Assembly (NCBI GenBank): GCA_009693045.1
Contig: SHXZ01000010.1
Span: forward strand, 1 to 64,000
Direction: 5' to 3'
DNA length: 64,000 bases
Source: Dehalococcoidia bacterium
Lineage (GTDB): Bacteria > Chloroflexota > Dehalococcoidia > Lucifugimonadales > SHYT01
The notes beneath the pieces are model-generated. The model did no database searches. It was not told where the DNA came from and saw nothing but the letters and a program-made list of their open reading frames with translations. Made by a program: the position numbers and the translations under genes. Below, in pieces: positions 1 to 64,000 of this stretch (its first letter is position 1; each line of letters starts with the position of its first letter).

Positions 1-314
1 GCGCTGTTCAGCGCATTTCGTTTGAAGACCAGGTGAAGCAGCTCCGCATCATCCACGGGACGCCGAAGACGGTGCTGCCGAAGATCCGGACGGTGCTGGA
101 GACGCTGCGCCCCGGAGGCATCTTCTTCTGGGACGGCGACGGGGCCATGTCGCACAACGACCAGATGCGGAGTCTCCACCTATTCGGGGCAGAGGTTATC
201 CCCGCAGCCCGGGAGATGGGGAAGGAGATGGCCCTGAAAGGGCCGTTCGAAACTCCCCGGGTGACGGGCCTGACACCCATCGACAGGCTGCCTGCGGGTG
301 CGACAAAGGTCTAA
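1..314 (+). CDS. Luciferase-like flavin monooxygenase, C-terminal fragment (5' end outside window)
   Basis: The reading frame is open from base 3, so the gene begins upstream of the window; only about 103 C-terminal residues are present. The segment with HGTPKTV, then GGIFFWDGDGAMSHNDQMRS, then EVIPAAREMGKEM matches position by position the tails of the two complete luciferase-like proteins at 5186-6451 and 8616-9851 (SGSPKTV/SGTPKTI and FFWDGDG motifs). By family these are bacterial luciferase-like (PF00296) FMN- or F420-dependent monooxygenases of the cytoplasm that oxidise organic substrates; the substrate is unknown. A strong terminator follows at 325. This third copy lies on the opposite strand to the other two. 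The GTG at 33 is only an internal codon. Confidence 0.85.
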   Translation, partial: AVQRISFEDQVKQLRIIHGTPKTVLPKIRTVLETLRPGGIFFWDGDGAMSHNDQMRSLHLFGAEVIPAAREMGKEMALKGPFETPRVTGLTPIDRLPAGATKV

Positions 315-324
315 GATTCGGGTA

Positions 325-366
325 GCGGCCCCGCCGCCATGAGGCGGCGGGGCCGCTTGGTTTTTG
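325..366 (+). terminator. Rho-independent terminator of the luciferase-like gene
   Basis: A 14-bp perfect GC-rich stem (325-338 with 343-356, loop ATGA) is followed by a T-rich run (TTGGTTTTTG). It lies 10 bp after the stop codon of the preceding gene on the same strand. The interval 367-590 up to the next gene holds nothing else I can recognise. Confidence 0.8.
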
Positions 367-590
367 GGCTTGTGCGTCAAGGCGTTGGGGAAAGGTAGGC
401 CAGCCGCGCTATCCACTCCACGCGGGCTGGTTTCCCTGCCAGGCGCTCTGCTCTTCGTCTCGGATGAGGCATCGTTTGTTACGGGGTAGGCGGTCAAAGC
501 GGACGGAGGCTCCACAATACGGTAGACTAGGGCGGCTTCCGCGCATTGGTCGTGCGCCACGTGAGGCCGAGCCGAAGAGGAGGATCGAGG

Positions 591-1769
591 ATGGACTTCA
601 AGTTCTCGCCAGAGGAAGAGGCCTTCCGGCTGGAGGTTAAGGACTGGCTCAAGAGCGAGCTGCCGCCCGACTGGGGCCGCAGGGGTGGCGGTGAAGACGA
701 CAACGACGAGACGTTTGCCGAGAGCAAGCGTCTGCGGAGGAAGCTGGCCGACCGGGGCTGGCTGACCATGGCGTGGCCGAAGGAGTACGGCGGACTGGGC
801 GCCACGCACATGCAGCAGCTGGTGTTCAACGAGGAGATGTCCTACGCGCGCGCGCCCGGGCCGGACAACGGCGTGACCATGCTGGGCCCGACGCTGATGC
901 TGAACGGCAGCGACGAGCTGAAGCGGCAATACCTGCCGGGCATCGCGCAGCACGAGTGGACGTGGGCGCAAGGCTACTCGGAGCCGGGCTCAGGGTCGGA
1001 CCTGGCCTCGCTGCAGACGAGGGCGGTTGAGGATGGGGACGACTTCGTCATCAACGGCTCCAAGATATGGACGAGCAGCGCGCACCGAGCGGACAGGATC
1101 TTCATGCTCGTGCGAACGGATCCGGACGCGCCCAAGCATCGGGGCATCACGTTCCTGATTGCGGACATGAAGACGCCGGGGATCACCATCCGGCCCATCG
1201 TGAACATGGCGAACGTCCACTCGTTCAACCAGGTGTTCTTTGACAACGTGCGAGTGCCCAAGAGCAACATGGTGGGCGTGCAGAACCGTGGGTGGTACAC
1301 AGCGGCCACGCTGCTGGACTTTGAACGGTCGGGAGTCGGCCGGGCAAGCGGCTCGCGCAGGACGCTGGAAGACATCGTAGCGTACGCCAAGGACACGAAG
1401 CACAATGGCGGAACGCTGGCGGGCGACCCGTTGGTCCGCAACGAGTTGGTTGACCGGTGGCTTGAGACGGAGGCCGGGCGGCTTATCTCTTACAACGTGA
1501 CGTGGATGCAGAGCAAGGGGCTGGTGCCGAACAAAGAGGCCTCGGCGGCCAAGCTGTTCGGCAGCGAGTTGGGGCAGCGCGTCGCTCAGACGGGCATGAA
1601 GATCATGGGGATGTACAGCCAGCTGATGCCCGGCTCCAAATGGGCGCCGCTGCAGGGGTACCTGTCGCGGATGTACCTGAGCAGCTTCAGCGGCACGATC
1701 GCCGCGGGCACGTCGGAGATCCAACGGAACATCATCGCCACGCGGGGCCTGGGGCTGCCGAGGGCGTAA
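591..1769 (+). CDS. Acyl-CoA dehydrogenase family protein
   Basis: A 392-residue flavoprotein with the acyl-CoA dehydrogenase layout: an N-terminal helical domain (about 1-125, starting MDFKFSPEEEAFR), a middle beta domain with the FAD/substrate segment QGYSEPGSGSDLASLQT and the KIWTSSAHRADRIFMLVRTD stretch, and a C-terminal helical domain ending GTSEIQRNIIATRGLGLPRA. It would abstract a proton alpha to a CoA thioester and pass electrons via FAD to ETF in the cytoplasm; chain-length or aromatic specificity cannot be read. The ATG at 591 is chosen because AGGAGG lies just upstream (about 577-582); an upstream in-frame GTG at 546 has no such site. It appears to be a single-gene unit bounded by terminators on both sides. 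Confidence 0.92.
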   Translation: MDFKFSPEEEAFRLEVKDWLKSELPPDWGRRGGGEDDNDETFAESKRLRRKLADRGWLTMAWPKEYGGLGATHMQQLVFNEEMSYARAPGPDNGVTMLGPTLMLNGSDELKRQYLPGIAQHEWTWAQGYSEPGSGSDLASLQTRAVEDGDDFVINGSKIWTSSAHRADRIFMLVRTDPDAPKHRGITFLIADMKTPGITIRPIVNMANVHSFNQVFFDNVRVPKSNMVGVQNRGWYTAATLLDFERSGVGRASGSRRTLEDIVAYAKDTKHNGGTLAGDPLVRNELVDRWLETEAGRLISYNVTWMQSKGLVPNKEASAAKLFGSELGQRVAQTGMKIMGMYSQLMPGSKWAPLQGYLSRMYLSSFSGTIAAGTSEIQRNIIATRGLGLPRA

Positions 1770-1789
1770 GGCTGGGACGCAAGACCGAT

Positions 1790-1826
1790 AAAACGAGGGG
1801 GACAAGGATGTCCCCCTCGTTTTGTT
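1790..1826. terminator. Terminator after acyl-CoA dehydrogenase
   Basis: A 13-bp perfect stem (1790-1802 with 1811-1823, 8-nt loop) has an A-rich left foot and T-rich right foot, so it can work in either direction. It separates the acyl-CoA dehydrogenase from the AT-rich orphan that follows 24 bp later. Confidence 0.8.
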
Positions 1827-1846
1827 GATGGCGTATGGAGGATACA

Positions 1847-2383
1847 ATGAAAAAACAGTTAACATCTAAAAACATCGAATTCGAACTGGCTCAATACCGC
1901 CAGCAGATGAGGTCAATCCAACTCTTTGCGAACGACGGGAATATTCTTCGCTATTTATGGGATCTAAAACATCGCCCACTCGGTTCGGGTCCGTACCTGA
2001 AAGTTAGTCTGTTTGAAACAGCGAACAGAGTTTTCTCCGACTTGGTTATCCTTCTGGGGATACGCCAACTGCTCTGTGACCGTCACGTAGGCGGAATAGC
2101 TTTGCCATTTGAGTGCTACGATGCAGCCTTAGGAACGACCCATGGTCTTGATATAACTGCGGAACAGGGAACCAAGAAGTTGGTGGGTGAAGCGTTCCAC
2201 GTTGCTCAGAGTTTTTTCCCCACCAAGATGGGGTCGGTGCGGGAGAAGCTAGAAACCTCTCGTGCAGACTTCAAGCTCGTGTTGTTCAACTCCGACGCCC
2301 CGAAGAAATTGATTAAGCCTGGGCGCCAGGACAACGGACTGATCTATGTTCCGGTTGAAAAGAGCAAGTATATGGAATTGTGA
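1847..2383 (+). CDS. Orphan protein, AT-rich, function unknown
   Basis: A 178-residue protein starting MKKQLTSKNIEFELAQYRQQ. I do not recognise a family. It shows no signal peptide or membrane segment and ends VPVEKSKYMEL. ATG 1847 is preferred over an in-frame ATG at 1835 because TGGAGGA (1836-1842) sits at proper ribosome-binding spacing. Composition is plainly more AT-rich than the flanking metabolic genes, and codon use (aaa, att, gaa) differs from neighbours with their G/C-ending codons. This suggests acquisition by transfer. It is walled off by a terminator upstream and a separate promoter-like -10 downstream. Confidence 0.65.
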   Translation: MKKQLTSKNIEFELAQYRQQMRSIQLFANDGNILRYLWDLKHRPLGSGPYLKVSLFETANRVFSDLVILLGIRQLLCDRHVGGIALPFECYDAALGTTHGLDITAEQGTKKLVGEAFHVAQSFFPTKMGSVREKLETSRADFKLVLFNSDAPKKLIKPGRQDNGLIYVPVEKSKYMEL

Positions 2384-2406
2384 AACGCTGCAGAACAAGA
2401 GAGACA

Positions 2407-2412
2407 TATAAT
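2407..2412 (+). promoter_or_regulatory. Perfect -10 box (TATAAT) upstream of phosphotriesterase gene
   Basis: TATAAT lies 24 bp before the ATG at 2437, with the ribosome-binding site GAGGGAGGT between. No good -35 lies 16-18 bp further upstream, so strength is uncertain. Confidence 0.4.
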
Positions 2413-2436
2413 TGCGTCTCATTGAGGGAGGTTAAC

Positions 2437-3387
2437 ATGCCATCGGCGCATACAGTCTTCGGCGAAATACCCGTGGAGAAGCTGGGGATCACCATGCCGC
2501 ACGAGCACATTGTGTTGTCGTACGGAGGGGCCAAGAGCGACGCGCCGGGCTACAACGTGAAGTCGCTGGCGGACGAGGTGTGCAAGGACCTGGGACAGGC
2601 GGTGCAGGCATACGGTGTGGGGACCGTGGTGGACGCCGGTCCGACGGAGCTGGGGCGCGACGTGGCGGTGCAGCGGGAGGTGGCGCGGCGGCTTGGCGTG
2701 AACATTATCGCGGCGACGGGCTTCTACCGCTTCACGTCGGGGGTGCCGCTGGTCTGGCAGTCGGCGGAGATTGACACGCTGGCTGACTACGTGACGCGGG
2801 AGATCACCGAGGGCGTCGGGCCGGACCGCGTGAAGTGCGGCGTGATCAAGCTGGCCTCCTCGGACGAGAAGATTGGCCCGGTGGAGGAGAAATTGTTCCG
2901 CGCCGCAGCGAGGGTCTCCAAGCAAACGGGCTGTCCTATCATCACGCACAGCGACCCGACGGGCTGGGCCGTGACCAACGTGGGCAAGCTGCAGCTGGAC
3001 ATCTTGCTGAGCGAGGGCGCTGACCCGAGCCGCATCATGCTGGGGCACATCTGCGGGACCTCGAACCTGAACTACTTGATAGAGCTGGTGAAGCGCGGGT
3101 GCTCGGTTGCGTTTGACCGGGTGGGAAGCCAGCGGATTGTGCCGGACGAGGTGCGGGCAGGGCTGGTGGCGGGGCTGTGCGCGGCGGGCTACGCTTCAAA
3201 CGTGATGCTGTCGCTGGACCACCAAGGCGTGTGGTTCCCGCAGCGGTCGCCCGCGACGGCGGCGAACATGAAGCACTTCGGGTATCTGTTTCAGAGCTTC
3301 CTGCCGAGGCTGCGGGCGGGCGGCGTGAGCGAGCGGGACATTGAGCAAATGACGGTGGTGAACCCGCGGAACCTGCTGGGGTTTTGA
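2437..3387 (+). CDS. Phosphotriesterase-family metal-dependent hydrolase (lactonase-like)
   Basis: A 316-residue amidohydrolase-superfamily TIM barrel of the phosphotriesterase (PTE/PHP-like) family. All expected metal ligands are visible: His22 and His24 (PHEHI), Lys138 (GVIKLAS, the carboxylated lysine), His171 (IITHSD), His204 (MLGHICG) and Asp261 (LSLDHQG). Members hydrolyse lactones or phosphotriesters with a binuclear metal centre. Several SAR202-type genomes carry many such genes, so a lactonase role in degrading oxidised carbon is my inference. The start at ATG 2437 follows GAGGGAGGT closely; earlier in-frame codons lack a site. It stands alone, with a TATAAT just upstream. Confidence 0.88.
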   Translation: MPSAHTVFGEIPVEKLGITMPHEHIVLSYGGAKSDAPGYNVKSLADEVCKDLGQAVQAYGVGTVVDAGPTELGRDVAVQREVARRLGVNIIAATGFYRFTSGVPLVWQSAEIDTLADYVTREITEGVGPDRVKCGVIKLASSDEKIGPVEEKLFRAAARVSKQTGCPIITHSDPTGWAVTNVGKLQLDILLSEGADPSRIMLGHICGTSNLNYLIELVKRGCSVAFDRVGSQRIVPDEVRAGLVAGLCAAGYASNVMLSLDHQGVWFPQRSPATAANMKHFGYLFQSFLPRLRAGGVSERDIEQMTVVNPRNLLGF

Positions 3388-3575
3388 AGGGCAGTGCCTT
3401 TCACCCTTCACCGCGAAGGGCTGTTGCTCTCGAAGAGAACCAGGCTCGCGCGGAAGGGGGTGGGCGGATCGGACCTGGAGCGAAGGCAGTGGTGAAAGGT
3501 TATGCTTGAGAACGCTGGAGCAAGCCAAGACGCCCGCAGGGGGCGCCGAGTGGCTGGTGTGTGTGGGAGTTCGCT

Positions 3576-4193
3576 ATGCAGCCTGCACGGTCGTATCCGC
3601 TGGTGCTCAAGGGCGAGCTCACCGAGCCGCTGGACCGATGGCTATTCCTGGTCAAGTGGCTCGTAGCGCTGCCCCACGTGGTCGTGCTCCTTTTTCTGTT
3701 CGTCGGCTTTGCGGTGTCGTGGCTCATCTCGTTGTTCGCCATCATGTTCACCGGCAGGTATCTACGGGACCTGTTTGACTACAACGTGGGCGTGCTGCGG
3801 TGCACCTGGCGGGTGGGGTTCTACACATATGAGGCGCTGGGCACGGACCGCTATCCGCCGTTTACGCTGACGAGCAGGGCGGACTATCCGGCGGACCTCA
3901 GCGTTGAGTATCCGGAGCGGCTAAGCCGAGGGCGGGTGCTGGTGAAGTGGTGGCTGCTGGTGCTTCCTCACTACATCGTGGTCAGCCTATTTCAGGGCGG
4001 GTGGGGCTGGCGTTATGGGGGCGGCCTGAGCCTTGTGCTGGTGCTGTTTGCCGCTGTGGGCAACCTGTTCAACGGCAAGTATCCCAAGGACATTTTTGAA
4101 CTGGTGATGGGGATGAACCGCTGGGTGTACCGCGTCCTCGCCTACGCTGCGCTCATGACCGACCAGTACCCGCCGTTCCGGCTGGGGGAGTAG
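3576..4193 (+). CDS. Membrane protein with two DUF4389 repeats
   Basis: A 205-residue integral membrane protein made of two copies of the DUF4389 pattern. Each begins YPL/YPADLSVEYPERLSR, continues with a transmembrane stretch after VKW(L/W), then GxY(L/P)(R/K)D(L/I)F and ends TDxYPPF (TDRYPPFTL and TDQYPPFRL). Function of the family is unknown. ATG 3576 is chosen over GTG 3561 because GGGAG precedes it at 7 bp. The glycosyltransferase gene follows on the same strand after 72 bp, so a cell-envelope connection is possible but unproven. Confidence 0.75.
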   Translation: MQPARSYPLVLKGELTEPLDRWLFLVKWLVALPHVVVLLFLFVGFAVSWLISLFAIMFTGRYLRDLFDYNVGVLRCTWRVGFYTYEALGTDRYPPFTLTSRADYPADLSVEYPERLSRGRVLVKWWLLVLPHYIVVSLFQGGWGWRYGGGLSLVLVLFAAVGNLFNGKYPKDIFELVMGMNRWVYRVLAYAALMTDQYPPFRLGE

Positions 4194-4265
4194 GCGACGG
4201 CGACAGGCTCCATCACGCTGCGCGCCGGCCGTGCTATCATCGCGTGAGTTGGGGGGGCAGCGCGC

Positions 4266-5030
4266 GTGACTGATGTGTTCGACCAAGAGCTGGAGCTGAC
4301 TGTGGTGCTGCCGTGCTTCAACGGGGGCGCGGTGGTCGCCGATTCGGTTGTCCGGCTCGCTCGCGTGCTGGACGAGCGCGGGCTGCGGTACGAGGTCATC
4401 GTGGTGGACGATGGGAGCACGGACGACACGGCCGAGCGTCTGAAGGGCATACGAGTGGCGCAGGTGAGGGTTTTCAAGCACGAGACCAACCAGGGGAAGG
4501 GCGCGGCGGTGAGGACGGGCCTTCGGGCCGCACACGGACGGTACGTTGTGATGACTGACCACGACGTGCCGTACGGAACGGGGGCGGTGCTGCGGTGCTA
4601 CGAGGCGCTGCGCGAAGGGGCCTTGCTGGCGGCGGGCGACCGGACGCTGGCGCAGTCGGTAAGGCAAGGACAGGTGCCGGCGGTACGCGTGCTGGGGAGC
4701 CGAGTGTACAGGAGTGTGGTTGGGCTGACGCTGCCTGGCATCTCGGTGAAGGATACCCAGTGTGGACTGAAGGGTTTTCAGCGGACTGTGGTGGCCCAGG
4801 TGGTGGAGCGGTGCCGTATGCGCCGCTTTGCGTTTGACCTGGAGTTGCTGGTGTTCGCGGCGGCGAACCGCATTGCAGTGGCCCAGGTGCCGGTGACGTT
4901 TCTGACGAGAAAACCGTCCTCGGTTTCCCTGTTCGTGGCTGCGGCCGGTACGTACCGCGACCTGCTGCGTGTGCTGTGGAACCGGTGGCGCGGGGCGTAC
5001 AAGGCGCCTGTTGGGATGCTAAAGCCGTGA
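4266..5030 (+). CDS. Family 2 glycosyltransferase (dolichyl-phosphate mannosyltransferase-like)
   Basis: A 254-residue GT-A fold enzyme starting at GTG 4266, with a G-rich ribosome-binding stretch upstream. It has the nucleotide-sugar site VVLPCFNGG, VIVVDDGSTDDT (about 40-51), the NQGKGAAVRTGL segment, a TDHD in place of the usual DxD, and DTQCGLKGF typical of DPM1/GtrB-like transferases. These move a sugar from a nucleotide to a polyprenyl-phosphate carrier at the inner face of the membrane. There is no C-terminal membrane domain, so it belongs to the soluble or peripheral type. It is followed by a long bidirectional terminator. Donor and acceptor cannot be told from sequence. Confidence 0.85.
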   Translation: MTDVFDQELELTVVLPCFNGGAVVADSVVRLARVLDERGLRYEVIVVDDGSTDDTAERLKGIRVAQVRVFKHETNQGKGAAVRTGLRAAHGRYVVMTDHDVPYGTGAVLRCYEALREGALLAAGDRTLAQSVRQGQVPAVRVLGSRVYRSVVGLTLPGISVKDTQCGLKGFQRTVVAQVVERCRMRRFAFDLELLVFAAANRIAVAQVPVTFLTRKPSSVSLFVAAAGTYRDLLRVLWNRWRGAYKAPVGMLKP

Positions 5031-5126
5031 CCAAGCGAGGCGTGGCCAGCGCGCCGCAGTCACGCCGCCTTTTGAGCGCTGGCGCGCAGTGCGGCAGCCA
5101 GGTGGGACAGCGGGGTCAAACTTCGG

Positions 5127-5174
5127 AGCTAACAAAGAGGGGCGACCCCACGGGGTCGCCCCTCTTTGTTAGCT
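5127..5174. terminator. Bidirectional terminator between convergent genes
   Basis: A 23-bp perfect inverted repeat (5127-5149 with 5152-5174) with a 2-nt loop. The core is GGGGCGACCCC, flanked by AAC AAAG / CTTTGTT. It lies between the stop of the glycosyltransferase (+) and the stop of the luciferase-like gene (-), and serves both. Confidence 0.85.
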
Positions 5175-5185
5175 GCTATGCTGGG

Positions 5186-6451
5186 TTACGCTATGCTCCG
5201 GTAAGCTGGGGTTGAGGCTGTCTGCTTCGGCAGGTAGGTGCCGGTGACCTCGCCGGGGACTTCGAAGGGGCCGGTCAGGCCCAGCTCCTTTCCGATCTCC
5301 TTGACCGCGGGGATCACCTCGGAGCCCATGAGCCGGAGGCTGCGCATCTGGTCGTCGTGGCTCATGGAGCCGTCGCCGTCCCAGAAGAAGATGCTACCCG
5401 GCCGAATGTACTCCAGCACGTGCCGGACGCCCTTGATGACCGTCTTTGGCGAGCCGCTGATGATGCTGTAGTGCTCGACCTGCGCCTCGTACGACTGCCG
5501 GCCAACGCCGCCACGGCCTGCGGCGAGGGAGGCGGCGACAGGCATGCGCGCGTTGGACCCACGCGGCGAGAGGCCCGGCAGATTCTGGATGGACAGGTTG
5601 ACGAGCCCCTCGTTGCCGTCCAGGAACGGGTTGCTGACGCCGGAGAGGAACTTTCTGCCGACCTGGTCGCCCTGCTCGTCGGTGTCCTCCACGTGCACCT
5701 TGACCAGCTTGCCCACGTGCTGCGTGCCGGACTGGTACCCGTTCTCGTGGGCGACCTCCTGGTAGTACTCAAACGAGATCTTGGTGAGCGCCAAATCTCC
5801 GCCGATCATGATATAGGGGTACCGGTGCTCAGAGGCCCACTTGACAGTGGCGCGGCTGGCGGCGCCGGGGATCCAGATGGGCGGATGCGGTTTCTGGAAT
5901 GGCATCGCCCAGGGGTTCACGTAGCGGTACTGGAGGTATTTCCCCTCCCAGCGGAACGGGCCGGGCGTAGTCCAGGTCTTCACGACAAAGTCGTGGGCTT
6001 CCTGGTACCGTTCCCAGTTGATGGTAGGGTTGGAGTTGTGAGCCACGCTCTCGCGCCCGCCGCCACGGACCCATCCGGAGACGATGCGGCCGTGGGAGAT
6101 CATGTCCATCATGGCGAGCTGCTCGGCCAGCCAGAGGGGGTCGTCCCACAGGGGCAACAGGTTGCCCAGGATGGTGATCTTGGCCTTATGGGTGATGCGG
6201 GCCAGGATCATGGCCTCGTTGTTGACGACGCCGCCGATGCAGAAGGGAGTGCTGTGGTGCTCGTTGAGCATCAGCGCGTCAAAGCCCATCTCTTCGCAGT
6301 AGACCTTTTCGTCCAGGTAGCGGTTGAAGAGCTGGGCGCCGATCTGGGGGTCGTAGTAGCTGTTGCTGACCCCGAGGTCCGTCGTCTGCGTGCCCATGAG
6401 GCCGGTCTTGTTGTCCTGCCAGGGTCGCTCGGTGAAGTGTCCGATCAGCAT
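5186..6451 (-). CDS. Luciferase-like flavin monooxygenase
   Basis: A 421-residue protein of the bacterial luciferase-like family (PF00296), starting MLIGHFTERPWQD. It has the TIM-barrel features MLNEHHSTPF, GNLLPLWDDPLWLAEQLAMMD and GRIVSGWVRGGGRES, followed by the family-specific C-terminal FFWDGDGSMSHDDQMRS. Such enzymes use reduced FMN or F420 to insert oxygen, often cleaving C-C or C-S bonds; expansion of these flavin monooxygenase paralogs is known in SAR202 bacteria. ATG 6451 is chosen because GGAGGG lies 7 bp upstream; an earlier in-frame ATG at 6475 lacks a site. It has its own consensus promoter at 6533-6561. The sequence is close to the gene at 8616-9851 along its full length. Confidence 0.9.
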   Translation of the reverse strand: MLIGHFTERPWQDNKTGLMGTQTTDLGVSNSYYDPQIGAQLFNRYLDEKVYCEEMGFDALMLNEHHSTPFCIGGVVNNEAMILARITHKAKITILGNLLPLWDDPLWLAEQLAMMDMISHGRIVSGWVRGGGRESVAHNSNPTINWERYQEAHDFVVKTWTTPGPFRWEGKYLQYRYVNPWAMPFQKPHPPIWIPGAASRATVKWASEHRYPYIMIGGDLALTKISFEYYQEVAHENGYQSGTQHVGKLVKVHVEDTDEQGDQVGRKFLSGVSNPFLDGNEGLVNLSIQNLPGLSPRGSNARMPVAASLAAGRGGVGRQSYEAQVEHYSIISGSPKTVIKGVRHVLEYIRPGSIFFWDGDGSMSHDDQMRSLRLMGSEVIPAVKEIGKELGLTGPFEVPGEVTGTYLPKQTASTPAYRSIA

Positions 6452-6532
6452 TCCAAACCCTCCTTCGGCTTGCATTGCTTGCGCGGCTTCGAGGAGCGAC
6501 AGGCCGTTCCTTTCAGCACCCCGTTGCGCGAC

Positions 6533-6561
6533 ACGCTAGCACCAACGATGGCGTTTGTCAA
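6533..6561 (-). promoter_or_regulatory. Sigma-70-type promoter for the luciferase-like gene at 5186-6451
   Basis: Read on the minus strand: TTGACA (6561-6556), 17-bp spacer ending TGC, then TAGCGT (6538-6533). Transcription would start near 6526, giving a leader of about 75 nt before ATG 6451. The same -10 hexamer TAGCGT recurs in the guaA promoter. Confidence 0.65.
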
Positions 6562-6978
6562 CGCTTCATCTCGTAATGCATACGGCTTCTTCGGGAACTT
6601 GTGCGATGCAGTCGGTCTGGGGCGTGCCCGACGTCCAGTGTCCCCACAGCCTGTTGCGCGGCAGCGCGATGCGCGCAACAGGCTGCGAGAAGGCGACCGA
6701 TGCCGGCGGGGATGTCAGCCGCCGACTACCGCCACCCGCTCGCCGCCTCGTTGCCTCGGCTTCACCCTTCACCAACCAGATCTGTAAAAGGCGTACGTGC
6801 AGGAAATTTCTTTTCTTCAGTATCCTGCTAGGGTACAATAGCCCTCTCTTACCATGAGGAGGGGCCGCGACGTCGCCCCAATCGCCCAGACGAACTTCCC
6901 CGCACTGGTAGGCCGGACTTACAAAGGAGCTATGTTGCGAAAGACCTTCGCCCTCATTGACGCGCACACCTCGGAACG

Positions 6979-8412
6979 GTGCAGTGTCAGGAAGTCGGCG
7001 GCGTGGCTCGAAGGAGTCATGGCGCCTTGAGGTTGCGGAGGGCGCGCAGCGAACATGCAAAGCGGTGGGAAGCGGCCCTTAAGGCCGACAGAGAGCAATT
7101 GACCCCGCCTGCAACTGACCAGACGACTGCTCGGGCCTCCCCCAGCGCTCCGGCCGCCGAACCGGCGCCCGAGAGCATCGGCGCGCTGCATGCCTTCCGT
7201 TATCGCAACTTCCGGATCCTATGGGTGGGCAATGCCTTCTCCGCCATAGCTATGTGGGTGCAACAGACGACAGTGGGGTACGTGGTCTTTGACCTCACGG
7301 GCTCTGGAAGCATCCTGGGCCTGACGAACGGCGTCCGCATTATCCCGGCGGTCCTAGGGACGCCGCTGGCCGGCGTGGCAGTTGACCGTCTGAACCACAA
7401 AGCCATCATGCTTGCGAGCCAATTGGTGCTGGTGCTTAGCACCCTGGGCATCGCCGTTGCGTTGGCGTTTCATCATCTCGCTATCTGGCACCTCTTCGCG
7501 TTCAGCATCCTGGGCGCGATGGCTGGGGCCTTCAACCAGCCAGTGCGGCAGACTGTCACGTTTGACGTCGTTCCCAGAAGGGCTGTTCCTAACGCCCTCG
7601 CTCTGGCCAACCTTGGGGGGAGCATCATGAGGGTCGTGGGCCCGGCAGCTGGCGGGGTGTTGTTAGCTGCGATTGGGGCGTCCGGGAACTTCTTTATCCA
7701 AACAGCAGCATTTGCGATCGCCGCCGCCACCGTCCTCTGGCTCGTCCTGCCCGCTCGTAGGAAAGACACGTTAACAAGGCGGTCCATGTTTGGCGATATG
7801 TGGGAGGGTGTCGTCTTTATCACGAAGGACCGGCGAATGCTAGCGCTCTTCATCATCGGCCTGATGCCGCCGATTTTTCTCTGGCCGTATTGGAATGCGC
7901 TCATGCCCATTTATGCAAAGAACGCCCTCCACACCGAGGCCGTCGGCCTGGGCATCCTCCTGTCATCCATCGGCGCGGGGGGAATCCTTGGGGCGATTGT
8001 TCTCGCATCGCTGAACCGGTTCGAGCGACGCGGGCTCATGTACGCGTTCGGCCTACTAGGCTATGCCGTGTCGATGCTGGGACTCGCCTTCAGCCATTCC
8101 ATGTATCAGGCGGTGGCTTGCCTTTTCTTTGGTGGTTTCATGGAGCCCTTCTACCTTATAACGGGCCAGACCCTGATCCAGCTCATGGCGTCTGATAACA
8201 TGCGCGGACGGACGGTGAGTCTGACGCAGCTTCCCATGTACATCTTTCCGCTGGGCATCCTTGTTGGCGGGGTCTTAGCGGATCTTGCCGGCATACGCCC
8301 CGTTATGATTGTGGCTGCGTCCATTGGCATAGGATTTTCCCTGTTGTTTCTGGCGACTGCCTCTGAAGTCAGGCGGCTCCGGCTTTCGGATTTGGCGCCG
8401 CGGTCTCCCTGA
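6979..8412 (+). CDS. MFS transporter (MFS_3 / EntS-like)
   Basis: A 12-helix major facilitator protein of 477 residues if GTG 6979 is used. The first membrane segment starts at RNFRILWVGNAFSAIAMW, about residue 75. Loop motifs include GVAVDRLNHKAIM after helix 2 and VRQTVTFDVVPRRAVPNALAL, typical of the EntS-like MFS_3 branch, which exports siderophores, drugs or other small molecules. The start is uncertain: TTG 7099 leaves a more usual 37-residue N-tail, and no ATG is available. A TACAAT -10 box at 6834-6839 is the best promoter candidate. The 530-bp gap from 6452 holds only the two promoter areas. Substrate unknown; its position between two monooxygenase paralogs suggests uptake or efflux of their substrate, which is inference. 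Confidence 0.8.
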   Translation: MQCQEVGGVARRSHGALRLRRARSEHAKRWEAALKADREQLTPPATDQTTARASPSAPAAEPAPESIGALHAFRYRNFRILWVGNAFSAIAMWVQQTTVGYVVFDLTGSGSILGLTNGVRIIPAVLGTPLAGVAVDRLNHKAIMLASQLVLVLSTLGIAVALAFHHLAIWHLFAFSILGAMAGAFNQPVRQTVTFDVVPRRAVPNALALANLGGSIMRVVGPAAGGVLLAAIGASGNFFIQTAAFAIAAATVLWLVLPARRKDTLTRRSMFGDMWEGVVFITKDRRMLALFIIGLMPPIFLWPYWNALMPIYAKNALHTEAVGLGILLSSIGAGGILGAIVLASLNRFERRGLMYAFGLLGYAVSMLGLAFSHSMYQAVACLFFGGFMEPFYLITGQTLIQLMASDNMRGRTVSLTQLPMYIFPLGILVGGVLADLAGIRPVMIVAASIGIGFSLLFLATASEVRRLRLSDLAPRSP

Positions 8413-8557
8413 TCCGAGCGCTCGGCATAGAGGGTTTCCTGGCATCGCTTTCGCTCATCCATGGGGAAGCACGGCGAAGTGTCCTGATTTTCGCGGCAGT
8501 GACGGGAGTATCCGCAGCGCCCGTTCGGAATCGTCAGGGGCAGGATAGGTGGGAAAG

Positions 8558-8593
8558 AACGAGGGGCGGGCCCTTAAGGGACCGCCCCTCGTT
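8558..8593. terminator. Bidirectional terminator between MFS gene and luciferase-like gene
   Basis: A 12-bp perfect stem (8558-8569 with 8582-8593) encloses the inner palindrome CCCTTAAGGG. It stands between two convergent stops. The design is the same as at 5127-5174 (an A-flanked GAGGGGCG core). Confidence 0.75.
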
Positions 8594-8615
8594 GCGCGTC
8601 AAGACGCGGTGGAAG

Positions 8616-9851
8616 CTACTTCTTTGTCGCGGCGTAGGGCTTGTTGTCCCGGGTGTTGACCTCAAACGAATCCTTGAGATCCAACTCTTTGCCCATCTCG
8701 CGGACTGCGGGGATGACTTCCTGGCCCATGAGGCGCATGGAGCGCATCTGGTCTTCGTGGGTCATGGCGCCGTCGCCGTCCCAGAAGAAGACGCTGCCGG
8801 GGCGCAGGTACTCCAGCACGTGCTTAATCCTTGGGATGATGGTCTTGGGCGTGCCGGAGATGATGGTGTAGTTCTCCTTTTGCTTGTCGTACGACAAGGT
8901 GACGCCACCGCGGCCCGCAGCGGCGGCGGCGCCGGTGGGGAGCACGCGGGAACGGGAGGTGAGGCCGGGCAGCTGAAGCAGAGCCTGGTTAACGATGCCC
9001 TCGTTGCCCTGGAGGAAGGGGTTGCTGGGGCCCTGGACGAACTTACGGCCTATGTCGTCGCCCATCTGGTCAGTCTCTTCCGCGTGGACCTTCCAGAGGT
9101 AGCCGAGGTTCTGGGTGCCGGAGGTGTAGCCCTCCTCGGCCGCGACCTCGTGGTATAGGTCAAAGGCCTTGCGGGTGGGCTCCAGCGCGGTCGCCAGCAT
9201 CACGTAGGGGATGCGCTGCTTTGCTGCCCACACGAGGGAGTCGCGGCTGACGACGCCCGGGAGCCAGATTTGCGGGTGGGGCTTCTGCAGCGGCATCGAC
9301 CACGGGTTCACGTAGCGGTACTGGTAGTGCTTGCCTTCCCAGCGGAAGGGGCCGGGGGTGGTCCAGGTCTTGATGATGAAGTCGTTGGCTTCCTGGAACC
9401 GCTCCCAGTTGTAGGGCGGGGTGACGTTGTGGGCGACGCTCTCACGGCCCGTGCCGCGGACCCAGCCGGAGATGAGGCGGCCGCCGGAGATCATGTCAAT
9501 TATGGCGAGCTGCTCGGCAAGCCAGAGGGGGTCGTCCCAGAGGGGGATGATGTTGCCCATGATGGCGATCTTGGCCCTCTTGGTCTGGCGGGCAAGGATA
9601 GCGGCCTCGGTGTTCACGACGCCGCCCATGCAGAAGGGCGTGCTGTGGTGCTCGTTCATCATCAGGGCATCGTAACCCGTCTCGTCGCCAGCGACCCGCT
9701 CGTCCAGGTAGCGGTTATACAACTGGGCGCCGAGCACTGGGTTGTAGATTTCGTTGGAGAGCTTCAGGTCCTGGATGGCCTTGCCGGTGCCGCCGAAGTA
9801 GCCGGAGTTAGGGTCCTGGTAGGGTCGTTCCGTGAAATGGCCGATGAGCAT
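8616..9851 (-). CDS. Luciferase-like flavin monooxygenase
   Basis: A 411-residue paralog of the gene at 5186-6451 with the same signature blocks: MLIGHFTERPYQD at the start, MMNEHHSTPFCMGGVVN, GNIIPLWDDPLWLAEQLAIID, GRLISGWVRGTGRES, YRYVNPWSMPLQKPHP and the tail FFWDGDGAMTHEDQMRS. It is predicted to be a flavin- or F420-dependent cytoplasmic monooxygenase; substrate unknown. ATG 9851 is preceded by GGAGGG at good spacing. A consensus promoter lies at 9938-9967, giving an 80-nt leader. Conservation of the start and of separate promoters indicates that both copies are functional. Confidence 0.9.
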   Translation of the reverse strand: MLIGHFTERPYQDPNSGYFGGTGKAIQDLKLSNEIYNPVLGAQLYNRYLDERVAGDETGYDALMMNEHHSTPFCMGGVVNTEAAILARQTKRAKIAIMGNIIPLWDDPLWLAEQLAIIDMISGGRLISGWVRGTGRESVAHNVTPPYNWERFQEANDFIIKTWTTPGPFRWEGKHYQYRYVNPWSMPLQKPHPQIWLPGVVSRDSLVWAAKQRIPYVMLATALEPTRKAFDLYHEVAAEEGYTSGTQNLGYLWKVHAEETDQMGDDIGRKFVQGPSNPFLQGNEGIVNQALLQLPGLTSRSRVLPTGAAAAAGRGGVTLSYDKQKENYTIISGTPKTIIPRIKHVLEYLRPGSVFFWDGDGAMTHEDQMRSMRLMGQEVIPAVREMGKELDLKDSFEVNTRDNKPYAATKK

Positions 9852-9937
9852 AGTTTCCCTCCTCCCTTGTTGTAGGCATCTGGTGTGTCCGCCGGGCCGG
9901 TGCGCCAAGCATCCCGCGAGCTCGAGATTTCATCATG

Positions 9938-9967
9938 AGGATACCAAACGGTGCAGAGGGATGTCAA
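9938..9967 (-). promoter_or_regulatory. Sigma-70-type promoter for the luciferase-like gene at 8616-9851
   Basis: On the minus strand: TTGACA (9967-9962), 18-bp spacer, TATCCT (9943-9938). The predicted start is near 9931. Confidence 0.65.
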
Positions 9968-10043
9968 GGGTGTTACGAGACAAGTATAAAAGTGGAGCGT
10001 AGCCGCCGACCTTTTTGGGTGCACAAGGATTGTCTTGTGGCGG

Positions 10044-10463
10044 CTAGGAGGGGTGGGGAGTCACGGCCCGACGCGCCAAGGCGTCCCACTCCTGGACGAT
10101 CTCCACGGGCGTGTTCCGGGCGACGATGAGTTCCATGATGTCATCGCCGTCGTTGGAGGGGGCGTGGACAGCGCCTGGCGGGACGTAGAGGAAGTCGCCG
10201 GGGCCGATGGCAAGCGCCTGCTCCAAGCCCTCGCCGACGAGGAAGCGGCCTGTGCCCTTGACCACGTAGATCGCCGACTCGCAGTTGACGTGGTAGTGGG
10301 GGCTGGAGCGCTGCTTGGGCAGAATGGACGCGATGGCGAGGTGGATGCCTTCCGCGCCCGAGAGCTGCTTGGAGACGCCCTCCAGGCGGCTCATGGCTCC
10401 GGAGGCGATCTCCACGCGGCGCTCATGGGGCTTGATGAGGCGGACCTGTTTCTGGGTGATCAT
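10044..10463 (-). CDS. Cupin-domain protein
   Basis: A 139-residue single-cupin protein. Metal-ligand residues are in place: His56, His58 and Glu62 (PHYHVNCE) in motif 1 and His100 (GDFLYVPPGAVHAP) in motif 2, separated by the usual turn VVKGTGRFLVGEG. Family members range from sugar isomerases to dioxygenases and ligand-binding regulators, so the reaction cannot be named. ATG 10463 begins MITQKQVRLIKP. It lies downstream of the MFS gene at 10686-11978 on the same strand, but about 220 bp and a repeat-type hairpin separate them. Confidence 0.8.
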   Translation of the reverse strand: MITQKQVRLIKPHERRVEIASGAMSRLEGVSKQLSGAEGIHLAIASILPKQRSSPHYHVNCESAIYVVKGTGRFLVGEGLEQALAIGPGDFLYVPPGAVHAPSNDGDDIMELIVARNTPVEIVQEWDALARRAVTPHPS

Positions 10464-10502
10464 GGCACGTGGAGTATAGCGGTAAGGTGCGGTGAGGGGC
10501 AA

Positions 10503-10530
10503 ATGTAGGGGCGATTCACGAATCGCCCGC
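10503..10530. repeat. Dispersed GTAGGGGC-type palindrome, one arm decayed
   Basis: GTAGGGGCGATTCACGAATC is followed by GCCCGCCCAC instead of GCCCCTAC. It is a diverged copy of the perfect element at 15211-15238. Confidence 0.6.
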
Positions 10531-10583
10531 CCACATGGCGCCATCGCTGAACGAAAGACTACGCGCGGCGGCGGGTGAGCACG

Positions 10584-10618
10584 CTGGGAACCCCTTTCTC
10601 GCAGAAAGGGGTTCCCAG
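10584..10618. repeat. Perfect 16-bp hairpin between cupin and MFS genes
   Basis: Stem 10584-10599 with 10603-10618 and loop CGC. There is no T-run on the minus strand, so it is more likely a dispersed palindromic element (pyrimidine-rich CCCCTCCCC follows) than a classic terminator, though it may end transcription of the MFS gene. Confidence 0.6.
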
Positions 10619-10685
10619 CCCCTCCCCAAAGAGTCTTCTCCTTTTTGATTCCTGTGCGGAGATTTTTCTCAGTGCGCCGCTAAGC

Positions 10686-11978
10686 TCAAGCTCCGCCAGG
10701 CTGCGTCCCGTTCAACTGCCGCGCCAGGCGCGTGAGCCGCAGCGCGTTGGCCATGACCAGCGAGCCCCCGAGGCCGATGGCGAAGGGCGCGCTCACTGCG
10801 CTGGCGACAGCGCCCGCTTGAAACCCTCCCAGCGTGTTGGCGCCGAGGGTCTGGGTGTACACGCCCATCACCCGGCCGCGGTACTGGTCCGGCACAGTGC
10901 TCTGCAGGAGCGTGACGAGCCCCACGTCGTAGGCGATGCCGAAGCCGCCCGCGACGAAGAGGAAGGCGAGGGAGAGCGGAAACGACGTGGAGACGGCAAA
11001 AAGTAAAAGGAACAGGCCGTAGCCGAGGGTGGCGCCGATGGTCATCCAGCCCTTGCTCTGGATATCGCGGCGGCTGGCCAGGAAGAGGTTGACGACGAGT
11101 TGGCCCGCGGCGGTGGCGGCAACGAGCTCGCCGTAGCCGCTGGAACCCACGTTCAGCACCTTTTTCGCCATGATGGGGAGCATGTGGGCGTGGGAGTAGC
11201 CGAAGCCCTCAGTGGTGGTGCTGAGCAGGAGGAGGGAGCGGATTGGCCCGCGCCTGAGCGAGTAGCGCAGGCCTTCGGCGATGGTACGGAGCAGCGGAGC
11301 GGACATGGGGACGGCACGGGATGGCGTGGGCAGGCGGAAGAGCAGGGCGACGGCGAGGAGCAGTGTGCCGACGATGAGGAAGTAGCAGGCAGAAATGCCC
11401 AGGAACTGGATGATGAGGCCGCCGGCGATGGCGAAGGGGATGCGGATGATCCCGAGGGCCAAAAAGTTGGCGGCGTTGGCGTTGACCAGGCGCTCTCTGG
11501 GGACGAGGTCCGCGACGAGGGTGTTGCGCGCGGGGGTCTGGACGACACCGGAGAGGGCCTGGAAGGCCACGCAGAGCAGCAGCAGGCTGACGTCGATGGC
11601 CTCAAACCGGTCGAGCAACCCGATGACCAGGGCGATGAGCGCGTTGGCGGCCTGGCCGGCCATGAGGAGCTTGCGGCGGTCAAACCGGTCGGCGAGGGCG
11701 CCGGTGAAGAGGCCGAAGACGACGGTGACGGCGCCGCTGACGCCCGCCATGAGGCCGACCCAGAAGGCGGAGTCGGTGAGCTCCATCATGAGCCAGCCGT
11801 TGGCGATGCCGCTGAGGCTCATGCCGCCCCAGAAGAAGAGGAAGTTGCCCCAGAGCCAGCCGTAGCCGGGGGACTGGAAGACGAGCAGGACGCGGCCAAT
11901 GCCGGTGGCGTTGGCAGCGGCGTGCGGCGATGAGGAGGGCTTAGGAAGGCCTTGCGAAGGGGTGCTTGAGGACTCCAT
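10686..11978 (-). CDS. MFS transporter (MFS_3 / EntS-like)
   Basis: A 430-residue, 12-helix major facilitator protein. After a Ser/Pro-rich N-tail (about 25 residues) the first helix begins near YGWLWGNFLFFWGGMSLSG. The loop 2-3 motif is GALADRFDRRKLLMAGQ and the loop 4-5 motif VQTPARNTLVADLVPRERLVNANA, the same architecture as the gene at 6979-8412 but not close in sequence. It is probably an exporter of small molecules. The ATG at 11978 is used. A -10-like TACAAT lies upstream on the minus strand near 12035; no matching -35 was found. The gap 11979-12214 otherwise shows nothing. Confidence 0.85.
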   Translation of the reverse strand: MESSSTPSQGLPKPSSSPHAAANATGIGRVLLVFQSPGYGWLWGNFLFFWGGMSLSGIANGWLMMELTDSAFWVGLMAGVSGAVTVVFGLFTGALADRFDRRKLLMAGQAANALIALVIGLLDRFEAIDVSLLLLCVAFQALSGVVQTPARNTLVADLVPRERLVNANAANFLALGIIRIPFAIAGGLIIQFLGISACYFLIVGTLLLAVALLFRLPTPSRAVPMSAPLLRTIAEGLRYSLRRGPIRSLLLLSTTTEGFGYSHAHMLPIMAKKVLNVGSSGYGELVAATAAGQLVVNLFLASRRDIQSKGWMTIGATLGYGLFLLLFAVSTSFPLSLAFLFVAGGFGIAYDVGLVTLLQSTVPDQYRGRVMGVYTQTLGANTLGGFQAGAVASAVSAPFAIGLGGSLVMANALRLTRLARQLNGTQPGGA

Positions 11979-12214
11979 TGGGGGTCCTTTGCGCGAGTGG
12001 CGCGGCGTTGGGCGAAACAGGCGCTAGGGGAGATTGTAGCGGGTTACAGCAACCCCTGGCGATGCCCGTATCCGCGAGGGACGGCTAGGGTGACATCGAG
12101 CAGGCCACTGCGCGTCGGCGGCTTTGTCTTGACTTACCGGCGGAGCTACCCTGAGAATGGCACGCACCACGCGCCTGTGTGCATCGAGCCAGACGGGCGC
12201 GTCGTGAGGTGGGC

Positions 12215-14095
12215 ATGATCGTAATCAGGCGCGTTCTCGCCGTGTTGCTGGGTATCATCTTCCTCGGCGTGTTCATTGGAGCGGTGGTGACCTCCACACT
12301 GAGCGCCAAGGCGCTCAACCCGCGCTTCTATGCGGACGCGCTGGCGGAAACAGACTCCTACGTCTTTCTCTACGACCAGGCGCTTCCGTACGCCCTGGGA
12401 CAGTGGGCCGCCGACGCGAAGGACCCCGTCTTGGATGTCGCAACGCTGAAGAAGGAGTCTGTTGAGGCGATGCGAAAGGTGCTCCCGCCTGAGTGGCTCC
12501 AGGCGCGCGTTCAGGAGGCGTTGTTTCAGTTGCTGCCGTACGCGGCGGGAGACTCCGACCACTTTACGCTGACGCTGGACGTGAACAACCGCGTGCCGCT
12601 GGCGGCTGAAGAGGCGAAGCGTCTGCTAAAGAGCGGCGCGACGTTTGACGCCTTGTACAACGAGATCACCGCCCGTATGGCGGACCAGGTGGTGGAGAAG
12701 AAGGGCGAGCTGCCCGCCGGGGTGACGCTGCAGCGGGACGACGTTCTCAAGGCCATACGCGTCATCGCGCCCAAGGCCTGGTTGGCGGTGCAGATGAGCA
12801 TCGCGATAGACGCGACGACGCCGTGGGTCCAGGGGAAGGCGGAGCACTTCACCGTCAGGATCGCTGTAGGAGAGCGTGCGGAGGTAGCGGGACAGGAGCT
12901 GAAGGCGCTGCTGCGGAAGAGCGACGCGGGAACACTGGTGCGCCAGGAGATGCTGGACCCGCTCATAGAGCAAACCGTGCGTTCCCAAACCGAGCTGTCG
13001 TACGACTTGCGCGTCACCCAGGCCGAGGCGCGGCAGGCGTTGACGCAGGCGCTGACGGATTCCTGGGCGCAGGCGCGTGTGGACGGGCTGGTGGACGCGC
13101 TGGTGGCGTACCTGACGAGCAAGACACAGGCGTTCAGCCTCTCGGTGCCGCTCGTGGACCGGCGGGAGGCGGTGTTCCAGGTCATCGTCCAGCTTGCCGA
13201 CCGGAAGCTGGAGGCGGCGTTCAACGCGCTGCCGCAGTGCAGCCAGAAGGAGTTCGCGCTGGCTATCGCGACGCTGGCGCCGAATCAGCTGTCGCGGTGT
13301 CGTCCTGCCGGGGCGAGCTATCCGGAGGTGAAGCGGCAGCTTGGGATTGACCTCGTGCCGATCGTACGGCAGTCCTTTGGGAGCTGGATTCCGGACGCGT
13401 GGGTATTCGGTGAATCGGAGCTGAGGGCGATGCTCGGCGACGACGCGTGGAACAACGTCCAGACCGTGCGGCGCTGGATGACGGACGGCTACGTCTACAC
13501 GGATGCGGACCTGCGCAAGGAGCTGGACGCCGGGAGCGAGGCGACGCTGGACCGGGTGCTGCGGTTCACGCGGCAGGGCGGCACGTTCACGGAGAGTGAC
13601 CTGCGCGCGGAGCTGGCGAAGGGCAGCGACGGTCAGCAGGCAGTGGAGAACCTGGACACGGTCCGGAACGTGCTCCAGACCTGGCGGAGGACGCGGTGGC
13701 TGAACTGGGTTGCGGTGGCGGTGGCGCTCATCGGCATCGGTTTCCTGGGAGGCAGGTCGTGGGGTACCCGCCTTGCGTGGGCGGGCGGCTCGCTGACCGT
13801 GGTGGCGGTGCTCTGGCTGCCGGCGAGCTACATCCTGTCCGGCGCGCTCGTGGACTCGCGGGGATGGGTGGAGGCGGCGATGGAGTCGAGCGACCCGGCG
13901 GTGGCGCCGCTCGTTGACTGGGAGGCGCGACTGGGCGAGCGATTGGTGTCTGGAATCGCGGGGGCGATGCGGTTACGGATCATTGTCGCGCTGGTCGTCG
14001 GCGTGGCGATGCTGGCAGCCGGTATTTGGCTGCACGCACGGTCGCAGCGCCCGGTGGTGGCTCAGGCGGCGCCGCCAGGTCCATCCACAGGATAG
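12215..14095 (+). CDS. Large membrane-anchored protein, function unknown
   Basis: A 626-residue protein. One N-terminal membrane segment (about 5-27, RVLAVLLGIIFLGVFIGAVV) is followed by roughly 470 residues of hydrophilic, helix-rich sequence and then three C-terminal membrane segments (WLNWVAVAVALIGIGFLGG, SLTVVAVLWLPASYILSG and MRLRIIVALVVGVAMLAAGI). The middle repeats a pattern of acidic/amphipathic stretches (ELRAMLGDDAW, DLRKELDAGSEATLDRVLRF, DLRAELAKGSDGQQAVENL), which looks like internal duplication. It contains a single Cys pair region (QCSQKEFALAIATLAPNQLSRC). I do not recognise a family. ATG 12215 follows GAGGTGG. ispH starts 82 bp downstream on the same strand. Confidence 0.75.
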   Translation: MIVIRRVLAVLLGIIFLGVFIGAVVTSTLSAKALNPRFYADALAETDSYVFLYDQALPYALGQWAADAKDPVLDVATLKKESVEAMRKVLPPEWLQARVQEALFQLLPYAAGDSDHFTLTLDVNNRVPLAAEEAKRLLKSGATFDALYNEITARMADQVVEKKGELPAGVTLQRDDVLKAIRVIAPKAWLAVQMSIAIDATTPWVQGKAEHFTVRIAVGERAEVAGQELKALLRKSDAGTLVRQEMLDPLIEQTVRSQTELSYDLRVTQAEARQALTQALTDSWAQARVDGLVDALVAYLTSKTQAFSLSVPLVDRREAVFQVIVQLADRKLEAAFNALPQCSQKEFALAIATLAPNQLSRCRPAGASYPEVKRQLGIDLVPIVRQSFGSWIPDAWVFGESELRAMLGDDAWNNVQTVRRWMTDGYVYTDADLRKELDAGSEATLDRVLRFTRQGGTFTESDLRAELAKGSDGQQAVENLDTVRNVLQTWRRTRWLNWVAVAVALIGIGFLGGRSWGTRLAWAGGSLTVVAVLWLPASYILSGALVDSRGWVEAAMESSDPAVAPLVDWEARLGERLVSGIAGAMRLRIIVALVVGVAMLAAGIWLHARSQRPVVAQAAPPGPSTG

Positions 14096-14177
14096 GCGAA
14101 TCGTCCTACGTCACCCACGGGCAGGGTGGACTATTTTTCGCCGAGGTGTCGCGGCTATAATGGCAGCGGAGGATGAT

Positions 14178-15089
14178 ATGGCTGTCGCAGTAACGCTTGG
14201 CTCGCCACGCGGGTTCTGCGCGGGCGTGGTGCGCGCCATTGATATCGTTGAGCTGGCGCTGCAGCGCTTCGGTAAGCCGGTGTACGTGCGCCACGAAATC
14301 GTCCACAACCCGGTGGTGGTGGAGGACTTACGGCGGAAGGGCGCCATCTTTATTGACGAGCTGCGCGAGGTGCCGGAGGGGCGGCTCGTCATCTACAGCG
14401 CGCACGGCGTGTCGCCGGTGGTGCGGCGGGAGGCGGAGGAGCGGCGGCTGCGGGTCATTGACGCGACGTGTCCGCTGGTGACGAAGGTGCATCTTGAAGC
14501 ACTGAAGTTCGGCGGCCAGGCCCACACGATTATCCTGGTGGGGCACCGGAACCACGTGGAGACCATAGGAACGTCGGGCGAGGTGCCGGAACGGACCGTT
14601 GTGGTAGAGACGCCGGAAGAGGCGGAGGCCATCCAGGTCCCGGACCCCGGCAAGGTCGTGGTGCTGACACAGACGACGCTGAGCGTGGATGACACCGCGG
14701 ACGTGATCACCGTGCTCAGGCGGCGCTTCCCAAGCATCATCATCCGCAACGACATCTGCTACGCGACCACCAACCGCCAGGCGGTCGTGAAGGAGCTGGC
14801 GAAGGACTCGGACCTGATCCTGGTGATCGGGGCGAAGAACAGCTCCAACTGCAACCGGCTGCGTGAGGTGGCCGAGGCGCATGGGGTCACGGCGCATCTG
14901 GTCAACGGGCCGGAAGAGGTCACTGAGGACCTTGTTGGCGCCGCGCACCGCATCGGCATCGTGTCTGGTGCGTCCACGCCGGAGCACCTGGTGCAGGCGG
15001 TGGTTACGAAGCTCGGCCCTGGGCGCGTGCGGACGGTGCCGGTGGTGGACGAGAACGTGACGTTCGTGCTGCCGCGGGAGCTGCGGTAG
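14178..15089 (+). CDS. ispH: 4-Hydroxy-3-methylbut-2-enyl diphosphate reductase
   Basis: A 303-residue IspH/LytB, the last enzyme of the MEP pathway. It reduces HMBPP to IPP and DMAPP with a [4Fe-4S] cluster. The three cluster cysteines are present: Cys14 (RGFCAGVVRA), Cys98 (DATCPLV) and Cys194 (DICYATTNRQ). The substrate histidines in EIVHNP and SAHG and the C-terminal VSGASTPEHLVQ are also present. ATG 14178 is preferred to ATG 14160 because GGAGG at 14168-14172 fits it. A TATAAT at 14156-14161 overlaps the leader but has no -35. It supplies precursors for polyprenyl synthesis (compare 57983-59014). Confidence 0.95.
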   Translation: MAVAVTLGSPRGFCAGVVRAIDIVELALQRFGKPVYVRHEIVHNPVVVEDLRRKGAIFIDELREVPEGRLVIYSAHGVSPVVRREAEERRLRVIDATCPLVTKVHLEALKFGGQAHTIILVGHRNHVETIGTSGEVPERTVVVETPEEAEAIQVPDPGKVVVLTQTTLSVDDTADVITVLRRRFPSIIIRNDICYATTNRQAVVKELAKDSDLILVIGAKNSSNCNRLREVAEAHGVTAHLVNGPEEVTEDLVGAAHRIGIVSGASTPEHLVQAVVTKLGPGRVRTVPVVDENVTFVLPRELR

Positions 15090-15210
15090 CAGGGGCCAAC
15101 CCCTGCACCCCTCTCGGCGTTTGGGACGTGGTCTGTATGGATGATATGCCGTTCGCCCGGAACGTGGCTGGGGTGGGCGGTTTCATGAAGCGGTCTTGTT
15201 GGGACCAGAT

Positions 15211-15244
15211 GTAGGGGCAATTCACGAATTGCCCCTACGTTTTT
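15211..15244. repeat. Perfect GTAGGGGC palindrome followed by T-run; likely ispH terminator
   Basis: A 13-bp perfect stem (15211-15223 with 15226-15238, 2-nt loop) is followed by GTTTTTG. It belongs to the dispersed GTAGGGGC...GCCCCTAC family also seen at 10503 and 22980, and here probably doubles as a terminator. Two more perfect hairpins follow, at 15297-15315 (9 bp) and 15362-15386 (8 bp). No gene is seen in 15090-15392. Confidence 0.65.
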
Positions 15245-15392
15245 GTCTATTGGCGTCTGCTATGTAAACGAGGTGAATTGAGCTGGAGTTGACGTCGAGG
15301 GGCCATTGGCCCCTCGTGCTCCTCTTTTCTTGGACGGAGACTAAATAAAGAGAAGGGGAGTCCAGAGGGGCCGAAGGTCCCTCTGGCGTACC

Positions 15393-15932
15393 CTACCGTC
15401 CCTCCCCCTGGTACTTCCCTTCGTACCCCCGCCCTACCGCCCGCTCCAGCCGGAAGAACACCAGTTGCAGCACGCGCGTGTCCCGAGCCACGCGGAAGCC
15501 CTTCGGGTGGTGGACGACCATGAGCGCCTGGGAGCGCCCTCGGTAGCCTGCGTCCCAGACCGCGGTGTTCACCGCCACGCCGCTGCGCAGCAGGCTGGAA
15601 CGTGGCCTGCCGAGCGCCATGACGTCCAGCGGCAGGTTTACCGTCTCGTTCATGCGGAACAAGTACGGGCCTTGGCGCAGCGTCACGTAGCCGTCGGCGT
15701 CAAAGGGCAGCTCGGCTGTGCCGGCCAGGCGGCGGTCGGCGTCAGTGGGGCCGAGCTGGCCCCCCTCGGTGAACACGGCGATGCTGGCGAGGGTGAGGTC
15801 AAACCCGTTGGGCTGGAGTTGGGTGTCCAGGTCCAGGTAGCCCTCTACCAGCGCCGGCGCGGCGGCGAGCAGGCCGCGGATGCTCTCGCGGTCCAGGCAG
15901 GCGTCGGGGTGTGGGATAGGTGGCGGCGTCAC
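15393..15932 (-). CDS. dut: dUTPase / dCTP-deaminase family protein (archaeal-type dUTPase)
   Basis: A 179-residue trimeric dUTPase/dCTP deaminase-fold protein. The motifs in order are QPNGFDLTL (40-48), GRPRSSLLRSGV (109-119), AVWDAGYRGR (124-133, with the dUTPase-type Asp-Ala-Gly-Tyr) and the C-terminal arm YEGKYQGEG that closes on the nucleotide. The AVWDAGYRG form resembles archaeal dUTPases more than dCTP deaminases, so I favour dUTP to dUMP plus pyrophosphate. GTG 15932 is chosen because GGAGG lies 6 bp upstream; the open frame runs on to 16178 but has no credible start there. A consensus promoter at 16287-16316 faces it. Confidence 0.8.
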   Translation of the reverse strand: MTPPPIPHPDACLDRESIRGLLAAAPALVEGYLDLDTQLQPNGFDLTLASIAVFTEGGQLGPTDADRRLAGTAELPFDADGYVTLRQGPYLFRMNETVNLPLDVMALGRPRSSLLRSGVAVNTAVWDAGYRGRSQALMVVHHPKGFRVARDTRVLQLVFFRLERAVGRGYEGKYQGEGR

Positions 15933-16021
15933 GGACACCTCCGCGGTGATGGGCGTAGGGGCGCACGGACGCGCACCCCTATATGGTCGTAGGTGTCGCT
16001 TCCGACTGCAAGGCCCGCCCG

Positions 16022-16189
16022 TTAGACCTGCTTGCGCAGCTTGGCAAGTACGTCTTGAGCGAAGGGTGACAGCGCTGTTGCAGGGCGGAGGTGCGGGGGC
16101 GCTTGACGCAGGCACTCGTGGGCGAAAACGATGCGTTGCTTGGCGCCGCGCGTGGGGCAGATGGACTCGTAGGGGCAAAATCGCGGCAT
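16022..16189 (-). CDS. Possible small cysteine-containing protein upstream of dut
   Basis: A 55-residue open frame beginning MPRFCPYESICPTRGAK with HEC near residue 25, so a C-x4-C plus H/C set could bind a metal. It is open further upstream to a GTG at 16309, which would place its start near the promoter at 16287-16316. Ribosome-binding support is weak and no family is recognised. It may be a real small gene, a leader frame or chance. Confidence 0.25.
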   Translation of the reverse strand: MPRFCPYESICPTRGAKQRIVFAHECLRQAPPHLRPATALSPFAQDVLAKLRKQV

Positions 16190-16286
16190 ACAGAGGACTT
16201 CTCGTTTGAGCCGGCCATGGAGATCGGCGCGCACGAGGCCTCCATTGTCTCGGACAAATCTGAGATCAGTTTGAGATGACACATAG

Positions 16287-16316
16287 ACAATACATAATAC
16301 TTTTGGCACCTGTCAA
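16287..16316 (-). promoter_or_regulatory. dut: Sigma-70-type promoter facing dut
   Basis: On the minus strand: TTGACA (16316-16311), 18-bp spacer, TATTGT (16292-16287). The predicted start is near 16280, giving a leader of about 350 nt to dut that includes the small open frame 16022-16189. Confidence 0.5.
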
Positions 16317-16400
16317 GGGTGCTGTAAGGTGAGTTTCGCCTGAAGAGGTCGCGCCTTTTGCTTCCGGGCAAGGATTCGTCGCGCGGTCTGTTGGGCGGAA

Positions 16401-16430
16401 CGTATGGGCGAGGTATGCCTCGCCCATACG
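16401..16430. repeat. Dispersed GGGCGAGG..CCTCGCCC palindrome
   Basis: A 13-bp stem (16401-16413 with 16418-16430), loop TATG, reading CGTATGGGCGAGG on the left arm. A sister copy lies at 39416-39445. It sits in the divergent gap between dut and the aminotransferase gene. Confidence 0.7.
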
Positions 16431-16619
16431 TTTGTTCGCCGCGCGTCTGTTTCTGGCGAAACCACCTAATGCAGTTTACCATAATAGAATAGTTACCGGG
16501 TTCCCAATGTGCCGCCCTCATCTTGTGCCTTCCTTCACAATCGCCTCTGTAGTACAATGAGCGTTGGCATCCACCCTCGCAGTCCTTCCGCGGAAGCACT
16601 GCACCCAAAGGAGTCGCCC

Positions 16620-17729
16620 GTGGCTGTCAACCTCCGCATTCCCGGCCCCACCGCCTGCCCCGAGGACGTGCTGCTGGCCGGGGCCAAGCCTATGGTCAAC
16701 CATCGCGGCCCCGAGTTTCGCGAGCTCATCACTCGCGTTAACCAGCGGCTCAAGACCATCTTCCAGACCAAGAACGACGTGGTCATGCTCACTACGTCCG
16801 GCACCGGCGGGCTGGAGGCGGCCATCGTCAACACGCTGTCGCCGAGCGACAAGCTGCTGGCGGTGAGCGTCGGCGCGTTCGGCGACCGCTTCGCCAGCAT
16901 CGGCGAGGCGTACGGCGCCAGGGTGATCAAGCAGAACTACGCCTGGGGCGAGGCCGCGGACCCCGACGCCATCCGCAAAGCCCTCCGCGACGACCCGGAG
17001 ATCAAGGCTGTCGCCATCACCCACAACGAGACGTCCACGGGCGTGACAAACGACCTGCAGGCCATCGCCCGCGTCGTCCGCGAGCACGACCGGCTGCTGC
17101 TCGTGGACGCCGTCAGCAGCCTGAGTTGCATCCCGCTGCCGGTGGACGGCTGGGACTGCGACGTGGTGGTGACCGGCTCGCAGAAGGGGTTCATGATTCC
17201 GCCGGGGTTGGCTTTCGTGAGCGTGGGGCCTCGCGCGTGGGACGCATCCAAGAAGGCCAAGATGCCGCGCTTCTACTTTGATTTTGAGCGGCACAGGCGT
17301 AGCTTTGAGGCCGGCGAGACGCCCTGGACGCCCGCCGTCTCGCTCTTCTTTAGCCTGGACCTGGCGCTGGACAAGATGCTGGCCGAGGGCATGGAGAACG
17401 TGTACGAGCGCCACGCGCGGCTCGGCGCGCTCACCCGCCGCGAGGCGAAGTCGCTCGGGTTCAAGCTGGTGTGCAAGGATGAGCGGTTCGCGTCCAATAC
17501 TGTCACGGCCATGTACGTCCCTGAGGGGGTGCAGGACCGGGCGCTGCGGACGATGCTCCGCACCGATGAGAACGTGGTCGTCGCGGGAGGGCAGGGTCAG
17601 CTCACCGGCAAGATCATCCGCATCGGCCACATGGGCTACGTGTCGGAGGACGACATTCTTGACGCGACGCGGGCGCTGAGGCGAACGCTGGAGAAGCTGG
17701 CGGCCACCACCGCGCAGACGCCTCACTAA
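16620..17729 (+). CDS. Class V aminotransferase, probable phosphoserine/serine-pathway aminotransferase
   Basis: A 369-residue PLP enzyme of fold type I, class V (alanine-glyoxylate / serine-glyoxylate / SerC-like). The start GPTACPEDVL and TTSGTGGLEAAI (phosphate cup), HNETSTGV, LLVDAVSSL and Lys189 in VTGSQKGFMIPPG (Schiff base) are all present. Class V enzymes of this type next to serA are thought to supply phosphoserine aminotransferase activity in lineages lacking classic SerC; that assignment rests on the adjacent serA and is inference. GTG 16620 follows AAAGGAG at ideal spacing; the ATG at 16557 has no site. A TACAAT -10 lies at 16553-16558. Alternative: serine-glyoxylate aminotransferase. 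Confidence 0.85.
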   Translation: MAVNLRIPGPTACPEDVLLAGAKPMVNHRGPEFRELITRVNQRLKTIFQTKNDVVMLTTSGTGGLEAAIVNTLSPSDKLLAVSVGAFGDRFASIGEAYGARVIKQNYAWGEAADPDAIRKALRDDPEIKAVAITHNETSTGVTNDLQAIARVVREHDRLLLVDAVSSLSCIPLPVDGWDCDVVVTGSQKGFMIPPGLAFVSVGPRAWDASKKAKMPRFYFDFERHRRSFEAGETPWTPAVSLFFSLDLALDKMLAEGMENVYERHARLGALTRREAKSLGFKLVCKDERFASNTVTAMYVPEGVQDRALRTMLRTDENVVVAGGQGQLTGKIIRIGHMGYVSEDDILDATRALRRTLEKLAATTAQTPH

Positions 17730-17806
17730 CCTAGCCCCCGACCCCTTCCCTGAAAGGAAGGGGAGCATGCGGATTCTAAGTCCTTCCGGAGAAGGACTCA
17801 GAATGG
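17730..17806. repeat. Two dispersed palindromes in the aminotransferase-serA gap
   Basis: First a pyrimidine-rich element CTAGCCCCCGACCCCTTCCC with its GGAAGGGG complement (about 17730-17766), then an ATTCT...AGAAT palindrome (about 17773-17804) containing AGTCCTTCC/GGAAGGACT. Both families recur across 46-52 kb. Confidence 0.65.
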
Positions 17807-17861
17807 GAAGTAATGGCGCGGACTCGTCAAGACAAGTAACGTAACGAGGCGAATCAAACGC

Positions 17862-19466
17862 ATGAGCACAACCACAGTCGCAACCCTCAAAATCCTCGTC
17901 TCGGACCCGCTACACGAGGCGGGCACGGCTTTACTGACGCAGAACGCCGACGTTCGGGTTGACATAAAGCTCCGCCTTCCGCAGGCGGAGCTGATCAAGG
18001 CCATACCTGACTACGATGCGCTCATCGTCCGCAGTGAGACGCAGGTCACCGCCGAGGTGCTTGAGGCCGCGAAGCGCCTGCGCGTCGTCGGGCGCGCGGG
18101 CGTGGGTGTGGACAACATTGACCTGGACGCGGCGACCCGGAAGGGCATCGCCGTTGTCAACGCGCCGACCGGCAACACCATCGCCGCCGCCGAGCAGACC
18201 ATAGCCTTGCTGCTGGCGCTGGCGCGGAACATCCCGCAGTCGGACGCGTCGCTGAAGCGCGGCGAGTGGAAGCGCGCGCAGTTCATGGGTGTGGAGGTCC
18301 GCAACAAGGTGCTCGGGATAATCGGCTTGGGCCGCGTCGGCTCCGAGGTTGCGCGTCGCGCCCTCGGGCTCCAGATGCGGGTGCTGGCCTACGACCCCTA
18401 CGTCACGGCGGAGGTCGCCTCCCGCCTCAACGTGGAGCTTGCGCCCATAGACCGTGTCATCGCCGAGGCCGACTTTCTGACGCTCCACACGCCGCTCACT
18501 CCGGGCACGAAGGGTATCCTGGGCGCGGAAGAACTGGCGAGCATGAAGGCGGGCAGCCGCATCCTTAACGTGGCGCGCGGCGGCCTGGTGGAAGAGGACG
18601 CGCTGGTGAAGGCGGTGGAGAGCGGCCATCTGGCGGGCGCCGCGCTGGACGTGTACAGCACCGAGCCGCCAGCCCCCGGCCCGCTGTTCCAGAACCCCAA
18701 GATCATCACCGTCCCCCACTTGGGCGCGTCCACGGTGGAGGCGCAGGCGAGCGTTGCGGAAGAGGTGGTGCAGCAGGTCATGGCAGTGCTGCGAGGGCAG
18801 CCCGCGCGGTTCACGGTCAACGCCCCGTTCGTGCCCGCCGAGGACCTGCAGGCGTTGGCGCCATACATGCAGGTCGCCACGACGCTGGGCCGCATCGCGG
18901 TGCAGCTCGTGGAAGGGCAGCTCCGCTCCGTCAGCCTCCAGTACGAGGGCGAGCTGGCGACGCACAACACCACGATTCTCAAGTCGGCAGCGCTCATCGG
19001 CCTGCTCCAGCCCGTCAGCGACGACCGCGTGAACCTCGTCAACGCCACGCTCCTCGCGCAGCAGCGAGGCCTGCGGGTTGAGGAGGAGGCGGTCCGAGCC
19101 CAAGGCCAGCAGCCGAGCAACCTCACGCTCACCGTCAACGCCTCCGGCGGCGCCGTGGTGTTGGGCGGCACGGTCGTCCGTGGCGAGGTGCACGTCATCC
19201 GCGTCGGCGATATGTGGCTGGACATGGCGCCGGATAGCCCCTACCTGCTCTTTATTGACCACCGCGATCGGCCCGGCATGATCGGCGCGGTGGGCACCAT
19301 CACCGGCCAGTACGACGTCAACATCAGCTTCATGGAGGTGGGGCGGCGTGAGGTTCGCGGCCGCGCCACCATGGTGCTGGGCGTTGACGACGCCGTGCCT
19401 CAGAACGTCCTGGACAAGCTCCGGGCCATCCCGGACATCACCGGGGTGAAGTTGGTCAGGCTCTAA
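17862..19466 (+). CDS. serA: D-3-phosphoglycerate dehydrogenase
   Basis: A 534-residue long-form SerA that oxidises 3-phosphoglycerate to 3-phosphohydroxypyruvate, the first step of serine synthesis. It has an N-terminal substrate domain with VGRAGVGVDNID, an NAD-binding Rossmann domain with IIGLGRVGSEVARRA (about 146-160), catalytic Arg in NVARGGLV, Glu in STEPP and His in VPHLGAST. An intervening domain (about 320-450) and a C-terminal ACT domain (FIDHRDRPGMIGAVGTITG, about 464 onward) follow; ACT domains usually bind serine for feedback control. It starts at ATG 17862 and lies 132 bp after the aminotransferase. Confidence 0.95.
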   Translation: MSTTTVATLKILVSDPLHEAGTALLTQNADVRVDIKLRLPQAELIKAIPDYDALIVRSETQVTAEVLEAAKRLRVVGRAGVGVDNIDLDAATRKGIAVVNAPTGNTIAAAEQTIALLLALARNIPQSDASLKRGEWKRAQFMGVEVRNKVLGIIGLGRVGSEVARRALGLQMRVLAYDPYVTAEVASRLNVELAPIDRVIAEADFLTLHTPLTPGTKGILGAEELASMKAGSRILNVARGGLVEEDALVKAVESGHLAGAALDVYSTEPPAPGPLFQNPKIITVPHLGASTVEAQASVAEEVVQQVMAVLRGQPARFTVNAPFVPAEDLQALAPYMQVATTLGRIAVQLVEGQLRSVSLQYEGELATHNTTILKSAALIGLLQPVSDDRVNLVNATLLAQQRGLRVEEEAVRAQGQQPSNLTLTVNASGGAVVLGGTVVRGEVHVIRVGDMWLDMAPDSPYLLFIDHRDRPGMIGAVGTITGQYDVNISFMEVGRREVRGRATMVLGVDDAVPQNVLDKLRAIPDITGVKLVRL

Positions 19467-19475
19467 CGCTCACGA

Positions 19476-19506
19476 TATAAGGGCGACCCGCCGGGTCACC
19501 CTTATA
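19476..19506 (+). terminator. Hairpin after serA
   Basis: A stem TATAAGGG..GACCCG with CGGGTC..CCCTTATA, one mismatch, from 19476 to 19506. There is no T-run, so terminator activity is probable rather than certain. Confidence 0.5.
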
Positions 19507-19579
19507 CGATGGTGACGACCGCCGGACGAAACTATGTAGTCACGCCTACGAGTCCACGGCGGTGAGGTGGGAGAACGAC

Positions 19580-20146
19580 ATGCCGCTCGCCGACGAACCG
19601 AACGGGAAAGAGGGCCTTGACCCTGTGCCTGACGACCAGGGACTCGGCGGGTCGTTGCTGGTCCCTGGGCTCCAGTCGGCCAGCGGCATCGTGCGGTCGG
19701 TCTCGCGGCTACGCCTGCTGCTTGTGACGGTTGAGCGGCGCTACGACGAGTCGCACCGCCGCGTCCTCGCGTTCCGCCAGCAGCTCCGTCGCGTGCCCAC
19801 GCGCGCGGTAAACGGCCACTTGGCGGGTGATGCCTACCTGGCCGTGATGGCCGAGACCCGCGCGCGGCTCCAACGCGCCGAGCAGGAGATGGAAGACCTG
19901 GACCTGCTCAAGCGCCGCGTGACCATGGACCTCCACGCCTTGGAGCTGATGGAGAAGATCCAGCGGACGCAGCAGGAGCTCGCCGAGCTGCGGGAGCAGG
20001 CGCGCTGGGACGCCCGCGACGAGGTGGCGGCGGAGATCCGGAGACTGGAGCGCATCGCCGGCGAGTTCGTCGCCGAGGCGGCGCGCAGCATCACCACCGG
20101 CGACGAGCTACCCCCAACGCTGGAGCCGCCTGCACAGGGCCGCTAA
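19580..20146 (+). CDS. Coiled-coil protein, function unknown
   Basis: A 188-residue hydrophilic protein. After a low-complexity N-tail there is a long heptad-patterned region (about 75-165: ETRARLQRAEQEMEDLDLLKRR, then LMEKIQRTQQELAELREQAR) rich in Glu, Arg and Leu, predicted as coiled coil. No catalytic motif or membrane segment is seen. ATG 19580 is preceded by GGTGGGAG. It sits between serA and the AT-rich orphan cluster; its GC-rich codon use matches the core genome, so it is probably native. Confidence 0.65.
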   Translation: MPLADEPNGKEGLDPVPDDQGLGGSLLVPGLQSASGIVRSVSRLRLLLVTVERRYDESHRRVLAFRQQLRRVPTRAVNGHLAGDAYLAVMAETRARLQRAEQEMEDLDLLKRRVTMDLHALELMEKIQRTQQELAELREQARWDARDEVAAEIRRLERIAGEFVAEAARSITTGDELPPTLEPPAQGR

Positions 20147-20216
20147 GGCCACTGGACTGTAGTTTTGTGTTGTTGGCACTGCGCATGGAACTGCTAGATA
20201 TCTACCCCTTCCTTTC

Positions 20217-20618
20217 TTAGGCTCTCCATAGCCTCAGCTTGCGTGAGTGTTCAACAAAATTCTTGCGATCCGTTTCTTTATAGGGTTTCTCTAACTGGGC
20301 AGTCCGCTCACGCGCAATCCTCAAATTAGCGTCAGTGCTTGCCAATCGAAACGCAATCCTACGCCAGACTAACCCTCCGAAGTAAACCAATGATAGAAAA
20401 AAGCCACCGGAAATCCCGAGCACTACCGGGAAATTAGCAATGTTAGACACCCCCTTAGAAAAGCCGGTTGTGCTCGCGAGTAATGTAGAGCCTCCGGCAG
20501 CGAATAGGATAACTACCAAGGAGCCTGCCCGAAGAAGCATGCTTGATGAGAAAACGAGGCTATCGTAGCCGTGCTCCATTTGCGTGTTTGCGCGTAGCAT
20601 GACGGTCGCTAGCCGCAT
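20217..20618 (-). CDS. Small membrane protein, AT-rich cluster gene 3
   Basis: A 133-residue protein with two membrane segments (about 29-48, LRAGSLVVILFAAGGSTLLA, and about 65-85, VVLGISGGFFLSLVYFGG) and a charged C-tail (RIARERTAQLEKPYKETDRKN). No family is recognised. ATG 20618 lies 9 bp after the stop of the next gene upstream (20628-20969), suggesting one transcript. Composition is markedly more AT-rich than serA or DUF1015 on either side. Confidence 0.6.
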   Translation of the reverse strand: MRLATVMLRANTQMEHGYDSLVFSSSMLLRAGSLVVILFAAGGSTLLASTTGFSKGVSNIANFPVVLGISGGFFLSLVYFGGLVWRRIAFRLASTDANLRIARERTAQLEKPYKETDRKNFVEHSRKLRLWRA

Positions 20619-20627
20619 AGCCCTTGT

Positions 20628-20969
20628 CTAGATTCTCTTGGCCGACTCTCGATCCGCGCGCACGCCGATCAGATCGCAATAGGTGTGATACCATTCGCCC
20701 CCAACGTTGTTGATAGCACCGTCAATCACGACCAGATCAATTGGCGGGTAGTGAACATCCATTTCGGTTCGCGCGAATCTATTAGTCAGACGGTGAATTG
20801 CTGCACGAAATTCCTCGCTAGCTTGAGCTAGATTAGTGGCTTTGAATGCTATTTCCTGATTGATGCCTGGTCGCGGCCCAGAGGTATAAGGATCTAGCAG
20901 GGTGATGAAAAACTCTTGGCCAAAGTTACTGTTGATACGGGCATGATGGAAAGCACCATGAAAGGCCAA
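20628..20969 (-). CDS. Small soluble orphan, AT-rich cluster gene 2 (possibly 5'-truncated)
   Basis: A 113-residue protein containing DVHYPPIDLVVIDGAINNVGG and EWYHTYCDLIG. No family recognised. The only usable start is TTG 20969, which lacks a clear ribosome-binding site, and an in-frame TAA lies about 24 bp further upstream; the gene may have lost its 5' end. It is sandwiched between two genes for two-helix membrane proteins on the same strand. Confidence 0.5.
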   Translation of the reverse strand: MAFHGAFHHARINSNFGQEFFITLLDPYTSGPRPGINQEIAFKATNLAQASEEFRAAIHRLTNRFARTEMDVHYPPIDLVVIDGAINNVGGEWYHTYCDLIGVRADRESAKRI

Positions 20970-21067
20970 CCGGGCGAGGATTAGTGATTTTTAATAGGCC
21001 ACCTTACTATGATATACGTGAGCGCCAACGGAGCTATAAAGCACCGGTCCAGCGGGCACCCACTTTA

Positions 21068-21535
21068 TCAGCACCCTGCTAGTTCCTCTGCAGGCAGATC
21101 CCCTTCCTCGAGAGTATGTAGCAAGCTTGCTTTAGCCTGTTGTCTCTCAGAATCGGCCGCACCCATAAGGAAAATGATGAACGTCGTTACTATGGCCACC
21201 ACCGTGGCCGCTGCGGTCAAAATTCCGACGCTTATGATCACCAACGTATCATCCTGTACTATTAACCAACCACTAATTGTAAATCTCCAAATCGTGCTTA
21301 TTAACATAGCAGTGCCGCCCGTAGCGGCAATCATCAATGCCCCCATGCCTAAACTCAGGAAGGTACGCTGGCTCACAGAACGACGGGATTGATCGTAGGT
21401 GTTTCTCCATTCCGGCAACAACTCCCACGCGGCCCTAGCATGCTCATCTAACTCTGTTGGTGCCGAGCGGGCTTCAGTAGACCGCGCAGTTTCTCTCTTA
21501 TTGGGATCGGGTGCTTGCTCGGAGCTATTGTTCAT
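21068..21535 (-). CDS. Small membrane protein, AT-rich cluster gene 1
   Basis: A 155-residue protein: a hydrophilic N-half rich in Ser/Glu/Arg (EQAPDPNKRETARSTEARS), then two membrane segments (about 61-82, FLSLGMGALMIAATGGTAML, and about 99-122, IISVGILTAAATVVAIVTTFI) and a short charged tail. ATG 21535 follows AGAGGA. It starts 39 bp after the DUF1015 gene ends, on the same strand, so it could be co-transcribed with it. No family recognised; topology resembles gene 3 of the cluster. Confidence 0.6.
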   Translation of the reverse strand: MNNSSEQAPDPNKRETARSTEARSAPTELDEHARAAWELLPEWRNTYDQSRRSVSQRTFLSLGMGALMIAATGGTAMLISTIWRFTISGWLIVQDDTLVIISVGILTAAATVVAIVTTFIIFLMGAADSERQQAKASLLHTLEEGDLPAEELAGC

Positions 21536-21574
21536 GGGTCCTCTCTTTTGCGATTTGCTCCGGCGGATTATCGT

Positions 21575-22861
21575 TCATTCGTCCAGCGTCCGCAGCACGA
21601 TGCCCGTTGGCAGCTTGGGGTAGAAGTACGTCGTCTTGGGCGGTAGGCGCTGCCCCTTGGACGCCAGCTTGCGGAACACGCCGAGCGGGATCGCGCGCAC
21701 GAGGAAAGCGGCCTGGGCCTCGCCGCTCTCCAGCGCGTGCGCGACCTCGTCAACGCCGTGGGGAAACGCCACGTGCCGCAGCATGTCCGCGCCGAGGACG
21801 GGATTGAGCAACGCCTGGTGGAGCACCCACGTCTCGCACTCGCGGAACTCGGGGACGGGCGCAGGCGGCAGCGGCGCCTGCGGCTTGAGGCGTAGCAGCG
21901 CCGCCGAGGGGGTGCTCGCGTCCAGGAAGCCGAGCACCGTCGTGCCTTCGCCCGCCGAGTCCAGCCTCGCCGCGAGCGCCCGCGCCCGTTCGGAGAGCGA
22001 GCCACCCGCGCCCACCGGCTCCTCGTCAAACGCGTCGCGAACTCGCCGCCGCAACGCTTCCACCTGCTCTTGTCCAAGCCCGCTGAGTACTCGATGGAAC
22101 GACTGCACCTCAAGTCCGGGGTCTTCCATGCCCACCAGCCCCATCAGCACGCGGGACGCGCCGGGCAGCGAGCCGCCGGACTGGTCACGGAACGTCAGCG
22201 CCGTCTCGTAGCGGTGGTGCCCGTCGGCGATGTACAGCCGCTCGTTCCGGAGCGCCCGCTGCACCCACGAGCAGGACGCCGCGTCGTCCAGCACCCACAC
22301 CCGGTACGTCACGCCGGCCACGGTGAACGGCCCCGTCAGGGGCTCGCGGCTCCGGGCCTGCTCGTCAAGCAGGCCACCGAGGCCGCCGTGATCTTCGTAC
22401 AGCGCCATCACCGGGCTGATGTTGGTCTGGCAGGCTTTAAGTAGACGCATCCGGTCCTGCTTCGGGCCGGGGGTCGTCTCCTCGTGCGGCACCACGATGC
22501 CGCGCTCCCACGGCTCCAGCGTCACCGCGCCGTACAGAGAGCGGCGCGCTCTCTGGCGGCCTCGCACCTCAAACGCCTCCTCCACCAGGTAGAACGCCGG
22601 ACGCTCCTCGCGGGCCAGCACGCCGTCCGCCCGCCACCGACGCAGCAGGCCAACAGCGCGCGTGTAGACGTTCTCGGCGTCGTTGTCGCCGGGTTGCGGT
22701 AGGCCCAGCTCCAGGCGCACAACGTTGTTCGGGTGCTGCCGGTGGAGCCGCTGCTGCTCCTCGGCGTTGATGACGTCGTACGGCGGCGCGACCACCTGCG
22801 CCAGGTCGGGCGTCACGCCCAGGTTGTAGCGCCATCCGCGGAATGGGCGAACGTCAGCCAT
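21575..22861 (-). CDS. DUF1015 family protein
   Basis: A 428-residue DUF1015 protein. Diagnostic stretches are VRPFRGWRYN at the start, VVAPPYDVIN (24-33), HPNNVVRLELG, YGAVTLEPWERGIVVPHEETTPGPKQDR (about 110-137), NISPVMALYED and YIADGHHRYETAL (about 215-227). The biochemical role is not established; it has been described as distantly ParB-like. From memory, DUF1015 genes recur beside serA and a class V aminotransferase in clostridia, and here the gene lies close to exactly that pair, supporting a serine-linked role. ATG 22861. GC-rich, unlike the three small genes immediately downstream. Confidence 0.85.
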   Translation of the reverse strand: MADVRPFRGWRYNLGVTPDLAQVVAPPYDVINAEEQQRLHRQHPNNVVRLELGLPQPGDNDAENVYTRAVGLLRRWRADGVLAREERPAFYLVEEAFEVRGRQRARRSLYGAVTLEPWERGIVVPHEETTPGPKQDRMRLLKACQTNISPVMALYEDHGGLGGLLDEQARSREPLTGPFTVAGVTYRVWVLDDAASCSWVQRALRNERLYIADGHHRYETALTFRDQSGGSLPGASRVLMGLVGMEDPGLEVQSFHRVLSGLGQEQVEALRRRVRDAFDEEPVGAGGSLSERARALAARLDSAGEGTTVLGFLDASTPSAALLRLKPQAPLPPAPVPEFRECETWVLHQALLNPVLGADMLRHVAFPHGVDEVAHALESGEAQAAFLVRAIPLGVFRKLASKGQRLPPKTTYFYPKLPTGIVLRTLDE

Positions 22862-22889
22862 TAGCCCTCACACCCTCGGCATACTCGGG

Positions 22890-23005
22890 GCAGGCTCCAA
22901 CCCTCTCCTACACGGGAAGAGGGAGTCTTGATTGGATCAAGAACGCTGGCTTGAATACACATCTCCCCGTCCTGCCAACGTAGGGGCGCACAGCGGTGCC
23001 CCTAC
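22890..23005. repeat. Two dispersed palindromic elements
   Basis: CTCCAACCCTCTCCTACACG with its GGAAGAGGGAG complement (about 22890-22925), and a GTAGGGGCGC...GTGCCCCTAC palindrome at 22980-23005. They occupy the gap between DUF1015 and the GIY-YIG gene. Confidence 0.6.
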
Positions 23006-23082
23006 GCGTCCCGCGGGGTAGGCATCTCTTCTCATTGTTGGGAGCCTTTCGCAGTGTTTGGTGCAGGGCCGCGGGAAGTATA

Positions 23083-25682
<2,600 letters not shown>

Positions 25683-25821
25683 CGAAGCATGTCATGAACT
25701 TCGGATAGTTATAACGCCACACAATACTGACCGTAACTATTGGGGGAAAATCTCTGATGTCACAGCCGAATGGCTTATTCGTTACACTAGAAGGACGAGT
25801 TAGACAAAAAAGAGAAGTCCT

Positions 25822-25986
25822 ATGCCGATGCTCCTTGATCTGCCGCACCGGCTTCGTGAAGCCGGTGCGGCAGATCTCTTAAGCAAGCTCAGTCCCGCCG
25901 AACGCTTGCGTCTTCAGGAGCGTGTCAGCGCGCTTGCGAATCTTTTGGCTCCGCTAGGCCGCGTGCGGGTGCCCGGGGACCTGTAA
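25822..25986 (+). CDS. Small open frame in frame with and just upstream of the RelE-like gene
   Basis: A 54-residue frame, MPMLLDLPHRLREAGAADLL..., amphipathic with a Leu/Arg-rich helix (LSPAERLRLQERVSALANLL). ATG 25822 follows AGAGAAG. Its TAA (25984-25986) is separated by only six bases from the TTG start of the next gene, and both are in the same reading frame. It may therefore be an antitoxin-like partner or the N-terminal part of a single gene split by one stop codon. A perfect 19-bp palindrome occupies its codons 6-18. Confidence 0.4.
   Translation: MPMLLDLPHRLREAGAADLLSKLSPAERLRLQERVSALANLLAPLGRVRVPGDL
25837..25876. repeat. Perfect 19-bp palindrome inside the small open frame
   Basis: Arms 25837-25855 and 25858-25876 with a 2-nt loop (GT); left arm begins GATCTGCCGCACCGG. 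No T-run follows. It would form a very stable RNA hairpin just after the start codon, or serve as a symmetric protein-binding site. Confidence 0.8.
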
Positions 25987-25992
25987 GCGCTC

Positions 25993-26688
25993 TTGCATTC
26001 CATCGTTCCCCAGTATCTTGTTGAGCTTACCGCGTTTATCCAGGAGTTTCTTGAAGAGCGTCCGGACGCGCTGCTATTGCTTCAGGAAGCGGGCGCTAGC
26101 ACAAAAGACCTCCAAGAGGAGGCGCGGGCTAAAGCCGACCTGTTTGGCAATGAATCGCTGGAACGCTTCCTCGGAGCATTGGAAAGTTTCCAGGGATTCA
26201 GTGAGATGGTCGTGCGCGCAGTTGCACAGGGGGGGCTTGGGATCCAGCGGTTGCTGACCATTGAGGCAGCCGCAGGGCACGAGCTTTTGAGAGCCGCCGT
26301 CTGCATCATGACGGTCACCGAAGTGCTTCGTGAGAACGTCCGTGGCTGGAGAAGAGAGTCTTTGTCTCTGCTGGCCGCCGCTGCCGATGATGCCATGACA
26401 GAAGTGGAGGATGCCGCAGTTCGCCTCCTCCCGGGCGCACTCATGGATCTGCGACGGCTTCGAGGTCAATTGACCCAAGCGGACATGGCGGCAATTGACC
26501 GGGCTATGAGCCACCTTGGCAACAACCCTTTCCCTACGCCAACAATGCCACCGGAACTCATTAAGCAGATTGGGGATTATTGGCGCTATCTGGTCAGCCC
26601 CAATCTTCGTCTAGCCTATCGGGTGGTTAACTGCGAGGTGTGGATATTCAGAATTGGCCTTCACACAGACTTTTACAATGATCTGTAG
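25993..26688 (+). CDS. Protein with RelE/ParE-like C-terminus
   Basis: A 231-residue protein from TTG 25993. Residues 1-180 are helical with no family I recognise. The last 40 residues (GDYWRYLVSPNLRLAYRVVN, then EVWIFRIGLHTDFYNDL) follow the strand pattern of RelE/ParE toxins: YW, a V-x-x-x-x-R strand, an aliphatic strand and a terminal G-x-H-x-D-x-Y. An mRNA-interferase or DNA-binding role is therefore possible but unproven. Most RelE proteins are about 90 residues, so this would be a fusion. Upstream, in the same frame, lies a 54-codon open frame ended by TAA. Codon use is less GC-biased than neighbours. Confidence 0.55.
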   Translation: MHSIVPQYLVELTAFIQEFLEERPDALLLLQEAGASTKDLQEEARAKADLFGNESLERFLGALESFQGFSEMVVRAVAQGGLGIQRLLTIEAAAGHELLRAAVCIMTVTEVLRENVRGWRRESLSLLAAAADDAMTEVEDAAVRLLPGALMDLRRLRGQLTQADMAAIDRAMSHLGNNPFPTPTMPPELIKQIGDYWRYLVSPNLRLAYRVVNCEVWIFRIGLHTDFYNDL

Positions 26689-26783
26689 CTGCGCACAAGC
26701 GTTTGTCCTCGCCCGCTCCAGCACAACGATTTTCGGGTAGCATTGCTACTGGAAAGCTTATTCAGCGGTCGGGCGTTATTTGT

Positions 26784-28805
26784 ATGACCACCTCTCTTGA
26801 CCTCACGCAAGACGCCACCCATCCCTGGCGCATCGTACGCGGCGGCGTCCTGTTCCCCGGCGAGGTGGCCGTGGCCACGGCCTGGCGCGGCGAGCTTAGA
26901 AGCGCGCTGCCGTCTGGATCCCACTTTCGCGTAGTGCTTCTCCGCACGGCGCTGCAACGTCAGCCGGAATCTCTTGTGCCCGGCGTGGTCGTTGCCTCCC
27001 CTGTCCCCACAACCTCCCCCGAGCTTTCCGAAACCCAGCGCCAGCTCGGCGTGCTCCGCGAGGTGCAGGCCGGGTACCGGACATCGGGCGGCACCGAGTT
27101 CCGCGCCCTCGGGCAGACGCTGGCGCAGGAGGAGCAGCAGGCGGCGTCCCGCGTCAACACCGCGCTCGCCCGCTCCTTCGCCGGAGGCACGCTCGCGACC
27201 GCCTCGACCCTGGACACTGACTCGCCTTCGGTGTTCCAAGGCGGTGTCCCTGCGGACTGGGCGTCCGCGCTGGCGCTCTCCGTCCTGCGGAGCACCTTGC
27301 CTGAGCCTCCCACAGAGCCTCGCGCCCTAGCGCGCCCCGTGGCCCCGGAAGACGTCACGCTGTTGCTGAACGCTCTGACCGCGTCAAGGCCCGACGCGGC
27401 TGCGGAGCAAGTGGCCCGTGACCTTCTTCCCGGCCTCCGCCTTACGCTGAGAAACTTGGATGCTTCTCCCGTCCTTGCCTTCATCAAGGGCGTCATGGAG
27501 TCGCAGGGAGGGTTGGACCTCTCGGCGTTTTTCGGCTTGCCGAGCCGGCAAACCGGGGCGCCGGGCTACCTGGGTATTGTGTACACCGTCGCGTACGTGA
27601 GCCGCAACCGCCCCGCGGCCGAGTTGCTGCTGCGCGATGCCCACGCCCTCCGCAACCGGTCAGGTGTCCCGTTCCCCGGCGACAGGATCAGCGCCGATGT
27701 CCTCTCCGACATCGCCTGGCCCGACGACCTCGCGCGTGAGGTCGTCGCCGTCACGCCGCCCCAGCCCGCCACGTGGCGCACGGTCCTGCCGTACGCGCTT
27801 GAGCTGGTACCCAACCTGCTGTCGGTCGCCTCCATGGCGGACCAGGAGCAGCAGGTCACGCTCGTTGAGCAAGCGCTGCAAACGTTGCACCACCACATGG
27901 GCGAGACCAAGGCCGGGCTGGCGATGCTCCACACCGGCTTTGGGGTTCCCGTCTCGCTCTCGGCCCACGGCCCGCTGCACCTCCTGGAGCGCGCGCTCGC
28001 CGACACCGACCCGCGCGCGTTCCACCAGGCCTGCGCCCGCCTCGGCCTCACGCTGGAGGGCCTGCGGGCCGCCCTTGCCGCCTTCCACCGCGTCCGGCCC
28101 CTCAGCATCGCTTTGCAGCAGGTGCTCCAGGCCCGCACGTACCTGAGCGAGGTGGAGCCGACCCTCGAAGACCCCGCCTTCTCGCACAACTGCCGACTCA
28201 TCCTTGCGCGCATTGACCTCGGAAGCCTGGAGGCCGACCCCAACGCGTGGCCGAGCATCCGCCATTCGCTCCTCCAGTTCAAGGAACAGTATGGGCGCGC
28301 GTACCGGGATCGCCATCGTGGCTATCACGCCGCGACCGCACGCCTGGCCCGCCAGCTTGAGGCTGCGAGGCTGCTGGTGCGAGCGCTGGAGTTGTTCAAC
28401 ACCATCGTGGAGCTGGGCGAGCCGGTTGCCCCGCAACTCCCGTCCCAGCACCAGTCCCTTGCCGAGGCCATCGTGGTCTGCTCCGAAAAGCCGGAAGCTC
28501 TGCCCCTAGACGACCAGCCATTCTGTCGCGCGTGCCGCCTGCGCCTTGACCAGCCGCTTCCGGAGCAGGAGGCGGAGACGCTGCTCAAGGCGCTTGAGAC
28601 CGCTTGGCGCGAACAGAACCGCCGCCTCGCCACGCTCGCGGCGCATCAGGTCATCGCCCAGCCTCGGACCCGCTCCGTGGACTGGCTGGCTAAGCTGGTG
28701 CAGACCGCCAACCTCACGCCCCTCGCCAACGTCCTGGACGCCGAGGTCATGGCGTTTCTCCGCGCCTTTGCCGCCGAACGGCCGCCGCGCGGGTCGGCAA
28801 GGTGA
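26784..28805 (+). CDS. 673-residue orphan protein with C-terminal Cys cluster
   Basis: A large soluble protein that I cannot assign with confidence. N-terminal 200 residues are low-complexity and Ala/Ser/Thr/Pro-rich. The middle contains Leu-rich helical blocks (about 330-480). Near the C-terminus, FKEQYGRAYRDRHRGYH (about 502-518) is followed by VVCSEKPEALPLDDQPFCRACR, giving Cys, then C-x-x-C, a possible zinc knuckle. That order (FK-x-Y-x-x-x-Y-x-x-x-H, then the Cys cluster) faintly recalls the C-terminal part of DUF6079-type proteins, without their P-loop; this is a hypothesis only. ATG 26784. It ends 7 bp before pth and is GC-rich, so is likely native and co-transcribed with pth. Confidence 0.65.
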   Translation: MTTSLDLTQDATHPWRIVRGGVLFPGEVAVATAWRGELRSALPSGSHFRVVLLRTALQRQPESLVPGVVVASPVPTTSPELSETQRQLGVLREVQAGYRTSGGTEFRALGQTLAQEEQQAASRVNTALARSFAGGTLATASTLDTDSPSVFQGGVPADWASALALSVLRSTLPEPPTEPRALARPVAPEDVTLLLNALTASRPDAAAEQVARDLLPGLRLTLRNLDASPVLAFIKGVMESQGGLDLSAFFGLPSRQTGAPGYLGIVYTVAYVSRNRPAAELLLRDAHALRNRSGVPFPGDRISADVLSDIAWPDDLAREVVAVTPPQPATWRTVLPYALELVPNLLSVASMADQEQQVTLVEQALQTLHHHMGETKAGLAMLHTGFGVPVSLSAHGPLHLLERALADTDPRAFHQACARLGLTLEGLRAALAAFHRVRPLSIALQQVLQARTYLSEVEPTLEDPAFSHNCRLILARIDLGSLEADPNAWPSIRHSLLQFKEQYGRAYRDRHRGYHAATARLARQLEAARLLVRALELFNTIVELGEPVAPQLPSQHQSLAEAIVVCSEKPEALPLDDQPFCRACRLRLDQPLPEQEAETLLKALETAWREQNRRLATLAAHQVIAQPRTRSVDWLAKLVQTANLTPLANVLDAEVMAFLRAFAAERPPRGSAR

Positions 28806-28812
28806 GGCCGCT

Positions 28813-29400
28813 GTGAAGCTTGTCGTTGGACTCGGCAACCCCGGCAAGGAGTACGCGAACAGCCGACACAACACCGGCGCGCTCTGCGTCCAGCTCTTGG
28901 CGAAGCAAATGGGCGTCCCGCTGGAGCGCAAGTCAAGGCTCGCTACCCTCGCGGAAGGGGACCTAGCTGGGCAAAGGACGGCCCTAGCGGTGCCACGCAC
29001 CTTCATGAACACCAGCGGCGGCGCGGTCTCCGGCCTGCTCCAGCGCTACGGAATCAAGCCCCAAGACCTTATACTGGTCTACGACGACCTTGACCTTCCC
29101 CTGGGCACGATCCGAGTGCGTCCATCCGGGAGCTCGGCGGGCCACAACGGCGTTAAGTCGGTCATCGCAGCCTTGGGGACCGAACAGTTCCCACGCGTAC
29201 GCATCGGCATTGACCGTCCGGTGCAGGGAGGCGCGGACCAGATTGCGTATGTGCTGAGCGCTTTTACACGCGCCGAGCAGGCGCAGCTCAACAAGGCGCT
29301 TGAGCGCGCGGCGGAGGCGGTCGTCTGCGTGCTGGCGGGGGGCGTTGACGCTACGATGAACCGCTATAACCGGAAGGACACTCCCGACAACAATCCCTAA
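28813..29400 (+). CDS. pth: Peptidyl-tRNA hydrolase
   Basis: A 195-residue Pth that releases tRNA from stalled peptidyl-tRNA in the cytoplasm. Signature blocks are MKLVVGLGNPGKEYANSRHN (start, with the catalytic His in SRHN), PRTFMNTSGGAV, LILVYDDLDLPLGTIRVRPSGSSAGHNGVKS and RIGIDRP. The start is GTG 28813, seven bases after the previous gene, a spacing that suggests translational coupling. Length is normal. Essential housekeeping gene. Confidence 0.95.
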   Translation: MKLVVGLGNPGKEYANSRHNTGALCVQLLAKQMGVPLERKSRLATLAEGDLAGQRTALAVPRTFMNTSGGAVSGLLQRYGIKPQDLILVYDDLDLPLGTIRVRPSGSSAGHNGVKSVIAALGTEQFPRVRIGIDRPVQGGADQIAYVLSAFTRAEQAQLNKALERAAEAVVCVLAGGVDATMNRYNRKDTPDNNP

Positions 29401-29458
29401 CCAAATCGTCCGTCCCGACGTTATCCTTCACTAGACGCACTCTCGCAACGAGGCAAGC

Positions 29459-31729
29459 ATGAAAAGAAGCCCTCGCGCGCTCACCTACCTGGCTCTTGCG
29501 GTACCCGCAATTCTCCTCATTGCCGCCACTGCGTGCGGAGGAAGCGGAGGCAGCGCTCAGGCGAGCGATACGCAGACCGGCGCCGTCCAACGCGGGAACC
29601 TTCTCATTGCCGTCTCCACGACGGGGACCGTATCCCTGCCCATTCAATCCAAGTTGACCTTCTCTGGATCGGGCGCCGTCACGGACGTCCTGGTTGGGTG
29701 GGGCCAGGAGGTCATGGAGGGCCAGGTGCTCGCCCGCATGGACGACACCTTTCCAAAGGCCGCGCTCATTGACGCCCAGCTCAACCTCATGAAGGCCCAA
29801 AAGGCCGTCACCGACTATCAGGACCAGTTCTCACCCGACCAGGTCGCCACTGCCCGCAACACGGTCTCTAACGCCAAGACGTCCGTTCTCCAGGCCCAAA
29901 ACTCCCTGGACGCCTACAGGGATAGTTTTACACCCCTTGTGGTAGCCAAGGCGCAGAGCGCCTTTGGGTCCGCTCAGGTGGGAGTGGCCCAGGCGGAGAA
30001 GGCGCTTACGGACTACCAGGACATGTTTTCCCAAGGCAATGGCAATAAGCTCCGGACCGCGGTTGATGAAGCGCGGCTCTCCGCGCTGATCGCGCAGAAC
30101 ATGCTCAGAAGCGCCAAGCAGGACACCGCCGGCAATCCGGTGTACGACGCCAGGGTCCGCGCAGACGCCGCCGGTGCTACCATGCGCGACGCCCAGGTGG
30201 CACTGGACGCCGCCAACAACGACCTCGCCGTCGCCGGCACGGACTGGGCGCTTCGCCAGGTCCAGTCCGAACGCCAGGTCACCGTTGCCGAAACCACTTA
30301 CCGTGATAGGATGCTGGCTACCTATCGCATCGCCTTGAACCGGCCCGATCTGCTCCAGCGGCCTCCTGAAGCCTACGTGAACCCGGACACGATTATTCCT
30401 ACCTCGGTCCTGGATGCCTGGAACGCACTCACTGACCAGCGGACCAACTACTCCATCCTGCTGCTCCAGAAGGAAAAGGCGCTCGCAGCTGCCCAGAACA
30501 CCGCCGCCAAGGTGGACGACGCCTTTAAAGCTGCCCGCCGCGCCCGTGACGAAGCTATCCAGGCCCTCCAAACCGCCACCGCCGCGGAGCCGGCCCGCCT
30601 CCGTGGCAAGGAGCTTGACATTGATCGCGCAAACCTGGCTGTCGTGGACGCCCAGGCAGTGCTGTCCGACCCGGTCCAGCTTCGCGTTCTGCGGGCATCT
30701 TTTGAGGCCGCCAAAGTCAAGGCGCAAGACGCCCAGAAGACCCTTGACGACGCCATGAGCGGCGCCGACCCGAAGCAACTGGTCATCCTGCAAGCGAGCG
30801 TGGACAGCGCCAAGGCCCGTGTTCAGGAGGCAGAGACCGCTTTTGCCAAGGTCCTGGCCGGGCCTGAACCAGTAGAGAAGGCCAGCCGCGACAACGCGGT
30901 CGCCAGCTCCAAGCTGCGGCTCCAGCAGGCTAAAAACGACCTTGACCGGGCGGTCCTCAAGGCTCCTTTCACCGGGGCTGTGAGCGCCGTTGGCGTTGCC
31001 GTGGGTGACACCGTCGGTGCCAACACCGTGGCCGTCACCATGGTGGACAACCGCACCTTTGAGGTCACCGTTTCCGTGGACGAAATTGACCTGCCGAAGA
31101 TCAAGGTTGGGCAGCTGGTGGCGCTCACCTCAGACGCGTCGCCCAGCCTCCGCGGCGGCGGCGTGGTCAAGGCCATCGCGCCGATCGCCAGGGTGCAACA
31201 GGGCGTTGCATCGTACGACGTATTGCTTTCGCTTCAAGCTCCCGGCAACCAGGGAGCGGGCAGCCAGGGCGCCGGCAACCAGAGCGCAGGAGGTCAGCGT
31301 ATCGGAGGCTTAGGAGCGGGCGGCCAGGCCGCCGGCAACCAGGGAGCTGCGAGCCAGCGCGCCAGCGGCCAAGGAACGGGCGGTCAGGGCGCCGGTAACG
31401 CAGGCGCCAGTGTCCCCTCGCTCCGAGGAGGCATGACCCTGAACGCCCAGATTGTGGTTGAAAACAAGCAAGACGTGCTCCTCGTCCCCCTGCGCGCAGT
31501 CCAGACCTCCGCGGGGAGCCGCACCGTGAACGTCATGGAGAATGGCGTCGCGACCGCAAAGAAAATCACCATCGGTTCCTCCAACCAGCAGTTCGCCGAG
31601 GTCATGGACGGCCTGAGCGAAGGCGACAAGGTCGTAATCCCAGCGCGCGCAACGACCACTCAGCAACAACAGCTCCGGTTGCCGGGGGGAATCGTCCCAG
31701 GCGGCGGCGCCGGTTCGTTTGGCCGGTAG
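29459..31729 (+). CDS. Membrane-fusion / HlyD-like efflux adaptor lipoprotein
   Basis: A 756-residue periplasmic-adaptor-like subunit of a MacAB-type exporter. It has a signal peptide with lipobox ending at Cys26 (LLIAATACGG), a biotinyl-lipoyl half (SGSGAVTDVLVGWGQEVMEGQVLARMDD), a very long coiled-coil hairpin (about 95-500, repeated AKxxVxxAQxxLDxY blocks), the second lipoyl half (DLDRAVLKAPFTGAVSAVGV) and beta-barrel domains. It is about twice the usual MacA length because of the coiled coil. A Gly/Gln/Ala/Ser-only tract (about 594-652) interrupts the barrel region. The first gene of a three-gene export operon with the ATPase and permease downstream. ATG 29459. Confidence 0.85.
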   Translation: MKRSPRALTYLALAVPAILLIAATACGGSGGSAQASDTQTGAVQRGNLLIAVSTTGTVSLPIQSKLTFSGSGAVTDVLVGWGQEVMEGQVLARMDDTFPKAALIDAQLNLMKAQKAVTDYQDQFSPDQVATARNTVSNAKTSVLQAQNSLDAYRDSFTPLVVAKAQSAFGSAQVGVAQAEKALTDYQDMFSQGNGNKLRTAVDEARLSALIAQNMLRSAKQDTAGNPVYDARVRADAAGATMRDAQVALDAANNDLAVAGTDWALRQVQSERQVTVAETTYRDRMLATYRIALNRPDLLQRPPEAYVNPDTIIPTSVLDAWNALTDQRTNYSILLLQKEKALAAAQNTAAKVDDAFKAARRARDEAIQALQTATAAEPARLRGKELDIDRANLAVVDAQAVLSDPVQLRVLRASFEAAKVKAQDAQKTLDDAMSGADPKQLVILQASVDSAKARVQEAETAFAKVLAGPEPVEKASRDNAVASSKLRLQQAKNDLDRAVLKAPFTGAVSAVGVAVGDTVGANTVAVTMVDNRTFEVTVSVDEIDLPKIKVGQLVALTSDASPSLRGGGVVKAIAPIARVQQGVASYDVLLSLQAPGNQGAGSQGAGNQSAGGQRIGGLGAGGQAAGNQGAASQRASGQGTGGQGAGNAGASVPSLRGGMTLNAQIVVENKQDVLLVPLRAVQTSAGSRTVNVMENGVATAKKITIGSSNQQFAEVMDGLSEGDKVVIPARATTTQQQQLRLPGGIVPGGGAGSFGR
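31241..31416 (+). repeat. Imperfect tandem repeat encoding a Gly/Gln/Ala/Ser tract
   Basis: About twelve imperfect repeats of a GGCAACCAGGGAGCG-like 15-mer encode units such as GNQGA, GSQGA and GGQGA inside the efflux adaptor. Repeat number is expected to vary between strains. Confidence 0.65.
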
Positions 31730-31751
31730 CCAGGATCGTAGACGTGAAAAC

Positions 31752-32477
31752 TTGAGCAGCGAGATTGTCATTCGCTTGACCGACATCACGAAGGTCTATA
31801 AGACCGGCGCGGGTGAAGTGCACGCCCTGGCCGGCGTTTCCTTCGCCGTCGAGCGCGGGGAGATGGTGGCTCTCATGGGCCCCAGCGGCTCCGGCAAGTC
31901 TACCCTCATGAACGTCCTGGGCTGCCTGGACCGGCCGACCTCCGGCGAGTACCTCCTGGAGGGGCAGGACGTGGGGCGCATGAGAGACGCGGAGTTGGCG
32001 CGCATTCGGAGCAATCGCATCGGCTTCGTGTTCCAGAGCTTCAACCTGTTGTCCCGAATGAATGCCCTGGACAACGTGGCGCTGCCCCTGTTGTACTCCG
32101 GCAACGGCCATGATGGGCGCGCCCGCGCCGAAAAAGCGCTGAGCGAGGTTGGCCTGGCCCACCGCGCCAGCCACCGCCCCAACCAGCTTTCTGGCGGCGA
32201 GCAGCAACGCGTGGCCGTCGCCAGATCGCTGGTCAACAACCCCTCGTTCATCCTCGCCGACGAGCCCACGGGGAACCTGGACACCCGCACCAGCGAAGAG
32301 ATCATGCACCTCTTTCGCTCGCTGCAAGACCGCGGGATCACCGTTGTCGTCGTCACGCACGAGCGCGACATCGCCGAGTGGTGCGGCCGCACGATCATGC
32401 TCCGCGACGGCAAGCTCGTAGGGGAAGACCGGCATCCTCAAAAGGTGTTTGCACATGAGCCCTCTGACCGCGCTTAA
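31752..32477 (+). CDS. ABC transporter ATP-binding protein (MacB/LolD-type)
   Basis: A 241-residue ATPase with Walker A GPSGSGKST, Q-loop VFQSFNLL, signature LSGGEQQRVAVARSL, Walker B FILADEPTGNLD and the switch His in VVTHERD. The LNxLxxxxxPTSG spacing and ENVALPLLY-like segment (DNVALPLLY) are typical of the MacB/LolD/YknY group, which powers export of peptides, lipids or drugs by mechanotransmission rather than classical transport. The start is probably TTG 31752; TTG 31719 inside the previous gene is an alternative. Its 3' end overlaps the permease gene by 23 bp, so the two are coupled. Confidence 0.93.
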   Translation: MSSEIVIRLTDITKVYKTGAGEVHALAGVSFAVERGEMVALMGPSGSGKSTLMNVLGCLDRPTSGEYLLEGQDVGRMRDAELARIRSNRIGFVFQSFNLLSRMNALDNVALPLLYSGNGHDGRARAEKALSEVGLAHRASHRPNQLSGGEQQRVAVARSLVNNPSFILADEPTGNLDTRTSEEIMHLFRSLQDRGITVVVVTHERDIAEWCGRTIMLRDGKLVGEDRHPQKVFAHEPSDRA

Positions 32478-33699
32478 GACCGCCTACACGTCACTGACCG
32501 GAGCAAAACTTCGGACGTCGCTTACTATATTGGGCATCGTCATCGGCATCACGTCCGTCATCGGCCTCATGTCCGTGGGCCGTGGCGCGAAGGCGGACAT
32601 CACCAAACGCATTGAAGGCATCGGCACCAACCTGCTCTTCATCTCGCCTCAGCAGGCCAACCAGGGCGTGGCGCGAGGCGTAGGCGATGCCGCCGCGCTC
32701 ACCCTGGATGACGCCCGGGCGCTGGCTGACCCAGAGGTCGCCCCCGATGTCCTGGCGGTTACCGCGCAGGTCAACACGTTTGCACAGCTTATCGCCGGCG
32801 CCAACAACATGCGCGCCCAGGTGTTGGGCGTCACTCCGGGGTTTGCCGACATCCGCAACTACGTCGTCCAGGAGGGCGAGTTCATTACTGCCCAGAATCA
32901 GCAAAGCCAGGCCATGGTTGCCGTAATCGGCGCCACCGTAGCCCAAACGCTCTTCCCCGACGACGACCCCCTTGGCCAACGCATTCGCATCAACAACCGG
33001 CAATTCACCGTAACGGGGGTGCTGCAGGCCAAGGGCGGCGCGGCCTTCGGTAGCCAGGACAGCACCGTGGTCGTGCCCCTGAGTACCGCGTTGTCCCGCC
33101 TGCAAAACGCACGGTCGGTGCGCGGCAGCCCGCGGGTGGACGTCATTACCATACAGGCCGTGTCCTCCGACGCCATGGACGCCGCGAAAATGCAGGCAAC
33201 TGCAGTGCTTGAGCAGGAACACCGGATTACCACGGGCGTTAGCGATTTTCAGATCACGAGCCAGCAAGACCTGCTTGACGCCACCTCGCAGATCGCCAAC
33301 GTGTTCACCATCGTGTTGGGCGCCATCGCGGGCATCTCGCTCCTGGTCGGCGGCATTGGTATCATGAATATCATGCTGGTCTCCGTGGTGGAGCGCACGC
33401 GCGAGATCGGCATCCGCAAGGCGTTGGGGGCGCAGCGGCGGGACGTGCTGGTGCAGTTCCTGGTGGAGGCGATGCTCCTGAGCCTGACCGGCGGCATTCT
33501 GGGCGTGGCGTTGGGCTACGCTGCGGCGCGAGGGCTTTCCAAGCTGCAGGTCAGCGGCCAGAACCTGACCACCGTCGTCTCGCCCGACATCATCATCCTG
33601 GCGGTCTCCGTCTCTATTGCCATCGGGCTGTTCTTCGGCATCTTCCCGGCGTCTCGTGCCGCCCGCCTTGACCCGATAGAGTGCCTTCGGCACGAGTAG
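32455..33699 (+). CDS. ABC transporter permease (MacB-like)
   Basis: A 414-residue FtsX/MacB-type permease. One N-terminal membrane helix (LRTSLTILGIVIGITSVIGLM) is followed by a large extracytoplasmic domain (about 50-275) and three C-terminal helices. The latter include the conserved LVGGIGIMNIMLVSVVERTREIGIRKALGA loop that couples to the ATPase, ending ASRAARLDPIECLRHE. It starts at ATG 32455 within the ATPase gene, preceded by AAAGGTG. Together with the adaptor at 29459 it forms a tripartite-like pump. No TolC-type gene is in the window, consistent with a cell lacking an outer membrane. Confidence 0.92.
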   Translation: MSPLTALKTAYTSLTGAKLRTSLTILGIVIGITSVIGLMSVGRGAKADITKRIEGIGTNLLFISPQQANQGVARGVGDAAALTLDDARALADPEVAPDVLAVTAQVNTFAQLIAGANNMRAQVLGVTPGFADIRNYVVQEGEFITAQNQQSQAMVAVIGATVAQTLFPDDDPLGQRIRINNRQFTVTGVLQAKGGAAFGSQDSTVVVPLSTALSRLQNARSVRGSPRVDVITIQAVSSDAMDAAKMQATAVLEQEHRITTGVSDFQITSQQDLLDATSQIANVFTIVLGAIAGISLLVGGIGIMNIMLVSVVERTREIGIRKALGAQRRDVLVQFLVEAMLLSLTGGILGVALGYAAARGLSKLQVSGQNLTTVVSPDIIILAVSVSIAIGLFFGIFPASRAARLDPIECLRHE

Positions 33700-33809
33700 C
33701 TGTGAACGATGGTTACCCCGCAAAGCGCACGTCATCAAGCCCAATGCGCCGGAGCCCTTCCAAGGCGGCGGGTGCGGCCTCGGTGAGCACGCGGGCCGCT
33801 GCTTGAGCT

Positions 33810-34215
33810 ATGTGGGCCTGCCCGACGTGCGGTCGGCGATCCCGCAATCCCAAGCAATGGCGCTCGTGCACGGCCACGACAGTGGAAAGTCACTTCGCGG
33901 GCAAGGACTCGTGGCTTCATGAGGCGTACCAGCGGCTACTGGCTGAACTGTGCGAGCACGCACCAGTGCGGGTGGACGCGGTGAAGACGTCCATCAACCG
34001 TGACGGGCCGCGTGCACTTTGGCGGCCTGCGGGTGAACAAGAGCGGCATGACCGTTGGGTTTCTTCTCCAGCACCGCATCGTTCACCCGCGAATCGAGCG
34101 TCACGAGGAGCTGGGCAGACGTTGGACCGGCCACTTCGTCAAGATCACCCGGCCCGAGGACGTGGACGCGGAGCTCATTGGGTCGCTGGCTGCGGCGTTC
34201 GCGCTGAAGTCATAG
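33810..34215 (+). pseudogene. DUF5655-domain protein, broken by a frameshift
   Basis: Two frames together give one DUF5655 protein. Frame one from ATG 33810 reads MWACPTCGRRSRNPKQWRSC...VESHFAGK...YQRLLAELCEHAPVRVDAVKTSINR. The second, shifted one base and usable from about 34000, reads GRVHFGGLRVNKSGMTVGFLL...RHEELGRRWTGHFVKITRPEDVDAELIGSLAAAFALKS. The shift lies at about 33993-34010, in a GC-rich stretch. Family knowledge: DUF5655 proteins start with a CPxCGR zinc-ribbon-like segment and run about 130 residues, which the joined product matches. Either a true pseudogene or a one-base sequencing/assembly error. No ribosome-binding site is evident before ATG 33810. Confidence 0.7.
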
Positions 34216-34230
34216 CGCCGTCCAGCGCCT

Positions 34231-34290
34231 GTGTAGTCCAGCTCGTTGAGAATGCTCCGCGTCTGCCGGCCGCGCAGCGGGCCGTTGTGC
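34231..34290 (-). pseudogene. Remnant of a CaiB/BaiF CoA-transferase C-terminus
   Basis: Read on the minus strand, 34287-34231 encodes NGPLRGRQTRSILNELDYT, which matches the end of the CaiB fusion gene (GPLRGQQTRSILQELGYTD, encoded near 35705-35760). DNA identity is about four in five by eye. No body of a gene is attached: the stop of the MFS gene lies immediately upstream. It is therefore a stranded tail, left by recombination or by decay of a duplicate. Confidence 0.6.
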
Positions 34291-34292
34291 GC

Positions 34293-35594
34293 CTAACGAG
34301 CTTGGGACTGGCTGTCGACCACGGTTGAGGCAGGCGCTTTAGGTGGTCGCAGCACGAGGTACATGACGGCGGCAAGCCCCGCCGCACCTGCGAAGGGAAG
34401 CAGCGCCCAGGAGTAGCTCCCCGTCCGGTCAAACACCCAGCCCGCGTACACCGGCATCCCAAACGAAGCGAAGGTGCTGAAGAACTGCATCGTTCCCCGT
34501 AGCGTCCCGAAGTGCTTGCGGCCAAAGAAGTCTCCCACTATGCCGATCATGGCGGGGTTAGTCATCTCGGAAGCAGCGTAGAAGACGATGAACCCGTAAA
34601 GGTGCCAGGGCTGGGTGGCGCCGGCAAGAATAAGCAACGCGAGGGCGCCGGACAGTGCTCCAAGCGCGGTCATCACCTGTTTGTTCAGTCGGTCGGCTAC
34701 AAAACCCATCACCAACGCGCCCGGTGCTCCCATAAGCGCCATGATGCCTATGAGGTTGGCTGCCTCCTGTCTCCCTGCGCCCTTCCACACCAACATGGGG
34801 ATAGCATGGACTAGAATGGCCCCAAGTGCCGCCCCCCGGACGCCCTGGGCCACGGTGACCATCCAAAAGGCAGGCGTTCTCATCGCCTCGGAGAGTGTGA
34901 AATCGTACAAGGTGGCCTGCTGCCTTCGGGCCCTTCCGTCATCGGTCCGGGCCTGCGCCCCCTCGGGGCGTGGCGGGTCGCCATCCGGCAGAAGGCCCAT
35001 GGATTCCGGCGACCGGCGAAAGGCCAGACCGAGGGGGACCGATATGCTCAAGAGCAACACGCCCGCGATAATGGCGCCCTTTTCCCAGCCGAAGTGCAGC
35101 ACGATGAACGAGATTAACGGGACGAGAAAGAAGGCGCCCGCCCGATGAGAAGCGCCAAGCGTGCCGATGGCGAAGGCGCGATTCCGCCGGAACCAGGTGT
35201 TGTAGGCGGTCAAGATGGCAGAGAAAAAGCCAGCCGAGAAACCCGTGGACAGGAGCACTACGTAGATCAGGAAGAAGCTCCAGAAGTCGCGGGCGAAGAG
35301 GCCCAAAAAGACGTAGCCCAGGCCCGCCAGCGCCGCCCCGCCCATCAGCATCACCCGTGGGCCAAACCTGTCCGTGAGCCTGCCCGCGATTGGCGCCTCC
35401 AGACCCCCTTCTAACCTCGCCGCGGCGAATACGAAGGAAGTGGCGGTACGAGACAACCCCAGGGCCTCACTGAGCGGCAAGAAGAACACCGAGAACCCAA
35501 AGGTGTGGACCCCTCCCATAAGCGCAGAGCCGGAGCCAGCGGCTACCATCCACCAACCGTAGAAGACCCGCTTGCGGAGGCCGCGAAAGCCTGT
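34293..35594 (-). CDS. MFS transporter (OFA / monocarboxylate-like)
   Basis: A 433-residue, 12-helix major facilitator protein. FYGWWMVAAGSGSALMGGVHTFGFSVFF opens helix 1, GRLTDRFGPRVMLMGG is the loop 2-3 motif, and a long charged central loop (FRRSPESMGLLPDGDPPRPEG) is typical of the oxalate/formate and monocarboxylate (MCT-like) branch. Substrate is probably an organic acid, by family. GTG 35594 is preferred (GGAG 9 bp upstream, protein starting VTGFRGLRKR); the frame also opens from GTG 35627. It is flanked by two copies of a CaiB 3' end in direct orientation, and lies 52 bp downstream of the CaiB fusion gene on the same strand. Confidence 0.85.
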   Translation of the reverse strand, partial: TGFRGLRKRVFYGWWMVAAGSGSALMGGVHTFGFSVFFLPLSEALGLSRTATSFVFAAARLEGGLEAPIAGRLTDRFGPRVMLMGGAALAGLGYVFLGLFARDFWSFFLIYVVLLSTGFSAGFFSAILTAYNTWFRRNRAFAIGTLGASHRAGAFFLVPLISFIVLHFGWEKGAIIAGVLLLSISVPLGLAFRRSPESMGLLPDGDPPRPEGAQARTDDGRARRQQATLYDFTLSEAMRTPAFWMVTVAQGVRGAALGAILVHAIPMLVWKGAGRQEAANLIGIMALMGAPGALVMGFVADRLNKQVMTALGALSGALALLILAGATQPWHLYGFIVFYAASEMTNPAMIGIVGDFFGRKHFGTLRGTMQFFSTFASFGMPVYAGWVFDRTGSYSWALLPFAGAAGLAAVMYLVLRPPKAPASTVVDSQSQAR

Positions 35595-35646
35595 CACTAT
35601 CGTCCGCTCCTTCAGGCATGGTCTCACGGGCTTCGACAGGGAGACC

Positions 35647-38118
35647 CTACGCCGCCTCCCAGTCCACCACCCGCTTCGCCTTCAGCTGGTCGACCTGCGC
35701 GTCCGTGTACCCTAGCTCTTGCAGGATGCTCCGCGTCTGCTGGCCTCGTAGCGGCCCAGGCCCCGCCTTCCCAGGTGTCAGCGAGAAGTTGATCAGCGGG
35801 CTGTACCGCCAGTACCTCCCGTACCGTGGGTTCTCCACTTCCGTCGTGAACCCGTTCGCCTCCACGTGCGGGTGCGTCGCGAAAAAATGGTACGGCGTGC
35901 GGTCCTCCGCCTCCACGCAGCACACGTCCACCCGCGTCAGCAGCGCCTCCCACTCCGGCGCGGGGCTCGTGGCGAAGAGCGCCGTCAGCTCGGCGGCGAG
36001 CGCGTCGTCGTTGGCCTTCCTGGCCTCCTTGTTGGCGAAGCGTGGGTCGCGCAGCCAGGCTTCTCGGTCCAGCGCCGCGCACATCGCGCGCCACTCCTCG
36101 TCAAACGGGCACGCCAGGAACACCCACCCCTTCTGCGCCTGGTACAGCCGGTACAGCGCGTTCAACCCGAATCCGTCGCGGTCCATGAGCTGGCGTGGAG
36201 GCTTGCCCTCGTACGAGAAGGCGTCAATCGCGTTGGCGTAGGCGTTGGCGTTCAGCATCGTCACCTCAAGGTACTGCCCCATGCCGAACCGCTCGCGCGC
36301 GTACAGCGCCAGCATAGCCGAGGTGGCGACGGCCATGGAGGTGTTGGGGTTGGGGTTTGACTCGTTGGCGCGGCTGAGCTGCCGCGAGATCTCCTGCACC
36401 TCGTCCATCGCCATCGGCTGGTCGGCCGGAGGCAGCCCGCCGCGCCCCATCTGCGAAAGCGCGCCGCCCATGACCGCGCCGGGGATTGGGTGCATCGCGG
36501 GCCGGTGCGAGGACGGCCCCGTGGCACCGTAGCCGCCGACGTACAAGTACACTAGGCGCGGGTGCTTCTCGCGGAGCTGCCGGTGCCCGATGCCCAGCCG
36601 CTCCGGCGCGCCGGGCCGCATGTTGTGCACCAGCACGTCCGCCCTGGCGATGAGCTGCTGCATGATGCGGCTGCCCTCCGGCGTCTTCAGGTCCAGCGAG
36701 ATGTTCTCCGTGCCCGCCATCGTCCGCATGGCGCTGATGCCTTGCAGGTTCCGCCGCATCCAGTCGCTGTCGTGCGGTTCAATGCGGATGACGCGCGCCC
36801 CCAGTTCCGCCAGCAGCGAGCACCCCATCGGCCCCGCGATGACCGTGGCCAGGTCTAGCACCGTCACGCCCTCCAGCGGATGCCGCGGTATCTGTACCCC
36901 CTCTCCACGCCTGCCCCCGAGCGGAGCGAAGGGTGAAGTGGAGAGGGGGCCAGGGGGTGAGGCGAGGGCGCGGGGGAGTGATGACACCACCTCCGCCGTG
37001 TGTTCCCCCGGCTGCGGCGCGGGCCCCTTCACCCTGCCCGGCGTCGCCTCCAGCTTCGCCAGCACGCCCACCTGCTTCATCGTTCCCACGCGTGGATCCT
37101 GGACCTCCTGCACGTGGCCGTTGTGCACAAACTGTGGGTGCGAAAGCCCTGCCTGGGTGTCCTGGAACGGCTCGGCTGCCACGTCCTTGGCGTGGTGCAC
37201 AAAGTGGTCCATCCACTCGTCCAGCGTGCGCTCCTGCAAGCGGTTGAGCATCATCACACGCAGGATCTCTCGGTTCTCCTCCGTGAACACGGGCGCTTTG
37301 GCAAACCGCGAGTCCTCCAGCACGTCTCCCAGACCAATGCCTTTGAGCGACTCGCGAAACAGGTGTGGCAGCAGGTTGGCGAGCTGGATCCAGCGACCGT
37401 CTTTGGTCCGCGCGGGCAAGTACGTCAGCGTGGGCTTGCGGCGCGGGTCGGCGGCGGCGTCGCCGGGGAAATGCTCCGGGTCCTTGATCATCATCTGCCA
37501 CAGTATCCAGCTGCTCAGGTCATAGGGCGTCACGGCCTGGAGCAGGCTCGTCTCCACCCGCTGCCCCACGCCGGTGCGGTCGCGGACGTACAGCGCCGCC
37601 ACCACCCCACGCGCCAGCGCCAGCGCCGCCGCGTGGCTCGCCACATTCACCGCCGGGTAAAACGGCCCCTCTCGCGCCTTTTGCCACTCAAACGCGTTCA
37701 TCCGTCCCGAGCGCGCCACCACCGCCCCTTCGTATCCCTTGACCTGCGCGTACGGCCCCTTAGGGCCGAAGCCGGTGAGTGACGCGTACACCAGGGTGGT
37801 GTTGTCCTCGCGCAGTGAGTCGTAGCCCAGGCCAAGGCGCTCCATCACGCCCGGCCGGAAGCCCTCCACCACCACGTCCGACGAGGCGGCAAGCTCGCGG
37901 AACTGCTGTAAACCGCTCCGCGACTTGAGGTCTAGCGTGACGCTCTTCTTCCCACGGTTCCACAGGAGCGCGGCAGGGACATCGCGGAACGGGTCGCCGC
38001 CGGGCGGTTCCACCTTGATGACCTCGGCGCCGAAGTCGCCGAGCACCATCGTGCCAATGGCCCCGGCCAGTCCCCACGAGAGGTCTAGGACTCGCACCCC
38101 TTGCAGCACCTCAGGCAT
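35647..38118 (-). CDS. Tandem CaiB/BaiF CoA-transferase fusion
   Basis: An 823-residue protein made of two complete family III CoA-transferase domains. Domain 1 (about 1-377) starts LQGVRVLDLSWGLAGAIGTMVLGDFGAEVIKVEPP; domain 2 (about 414-823) starts LEGVTVLDLATVIAGPMGCSLLAELGARVIRIEP. Both keep the TGxGQ/GMGQ and R(P/G)G motifs. The usual catalytic Asp (in the VAD-x-x-x-G segment) appears replaced by Ser161 in domain 1 and by Asn near 590 in domain 2, so activity is uncertain. The linker (378-413, PPGPLSTSPFAPLGGRRGEG) is translated from a dispersed palindromic repeat. ATG 38118 follows AAGGAGG. Context suggests CoA activation of an organic acid imported by the adjacent MFS protein. Confidence 0.85.
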   Translation of the reverse strand: MPEVLQGVRVLDLSWGLAGAIGTMVLGDFGAEVIKVEPPGGDPFRDVPAALLWNRGKKSVTLDLKSRSGLQQFRELAASSDVVVEGFRPGVMERLGLGYDSLREDNTTLVYASLTGFGPKGPYAQVKGYEGAVVARSGRMNAFEWQKAREGPFYPAVNVASHAAALALARGVVAALYVRDRTGVGQRVETSLLQAVTPYDLSSWILWQMMIKDPEHFPGDAAADPRRKPTLTYLPARTKDGRWIQLANLLPHLFRESLKGIGLGDVLEDSRFAKAPVFTEENREILRVMMLNRLQERTLDEWMDHFVHHAKDVAAEPFQDTQAGLSHPQFVHNGHVQEVQDPRVGTMKQVGVLAKLEATPGRVKGPAPQPGEHTAEVVSSLPRALASPPGPLSTSPFAPLGGRRGEGVQIPRHPLEGVTVLDLATVIAGPMGCSLLAELGARVIRIEPHDSDWMRRNLQGISAMRTMAGTENISLDLKTPEGSRIMQQLIARADVLVHNMRPGAPERLGIGHRQLREKHPRLVYLYVGGYGATGPSSHRPAMHPIPGAVMGGALSQMGRGGLPPADQPMAMDEVQEISRQLSRANESNPNPNTSMAVATSAMLALYARERFGMGQYLEVTMLNANAYANAIDAFSYEGKPPRQLMDRDGFGLNALYRLYQAQKGWVFLACPFDEEWRAMCAALDREAWLRDPRFANKEARKANDDALAAELTALFATSPAPEWEALLTRVDVCCVEAEDRTPYHFFATHPHVEANGFTTEVENPRYGRYWRYSPLINFSLTPGKAGPGPLRGQQTRSILQELGYTDAQVDQLKAKRVVDWEAA
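36895..36970. repeat. Dispersed pyrimidine-rich palindrome inside the CaiB fusion gene
   Basis: ACCCCCTCTCCAC at the left pairs with GTGGAGAGGGGG at the right, with an inner CCGAGCGGAGCGAAGGGT segment, and ends CCAGGGGGTGAGG. It is the same family as the intergenic copies at 49850 and 50310. Here it is translated in frame as the inter-domain linker. Confidence 0.75.
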
Positions 38119-38170
38119 GGCCGCCTCCTTGCGCGTCCCGTGACGATGCAACTCCATCCAGTATTGCGCG

Positions 38171-38179
38171 CAGTATAGC
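38171..38179 (-). promoter_or_regulatory. Extended -10 promoter for the CaiB fusion gene
   Basis: On the minus strand: TGCTATACT, an extended -10 element, about 50 bp before ATG 38118. No good -35 was seen. Confidence 0.45.
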
Positions 38180-38253
38180 AATAAGGGGATAAACGGGGTA
38201 CCAGTTGTCGTTGAACAGACCTGGGGAGATGAAGAGTGAGGCAGGAGCTCTTG

Positions 38254-38613
38254 CTAGGGGCCTGGATAGTGGAAGGCTAGCAGTTCCTGCACCACCGCCA
38301 AGTCCGGCGGGAGGTAGATGAAGCCGGCCACCGTCGCGTAGTGCCGGTCCACGTCCGTGTCGCCGATGTGGTAGTACCCGGCTGCGCTGAACCGCTCGCG
38401 GATTGCCGGAAGGTCGGTCTTGAGCGCGACGAAATCCATGGCCAGCCGGTGGTCTTTCCACAGATCTGCCTGATGCGACAGGGGACGGTCAGAGCAGCTC
38501 CCAATGACGTGCCCCAACCTAGCGGCGAGCCGGATTGTTTCCAGCAGCACGGGGCCCGGCGGGTCGCCAATCTCCAGCGTCCCGTCAATGTCAAAGCTCA
38601 GGACAAGCCGCAC
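38254..38613 (-). CDS. HAD-superfamily phosphatase-like protein
   Basis: A 119-residue HAD-like protein. Motif I is FDIDGTLE (7-14, nucleophile Asp8 and acid Asp10), motif II is SCSDRP (about 39-44) and a late acidic motif GDTDVDRHYA (about 84-93) may be motif IV. It lacks a cap domain and is shorter than most HAD enzymes, comparable to small stand-alone phosphatases. Substrate unknown. The start is GTG 38613 with AGGAG upstream. It lies 135 bp upstream of the CaiB fusion on the same strand, with a separate promoter between, so it is probably not part of that unit. Confidence 0.7.
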   Translation of the reverse strand: MRLVLSFDIDGTLEIGDPPGPVLLETIRLAARLGHVIGSCSDRPLSHQADLWKDHRLAMDFVALKTDLPAIRERFSAAGYYHIGDTDVDRHYATVAGFIYLPPDLAVVQELLAFHYPGP

Positions 38614-38774
38614 GTGCGTCTCCTGACTGCCGCGATCACTCGTTGGGGCTGCCTGATTGTACTATGACGCACCCCACGTTACGAGCGTATTTGTAGGGGC
38701 GAGGCGTGGCCTTGCCCGCCCACGTCCCAGCCCCGAGGAGCGCGGGTGCTGACATGATTGTCAATCTCAGATAA

Positions 38775-38792
38775 CGTAAGCATACGCTTACG
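38775..38792. promoter_or_regulatory. Operator-like inverted repeat upstream of the DinB-family gene
   Basis: CGTAAGC (38775-38781), spacer ATAC, GCTTACG (38786-38792). Short, symmetric and AT-richer than its surroundings, 48 bp before ATG 38840. It looks like a binding site for a dimeric repressor. No regulator gene is nearby. Confidence 0.35.
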
Positions 38793-38839
38793 GACTGAGG
38801 CGCGCCTCCAACGTGGGCGATACCAGTAGAGAGGACACT

Positions 38840-39358
38840 ATGGACGCCATCGGACTTCTCCGGCAGCAGGTCAAGGACGCGCACGGTTGACTGGACGCCA
38901 CCATGCAGGGCCTCACTCCTCAGCAGCTTCACTGGAACCCGCCCGGCAAGGCCAACAACATCGCGGCGTGCTATACCCACGTCATCCTGGGCGAGGACGT
39001 GATCATTCAGATGATGGCCCATGGCAAACCGCCGCTCGCCGCCACGACGTTCGCCGGGAAGGTCGGCCTCAGCGGGATGCCTCCTCTGGGCGACGTGGGC
39101 GGGTGGTTTGAGTGGGGGCATAAGGTGCGCCTTGACGCGAACGCCATGCGTCCGTACTCCCAGGCCGTCGCCGCCGCCACGGACTCCTACTTCGCCTCGC
39201 TGAAAGAGAGCGACCTGGTGCGCAAAATCAAGACGCCCGTCGGCGAGCAGCCGCTGCTCTGGTGCTTCAGCATCGCCCTCATCGGCCACGTGCACGACTT
39301 CACCGGCGAGATCTCGTGTGTCGAAGGTCTCCAGGGCCTGACCGGATACCCGGCGTAG
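38840..39358 (+). pseudogene. DinB-family protein interrupted by in-frame TGA
   Basis: From ATG 38840 (GAGGA upstream) the frame reads MDAIGLLRQQVKDAHG, then TGA (38888-38890), then LDATMQGLTPQQLHWNPPGKANN and on to GYPA at 39358. DinB/DUF664-like proteins normally carry a Trp at this position (the AHxWL pattern), so a single TGG-to-TGA change explains the stop. The rest of the four-helix protein is intact, including the His of WNPPGKANNIAACYTH and the terminal LIGHVHDFTGEISC. Translation could restart at ATG 38903, losing the first helix. A true nonsense mutation, a sequencing error or read-through are the options; TGA ends many intact genes here, so it is a stop in this genome. Confidence 0.75.
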
Positions 39359-39374
39359 ATAAGGTCTCCTCTGA

Positions 39375-39450
39375 CTCACCCTCTCCGTTTGGGAGAGGGC
39401 GCGGGTGAGGATTTGCGCGTGGGCGAGGCATGCCTCGCCCACGCGTTTTT
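39375..39450 (+). repeat. Two dispersed palindromes; the second acts as a terminator
   Basis: A CTCACCCTCTCC..GGGAGAGGG element (39375-39409) is followed by CGCGTGGGCGAGG / CCTCGCCCACGCG (39416-39428 with 39433-39445) and TTTTT. The second is a sister of 16401-16430 and, with its T-run, a convincing terminator for the DinB-family gene. The remaining gap to 39852 shows no gene. Confidence 0.7.
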
Positions 39451-39852
39451 CCAAAGACTGCTTGCCGGACCTGCCCCCCTTCCCTAGCTCCCCCGTACCC
39501 GTCGCGACGACCCGACTGCGCGCGCTAGCCGACGGTCGTTTCGCCTTGCCCGCAGGAAAGACGCGACGCAGCACCCTGCAACGCTTCCCCTGAGCGAGGC
39601 GAACAGAGTGCGACGGAGACACGCATCCGTGCCCACTCTCATGTATTCTTCGCCTCCGCCAAGTCAACCCAGAGCCAACGCGAACGGGTGCCGACTCGGT
39701 ATGGCGGAGAACGGAACGACCCTGCGTGCCTGCCATCCGCCCCTTGTTACATTCGACCATGCGTTCTACTCTAAGACAGGGCAACTCTGCCTCGTCGCAC
39801 GCAGACACCACCCATTCCCACCCAGTCCCCAACTGTGTCCAAGGAGGCGCCC

Positions 39853-40245
39853 ATGACCATGCGGAAACGCCGGGGAGGGCAGCCGGGAAATCACAACGCG
39901 GTCAAGCACGGCTACTACGCCCGCAACCTCCCGCCGGACCACCCTCACCTCGTGGAGCGCGCCCGCCGCCTGGAAGGCGTCGACGAGGAGCTCGTTATGC
40001 TGCGCGTCAAGTTCCGTGGCCTCCTCGCCGCGCAGGACACGGAACTACAGCTCATCCTCAAGACCGTCCACGCAATCGTGCATCTCGTTAAGATCAAGCG
40101 GGGCCTCGCCTCCATCGGTCGCGTCCCCCGCGTGCCGCTACTGCCAGTGGACGCCTCCCTGGTGGATTCGTTCCTTCACATTCTGCAAACGAAAACAGTA
40201 GCTAAAATTGACGAACATGAAAGCCACGGCGAAACACCGGCGTAA
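39853..40245 (+). CDS. Small basic protein with GGQPGNHNAVKHGYY motif
   Basis: A 130-residue basic protein starting MTMRKRRGGQPGNHNAVKHGYYARN. The Arg-rich start followed by G-G-Q-P-G-N-x-N-A-x-K-H-G is a pattern seen in many small proteins of phages, plasmids and environmental genomes; its role is not established. The remainder is helical (LEGVDEELVMLRVKFRGLLAAQDTELQLILKTVHAIVHLV). AAGGAGG precedes ATG 39853 at good spacing. It stands alone, with no phage genes nearby. The gap 40246-40493 holds a repeat fragment (CGAGGCTGTCGAAGGATCAA near 40420) and no tmRNA. Confidence 0.65.
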   Translation: MTMRKRRGGQPGNHNAVKHGYYARNLPPDHPHLVERARRLEGVDEELVMLRVKFRGLLAAQDTELQLILKTVHAIVHLVKIKRGLASIGRVPRVPLLPVDASLVDSFLHILQTKTVAKIDEHESHGETPA

Positions 40246-40493
40246 ACGGGGAATCCCACGCAGCCAAAACAATCGGGCTTCGGGCGGTCGGAGTCGTGGT
40301 CCCAAGTCATTTGGTCGTCAAGAGCACGACAAGGGAGTCAGGCCGGCTCCCGCATGTTTGAACCGGTTCTGAGCGAAGGCGCCGGTCATCGTTGGGAAGC
40401 GTGCCCCAACCCGTGCGTCCCGAGGCTGTCGAAGGATCAACGGGGTTGAACGGCAGGCGCAGGCGTTGCCGCCACGTTCACTCAGAGTGGTGG

Positions 40494-41003
40494 TTACACC
40501 ACGCGCCTGATCGCCCGCTGCATATCGCGCTCGGCGTCGCGCTCGGCGATGCGGTCCCGCTTCTCGTACTGCCGCTGGCCGCGGGCGAGGCCCAGCTCCA
40601 CCTTGGCGACGCGCCCCTTGATATAGAGCCTCAGCGGCACAATGGTATAGCCCCGCTGTGCAGCTTCCGCCGTCAGCTTGACGAGTTCGTTCCGGTGCAG
40701 CAGCAGCTTTCGCTTCCGGCGAGGATCGTGGTTGTGGATGCCGCCCTTGCTGTACGGCGCAATGTGGGCGTTGAGCAGCCACAGCTCGCCGTTCTCTGGC
40801 GTGGCATAGGCGTCGCGGAGGTCAACCTTGCCCTCTCGCACCGACTTGATCTCGGTGCCCTGGAGGACGAGGCCGGCCTCGTACCGGTCCAGAATGGCGT
40901 AGTCGTAGAACGCGGCGCGGTTCTGGGCGATGACGCGGAAGGCGGGCTTCTTTTGGGCGGGAGCGGGCTGGGGACGCTGGCGCGCCGTGGGCACAGTGGG
41001 CAT
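40494..41003 (-). CDS. smpB: SsrA-binding protein (tmRNA partner)
   Basis: A 169-residue SmpB, the partner of tmRNA in ribosome rescue. After a 20-residue basic/Pro N-tail it has QNRAAFYDYAILDRYEAGLVLQGTEIKSVREGKVDLRDAY (about 27-66), HIAPYSKGGIHNHDPRRKRKLLLHRNEL and IVPLRLYIKGRVAKVELGLARG, then the conserved basic tail YEKRDRIAERDAERD. ATG 41003. It lies 7 bp after the S41 protease gene on the same strand, so the two are probably co-transcribed. No ssrA gene is visible in the window. Confidence 0.96.
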   Translation of the reverse strand: MPTVPTARQRPQPAPAQKKPAFRVIAQNRAAFYDYAILDRYEAGLVLQGTEIKSVREGKVDLRDAYATPENGELWLLNAHIAPYSKGGIHNHDPRRKRKLLLHRNELVKLTAEAAQRGYTIVPLRLYIKGRVAKVELGLARGQRQYEKRDRIAERDAERDMQRAIRRVV

Positions 41004-41010
41004 GGCTCTT

Positions 41011-42426
41011 CTACCGCGAGGTCGTGGAGGCGTTGACCTCTTGCCGCAGGAGCTCAAGGCCCTTGTCAAGCTGGGAGTCGCCGCCGCGCCCGCCGCCGCT
41101 GGCGACGACGACGAAGTCCGGGTCCAGGCCCTTGCGTTCAATCAGCCGGCCATTGGGAGTAAACCAGCGAGCGACCGTGTAGTACAAGCCGCCGCCGTCG
41201 GGAAGCTCGCTGAAGAGGTTGACGCTGCCCTTCCCGAAGGTTGTCACACCAACGACCTTGGCGCGTCCGTAGTCCTGGAGCGCGCCGGTCAGCACCTCGC
41301 TGCCGCTGGCCGTAAACTGGTTGACCAGCACCACCATCGGTAGGTTTACGGGCAGCCCATTGTTCACAGCCTTCCAGTCGGTGCGCTTGCCTGATCCGTC
41401 CACCTCATAGAGCACCAGCCCATCGTGGACGAAGTGGCTCGCAACGTCTACCGTCGCCCGCAGGAATCCACCGGGATTGTTGCGCAGGTCAAGAATGATC
41501 CCCTTCGCTCCCTGCGCCGCAATCTCTTTGAGAGCTTGCTCCATGGCCTGAGGGGTATTCGCATAGAAGAAGGACAGACGTACGTACGCGTATTGCTCGT
41601 TGGTCATGTTCCAGAACACGCTTTTGAGCTGGATGGTGTCGCGGACCACGCGCAACGTAATATTGTCCATCGAGCCAAAGTGGACCAGGGTCAGGGCGAC
41701 CTCGGTGCCCTTTTTGCCTCGCACCCGGTTGACGACCTGCAGGACGCTCCAACCGTCTACCGGGTCCCCATCCACCGCTACCAGCGTGTCGCCCGCCTTC
41801 AGGCCGGCTTCCTCCGCAGGGCTCTCCGGCATGGGGTTCAGGAGGACCTTCTCGTTACGCTTGGTGACCTCGGCGCCAATGCCGCCGAACTGGCCGTCGA
41901 AGTCCTGGGAGAACGACTTGTATTGTTCGGGCGGGATGTACTCGGTGTGTGGGTCATTCAGCGAGGCCAGAAAGGCGCTCACGGCCTGCTGACCCAGTTT
42001 GACATCGTCCAGCGGCTTGCCACCGCGGTAACCCTCGTAGACGGCTGCCCAGCCATCCCAAAGCGGCCGCATCTCCTTGGGCATCTCTTTAGGTGGCTTC
42101 GCGTTTGCTTGCGGGGGGTCGATGAGCTTCGGCGCTTCAGAGCCCAGGCGGTTGACCACCGATTTGACTGCGGCCTGGCTCATGACTTGGGGATCAAGCT
42201 TGCTCTTGTCCACGTAGCCGCTCTTCAGGATATTCCAGGCAAACCACACTGGCTTGAGTGGCTCGGAAGGGACCTGTGCCCCCGGCCGTGATACTGATGA
42301 TGGAGTAGCCGGAGAGACAGCGGCGGGCTGCGCGGCAGGCGCCTGGGCGGAGCGGCAGGAAATGACCACTGCAAGGATCAGCAGCAGCGCCGAAAGGAAT
42401 ACGAGGGACTTGGAGCGGTGTGTCAT
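41011..42426 (-). CDS. S41 family carboxy-terminal processing peptidase
   Basis: A 471-residue CtpA-like serine protease exported as a lipoprotein. The signal peptide ends with a lipobox at Cys24 (ILAVVISC) and is followed by an Ala/Pro-rich spacer. A PDZ domain (PMPESPAEEAGLKAGDTLVAVDG, about 200-222) precedes the catalytic core: GAKGIILDLRNNPGGFLRA, catalytic Ser in VNQFTASGSE and general-base Lys in TTFGKGSVN. It trims C-termini of extracytoplasmic proteins. ATG 42426 follows GGAAG; the earlier ATG at 42438 has no site. Upstream gene of the smpB pair. Confidence 0.93.
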   Translation of the reverse strand: MTHRSKSLVFLSALLLILAVVISCRSAQAPAAQPAAVSPATPSSVSRPGAQVPSEPLKPVWFAWNILKSGYVDKSKLDPQVMSQAAVKSVVNRLGSEAPKLIDPPQANAKPPKEMPKEMRPLWDGWAAVYEGYRGGKPLDDVKLGQQAVSAFLASLNDPHTEYIPPEQYKSFSQDFDGQFGGIGAEVTKRNEKVLLNPMPESPAEEAGLKAGDTLVAVDGDPVDGWSVLQVVNRVRGKKGTEVALTLVHFGSMDNITLRVVRDTIQLKSVFWNMTNEQYAYVRLSFFYANTPQAMEQALKEIAAQGAKGIILDLRNNPGGFLRATVDVASHFVHDGLVLYEVDGSGKRTDWKAVNNGLPVNLPMVVLVNQFTASGSEVLTGALQDYGRAKVVGVTTFGKGSVNLFSELPDGGGLYYTVARWFTPNGRLIERKGLDPDFVVVASGGGRGGDSQLDKGLELLRQEVNASTTSR

Positions 42427-42661
42427 TCTATCTTCCATAACGCAAGAACCTGCGCGATGGTTGTACCAGAAATAGTATCATATCCCTCGCCTGACCAGGC
42501 ACACACGCTGGGCGTAACGCCACGGGCTGGCCCTTGCGACACGCAAAGCCAGGCGCCCCTTGATCGGGACCGCCGGCCGAAACGCAGTGGTGCATGACTT
42601 TGCAAGGTCTGATGTTGGGCATGTGCGCCTGTTTGTGACAAAAATCGCAACGTTAGCTTCG

Positions 42662-42690
42662 TTGACACCTGCGTGGGTCGATGGTAGCAT
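42662..42690 (+). promoter_or_regulatory. gltA: Strong sigma-70-type promoter upstream of citrate synthase
   Basis: TTGACA (42662-42667), exact 17-bp spacer, TAGCAT (42685-42690). The predicted start is near 42697, leaving a leader of about 160 nt before ATG 42861. No riboswitch class could be recognised in that leader. Confidence 0.65.
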
Positions 42691-42860
42691 ACCCTCAGCC
42701 GCAACGGCAGCCGGAAATTTGGCCCTGTCCACGCCGAAACAGGCGAGGGCATGGGCTTGCGGCATTGACGGCACGTTTTTGGGGTCTCCTGATTAGCAGG
42801 GTCTGTGCTGACTAGGCGCAGGCCCTCAAGGTGTGAGAACTCAGCGGAGGTCCGAGGGCC

Positions 42861-43997
42861 ATGACCACACAGGTGGAGTTAAAGCGGGGACTCAAAGACG
42901 TTTACCTGGACCGCACCACGGTCAGCTTTATTGACGGCGAGATGGGAAAGCTCCTGTATCGTGGCTATGACATTCATGACCTCGCCGAAAAGTCCACATT
43001 TGAAGAAGTCATCTACCTCCTCCTTAACGGCAAACTTCCCACGCGAACCGAGCTTAGGGGCCTTGAGTCCTTCATGGCCGCCAACCGAGCTATCCCGCAG
43101 CAGGTCCTCCAGGTCATAGACATTGTCAAGACGGCCCACCCTATGGATGTCCTGCGCACAGCCGTTTCCGCCCTTTCCGCCTTTGACAGCGATGTGGCGG
43201 ACAACTCGCCGGAGGCTATCAAGCGGAAGGGGATTCGGCTGGCCGGACAAGCTGCAACGGCCGTTGCAGCGCACTACCGCATCCGGCAGGGGCTCAGGCC
43301 GGTGCTGCCCCATGAGACGCTGGGCCATGCGTCCAACTTTTTGTACATGATGTTTGGCAAGGAGCCGACCCAGGACGAGGCCAAACTGATGGACGTGGAC
43401 TTTGTCTTGCACGCCGAGCACAGCACTAACGCGTCTGCCTTCGCGGCGCGCGTGACCGCATCCACCCTCTCCGACCTGCACAGCGCGATCGTCTCGGGCA
43501 TCGGCACGCTTAAAGGCCCACTCCACGGCGGCGCCGCCGAAGCGGTCATGTCCATGGCCCACGACATCGGCAAGCCGGAGAACGCCCCCACGTACCTTAG
43601 GAACATGCTGGACCACGGCGGGCGGGTGATGGGCTTTGGCCACCGGGTTTATAAGACCGAGGACCCGCGCGCCCGCCACCTGCGCGAGCGCGCTCGCACA
43701 CTGGGCCAGCAGAGGGGTCACCCGGAGTGGTTCCAGATCCTTCAGGCGGTTGAGAGTGGGATGGTGCCGTACCAGCGTCGCGGGATCTGGGTCAACGTGG
43801 ACTTCTACGCCGGCGCAATCTACCACTTGCTGAACATCCCGGACGACCTGTTCGTCCCCATCTTCGCGCTGGGGCGCGTCCCCGGATGGGCAGTGCAGGT
43901 GCTTGAGCAGTACGAGAACAACCAGATCATCCGCCCGCTGCTCCAGTACGTCGGGCCCATGAATCTGCCTTACGTTCCTATTGAGCAGCGCCACTAA
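42861..43997 (+). CDS. gltA: Citrate synthase
   Basis: A 378-residue type I/II-like short citrate synthase that condenses acetyl-CoA and oxaloacetate. Catalytic His residues lie in LHAEHSTNAS (about 189-198) and GFGHRVYK (about 259-266), the catalytic Asp in VNVDFYAG, and the CoA/oxaloacetate loop in GPLHGGAAEAV. The N-terminus FIDGEMGKLLYRGYDIHDLAEKSTFEE is typical of this branch, which also includes 2-methylcitrate synthases. ATG 42861 follows GGAGG. It is single-gene, with its own promoter and a hairpin after the stop. Confidence 0.94.
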   Translation: MTTQVELKRGLKDVYLDRTTVSFIDGEMGKLLYRGYDIHDLAEKSTFEEVIYLLLNGKLPTRTELRGLESFMAANRAIPQQVLQVIDIVKTAHPMDVLRTAVSALSAFDSDVADNSPEAIKRKGIRLAGQAATAVAAHYRIRQGLRPVLPHETLGHASNFLYMMFGKEPTQDEAKLMDVDFVLHAEHSTNASAFAARVTASTLSDLHSAIVSGIGTLKGPLHGGAAEAVMSMAHDIGKPENAPTYLRNMLDHGGRVMGFGHRVYKTEDPRARHLRERARTLGQQRGHPEWFQILQAVESGMVPYQRRGIWVNVDFYAGAIYHLLNIPDDLFVPIFALGRVPGWAVQVLEQYENNQIIRPLLQYVGPMNLPYVPIEQRH

Positions 43998-44025
43998 GGG
44001 CTGTCAGGGTTCAGGCCAACAGAGG

Positions 44026-44062
44026 AAGCGCCTGCCGCCACACGATGTGGCGGCAGGCGCTT
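44026..44062. terminator. Hairpin after citrate synthase
   Basis: A 17-bp perfect stem (44026-44042 with 44046-44062), loop CGA. GC-rich and without a clear T-run; likely transcript end or dispersed palindrome. Confidence 0.6.
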
Positions 44063-44116
44063 GTCATAACGTAGGAACCAGCACATAACGTGGCAACGAG
44101 CATTGAGAGGCGCGTC

Positions 44117-44653
44117 ATGGCGAAGGACAAGGCGAAGGACAAGGCCAAGAAGCAGGTCAAGGAACTCGTGCAGAAGATGCGCGAGGAGCGCCTCGCGCTG
44201 CTCCAGGCGCTCAAGAGCGTGACCGAGGAGCAGGCCAACGTCCACCCCAACGGCGAATGGTCGGCGAAACAGCAGCTCGCGCACCTGGGCAACGCCGAGC
44301 GGGCCTGGCGGGACTGGGGCCTTGCCCTCCGCAAACAGCCGGGGCTGGTCTTTGGGCCGTCGGTAGAAGAGGGCCAAGACGTGCACCCGGAGCGAGACCC
44401 TGTGGACGAGTATCCGCTGCGCCACTGGATCACGCGACTAAAGGCTATGCGAGCGGAGACGCTAAAGCTGCTCCGTGAAGCCGACCTCCAAGAAGCCGAC
44501 CTGACAGTCAAGGGGCGTCATCGGGCCTTTGGCGAGATGAACGTGATCCAGGCGCTGCGGTCCTTGTACCGCCACGACCGGATGCACGTGGACCAGGTGA
44601 GCGGCCGCGAGCCGACGTACCAGCCTGGCAGGCGTCCCGCGGGCGCAGCGTAG
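44117..44653 (+). CDS. DinB-like (DUF664) protein
   Basis: A 178-residue four-helix DinB-superfamily protein after a Lys-rich N-tail. The helix 1/2 segment reads MREERLALLQALKSVTEEQANVHPNGEWSAKQQLAHLGNAERAW, with the first metal His in AHLGNAE, and the end has SLYRHDRMHVDQV with two further His residues, the usual three-His metal site. Functions in the superfamily include thiol transfer and damage response; none can be assigned. ATG 44117 follows GAGAGG. The 545-bp gap from 44654 to 45198 holds no gene I can support. Confidence 0.75.
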   Translation: MAKDKAKDKAKKQVKELVQKMREERLALLQALKSVTEEQANVHPNGEWSAKQQLAHLGNAERAWRDWGLALRKQPGLVFGPSVEEGQDVHPERDPVDEYPLRHWITRLKAMRAETLKLLREADLQEADLTVKGRHRAFGEMNVIQALRSLYRHDRMHVDQVSGREPTYQPGRRPAGAA

Positions 44654-45198
44654 CGCCCGAAACGCGGTTGCCGCGCTCACACATTCCGCGAGGCGAAGGT
44701 GAGCGGGCGAGGGGGTTACTTCGTGCCCCGACGAAACGGGCGGCCACGTTATGTCCCATCCAGCAAAAACCCTATTGGCGCTCTACATAACAGCTATAGT
44801 GCGAACTAACGTGTTCGGCAGCCGGTTCGGCTTTTCGAGTTGGACGGCTTCACCAAGACATCGAGGCCAGCTTGGCAATCAGTGTAGTCCTCAAAGGTCG
44901 TACAGGTCTTCAGGAAGGTTTGAGGTCTCGCGATGCACTGCAGGTCATGTCATCGAGCGTGGGCGAGGCTTGGCCTGTGCTTCTAAAGGGTGCCTCGGTC
45001 ATCGCTTGGACTTGCTCTTTGCGAGGCGCTCGCATGTCCCCACCAAGTCGCACATGCCCTCCCCCTGCGTCGCCCTGATCAAGATGGATGGCATGGTCCC
45101 CCGCAGCATGGTTGCTCCCCCATGAACCTTGCACGCGGCCTCGCGCAGCAACTCAGTGAAGGGCACAGAGTGAGGCGCATGGCGCGACCGGTCATCGG

Positions 45199-46470
45199 CT
45201 AAACGGGTCCTGCTGGGCTAGCCTCGTCTTCCGGCGCGAATCTGGTTGACCTGGAATTGCCACTCGGCAACCTCACGTCGTTTGCTGGGCAGCTCTCGGC
45301 TATGGCCTGCAGCAACCGGTGGAGGCCCCATTCCTTCGTGGCTGACACGCCTACCGGCGGCGCCCCGGGCGGTTGAATGCCGTCCAGCACCAGGCTGTCC
45401 GGTGCCGAGGCGGCTTCTTCATCCATCAGCAGGTCTAGCTTGTTGAGCACCAGCAGGCGGGGTTTCTCGGCAAGGTCCAGCTCGGCGAGCGTCTCGTCCA
45501 CTACACGAACCTGACCGGCGGCGTTGTGGTGACTTATGTCAACAACGTGGAGCAGGAGATCGGCGCCCTCAAGCTCCTCCAAGGTCGCGCGAAAGGCCGC
45601 GACCAGGAGGGCTGGCAGCTTGTGGATGAAGCCAACCGTATCCGACAGGAATATAGGACGCCCATCGGACAAGCGGACTTGGCGCGTCGTCGGGTCCAGC
45701 GTGGAGAAGAGCCGGTCCTCCACCTTAACAGCCGATTTGCTTAGGACGTTGAACAGCGTGCTCTTGCCGGCGTTGGTGTACCCCACCAGGGCCACCACCG
45801 GTGTGCCGGATGTCTTGCGGCGCTCCCAGTACTGGCTCCGCCGCCGCCGGACGTCCTCCAGGCGCTTCTTGAGCTTCTGGATGCGTTCGGTCACGAGACG
45901 GCGGTCGGTCTCTAGCTGCGACTCGCCCGGGCCGCGCGTGCCGATCCCGGCCCCGAGCCGCTCCAGGTGGGACCACTGCCCCACGAGGCGCGGCAGGAGG
46001 TACTGGCTTTGCGCCAGCTCCACCTGCAGGCGGCCCTCTTGCGTGCGGGCGCGCTGGCCGAAGATGTCTATGATCAGCGCGGTCCGGTCTATGACCTTGA
46101 CCGGGTGCGCCTCGTCGCCTTGCAGGGCCTCCTCCATGTTGCGCTGCTGTGAAGGCTTTAGCTCGTCGTCTACGATGACCAAGGTGCAGTTGAACTCGCG
46201 CACCTTCTCCTGGATCTCCACCAGCTTGCCCTGGCCGACGTAGGTCCTCGTGAGGCGCGGAAGCTGTTGTGACAGTGTGCAGGCGACCTGGGCGCCCGCG
46301 GTGCGTGCAAGCTGGGCGAGCTCATCCAGCGAGTCGCGCAGCTCCCAAGGCTGGTTCTTGCCGCGGACGGCGACGCCGACGAGGAGGGCGCGCTCCGTGG
46401 CCTGGCGGGTCTGGATGCTTGTTGGCTTGGCGACGAGAGGCCTCCTGTGTTCTGCTGTTCGTGGGCTCAT
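45199..46470 (-). CDS. hflX: GTPase HflX
   Basis: A 423-residue ribosome-associated GTPase that splits or rescues stalled 70S ribosomes. The N-terminal HflX domain has LDELAQLARTAGAQV and YVGQGKLVEIQE; a helical linker carries RTQEGRLQVELAQSQYLLPRL and GIGTRGPGESQLETDRR. The G domain has G1 GYTNAGKST, G3 DTVGFI, G4 NKLD and a G5-like SATKEWG. ATG 46470 is taken. TACAAT ends 4 bp before this ATG, so a nearly leaderless transcript is possible. Upstream frames to 46644 are not protein-like. Confidence 0.93.
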   Translation of the reverse strand: MSPRTAEHRRPLVAKPTSIQTRQATERALLVGVAVRGKNQPWELRDSLDELAQLARTAGAQVACTLSQQLPRLTRTYVGQGKLVEIQEKVREFNCTLVIVDDELKPSQQRNMEEALQGDEAHPVKVIDRTALIIDIFGQRARTQEGRLQVELAQSQYLLPRLVGQWSHLERLGAGIGTRGPGESQLETDRRLVTERIQKLKKRLEDVRRRRSQYWERRKTSGTPVVALVGYTNAGKSTLFNVLSKSAVKVEDRLFSTLDPTTRQVRLSDGRPIFLSDTVGFIHKLPALLVAAFRATLEELEGADLLLHVVDISHHNAAGQVRVVDETLAELDLAEKPRLLVLNKLDLLMDEEAASAPDSLVLDGIQPPGAPPVGVSATKEWGLHRLLQAIAESCPANDVRLPSGNSRSTRFAPEDEASPAGPV

Positions 46471-46534
46471 TTGTATTGTAGCGGGTTCTGGGTTTATTCC
46501 TTCGGCGGCCGTGCCTTGAGCGACGTTACCAGGA

Positions 46535-46583
46535 GGAGATTCCGAGGGAGTCCTTCCGCAGAAGGACGACCGAGGAATGACAT
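46535..46583. repeat. Dispersed GAGATTCCGAG...CGAGGAATGACA palindrome
   Basis: Outer arms GATTCC / GGAATGACA enclose an inner AGTCCTTCCGCAGAAGGAC hairpin. The same GGAATGACA-ended family occurs at 48589, 49927, 50058 and 50360. Confidence 0.7.
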
Positions 46584-46597
46584 CATAACCACCGGGG

Positions 46598-47515
46598 CTA
46601 TGCAGGCGCGGCCCCACCAGCAGCCAAGCGGCGCTTGGCCTCATTGTACACCGCTGCAGGCAGTGGGCCTTTGCGCGCGGCAGTAATGTTCTGCGCCAGG
46701 TGCTCCGGGTTCATGGTGCCCACGATGGTGGTATGCAGGTCTGGATGGCTGATGGTGAACCGGAGCAGGAACTCCATTGGGGTCACACCGTCCAACAGAT
46801 CGGACAACCCGGCGCGGTCCCAGAGCTTCCACCTATTCTCCTCCGCCAGGCCGTGACCGGGCTCGCCGCGAGCCACGCCGCCGCGGATGACGGTGCCCGC
46901 GCCGGCCCTGGCGGCCTGGGTGATGGCGGCCTCGTGTTCGCGCTCCAGCGCCGAGTACGGGACCTGGAACGCGTCAAACACGCCCATGGCGATGAGCTCC
47001 CCGACGCCGGGCAACGAGGAAGAGGCGCCGATGAACCGCACCTTGCCCTCTCGCTTGAGGTCCAGCAGCGCCTGAAGCGCGCCTTCCTTTTCGGCCTCCT
47101 GGCGAGACGAGACGTTGTGGAACTGCACGAGGTCCAGGTGGTCGGTCTTGAGGCGCTTCAGGCTCTGGTTCACCCCGTCCATAACGTTCTTGCGCGTGTA
47201 GAGGTGGCGCGCGCCGGGCGGCGCGGTCGCGGGATCCACGATGCAGCCGCACTTGGAGGCGAGGAAGTACTCGTTGCGGCGGTGCGATATGAAGCTGCCG
47301 ATAAGCTCCTCGCTGTCACCGTAGTCAATGGAGGTGTCAATGAAGTTGATGCCCGCGTCGAGCACGCCGTTCAAGACCTTCTCAGCCTGGCCGGGTGCAA
47401 GCTGGCGGCCTCCACGGACCCCGCCTGCTGTGCCGCGCAGCTCCATGGCGCCAAAGCCGAGGACGGTTACGTCAAGTCCGGTGCGGCCGAGTTTGCGCTT
47501 GGGTAGGTCTAGCAT
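46598..47515 (-). CDS. Aldo/keto reductase
   Basis: A 305-residue NADPH-dependent TIM-barrel oxidoreductase. It starts MLDLPKRKLGRTGLDVTVLGFGAMELRG. The catalytic tetrad is visible: Asp and Tyr in NFIDTSIDYGDSEE, Lys in FLASKCG and His in DLVQFHNV. The cofactor end has IVGTMNPEHLAQNI. The substrate is likely an aldehyde or ketone. ATG 47515 is preceded by AAAGGAG at 7 bp. The gap 47516-48016 upstream has one dispersed palindrome (47901-47938) and no gene. Confidence 0.9.
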   Translation of the reverse strand: MLDLPKRKLGRTGLDVTVLGFGAMELRGTAGGVRGGRQLAPGQAEKVLNGVLDAGINFIDTSIDYGDSEELIGSFISHRRNEYFLASKCGCIVDPATAPPGARHLYTRKNVMDGVNQSLKRLKTDHLDLVQFHNVSSRQEAEKEGALQALLDLKREGKVRFIGASSSLPGVGELIAMGVFDAFQVPYSALEREHEAAITQAARAGAGTVIRGGVARGEPGHGLAEENRWKLWDRAGLSDLLDGVTPMEFLLRFTISHPDLHTTIVGTMNPEHLAQNITAARKGPLPAAVYNEAKRRLAAGGAAPA

Positions 47516-47900
47516 CGCACGGCTCCTTTGGTCGTTTGATTCGGGTTGTTTGTTGGGGTGCGAATCCAGCTTTGCCTGGATTTGTTCCCTTTGATTACTT
47601 TTGCTTTGGACGGCTGGTTCGTCTGGCCACGATCGGATGAACAGGGTTTTGTGGTTCGGAAAGTTTTTCTCTTGCGACCTCCTGGCGTTGAAACCGGTGG
47701 CGCTGGGACGGCATACGAGGACGACGGTAACAGAGCACCCCGCTGTCTTAGGGTAGAGGGGCGAGGGCAAAGAGGCAAGAGTCGTTTGGCACAGGGCGCG
47801 GCAAGGATGGAGAGGGCGGGAAGTCTGTTCCTCGGGCGGCTACGCCATGCCAGCGGGGGGTGCTTGTGAATGACGAACGAGGTAGCTGGGCGGTGGGCCT

Positions 47901-47938
47901 ACCTAACCCCCTGCCCCCTTCCCTAAAAGAAAGGGGGA
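47901..47938. repeat. Dispersed CCTAACCCCCTGCCCC-type element
   Basis: ACCTAACCCCCTGCCCCCTT followed by CCCTAAAAGAAAGGGGGA. Near-identical left half to the copy at 48491. Confidence 0.7.
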
Positions 47939-48016
47939 TTATGGCCAGGAAGCAGGGTCTGCTCGTCGCTCGCTCTGGGTTTGCGGCGCCCAGCGGAGCG
48001 ATTTGCCAGTCGTCGG

Positions 48017-48466
48017 CTAGTCCACGACCACCGTGAGGGCAAGGGCCCACACGTTCTTTTCGCCGCCCTCCCAGGGCCGGCTGTAGCCAAGGGTTATGGT
48101 GGCGCGTCCCTTGTTCTGGGCTTTGAGCGTCCATGTTTCCTGCCCAGCGGCTCCTACCGGCGGGGCTGTCCCGCCGCTGGCGGCCTGAGGCGCGGTGAAG
48201 GTGTGTCCTAGCTGTTGCACGACTGAGGTGTCACTGATCTGCGCGGCCTCCGGCCACAGAAAGCCTGTGGTGCGGTTGGAGCAGAGGGTGACGGTGAACG
48301 AGTCGCCGACGCGGGCGTCCGTGGTCTTCTCCATGTGCGGCCGGGTGGAGAAGGCATCGCATGACACGGCGAGGACGACCGGCTTCGGGGCGTCGCAGGC
48401 GACGAGGCCGAGTAATACGACCGTGAGGGAGACGGCTACGCGGGTTCTTTTCAGCAGGTGCAGCAT
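48017..48466 (-). CDS. Chagasin-like (I42) cysteine-protease inhibitor lipoprotein
   Basis: A 149-residue lipoprotein with signal peptide ending at Cys24 (VVLLGLVACDAP). The mature part carries the I42 inhibitor loops: loop L4-like SNRTTGFLWP (NxTTGFxW), a Gly-rich middle loop SGGTAPPVGAAGQETWTL, and YSRPWE near the end (RPWE loop). These three wedges block papain-family proteases. ATG 48466 follows AAAGG. It is a secreted inhibitor, perhaps protecting surface proteins; no target protease is in the window. Confidence 0.85.
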   Translation of the reverse strand: MLHLLKRTRVAVSLTVVLLGLVACDAPKPVVLAVSCDAFSTRPHMEKTTDARVGDSFTVTLCSNRTTGFLWPEAAQISDTSVVQQLGHTFTAPQAASGGTAPPVGAAGQETWTLKAQNKGRATITLGYSRPWEGGEKNVWALALTVVVD

Positions 48467-48490
48467 GGGAGTTGCCTTTGCGGCGTCAAT

Positions 48491-48620
48491 ACCTAACCCC
48501 CTGCCCCCTTCCATACGAGGGAAGGGGGCAGGGGTCGCAACAGTGATGTGTGCTCCCACGGCGGCCGCGCGTCGAGTGGCGAAACCGGGAGAGATTCCGA
48601 GCGGAGCGAGGAATGACAGG
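48491..48620. repeat. Two dispersed palindromes upstream of the inhibitor gene
   Basis: CCTAACCCCCTGCCCCCTTCC with GGAAGGGGGCAGGGG (48491-48535), then GAGATTCCGAGCGGAGCGAG followed by GAATGACA (48589-48620). Confidence 0.75.
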
Positions 48621-48652
48621 GAGGTGGTCGGAATGCCAATCTAACGATGTTG

Positions 48653-49834
48653 TCACTCCTTCGCTGGTGGCGGAGGCACCTTCCAGCCCTTGAGCTTCTG
48701 GACGGCCTTGTCCACATTCTCGTCGGCGGTGGTCATGGAGAGGCGGACATAGCCCTCGCCGTTGGGGCCGAAGCCGTTGCCGGGCGTGACGACGATGCCC
48801 TTCTGGTCCAGGATCGTCGCTGCGAAGCCGGCGGAGGTGTACCCCTCCGGCACGCGCGCCCACAGGTACAGGCTGGCGCGCGGCATCTCAAAGCGGAGGC
48901 CGATCTCGCGGAGCACGGGCGCGAGCTTATCGCGGCGGCGCTGGTAGATGCGGCAGTTGTTGGCAACGGCGTCCTGCGGGCCTGAGAGCGCCTCAATGCC
49001 CATCTCCTGGATGGCCTGGGGCACGCCGGAGTCCAGGTTGGACTTGACGCGGAAGAGGGCGTTGATCATGTCGGGGTTGCCCACCGCGAAGCCGAGCCGC
49101 CATCCGGTCATGTTGTACATCTTGGACAGGGAGTGGAACTCAATAGCAACGTCTTTAGCGCCCGGCACCTGCATGATGCTGGGGGCCTTGTAGCCGTCAA
49201 AGGTCACCTCGGAGTAGGCGGCGTCGTGGAGGACGGGGATGTTGTAGCGCTTGCCGAAGGCGACGGCCTTCTCCATGTAGCGCAGGTCGGCCACCGCGCC
49301 CGTAGGGTTGTTGGGGTAGTTGAGCCAGAGCACCTTGGCGGAGCGGGCCACGTCGGACGGGATGGCGTCCAGGTCCACGAGCCAGCCGTTCTCCTCTCTG
49401 AGCGGCAGCCAGTGGGAGGTGCCGCCCGCAAACATGGTCCCTATGCTGTACACGGGGTAGCCCGGGTCGGGCACGAGGGCGACGTCGCCGGGGTCAATGA
49501 AGCACAGAGCCGCGTGGCCGATGCCCTCCTTGGCGCCGATGAGGGAGACGACCTCTTTATCCGCGTTGAGCGCGATGCCGAAGCGCTTCTGGAACCAGTC
49601 GGCGGCGGCGCGCTTGAACTCGGGCAGGCCGTCGGACTCGGGGTAGCGGTGGTTGGCGGACTTGAGCGCGGCCTGGCGCAGTCGCTCCACGACGTGCGGC
49701 GGCGTTGGGATGTCCGGGTCGCCGATGCCGAAGGAGATGACCTCCTCGCCCTTGGCGCGTTTCTCTGCGATCTTCTGGGAGATCTGGACGAAGAGGTACG
49801 GCGGGAGCTGCTGGACGCGTTTGGCGAAATTCAA
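48653..49834 (-). CDS. dapL: LL-diaminopimelate aminotransferase
   Basis: A 393-residue fold-type I PLP aminotransferase matching DapL, which converts tetrahydrodipicolinate directly to LL-diaminopimelate and so bypasses three steps of lysine/peptidoglycan precursor synthesis. Key blocks are SFGIGDPDIPTP, ANHRYPESDGLPEFK, LIGAKEGIGHAAL, LWLNYPNNPTGAVA, HDAAYSEVTFDGY and Lys in FHSLSKMYNMTGWRLGF. The start is TTG 49834, with AAGGAGG four bases ahead; no nearby ATG fits. dapF lies 1 kb upstream on the same strand, supporting the assignment. Generic class I aminotransferase is the alternative. Confidence 0.88.
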   Translation of the reverse strand: MNFAKRVQQLPPYLFVQISQKIAEKRAKGEEVISFGIGDPDIPTPPHVVERLRQAALKSANHRYPESDGLPEFKRAAADWFQKRFGIALNADKEVVSLIGAKEGIGHAALCFIDPGDVALVPDPGYPVYSIGTMFAGGTSHWLPLREENGWLVDLDAIPSDVARSAKVLWLNYPNNPTGAVADLRYMEKAVAFGKRYNIPVLHDAAYSEVTFDGYKAPSIMQVPGAKDVAIEFHSLSKMYNMTGWRLGFAVGNPDMINALFRVKSNLDSGVPQAIQEMGIEALSGPQDAVANNCRIYQRRRDKLAPVLREIGLRFEMPRASLYLWARVPEGYTSAGFAATILDQKGIVVTPGNGFGPNGEGYVRLSMTTADENVDKAVQKLKGWKVPPPPAKE

Positions 49835-49849
49835 GGCGCCTCCTTATTA

Positions 49850-50086
49850 CCTCACCCCTAACCCCTCTCCACAATGTGGAGAGGGGTTGGCTTTATAGCC
49901 ACGTGGGTAGCATTGTATCGTGCGTGGAGATTCTTCGCAGCGCTCACAATGACGACGGGGGCACCCTTACCCCCGGCCCTGTTCTTTTCGTGTGGAGGAT
50001 GAGGAGTGAGTGCTAGGTAGTTGCAGGTGAGTCGCGCGGTGGGCAGCGCAATGTGGTGGAGATTCCTCACTCCGTTCGGAATGACA
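49850..50086. repeat. Three dispersed palindromes in the dapL upstream region
   Basis: CTCACCCCTAACCCCTCTCC with its GGAGAGGGG partner (49850-49889), GAGATTCTTCGCAGCGCTCA followed by CAATGAC (49927-49953), and GAGATTCCTCACTCCGTTCG followed by GAATGACA (50058-50086). No gene in 49835-50096. Confidence 0.75.
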
Positions 50087-50096
50087 GTGGGAGGTG

Positions 50097-50300
50097 CTAG
50101 TGGATGACGTCCTCGTCTTCGTCAACGACGGAGAGCTGGCTTTTGTGGACGAGGAGCTTGTCGCCGGCGGTCAGGGTGAATCGGTACAGGGGCTCGTTGG
50201 CGCGGCAGAGGTCGCAGTCCTCGGGCCAGACGCCGAAGACGTTGTGGTGGAGCTGGCGGTTTTCTTCGGTCCAGGTGATGGCGCTGGGCAGGTCAGACAT
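50097..50300 (-). CDS. Small acidic protein with CDLC motif
   Basis: A 67-residue protein, MSDLPSAITWTEENRQLHHN..., containing VWPEDCDLCRANEP (C-x-x-C) and an acidic end VVDEDEDVIH. With the neighbouring HH it could bind zinc. No family recognised. ATG 50300 has a GAGGT-type site upstream. GC content matches the core genome. Confidence 0.55.
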   Translation of the reverse strand: MSDLPSAITWTEENRQLHHNVFGVWPEDCDLCRANEPLYRFTLTAGDKLLVHKSQLSVVDEDEDVIH

Positions 50301-50309
50301 GAGGCATAA

Positions 50310-50387
50310 CCTCACCTCCTCCCTCCCCCTCTCCACGATGCAGAGAGGGGGAGGGAGACGGATTCTTCGCTGCGCTCAGAATGACAA
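50310..50387. repeat. Two dispersed palindromes
   Basis: CTCACCTCCTCCCTCCCCCT with the GGGGGAGGGAG partner (50310-50357), followed by GATTCTTCGCTGCGCTCAGA then ATGACA (50360-50387). They follow each other directly, the same order as at 48491-48620. Confidence 0.75.
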
Positions 50388-50474
50388 GCAGACGATGACT
50401 CAGATACTCGGAGGCACAAACCACCTGGGAGCACTGAACTTAATTGTTATGTGATAGACCATCGAATCCTTCAG

Positions 50475-50918
50475 TTACTCGTCCGTTGTTTTTCTATCCA
50501 TCTTCCATTTGAGCAAACGTTTCGTACCCTGGCTTCCATACGTCTCTTCGTAGTGCTTCAGGCTTACCAAGTACATATCAGCGTGGTCAGTGGCTTCAAG
50601 ATATATTCCAACCCATGGATCGCAACTAAAAGCACGGCATGCGTCCAACAGCTTTTTCCGATCATTCTTTTTGTCATCTAATAAGGTTACGTGGTCCCGT
50701 TCTGTACCCTTGACCCTGGTTCTTGCCTTGACGCTGATTCCGAATCTCCGGTCAGTTTTGGAATTATAAGCAATTATGTCGATGCCAGTGTGATCAATTA
50801 TTGATGTCTCAAAACCAGAACGAGATAGCCAGTTGCAAATTAGGACTTCTCCAAGCTGACCAATGATCTCCGAATGTCGTGAGCTCTTGTGAATTGGCGA
50901 ATTTGAATCATTAGACAT
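50475..50918 (-). CDS. PD-(D/E)XK nuclease-like protein overlapping dapF
   Basis: A 147-residue AT-rich protein. GQLGEVLICNWLSRSGFETS (20-39, helix with Glu24), HTGIDIIAY (43-51, Asp47) and FGISVKARTR (59-68, Lys64) follow the order of restriction-endonuclease-like folds (E, D, x-x-K), although the residue two before Lys is Ser rather than Glu/Gln. It would act on DNA or RNA if active. The first 8 bases of the gene (ATGTCTAA) overlap the end of dapF, so translation may be coupled. Composition and codon use differ sharply from dapF, indicating transfer. Confidence 0.6.
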   Translation of the reverse strand: MSNDSNSPIHKSSRHSEIIGQLGEVLICNWLSRSGFETSIIDHTGIDIIAYNSKTDRRFGISVKARTRVKGTERDHVTLLDDKKNDRKKLLDACRAFSCDPWVGIYLEATDHADMYLVSLKHYEETYGSQGTKRLLKWKMDRKTTDE

Positions 50919-51849
50919 TCTTTGTGTCCCACTCCACGTCAAACACCTCCGCAATGGGGCCTTCCATGACCACCTCGCCCACGCCGTCCCAGGTGATGCG
51001 GAGCGTGCCGCCATGGAGTGTTATGTCAACAGTGTCGTCCGTGAGGCCGTGGAGGCGCGCGGCCACGGCGACGGCGCAGGCGCCAGTTCCGCAGGCCATG
51101 GTCTCGCCGGAGCCGCGCTCCCACACGCGGACGTTGAGGTGGCCGCGGTCAACGACGTTGACGATCTCAAAGTTGACGCGGCGGGGGAAAAATGGGTGGT
51201 GCTCCACCTTGGGGCCGACCTGGTGCAGCGGAAAGTCGGCGATTGGGGTAGTGAGGAAGGCGACGGCGTGCGGGTTGCCCATGGAGACGCAGGTGAGGCG
51301 CAGGGCGTGGCTGTCCACGGTGAGGAGGTGGTCCATCAAAGGCCCTTCGACAGGCTCAGGGCGAGCGGGTGTATCGCGCAGATCCGCTGATCTAACCCCC
51401 GGCCCCTTCCCTGCGAGGGAAGGGGAGGAAGTGGTGAGCATCGCAGTGTTCACCGGGATGTCTGCTGGGCGAAGGATGGGTTTGCCCATGCCGACGCGGG
51501 CGCCGGTGATGACGCCGTTGGTGAGGACTGGCTCAACGGTCTTGATGCCGGCGAGGGTCTCCACGCGGAACGGCCTGCCCTTGGGCCGCTGGGCGAGGTT
51601 GTTTTCCATGGCGAAGCGGACGAGGCAGCGGATGCCGTTGCCGCACATCTCGCCCTCAGAGCCGTCGGCGTTGAACATCCGCATGCGGATGTCGGCGGTG
51701 GTGGACGGCAGGGCGAGGATGACGCCGTCGGCGCCGACGCCCAAGTGGCGGTGGCTGATGGCGCGGGCGACGGCGGGCCAGTCGGCCTGCTGGCGGCCGT
51801 CGGTGAAGAGGTAGTCGTTGCCGGCGCCGTGGAGCTTGGTGAAGCGCAT
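50911..51849 (-). CDS. dapF: Diaminopimelate epimerase with repeat-derived insertion
   Basis: A 312-residue DapF that interconverts LL- and meso-diaminopimelate. The start MRFTKLHGAGNDY, first catalytic Cys69 in MCGNGIRC, MGNPHAVAF and the second catalytic Cys in ETMACGTGACA are all intact. It exceeds the usual length of about 275 by roughly 35 residues. The excess (136-170, AMLTTSSPSLAGKGPGVRSA and DTPARPEPVEG) is encoded by two dispersed repeats inserted in frame in a surface loop between PADIPVN and PLMDHLL. ATG 51849. Works with DapL in the lysine and cell-wall precursor pathway. Confidence 0.93.
   Translation of the reverse strand: MRFTKLHGAGNDYLFTDGRQQADWPAVARAISHRHLGVGADGVILALPSTTADIRMRMFNADGSEGEMCGNGIRCLVRFAMENNLAQRPKGRPFRVETLAGIKTVEPVLTNGVITGARVGMGKPILRPADIPVNTAMLTTSSPSLAGKGPGVRSADLRDTPARPEPVEGPLMDHLLTVDSHALRLTCVSMGNPHAVAFLTTPIADFPLHQVGPKVEHHPFFPRRVNFEIVNVVDRGHLNVRVWERGSGETMACGTGACAVAVAARLHGLTDDTVDITLHGGTLRITWDGVGEVVMEGPIAEVFDVEWDTKNV
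51340..51435. repeat. Two dispersed palindromic repeats inserted inside dapF
   Basis: CCCTTCGACAGGCTCAGGGC then GAGCGGG (51343-51369, the element that encodes RPEPVEG), and CTAACCCCCGGCCCCTTCCC with the GGGAAGGGG partner (51391-51427). Both are translated in frame. Confidence 0.8.
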
Positions 51850-51892
51850 AACCTCTCCCCCGGCCCCTCCCCTAAAGGGGGAGGGGAGAAGA
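51849..51892. repeat. Dispersed pyrimidine-rich palindrome at the dapF start
   Basis: ACCTCTCCCCCGGCCCCTCC with the AAAGGGGGAGGGGAGAAG partner. It occupies the place where the dapF ribosome-binding site is expected. The rest of the gap to 52090 shows a partial repeat near 52045 only. Confidence 0.7.
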
Positions 51893-52090
51893 CTACCGAA
51901 GGGGCGGGGCCCCTTGGGGCATCCCCCTTTACTTGGGTGACCGTGTGATTAGTGTAGCGGTGACGGCGAGGGTTGTCAGCTACGCCAGGCCATCTGTCCG
52001 AAACGCGGTTGGCGCATCCCGATGCGTCACGCCGGATAAATGTGGGCGGGCAAGAAGACCCTTCGCTGCGCTCCAGGGCAGGCCTCGCCC

Positions 52091-53047
52091 CTACAGACCT
52101 CCGGCGTTTTTTTTCTCAGGTCTGGCAATGAGGAAGGCGGATAGGACTGCCTTGGCCTGCTCATGCACGTCTTGGCCAATGGTGAACCATTGTACTCCAA
52201 GGTGTTTGCGCTGGAACCACGTGTACTGCGCCCGCGCTAGGCGGTGGTGGGCGACCTTGATGGCGGCGCGGGCTTCGTCAAGCATGATGTCGCCTGACAG
52301 GACGCGCGCCAGCTCCGGGTAGCCCATGCTGGCCTGGAAGATGGGCGTCGCGCCAAAGCCTGCCTGGACCAGGATTCGCACTTCATCAAGCCAGCCCGCG
52401 GCGAGCATGGCGTCTACGCGGCGGTCAATGCGCTCGTGCAGCTCCTGGCGCGTGGGTGTTGTCAGGCCGAGCGCCAACGACGTGAAGGGCGGAGGCGTTT
52501 TGGCCTTGGATTCGGAGAAGCGGCGGCCCGTGGCGTGATGCACTTCCAGGGCACGGATGACCCGCCGGACGTTGCGCGGGTCAATCGACGCGGCAGCCTC
52601 CGGATCAACCTGGCGGAGGCGGGCGTGGAGCGCTTCGGCGCCGCGCTCGCGGGCCTCTGCGCTCAGCCGTTCTCGCAGCGCGGGGTCCGGAGGCGCCTCC
52701 GGGGCCTGCCAGCCCTCCAGGAGCGCCCGGACGTACTGGCCGGAACCGCCTACTACGATGGGCAGCTTGTCTCGCCCGTGGACTTCAGCGATGGTGCGGC
52801 GGGCCATATTCAGGTAGCAGGCGAGGCCCAGCGGCTCGGAAGGCTCCGCGACGTCGTACAGGTGGTGCGGCACGCGCTGCCGGGCCTCGGGCAGGGGCTT
52901 CGCGGTGCCGATGTCCATGCGGCGGTAGAGTTGGCGGCTGTCGGCGTTGACGATCTCGCCGCCTAAGCGTTCGGCCAGGTCGAGCGCCAGGTCGCTTTTG
53001 CCGACGCCCGTGGGGCCGACGATGGCGAGGAGGGGCGGCAGGGACAT
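52091..53047 (-). CDS. miaA: tRNA dimethylallyltransferase
   Basis: A 318-residue MiaA, which prenylates A37 of tRNAs reading UNN codons using DMAPP. Blocks: P-loop GPTGVGKSDLALDLA (11-25), NADSRQLYRRMDIGTAKP (DSxQxY, 33-50), VGGSGQYVRALLEG, DPRNVRRVIRALEV and HHRLARAQYTWFQRK. ATG 53047 is used; no strong ribosome-binding site is visible. crcB lies 22 bp upstream on the same strand. It uses the product of the IspH pathway. Confidence 0.95.
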   Translation of the reverse strand: MSLPPLLAIVGPTGVGKSDLALDLAERLGGEIVNADSRQLYRRMDIGTAKPLPEARQRVPHHLYDVAEPSEPLGLACYLNMARRTIAEVHGRDKLPIVVGGSGQYVRALLEGWQAPEAPPDPALRERLSAEARERGAEALHARLRQVDPEAAASIDPRNVRRVIRALEVHHATGRRFSESKAKTPPPFTSLALGLTTPTRQELHERIDRRVDAMLAAGWLDEVRILVQAGFGATPIFQASMGYPELARVLSGDIMLDEARAAIKVAHHRLARAQYTWFQRKHLGVQWFTIGQDVHEQAKAVLSAFLIARPEKKNAGGL

Positions 53048-53069
53048 CTTGGGATGTGTCACGCGCTCA

Positions 53070-53456
53070 TTATCCCGCGCCGCGCAGAAGGTGGGAAAGG
53101 GCGAGGCCAAGAGCGACGGCGGCGAGGCCGACAACGAGCTGCAGGACGACGTTGAGGGCGGCCTGGGCGACGAGGCCGTCGCGGACGAGGGCGATGGTCT
53201 CGTAGCCGAAGGCTGAGAAGGTGGTGAAGCCGCCCAGGAAACCGACGGAGAGGAAGGCGCGGAAGTTCGGAGTGAGCCAGTTACGGCCCTCGGCAAGGCC
53301 GAAGAGCAGACCGATGAGGAGGCAGCCGGAAACGTTGACGGCGAGGGTGCCATACGGGAAAGAGGCCTGGAGGGTGGACTGGACGACGCGGACGGTGAGG
53401 TAGCGCGCGACGGCGCCGGTGGCCCCTCCGAGGGCGACGAGCAATACTGGGAGCAA
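53070..53456 (-). CDS. crcB: Fluoride channel CrcB/Fluc
   Basis: A 128-residue four-helix fluoride export channel. GGATGAVARYL (9-19), GTLAVNVSGCLLIGLL and GFLGGFTTFSAFGYET (the Phe-box and Thr/Ser pore motif) are present. Fluc works as a dual-topology dimer; only one crcB is seen here. The start is TTG 53456 with GGAGG five bases ahead. No fluoride riboswitch is seen upstream. Downstream member of a run with the FTR1-like gene, the small membrane gene and miaA. Confidence 0.93.
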   Translation of the reverse strand: MLPVLLVALGGATGAVARYLTVRVVQSTLQASFPYGTLAVNVSGCLLIGLLFGLAEGRNWLTPNFRAFLSVGFLGGFTTFSAFGYETIALVRDGLVAQAALNVVLQLVVGLAAVALGLALSHLLRGAG

Positions 53457-53486
53457 TCGGTCCTCCGATGACGCGAGGCAGCGTTT

Positions 53487-53687
53487 CTAGTGCGCCCGTC
53501 CCCGCTGGACGCTGACGAGCAGCAGGGCCACCACCGCCGCCGGGATGATCACCGCCGCCGCAACGCCCCAGGAGCGCACTCCAAAGGCGATGCCCAGCAC
53601 GGCCAACACGCCCACTGTAAGCTCGGGCGTGTCTGCGACAAAGAACTCCCACCAGAACCGGCCAAACCCGACCACGTACCGTTTCAT
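53487..53687 (-). CDS. Small membrane protein
   Basis: A 66-residue protein with two close membrane segments (about 21-37, TPELTVGVLAVLGIAFG, and about 42-60, VAAAVIIPAAVVALLLVSV). Its ATG overlaps the TGA of the upstream gene (ATGA, 53684-53687), a sign of translational coupling. Likely a partner subunit of the FTR1-like protein; function unknown. Confidence 0.65.
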   Translation of the reverse strand: MKRYVVGFGRFWWEFFVADTPELTVGVLAVLGIAFGVRSWGVAAAVIIPAAVVALLLVSVQRGRAH

Positions 53688-54505
53688 GTCCTGGCCACCG
53701 GTGGAGCGACTCCCTTGGCGCGGACCATGAGGCGGATGATGATGAAGGAGACGACGCTGAAGAGTGCGAGAAGCACGAGGATGAAGAGGTCAGCGCCGGG
53801 CCATTCAATGCCGGCTCCCTCGCCCATCCAGAAGGCGCCGAAGGTGACGAGCATGACGGCCACCACCAGCTTCATGGAGTTCTCGGGCACCCCGGCCAGC
53901 GGCTTCGCGAGCACCAGGCCGACCACCCCGACCACCAGGGCCGCGCCGACGGCGCCAGCGGCGGCGATGCCGACGTGGCCCGCCGGCACGCCGAAGCTGA
54001 TGACGATGACGATGACCTCAAGCCCTTCAAGGAACACGCCTTTGAAGCTCACCGCGAAAGCAACGGGGTCACGGCGGCCGCGGATGACGGCGGGGGCTTT
54101 GGAAAGGGCCTTGACCTCGGCGGCATAGATGCCGGCCTCGTCGTGAAGGGACTTGTAGCCGGATGCGCGTAGCACCGCCTTGCGGAGCCACTGCAGGCCG
54201 AAGATGAGCAGCAGCGTGCCGACCACGACGCGGAGAAGGTGGATGGGTACGAAGTTCACGAGCGCAGGGCCAAGCACGGCCACGATGGCGGCCAGCGCAA
54301 CAAGGGCCACAGCGGTCCCCTCCAGCGTGGAGCGCCACCCGCGCGTGATGCCGGAGGCGAGGATGATGGTCATGGCTTCCACCATCTCCACCACGCTGGC
54401 GGTGATGACGGCCACGAGCAGGAACCCAATGCTCACCGTCCCCTCTCCGTCGGTGCCCAACAGAAAGGCTCCTGCACTAGGCATGTTCTCAGATGCAAGA
54501 GCCAT
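53684..54505 (-). CDS. FTR1-like / COG4280-type multi-pass membrane protein
   Basis: A 273-residue protein with about seven membrane segments. Two Glu-bearing helices, VEMVEAMTIILASG (about 39-52) and FLEGLEVIVIVISFG (about 157-171), resemble the REGLE-type helices of FTR1 iron permeases, suggesting a metal-ion transporter. I recall this shape as COG4280, uncharacterised. ATG 54505 is taken; ATG 54484 is an alternative and neither has a strong site. A consensus promoter lies at 54572-54600. Translationally coupled to the 66-residue membrane gene. Confidence 0.65.
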   Translation of the reverse strand: MALASENMPSAGAFLLGTDGEGTVSIGFLLVAVITASVVEMVEAMTIILASGITRGWRSTLEGTAVALVALAAIVAVLGPALVNFVPIHLLRVVVGTLLLIFGLQWLRKAVLRASGYKSLHDEAGIYAAEVKALSKAPAVIRGRRDPVAFAVSFKGVFLEGLEVIVIVISFGVPAGHVGIAAAGAVGAALVVGVVGLVLAKPLAGVPENSMKLVVAVMLVTFGAFWMGEGAGIEWPGADLFILVLLALFSVVSFIIIRLMVRAKGVAPPVART

Positions 54506-54571
54506 CGGCGGCGCTTATCAACCATCGCGGTCTGGAGCACGTCACGATCTTGGCGTGCATCATTGCGGAAC

Positions 54572-54600
54572 ATTCTATTGCAAGGGTGGGAGCGATTCAA
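54572..54600 (-). promoter_or_regulatory. Sigma-70-type promoter for the FTR1-like gene
   Basis: On the minus strand: TTGAAT (54600-54595), 17-bp spacer, TAGAAT (54577-54572). It lies directly after the tpiA stop. The start would be near 54565, with a leader of about 60 nt. It can serve the whole run down to miaA. Confidence 0.6.
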
Positions 54601-54606
54601 GCGGGG

Positions 54607-55377
54607 CTATTTCAGCCCCTTGGCGCGCGGAAACGCCTGGACGATCTGCACGAACTCTTGCGCGCGAAGGCTCGCGCCGCCGACGAGCGCGCCGTGAATA
54701 CAGTCTTCGCGGGCGAAGGACTCAGCGTTGGCGGCGGTTACGCTCCCGCCGTACAGCAGCGGCGTCTCCTGCGCGGCATGCTCGCCGTACTTGGCGGCCA
54801 GCGTCCGCAGGATGGCCCCCGTCATCACCTCACGCGCGGTCTCCGGCGTGGCCGCGACGCCCGTGCCGATGGCCCACACCGGCTCGTAGGCAACGGACAA
54901 CGTGGCTAGCGACTCCACGCCCTGGAGCCCGGCCTCCACCTGCCGCCGGACCACTTCGGCGGCCCTCCCTGACTGACGCTCCGCCAGCGTCTCGCCCACG
55001 CACAGGATGGGGCGCAGCCGGTGCGCGAGCGCGGTCCGGACCTTCCGGTTCGCCTGCTCGTCCGTTTCGCCGAAGACGTGACGCCGTTCCGAGTGGCCGA
55101 TGATGACGTACTCGCACAGGTCTTCCAACATGGCGGCGGAGATTTCGCCCGTGAACGCGCCCTTCTCTTCGTAGTAGAGGTTTTGAGCGCCAGTCAGGAC
55201 CTTGGAGCCGTCCAGCGCCTTACGCACGGGTGCGAGGAACGGGAATGGCGGACAGAGCACGACGGTGGCCCCGGCCACGGAGTCGGTCAGCGCGCGCACG
55301 TCTCGCGCGAGGGCCTGCGCCTCGCGCAGCGTGGTGTTCATCTTCCAGTTTCCGGCGATGATCAGGGGTGGAGGCAT
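54607..55377 (-). CDS. tpiA: Triose-phosphate isomerase
   Basis: A 256-residue TIM barrel that interconverts DHAP and glyceraldehyde-3-phosphate. Catalytic residues: Lys12 in NWKMN, His in YVIIGHSERR, Glu in AYEPVWAIGTG, and the phosphate loop in LLYGGSVTAAN. Length and motifs are normal. ATG 55377 follows GGAGGC. It lies seven bases after apgM, making the third gene of a pgk-apgM-tpiA operon. Confidence 0.96.
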   Translation of the reverse strand: MPPPLIIAGNWKMNTTLREAQALARDVRALTDSVAGATVVLCPPFPFLAPVRKALDGSKVLTGAQNLYYEEKGAFTGEISAAMLEDLCEYVIIGHSERRHVFGETDEQANRKVRTALAHRLRPILCVGETLAERQSGRAAEVVRRQVEAGLQGVESLATLSVAYEPVWAIGTGVAATPETAREVMTGAILRTLAAKYGEHAAQETPLLYGGSVTAANAESFAREDCIHGALVGGASLRAQEFVQIVQAFPRAKGLK

Positions 55378-55384
55378 GAGACTC

Positions 55385-56590
55385 CTACGGCCCGAACTTC
55401 ACGAGCTTGCCCGCGTGGGCCAGGGCCAGCAGCATGGTGTTCACCGACGGCAACCTGCCCAGCGAGCCGCCCGCGCACGCCCGTTCCGTGAAACGCGGCA
55501 CACTATCCCCCCTCGTGGCCGACGAGTGGATGATGAGCGGGACGGGGTGCCAGCTATGCGCGGCCATGACCGCGGGCGTGGCGTGGTCGCCGGTGACGAC
55601 GAGGACATCCGGAGCGAGGTTCAACAGCGACGGGATGAAGCGGTCAAGCTCCTCCAGCGCCCGTACTTTCGCGTCAAAATTGCCGTCCTCGCCGGCGGCG
55701 TCGGCGGGCTTGTAGTGCAGGTAGAAGAAGTCGTGCTCCTTGAAATGCGTCCGCAGCGACGCAACCTCGTCGGTGAACGTGGCGCCGGTGGGGATGACGC
55801 GCATGCCCAGCACGCTCGCGAGGCCGCGGTACATTGGGTACGCAGCGATGGCGGCGGGCTGAAGCGCGTATGCGGCGCCCATTTGCGGGAGCGTGGGCAC
55901 CTTGGAGAGGCCCCGCAGCGTCACGAAGTTGGCCTGCTCCTGGTCGCGGAGCAGCTCGCGGGCCTGCCCCACGAAGGTGTTGATGGCAGTGGCGGTTCGC
56001 TCCGCCTTCGACTTTAGCGCCTTGGCCTTCAACGCGGGGACGTCCTGGCGGTTGGGGTCAGTGTCGGAGACGTCCTCGCTCAGGCCATCGCCGCGCAGGA
56101 CCAGCGCGAAACGGTGCTCCTTGCCTGGGTGCGCCTCAATCCGCACGCCTTCCACGCGGATGGTGTTGAGGCGCTCGCAGAGCTTGGCGCTGACCTCGCT
56201 GGCGACGCGGCCAGCGCGCCTGTCCACCAGGACGCCGTCGGCGGACACGGTGCAGAAGTTGCCCCGCGCAGCCACGTCGCCCTGATGCAGGGCGATGCCG
56301 GAGCCTAGCGCCTCCAGCACGCCGCGGCCGATGTAGTACTTGATCGGGTCGTAGCCGAAGAGCGCCAGGTGGCCCGGCCCGCTGCCCGGTGCTACGCCGG
56401 GCACGACCGGCGTCACGAGGCCCGCCGCGCTGTGCTGCGCGAGCTTGTCCAGGTTGGGAAGGTGGGCCGTCTCAAGCTCTGACTTGCCTGTCTCGGGATG
56501 CGGTATGCCTCCGAGTCCGTCAACAACGAGCATGAGGATGCGTGAGGGCGTCTTCTGGACGATGCTGGAGAGGTAGGGAAAGTCTATCAC
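55385..56590 (-). CDS. apgM: Cofactor-independent phosphoglycerate mutase, archaeal type
   Basis: A 401-residue alkaline-phosphatase-superfamily mutase (ApgM) converting 3- to 2-phosphoglycerate. VVDGLGGIPHPETGKSELETAHLPNLDKLA at the start holds the first metal Asp, APGSGPGHLALFGYDP holds the Ser nucleophile region, and VTGDHATPAVMAAHSWHPVPLI near the end holds metal His/Asp ligands. GTG 56590 follows GGAGGGTGAG, four bases after the pgk stop. The archaeal-type enzyme is common in Chloroflexota and Aquificota. Confidence 0.94.
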   Translation of the reverse strand: MIDFPYLSSIVQKTPSRILMLVVDGLGGIPHPETGKSELETAHLPNLDKLAQHSAAGLVTPVVPGVAPGSGPGHLALFGYDPIKYYIGRGVLEALGSGIALHQGDVAARGNFCTVSADGVLVDRRAGRVASEVSAKLCERLNTIRVEGVRIEAHPGKEHRFALVLRGDGLSEDVSDTDPNRQDVPALKAKALKSKAERTATAINTFVGQARELLRDQEQANFVTLRGLSKVPTLPQMGAAYALQPAAIAAYPMYRGLASVLGMRVIPTGATFTDEVASLRTHFKEHDFFYLHYKPADAAGEDGNFDAKVRALEELDRFIPSLLNLAPDVLVVTGDHATPAVMAAHSWHPVPLIIHSSATRGDSVPRFTERACAGGSLGRLPSVNTMLLALAHAGKLVKFGP

Positions 56591-56594
56591 CGGC

Positions 56595-57824
56595 TCACCC
56601 TCCGACTGGATGCTTACCCTTCAAGGCCGCCACGCCTGGCAGCTCTTGGCCCGCCAGGCACTCAAGAGTCGCGCCGCCGCCCGTGGAGACGTGGCTGAAG
56701 CGCCCTTCTACACCCAACGCCTCCACGACTTCGGCGGTTGAGCCGCCGCCCACAATGGTGGTCACGTCCTTCAGCCCTGTCAGCTCGTCCACGAGCTTTC
56801 GCGTGCCGTGCGAGAATGCAGGCACCTCAAAAATCCCCATAGGGCCGTTCCAGAACACGGTCTTCGCTCTGCGCAGCTCGGCTGAGAAGGCCTCAATCGT
56901 CGCGGGGCCGACGTCAACAATGGCGCATCCTGCCGGGACGTGGTCGGCAGGGACGACTTGGGTCGCCACGTCGCCTTTCAGTTTGGACGGGTCCTTGGCG
57001 CTGGCAGGCAACAGGGTCACGACGACGTCAGTTGGCAAAAGCAGCTTGACGCCTCTGGCCTGGGCCTGCTGCATGGCCTTGCCCGCGAACGGGATGGCGT
57101 CCGCCTCCACGAGCGAAGCGCCGGTTGCCCAGCCCTTGGCCCTAAAGAACGTCGCGGCCATTCCACCGCCAATCGCCAGCGCATCCACGCGGTTGAGCAG
57201 GCTCTCCACGACGGCGACTTTGTCGCTAATCTTGGCGCCGCCCATGATCGCAACGAGGGGTCGCCGAGGGTTGTCCAGCACGTGCGAGAGCATCGCAAGC
57301 TCTTTCTCTAGAAGCAGGCCCGCCACCGAGGGCAGGTGCTGGGCGACGCCGACGGTGGACGCGTGGCTCCGGTGCACAACGCCGAACCCGTCTTCAACGA
57401 AGAGGTCCGCGAGTGAGGCGAGATCCCGCGCGAAGTCGGGGCTGTTCTTCTCATCGCCAGGGTGGAAGCGAACGTTCTCCAGCAGCAGTACTTGACCAGG
57501 TTTGAGCGTTGCGACCGCGGTCTGCGCTACCGGGCCGACACAGTCGCCGGCGAAGGCCACGGACATGCCGAGCAGCTTCTGGAGCTCGTTGCGGACGGGC
57601 AGGAGACTCCACCCCTCCACCATCTTGCCACCAGGCCGCCCAAGGTGGGAGCAGAGGACGACTTTTGCGTTATGTTGAACGAGATACGCGATGGTTGGAA
57701 GCGATGCGCGGAGCCGGCTCAGGCTTGCAACCGGCCCACCCTCGGAGTTGATGACGTTGTAGTCCACGCGGACCAGCACGCGCTTCCCAGCGACCTGTAC
57801 GTCCTTCAAGGTCTTGATCGTCAC
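56595..57824 (-). CDS. pgk: Phosphoglycerate kinase
   Basis: A 409-residue PGK that makes ATP from 1,3-bisphosphoglycerate. VLVRVDYNVI, LCSHLGRPGG, LLLENVRFHPGDEKN, VVHRSHASTVG, AIMGGAKISDKVAV, FWNGPMGIFE and VGGGSTAEVVE are all present, though STGGGATLE ends in the usual LEFL position slightly altered (LECLAG). GTG 57824 follows AGGAGGG. First gene of the operon with apgM and tpiA. The 158-bp gap upstream shows no clear promoter. Confidence 0.96.
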   Translation of the reverse strand: MTIKTLKDVQVAGKRVLVRVDYNVINSEGGPVASLSRLRASLPTIAYLVQHNAKVVLCSHLGRPGGKMVEGWSLLPVRNELQKLLGMSVAFAGDCVGPVAQTAVATLKPGQVLLLENVRFHPGDEKNSPDFARDLASLADLFVEDGFGVVHRSHASTVGVAQHLPSVAGLLLEKELAMLSHVLDNPRRPLVAIMGGAKISDKVAVVESLLNRVDALAIGGGMAATFFRAKGWATGASLVEADAIPFAGKAMQQAQARGVKLLLPTDVVVTLLPASAKDPSKLKGDVATQVVPADHVPAGCAIVDVGPATIEAFSAELRRAKTVFWNGPMGIFEVPAFSHGTRKLVDELTGLKDVTTIVGGGSTAEVVEALGVEGRFSHVSTGGGATLECLAGQELPGVAALKGKHPVGG

Positions 57825-57982
57825 GCTTCCCTCCTGGACGGGCGAGTGGACTCTGGAGACCGGAATCCCGCTTTACGGTGAAGCGCCGAATGCCATTGGC
57901 GATTCCACTGGCCATGACCGGCTTTTCATCCTATCTGCTCCTCCGTCAAGCATCTGAGAGGAGTATCGTCACACCCGAAATG

Positions 57983-59014
57983 CTATATCGGCGCTGGCGA
58001 CCTCGCTTCTTCAAGGAGAAACGCGAAGAGGTCTCTGAGATTTCCTAGAGGGCCCCCGGATAGTGCAGCGGAGTCAAGGTGACGAGAGGCCTGCTCCCGC
58101 CAGGTGCCGAGGTGCTGCTCGCTGGTCTCTCTAGCGCCAAGGGACGCCAAAATCGTCGCGATCTGGGGAAGGTTTGCAGGCTCCAGCATGCGTTGCATGT
58201 ACATCCCGCCAAGCTCCCGCTTCACTTTAGGTTGAGCTGACGGGAACGTCAGCACAAACGGCAGGAGCTTGCGTTTGTTCAAGACATCGCCGGGGATCGG
58301 GTCGTTGTCGCGTCGCTCCCAGAGCACGGCGATATCCGCCTGGGCTTGGATGGCCAGGCCCAGGGTGCGGCCTGCCTGCCGAAGGGCGCTTGCTTGTTCA
58401 GGCTGCGAGCCGCCCAGCAGCGCGCCCATTTCCAGCGCGCAACCCAGCAGCGCGCCGATCTTCCCCTCGGCGATGCGAATGTAGGTGTCCAGGGAGACGT
58501 CCAGCCGCTCTTGGAGGCTGAGGTCCTGGTACTGGGCCTCGCACACCTCCAGACATGCTTTGTCCATGCGCGCGAGGAGGTCCAGAACCTGCGGCGCGGC
58601 GACACCCACGTCGCTCAGGCGGACGAGCGAGAGGCGCGCTAGAGCGTGGAGGCCGTCGCCGGCGTTGATGGCCTGGGCGGGGCCCCAGACCCACCACACG
58701 GGGAAGCGGCGGGAGTTGTTAGGCGTCCCGTCCTGGATATCGCTGTGCACTCGGATGAAATGGCGCGCCAGCTCAAAGGCGGCGGCGGCGGGCATGACGT
58801 TGGACAGGGCACCGCCTGCGGCCTCGGCGGCCAGCGCGCAGGCGACGCCGTGGTGTTGGAGACTGGTCGCGTTGGCGGGCTGGCCGTGCTCGTCCGTCCA
58901 ACCGAGCTGGTACTCCACCATGCGGTAGAGCGGCTGGGTTCGGCTTTCCAGAAGTGAACGGAGCTCCCGCTGTAGCTCAGGTTCAATTCGGCCGAACGAT
59001 GAGGGGACCTGCAT
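57983..59014 (-). CDS. Polyprenyl synthetase family protein with degenerate Asp motifs
   Basis: A 343-residue all-helical isoprenyl diphosphate synthase-like protein. The first Asp-rich motif is SDIQD (91-95) instead of DDxxD, with the nearby NNSRRFP in place of xRRGxP and QAINAGDGLHALA intact. The second motif QAQADIAV (223-230) keeps only one of three Asp residues. Canonical enzymes need both sets to bind Mg-diphosphate, so either the chemistry differs (for instance a cyclase-like or non-catalytic subunit) or metal binding is altered. ATG 59014 is two bases from the rpiB stop. Related proteins may exist in other Dehalococcoidia. Confidence 0.8.
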   Translation of the reverse strand: MQVPSSFGRIEPELQRELRSLLESRTQPLYRMVEYQLGWTDEHGQPANATSLQHHGVACALAAEAAGGALSNVMPAAAAFELARHFIRVHSDIQDGTPNNSRRFPVWWVWGPAQAINAGDGLHALARLSLVRLSDVGVAAPQVLDLLARMDKACLEVCEAQYQDLSLQERLDVSLDTYIRIAEGKIGALLGCALEMGALLGGSQPEQASALRQAGRTLGLAIQAQADIAVLWERRDNDPIPGDVLNKRKLLPFVLTFPSAQPKVKRELGGMYMQRMLEPANLPQIATILASLGARETSEQHLGTWREQASRHLDSAALSGGPLGNLRDLFAFLLEEARSPAPI

Positions 59015-59015
59015 G

Positions 59016-59486
59016 CTACGGGACCCGCTGGGGGTGCTGTTCCAGGTCCTTGATCTTGGCGACGCGGTTGGCGTGCCGAGCGCCTTCCGGCTTTTCGCCG
59101 TCCCAACGCGTGGCGAGGAAAGTCTTGACCAGCTCTCTGGCTTTGCCGGCGGGGATGGACTCGCCGCCGAGGCAGAGGACGTTGGCGTCGTTGTGCTCGC
59201 GGGCGCGGCGGGCGTTGTCGGGGTCGTAGCAGAGCGCGGCGCGGACGCCGGTCACTTTGTTGGCGCTGATACTCATGCCGATGCCGTTGCTGCAGATGAG
59301 GACACCGCGCTCGGTCTGCCCCCGGCTGACCGACTCGCCGACGTCCCTCGCAACGTCGGGGTAGTCCACCGACGCCGTGTCATGGCAACCGAAGTCCTTG
59401 ACCTCGTGGCCGCTTTCCTTCAGTGCCTGGACCAACGCCTCTTTGAGCGCGTAGCCCCTGTGGTCAGCGCCGATGGCGATGCGCAC
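59016..59486 (-). CDS. rpiB: Ribose-5-phosphate isomerase B
   Basis: A 156-residue RpiB/LacAB-type isomerase of the pentose-phosphate pathway. VRIAIGADHRGYALKE is at the start, catalytic Cys is in LICSNGIGMSISANK, His in REHNDANVLCLGG and Arg residues in the phosphate site. GTG 59486 follows GGAGG. It runs almost end to end with the prenyl synthetase gene, so the two are likely co-transcribed. Confidence 0.94.
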   Translation of the reverse strand: MRIAIGADHRGYALKEALVQALKESGHEVKDFGCHDTASVDYPDVARDVGESVSRGQTERGVLICSNGIGMSISANKVTGVRAALCYDPDNARRAREHNDANVLCLGGESIPAGKARELVKTFLATRWDGEKPEGARHANRVAKIKDLEQHPQRVP

Positions 59487-59539
59487 GCTGCCTCCATAAT
59501 ACCTATCCGCAGATTTCGCAGATTGCACAGATTAGGGGG

Positions 59540-59580
59540 TTGACCTCTCCCCCTGACCTCTTCCCGAGGCGAGGAGGGCA
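59540..59580. repeat. Dispersed palindrome between rpiB and tsaC
   Basis: GACCTCTCCCCCTGACCTCT followed by TCCCGAGGCGAGGAGGGC; a decayed member of the pyrimidine-rich family. Confidence 0.5.
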
Positions 59581-59590
59581 AGATCGGGGC

Positions 59591-60235
59591 TCAGAAGTGG
59601 AGGCCGCAGGCGGCTTCCAGCGCTTCTTTGGAGATTGCCCCTGCCCTCACTATTCTAGGCGACGGCCCGGTCAAGTCAAGGACGGTGGACGGCTGTCCTG
59701 CGGGAAGGCCACCACCCTCTATGACCAGGTCTACCATCTCGCCGAGTTGGCTGCGGACATCAGCGGCGGTGCGAGGGTCTGGGCCACCGCTCTTGTTGGC
59801 GCTCGTGCCGGTTATGGGCGCGCCGAGCCGCCGCGCCAGCTCGCGTGGCACGGGGTGGTCCGGCACGCGCACGCCCACTTTCCAGCCGCGGCCTGACACG
59901 AGCTCCGGCACTTTTGCGGAGCGCGGAATGACCAGTGTCAGCGCGCCGGGCCAGAAACGTTCGGCCAGCACGCGCGCCAGGGGCGGCACCTCCGACGCCA
60001 CCTGGGCCAGCGCGTCAGCGTCGGCGAGGAGCAGCGGCAGCGGCATGCCGTGCGGCCGGCCCTTGATGACGAACACCCGCTCCACAGCCGCCTCGTTGAA
60101 GGCGTCGGCGCCGAGGCCGTAGAGCGTGTCCGTCGGGTAGGCGACGACGCCGCCCTCGCGAAGGAGGTCCACGGCGAGGGCGATTTGGCGTTCCAGGGCG
60201 GGGGCCAACTGGTTGCTTAAGGGTGCGGCAGCCAA
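59591..60235 (-). CDS. tsaC: Threonylcarbamoyl-AMP synthase (Sua5/YrdC)
   Basis: A 214-residue Sua5/YciO/YrdC protein, the first step of t6A37 tRNA modification. [19 protein letters not shown] (about 28-46) is followed by [16 protein letters not shown] (KxR dipeptide), [26 protein letters not shown] and [12 protein letters not shown] (SAN motif). TTG 60235 is chosen because AAAGGAG precedes it at four to five bases. Divergent from guaA. Confidence 0.93.
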
Positions 60236-60264
60236 ACTACTCCTTTACCACGGTGTGGAACCGC

Positions 60265-60293
60265 TTGACCAACTCTAGTATAGGTGCTAGCGT
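60265..60293 (+). promoter_or_regulatory. guaA: Sigma-70-type promoter of guaA
   Basis: TTGACC (60265-60270), 17-bp spacer ending TGC, TAGCGT (60288-60293). The start would be near 60300, with a short leader to ATG 60322. Confidence 0.65.
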
Positions 60294-60321
60294 GAGAAAA
60301 ACGTGGGGATCGGGAGGCGCA

Positions 60322-61992
60322 ATGGCGGACGCAGCCAGCTCAACAGCGGGGCGGCGAGTGCGAGCCAGCGACGACGTAGAGGTCTCAACCTATCTGGGGA
60401 TCGCCAAGGAGCGGAGCGCGCCGCAGGTGGACCGGCCTGTGGTCACCAAAGTCCACGACGAGGCCATCGTCGTTGTGGACTTTGGCTCGCAGTACAGCCG
60501 CCTGATCGCTCGCCGCGTCCGCGAGTGCCACGTGTACTGTGAGATCATCCCCCACGACGCGCCGCTTGAGTCGCTCAAGCACCTGACCATCAAGGGCGTC
60601 ATCCTCTCCGGTGGCCCCGCGAGCGTGTACGAGGCGGACGCGCCCCTCATCCACCCATCCATCCTCGCCAGCGGCCTCCCGATCCTTGGCATCTGCTACG
60701 GGATGCAGGCGCTGGCGCACCAGCTCGGCGGCCAGGTGACGCCTGGCGCGCACCGCGAGTACGGCCACGCGGTGCTCCACCAAAACACGCCCGACCATCC
60801 GCTTTTCCACGGTCTGCCACCATCGCTGCCCGTGTGGATGAGCCACGGTGACCACGTCGCCACGGCGCCGCCGGGCTTCCGCAGCCTGGGCTACACAGAG
60901 AACTCGCCCATCGCCGTCATGGGGAACGACAAGGGCGTCCTGGGGTTGCAGTTCCACCCGGAGGTCGTCCACACCCCGGCGGGCAAGACCATCATAGAGA
61001 ACTTCCTGTACAAGGTCTGCGGCTGCCACGGGACCTGGACCCCGGGGAACTTCATCGCGGAGAACACTCAGGAGGTGCGGCAGCGGGTGGGAGACGGCCG
61101 CGTCCTGTGCGCCCTCTCCGGCGGCGTGGACTCGGCGGTCGTCGCTACGCTCGTCCACAAGGCCGTCGGCGACCAGCTCACATGCATCTTCGTGAACAAC
61201 GGGCTGCTGCGACGAGAGGAGCCGGAACGCGTGCTCAAGACCTTCCGCGCTCGCAATGACCTCAACCTGGCGTACGTGGACGCCACGGAGGAGTTTTTGG
61301 GCAACCTCCGCGGGGTCACCGACCCGGAGGAGAAGCGCAAGATCATTGGGCGCACGTTCATCAACGTGTTTGAGCGCGAGGCCATCCGGCTGGGCCAAGT
61401 GGACTTTCTGGCGCAGGGCACGCTCTACCCGGACGTGATTGAAAGCAAGACCTCGGAAAGCAAAGCCTCGTCCAAGATCAAAACGCACCACAACGTGGGC
61501 GGGCTGCCCGAGGTGATGAAGCTCCAGCTCATTGAGCCGTTGCGCTACCTGTTCAAGGACGAGGTGCGTGAGGTTGGTATTGCGCTTGGCCTGCCGGAAG
61601 AGATGGTGTACCGCCAGCCGTTCCCGGGGCCGGGCCTCGCCATTCGCATCATCGGCGAGGTGACGGCGGAGAAGCTGGAAGTGCTGCGCGCCGCCGACTG
61701 GGTGGTGATGGACGAGATCAAGGCCGCTGGCCTTTATCGCCAGCTCTGGCAGAGCTTTGCCGTACTCACCGACAGCCGCAGTGTGGGCGTGATGGGTGAC
61801 TTCCGCACCTACGGGAACGTCATCGCCATTCGCGCGGTCACGTCTGAGGACGCGATGACGGCGGACTGGGCGCGGCTGCCGCACGACGTGCTGGCGCGAA
61901 TCTCCAGCCGCATCGTCAACGAGGTGCCGCAGGTGAACCGAGTGGTGTACGACATCACGTCCAAGCCGCCCGGGACGATTGAGTGGGAATAA
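60322..61992 (+). CDS. guaA: GMP synthase (glutamine-hydrolysing)
   Basis: A 556-residue GuaA that aminates XMP to GMP. The class I amidotransferase domain has [15 protein letters not shown] (52-66), nucleophile Cys125 in GICYGMQ, and His212/Glu214 in QFHPEV. The ATP-pyrophosphatase domain has LSGGVDSAV (265-273), and the C-terminal dimerisation domain ends [18 protein letters not shown]. There is a 47-residue hydrophilic N-terminal extension before the first strand, longer than usual. ATG 60322 is supported by GGGAGG; the next Met does not offer a better start. Single gene with its own promoter and terminator. Confidence 0.96.
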
Positions 61993-62032
61993 CCTGACCC
62001 TCACCCCGTCCCTCTCCCAAGGGGAGAGGGCT
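61991..62032. repeat. Dispersed pyrimidine-rich palindrome after guaA
   Basis: CCTGACCCTCACCCCGTCCC followed by TCTCCC / GGGAGAGG. It lies between the guaA stop and the terminator. Confidence 0.65.
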
Positions 62033-62041
62033 AATGCGCGA

Positions 62042-62083
62042 CAAGCAAGAAGGGGACGGCACACGCCGTCCCCTTCTTGCTTG
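62042..62083. terminator. Bidirectional terminator between guaA and ABC binding-protein gene
   Basis: A 19-bp perfect stem (62042-62060 with 62065-62083, loop ACAC), core AAGGGGACGGC. It lies between two convergent stop codons. Confidence 0.8.
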
Positions 62084-62103
62084 GGTTGCTTTAGTGGTGT
62101 TGC

Positions 62104-64000
62104 TTACCGCTGCTTTGGCGCCTTGCCTGGATCAAGCATCGTGAGCCAGGTGGGGCCGTTCAGGCTGGCCCACCAGGCGACCTGGTGCGCGGCGCCGTTC
62201 ATCTCCCACGGCTGCATGAGCTGGAAGGAGGCGGGCGGCGCAACACGGAGCAGATAGACCTGGTCAAGCTCACGCTGCTCAACCTGCCAGAGAAGGCCCG
62301 CGCGCTTGGCGGCATCAAGCTCGCCGCGGACCTTGGGGTAGATGTCGGTCATGAACTGGTCGTCCACGTTCTGGAAGTTAAGTCTGTTGCCCTTGACGAA
62401 GTGGCCCACGGCGGCATCACCCTCCGCCCAGAAGCTGACGTTCCAGCCGTACTGGTAGTACACGCCATCCCACGTCCGTTCGTACAACATGCTGGCGTAG
62501 GGAACGGGTTCCGCGATCTGAATGGTCACGTCTATGCCCAGGTGCTTTTTCCAGTTGGACTGGAGGAAGAGCATCTCTTCATTGGGACCACCGGATGAAA
62601 AGAAGCTGGGCAGGACGAGGTTCAACTTGAACCCGTTCTCGTAGCCGGCTTCTTTTATAAGCCCCTTGGCCTTGGTGGGGTTGAACTTGTACCACGAGCC
62701 CGCCTGCTCCAGGGTGTAGTACCAGTCTGCGCCAAAGAAGTCACGGCTGACGATGTTGGGGAAGTAGGCAAAGCCCTCCTGCCCGATCTGCCACATAGCG
62801 GGGTGTTCCATGGTCAGGGCCATGGCGCGGCGCACGCGGACATCCGACATCGGACCCTTGAGCTGGGGCCGGAGGACGGATGTGCCGGCGAGTACCACCT
62901 GGGACATGATCTGGACGCCGGACACTTTCTGCGCAACGCTCTTCATCTCCGTCTCAGTGCCCTGGATGGAGTAGTTGTCCAGCTGCCCGGTGATGAAGCT
63001 GCTTTTGACGGCAGCGGGGTCAGGGATCTGTATGCCGACGATGCGATCAACGTAGGGGAGGCCCCTCAGGTGGAATTCCTGGTTCTTTACAAGGAGCATG
63101 CGCTCGCGGAGTACCAGCTCCTTAATGAGGAAGGGGCCGGGTGAGACCAGCTTGCCGGTCAGGCACCCCTTCTCGTCGTAGCATTCTTTGGGGAAGATAC
63201 CCATGGAGCTATTGGACATGTGCCGCATGAACTCGGCGACCGGGGACTGAAGCGTGACCCTGACCGTGCTCTTGTCCACGGCCTCAAACTTGTCCACCAA
63301 CTGGAAGTTGTCCTTGAGAATGCCTTCCTTCTTGGTGGTCTCCAGGAACCAGGCCACGTCCTCCGCGGTCACAGTCCGATCGGCGCGGGCCATGGGCGGG
63401 ACGGCGGGCCAGATCACGCCCGGCCGGATGTGGAACACATACGTGGTTTGGCCCGTCTGCTCCCAGCGGTCAAAGACGCCGGGGATGATGGCGATGGACT
63501 GGTTGTTGCCGTACTTGCCGCCGCAGCGGCTGAAGTCGGCGTCGCGGTCAACCATGCTGCACCGGCCCATGTCAAACAGCAGCAGCATCCCCGCGTAGGA
63601 CGGGCGGCTGAGCACCTGGTTGCCAAGGAGGTTCAGGTTCACGGGAGTGAACACCGCGCTGGTGCGGAACTCTCCACCGTACTGGGCCTTGGTCCAGAGC
63701 GGCAGCTTGGTCTGGTGGTACTTGTAGATGATCTGGATGCCGGGCTCTTGCGACAGCTGCTTGGCAAAGAGCGGTGGGCCTCCCGGAACGAGCGGCTGTC
63801 CGTCCGGGTGGGCAAGGAACGCTGTGAGCGCCGAGGAGGGAGACTCAACGCCCGTTGCTCCGGAGAGGGCAGGCACCGCCGGTGCCGGGGTGGCAGGCAC
63901 CGCCGGTGCCGGGGTGGGAGTCACCGCGGGTGCTGCGGGAGCGGGGGACGGGACCGGCGCCGTGGTCGGGGTCTCACTCTGGGCGCAGGCGACGGTCAAC
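62104..64000 (-). CDS. ABC transporter substrate-binding lipoprotein, family 5 (5' end outside window)
   Basis: About 632 residues of a peptide/nickel/opine-type (SBP_bac_5) solute-binding protein. The gene runs off the right end: LTVACAQS at the edge is a lipobox, so only the signal-peptide start is missing. An Ala/Pro/Thr-rich tether built from 24-bp repeats follows. The folded part has YGGEFRTSAVFTPVNLN, FHIRPGVIWPAVPPMARADRTVTAEDVAWFLE, LSPGPFLIKEL-like VSPGPFLIKELVLRERM, and DVRVRRAMALTMEHPAM. It would capture oligopeptides or other small organics for an ABC importer whose permeases lie outside. The stop sits just beyond the bidirectional terminator. Confidence 0.9.
   Translation of the reverse strand, partial: LTVACAQSETPTTAPVPSPAPAAPAVTPTPAPAVPATPAPAVPALSGATGVESPSSALTAFLAHPDGQPLVPGGPPLFAKQLSQEPGIQIIYKYHQTKLPLWTKAQYGGEFRTSAVFTPVNLNLLGNQVLSRPSYAGMLLLFDMGRCSMVDRDADFSRCGGKYGNNQSIAIIPGVFDRWEQTGQTTYVFHIRPGVIWPAVPPMARADRTVTAEDVAWFLETTKKEGILKDNFQLVDKFEAVDKSTVRVTLQSPVAEFMRHMSNSSMGIFPKECYDEKGCLTGKLVSPGPFLIKELVLRERMLLVKNQEFHLRGLPYVDRIVGIQIPDPAAVKSSFITGQLDNYSIQGTETEMKSVAQKVSGVQIMSQVVLAGTSVLRPQLKGPMSDVRVRRAMALTMEHPAMWQIGQEGFAYFPNIVSRDFFGADWYYTLEQAGSWYKFNPTKAKGLIKEAGYENGFKLNLVLPSFFSSGGPNEEMLFLQSNWKKHLGIDVTIQIAEPVPYASMLYERTWDGVYYQYGWNVSFWAEGDAAVGHFVKGNRLNFQNVDDQFMTDIYPKVRGELDAAKRAGLLWQVEQRELDQVYLLRVAPPASFQLMQPWEMNGAAHQVAWWASLNGPTWLTMLDPGKAPKQR
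63872..63943. repeat. 24-bp tandem repeat, three units, in the binding-protein tether
   Basis: GGCACCGCCGGTGCCGGGGT plus GGCA, two near-identical units (63872-63895, 63896-63919) and one diverged (63920-63943). Encodes an Ala/Pro/Val/Thr linker after the lipobox. Confidence 0.75.

Follow-up and report, generated by a model that had tools for sequence, protein, structure and literature searches.

A 181-bp MITE-like element within a low-GC, probably split gene of a Dehalococcoidia bacterium

Three small open reading frames (ORFs) lie side by side on the minus strand of a Dehalococcoidia contig, in an AT-rich stretch flanked by GC-rich genes, raising the question of whether each of them is a gene in its own right. 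The window, meaning the whole stretch of DNA that was analysed, comprises 64,000 nucleotides of a draft genome that is 82.8% complete. ORF 1 (20217–20618, minus strand) encodes a protein of 133 aa in which two hydrophobic stretches are combined with a long, charged helix at the C-terminus, ORF 2 (20628–20969, minus strand) a soluble protein, and ORF 3 (21068–21535, minus strand) a protein whose hydrophilic N-terminus is followed by a hydrophobic hairpin. The gaps between them are 9 bp (ORF 1/ORF 2) and 98 bp (ORF 2/ORF 3). The GC content is ~0.50–0.52 in the ORF stretch versus ~0.68–0.71 in the flanking serA, DUF1015, and ligA genes, in agreement with the composition shift pointed out in the original prediction. 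Hydropathy analysis likewise bore out its description of two membrane proteins with a soluble ORF between them, with the qualification that under a strict cut-off only the second hydrophobic stretch of ORF 3 was called (two overlapping windows, 91–123), the first (approximately residues 58–82) falling below it. ORFs 1 and 3 were each predicted by single-sequence AlphaFold modelling to form a helical hairpin, with modest confidence (mean pLDDT 72 and 69, respectively), and neither model had a PDB fold match at E values up to 0.001.

When ORF 2 was searched against the genome, the ORF itself and four short matches (22–29 residues) were returned, all four to its first ~30 residues. DNA comparison revealed a repeat of ~190 bp (~20893–21083) with three further full copies in the genome at 91–95% identity, and a partial copy of 51 bp, so that, with the locus copy included, the genome carries four full copies and a partial one. 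The repeat contains an element of 181 bp (20898–21078, no strand assigned) with terminal inverted repeats, CAGGGTG(A/C)TGA(A/T)AAA, whose ends match at 13 of the 15 outer bases and at 17 of the outer 30. It is adjoined by two copies of CTAG (20894–20897 and 21079–21082). CTAG borders both sides of all four full copies in this genome, while the single copy found in the same-family relative G001 has CTAA on either side; since the two borders vary together, the flanks are true target-site duplications. At 181 bp, the element is too short to encode a transposase. The repeat at 20898–21078 therefore bears the marks of a MITE. The element family was found only in this genome and G001, and among the papers found that mention MITEs together with Chloroflexi or Dehalococcoidia, none appeared to describe it.

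The element supplies the facing edges of ORFs 2 and 3. The TTG start and the first ~25 codons of ORF 2 are element sequence, no Shine-Dalgarno-like stretch precedes the TTG, and a TAA at 20993, in the frame of ORF 2 and just upstream of the TTG, also lies inside the element. ORF 2 is accordingly chimeric, with a native part at 20628–20893 and a remainder that is MITE. The stop codon of ORF 3 (TGA, 21070–21068) and its last few codons come from the MITE and the duplicated CTAG, and a purine-rich stretch, agagagga, precedes its ATG. The cluster of three genes claimed in the original prediction was thus correct as to the ORFs, their strand, their spacing, and their low GC content, but not as to the number of genes, since the 98-bp spacer and the adjoining ORF edges are the 181-bp repeat.

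The insert, comprising the element and one CTAG, is 185 bp long and displaces the reading frame by 2 (185 being 2 modulo 3). When the frame of ORF 3 is carried across this insert, it coincides with that of ORF 2, an agreement that by itself would occur by chance in one case out of three. Discounting the element yields an open frame of 237 codons or more, and a frame of this length in 1232 bp of DNA of such composition was rare in 1500 simulations (P ~0.0007). Taken together, the matching frames, the cleanly duplicated CTAG, and the lack of a native start and stop suggest that a single gene, designated gene A, has been divided into ORFs 3 and 2, with ORF 3 representing its 5′ part and the native portion of ORF 2 its 3′ part. 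Alternatively, ORFs 3 and 2 could always have been separate genes, the MITE having landed in a short gap between them and trimmed the end of ORF 3 and the start of ORF 2. An intact fused homologue is not known, and ORF 3 by itself resembles a complete hairpin protein, as this alternative would predict. We nevertheless consider it improbable, as a clean insertion with a 4-bp duplication, deleting nothing, would have had to replace both the stop of ORF 3 and the start of ORF 2, and, without the element, the two frames run through the junction uninterrupted and in a single phase.

The stretch thus most likely represents two genes, gene A, encoding a protein with an N-terminus of two transmembrane segments and a soluble C-terminal part and broken by the MITE, and gene B (ORF 1), encoding a second protein with two transmembrane segments, ORF 2 not being an independent gene. 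The splitting of a gene by a MITE is an ordinary event for an uncultured bacterium. The ancestral arrangement would have been a low-GC unit on the minus strand, located between two convergent conserved genes, in which gene B began 9 bp downstream of gene A. The ancestral gene A product would have been a membrane protein with a hydrophilic N-terminus, a hydrophobic hairpin, and a soluble C-terminal part of ~88 residues. A non-autonomous 181-bp MITE would then have entered a CTAG within gene A, duplicating the CTAG, presumably through the action in trans of a CTAR-targeting transposase. Translation of gene A would now end a few codons into the element, and its downstream half would persist as ORF 2, the sole start of which is the TTG within the element.

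The searches gave no homologue of gene A in uninterrupted form, so that the case for a single gene is built on the frame agreement, the duplication, and the lack of a native start; the weak coding signal and the lack of an identified parent element also count against it. GC content was flat across codon positions in ORF 1 (0.51/0.46/0.54) and ORF 3 (0.51/0.50/0.53), as compared with a GC3 of ~0.89 in native genes, which makes the coding signal weak and the coding status of the two ORFs uncertain. Such flatness would be expected if the whole AT-rich stretch were non-coding or decayed DNA and its ORFs were chance open frames, as would the absence of convincing homologues from every search and the modest rarity of the longest ORF (at least 155 aa, P 0.03 in DNA of such composition). 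By contrast, simulated DNA of such composition rarely contained three ORFs of 113 aa or longer (P ~0.002, 2000 first-order simulations), called hydrophobic segments numbered two or more in only eight of 753 random ORFs of 100 aa or longer, and the joined frame of 237 codons or more described above was also rare by simulation, making chance frames an unlikely explanation. A promoter scan gave no excess over shuffled sequences, terminator-like sites numbered three versus a shuffle mean of 1.6, and Rfam gave zero matches at E values up to 0.1 across 19500–23700.

The two genes are found at a variable junction, bordered on the left by a conserved gene for a coiled-coil protein (19562–20146, plus strand) and on the right by the DUF1015 gene (PF06245; 21575–22861, minus strand). 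In the two further family members compared, G001 and G002, the order aminotransferase, serA, coiled-coil gene, facing DUF1015, and ligA is kept, and A and B are absent. Among 98 genomes, the coiled-coil gene was matched in 24, DUF1015 in 49, and both in 16; exclusion of G003 (different contigs) and G093 (other arrangement) left 14 convergent pairs, this genome included. The distance between aligned ends was at most 163 bp in nine of the 14 order members (G010, overlap of 4 bp; G046, 11 bp; G092, 32 bp; G055, 33 bp; G050, 38 bp; G005, 66 bp; G022, 89 bp; G051, 143 bp; and G081, 163 bp), and extra DNA was present in the other five (G067, 431 bp; G002, 622 bp; G001, 1351 bp; this genome, 1434 bp; and G071, 2895 bp). 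This comparison with relatives, which the original prediction had proposed, supported the reading of the AT-rich stretch as an insertion relative to those genomes. In G001 the junction is filled by a ferritin gene (PF00210) and a small hydrophobic ORF, in G002 by a YetF/DUF421-like gene that is split into two overlapping frames (L049:7167–7677), and in G071 by ORFs of 377 and 326 aa, all of them unrelated to A and B.

Homology searches returned few matches. Against 147 relatives, ORF 1 and the tail of ORF 2 matched in this genome only, and four weak matches of ORF 3 elsewhere (E 0.002–0.008), two of them with internal stops, were judged to be due to chance. Among 400 genomes of the phylum, the ORF 2 tail had no match other than itself. 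The single match of ORF 1 elsewhere in the phylum set (G297, E 1.4e-4, 30% identity) was read as a generic two-helix protein and rejected as a homologue, the reason being that tblastn at that locus gave just one 17-residue match, at another place (E 0.31), and detected no counterpart of ORF 3 or of the ORF 2 tail. No homologues of A or B were detected in viral contigs, plasmids, or phages, nor any in genome contigs searched with the ORF 2 tail only, and PDB sequences gave weak matches only, the best (0.013) linking the tail of ORF 2 with a designed protein. As judged by these sequence comparisons, a convincing homologue of A or B appears to be absent from the relatives, the phylum sample (for ORF 1 and the ORF 2 tail), the viral contigs, plasmids, and phages, the genome contigs (for the ORF 2 tail), and PDB.

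The original prediction had also suggested a defence or toxin-like character, and a small cassette of this kind with membrane effectors would accord with an orphan low-GC insertion carrying hairpin membrane proteins and with the presence ~1.5 kb away of a phage-type endonuclease-like orphan (phrog_1111, E 4.8e-11). This idea found no positive support. None of ORFs 1–3 matched Pfam or NCBIfam above curated cut-offs, the lowest Pfam value being that of AtpR to 22 residues of ORF 1 (E 0.0016, below its curated cut-off), and no significant PHROGs family was found for the three ORFs. Neither SLATT nor any other effector family appeared in Pfam at E values up to 1, the best PADLOC value was 0.046 for a partial match of ORF 3 only, and a conserved partner is absent. 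We therefore regard a defence or toxin-like cassette as very unlikely.

Two further low-GC places were noted in the window. The endonuclease-like orphan (23083–23508, minus strand; 141 aa) lies between DUF1015 and ligA and is missing there in G001 and G002; its PHROG 1111 match is named ‘endonuclease’, and it appears GIY-YIG-like by eye, with no Pfam match listed. A 179-aa ORF (50475–51014, minus strand) in a low-GC island (GC 0.52, 50001–51000) adjoins a dapF-like gene (named by eye) and resembles a PD-(D/E)xK-type nuclease by eye.

The element ends were also used to search for an autonomous parent element, and none was identified in the relatives. The end pattern CTARCAGGNTGNTGAAAAA was present in 16 of 59 relatives, and a reversed control pattern in none. 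Closely spaced facing pairs of ends were ~120–170 bp apart in the four stretches read, and none of these pairs could be linked to a transposase. In G047, an IS21-like frame (named by eye) lies near one end and was not linked to it, the 5.5 kb examined there having yielded no second end. A left-end search of the genome and viral contig collections gave a sole match, to a genome contig stretch that is the same as that of G001. The pattern matches, set against the empty control, show that short elements with ends of this kind and with CTAR borders are numerous across the order. These elements (~120–170 bp; L033, L035, L036, and L061–L063) have the ends CAGG(G/C)TG(C/A)TGAAAAA and adjoin CTAG, CTAA, or TTAG, and the most pattern matches in one genome were seen in G051 (42 forward and 42 reverse).

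In the review PMC10969869, prokaryotic MITEs are described as non-autonomous derivatives of IS elements that can enter genes and create chimeric ORFs. The 181-bp element shares with them, as they are characterized there, its short length, multiple copies, terminal inverted repeats, 4-bp target duplication, and lack of a transposase ORF, and differs in that a parent IS was not identified among the sequences searched. Rickettsia palindromic elements, in the same review, similarly are repeats of ~150 bp located within coding regions and contributing codons; unlike those elements, which are in frame, the 181-bp element shifts the frame and stops the host gene.

A further possibility is that the MITE made a new soluble protein, ORF 2, consisting of ~25 repeat-derived residues and the C-terminal portion freed from gene A and translated from the start in the repeat. 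We consider this highly doubtful; if true, one membrane protein would have become a membrane hairpin and a free soluble partner, in the setting of a lineage-specific membrane-protein operon of an undescribed family. Under the preferred reading of a split gene A and an adjacent gene B, A and B would once have been functional proteins, and A would now be inactive. Because gene A is truncated, the former working of the A and B unit has probably been lost; judging from its anatomy, the unit may in the past have served as an accessory pair of inner-membrane proteins. The two-gene reading removes a false three-gene cassette and illustrates that a short mobile repeat can yield convincing yet spurious small genes in raw annotation. 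The short elements that appear to target CTAR across the order offer a lead in this little-studied group of Chloroflexota.
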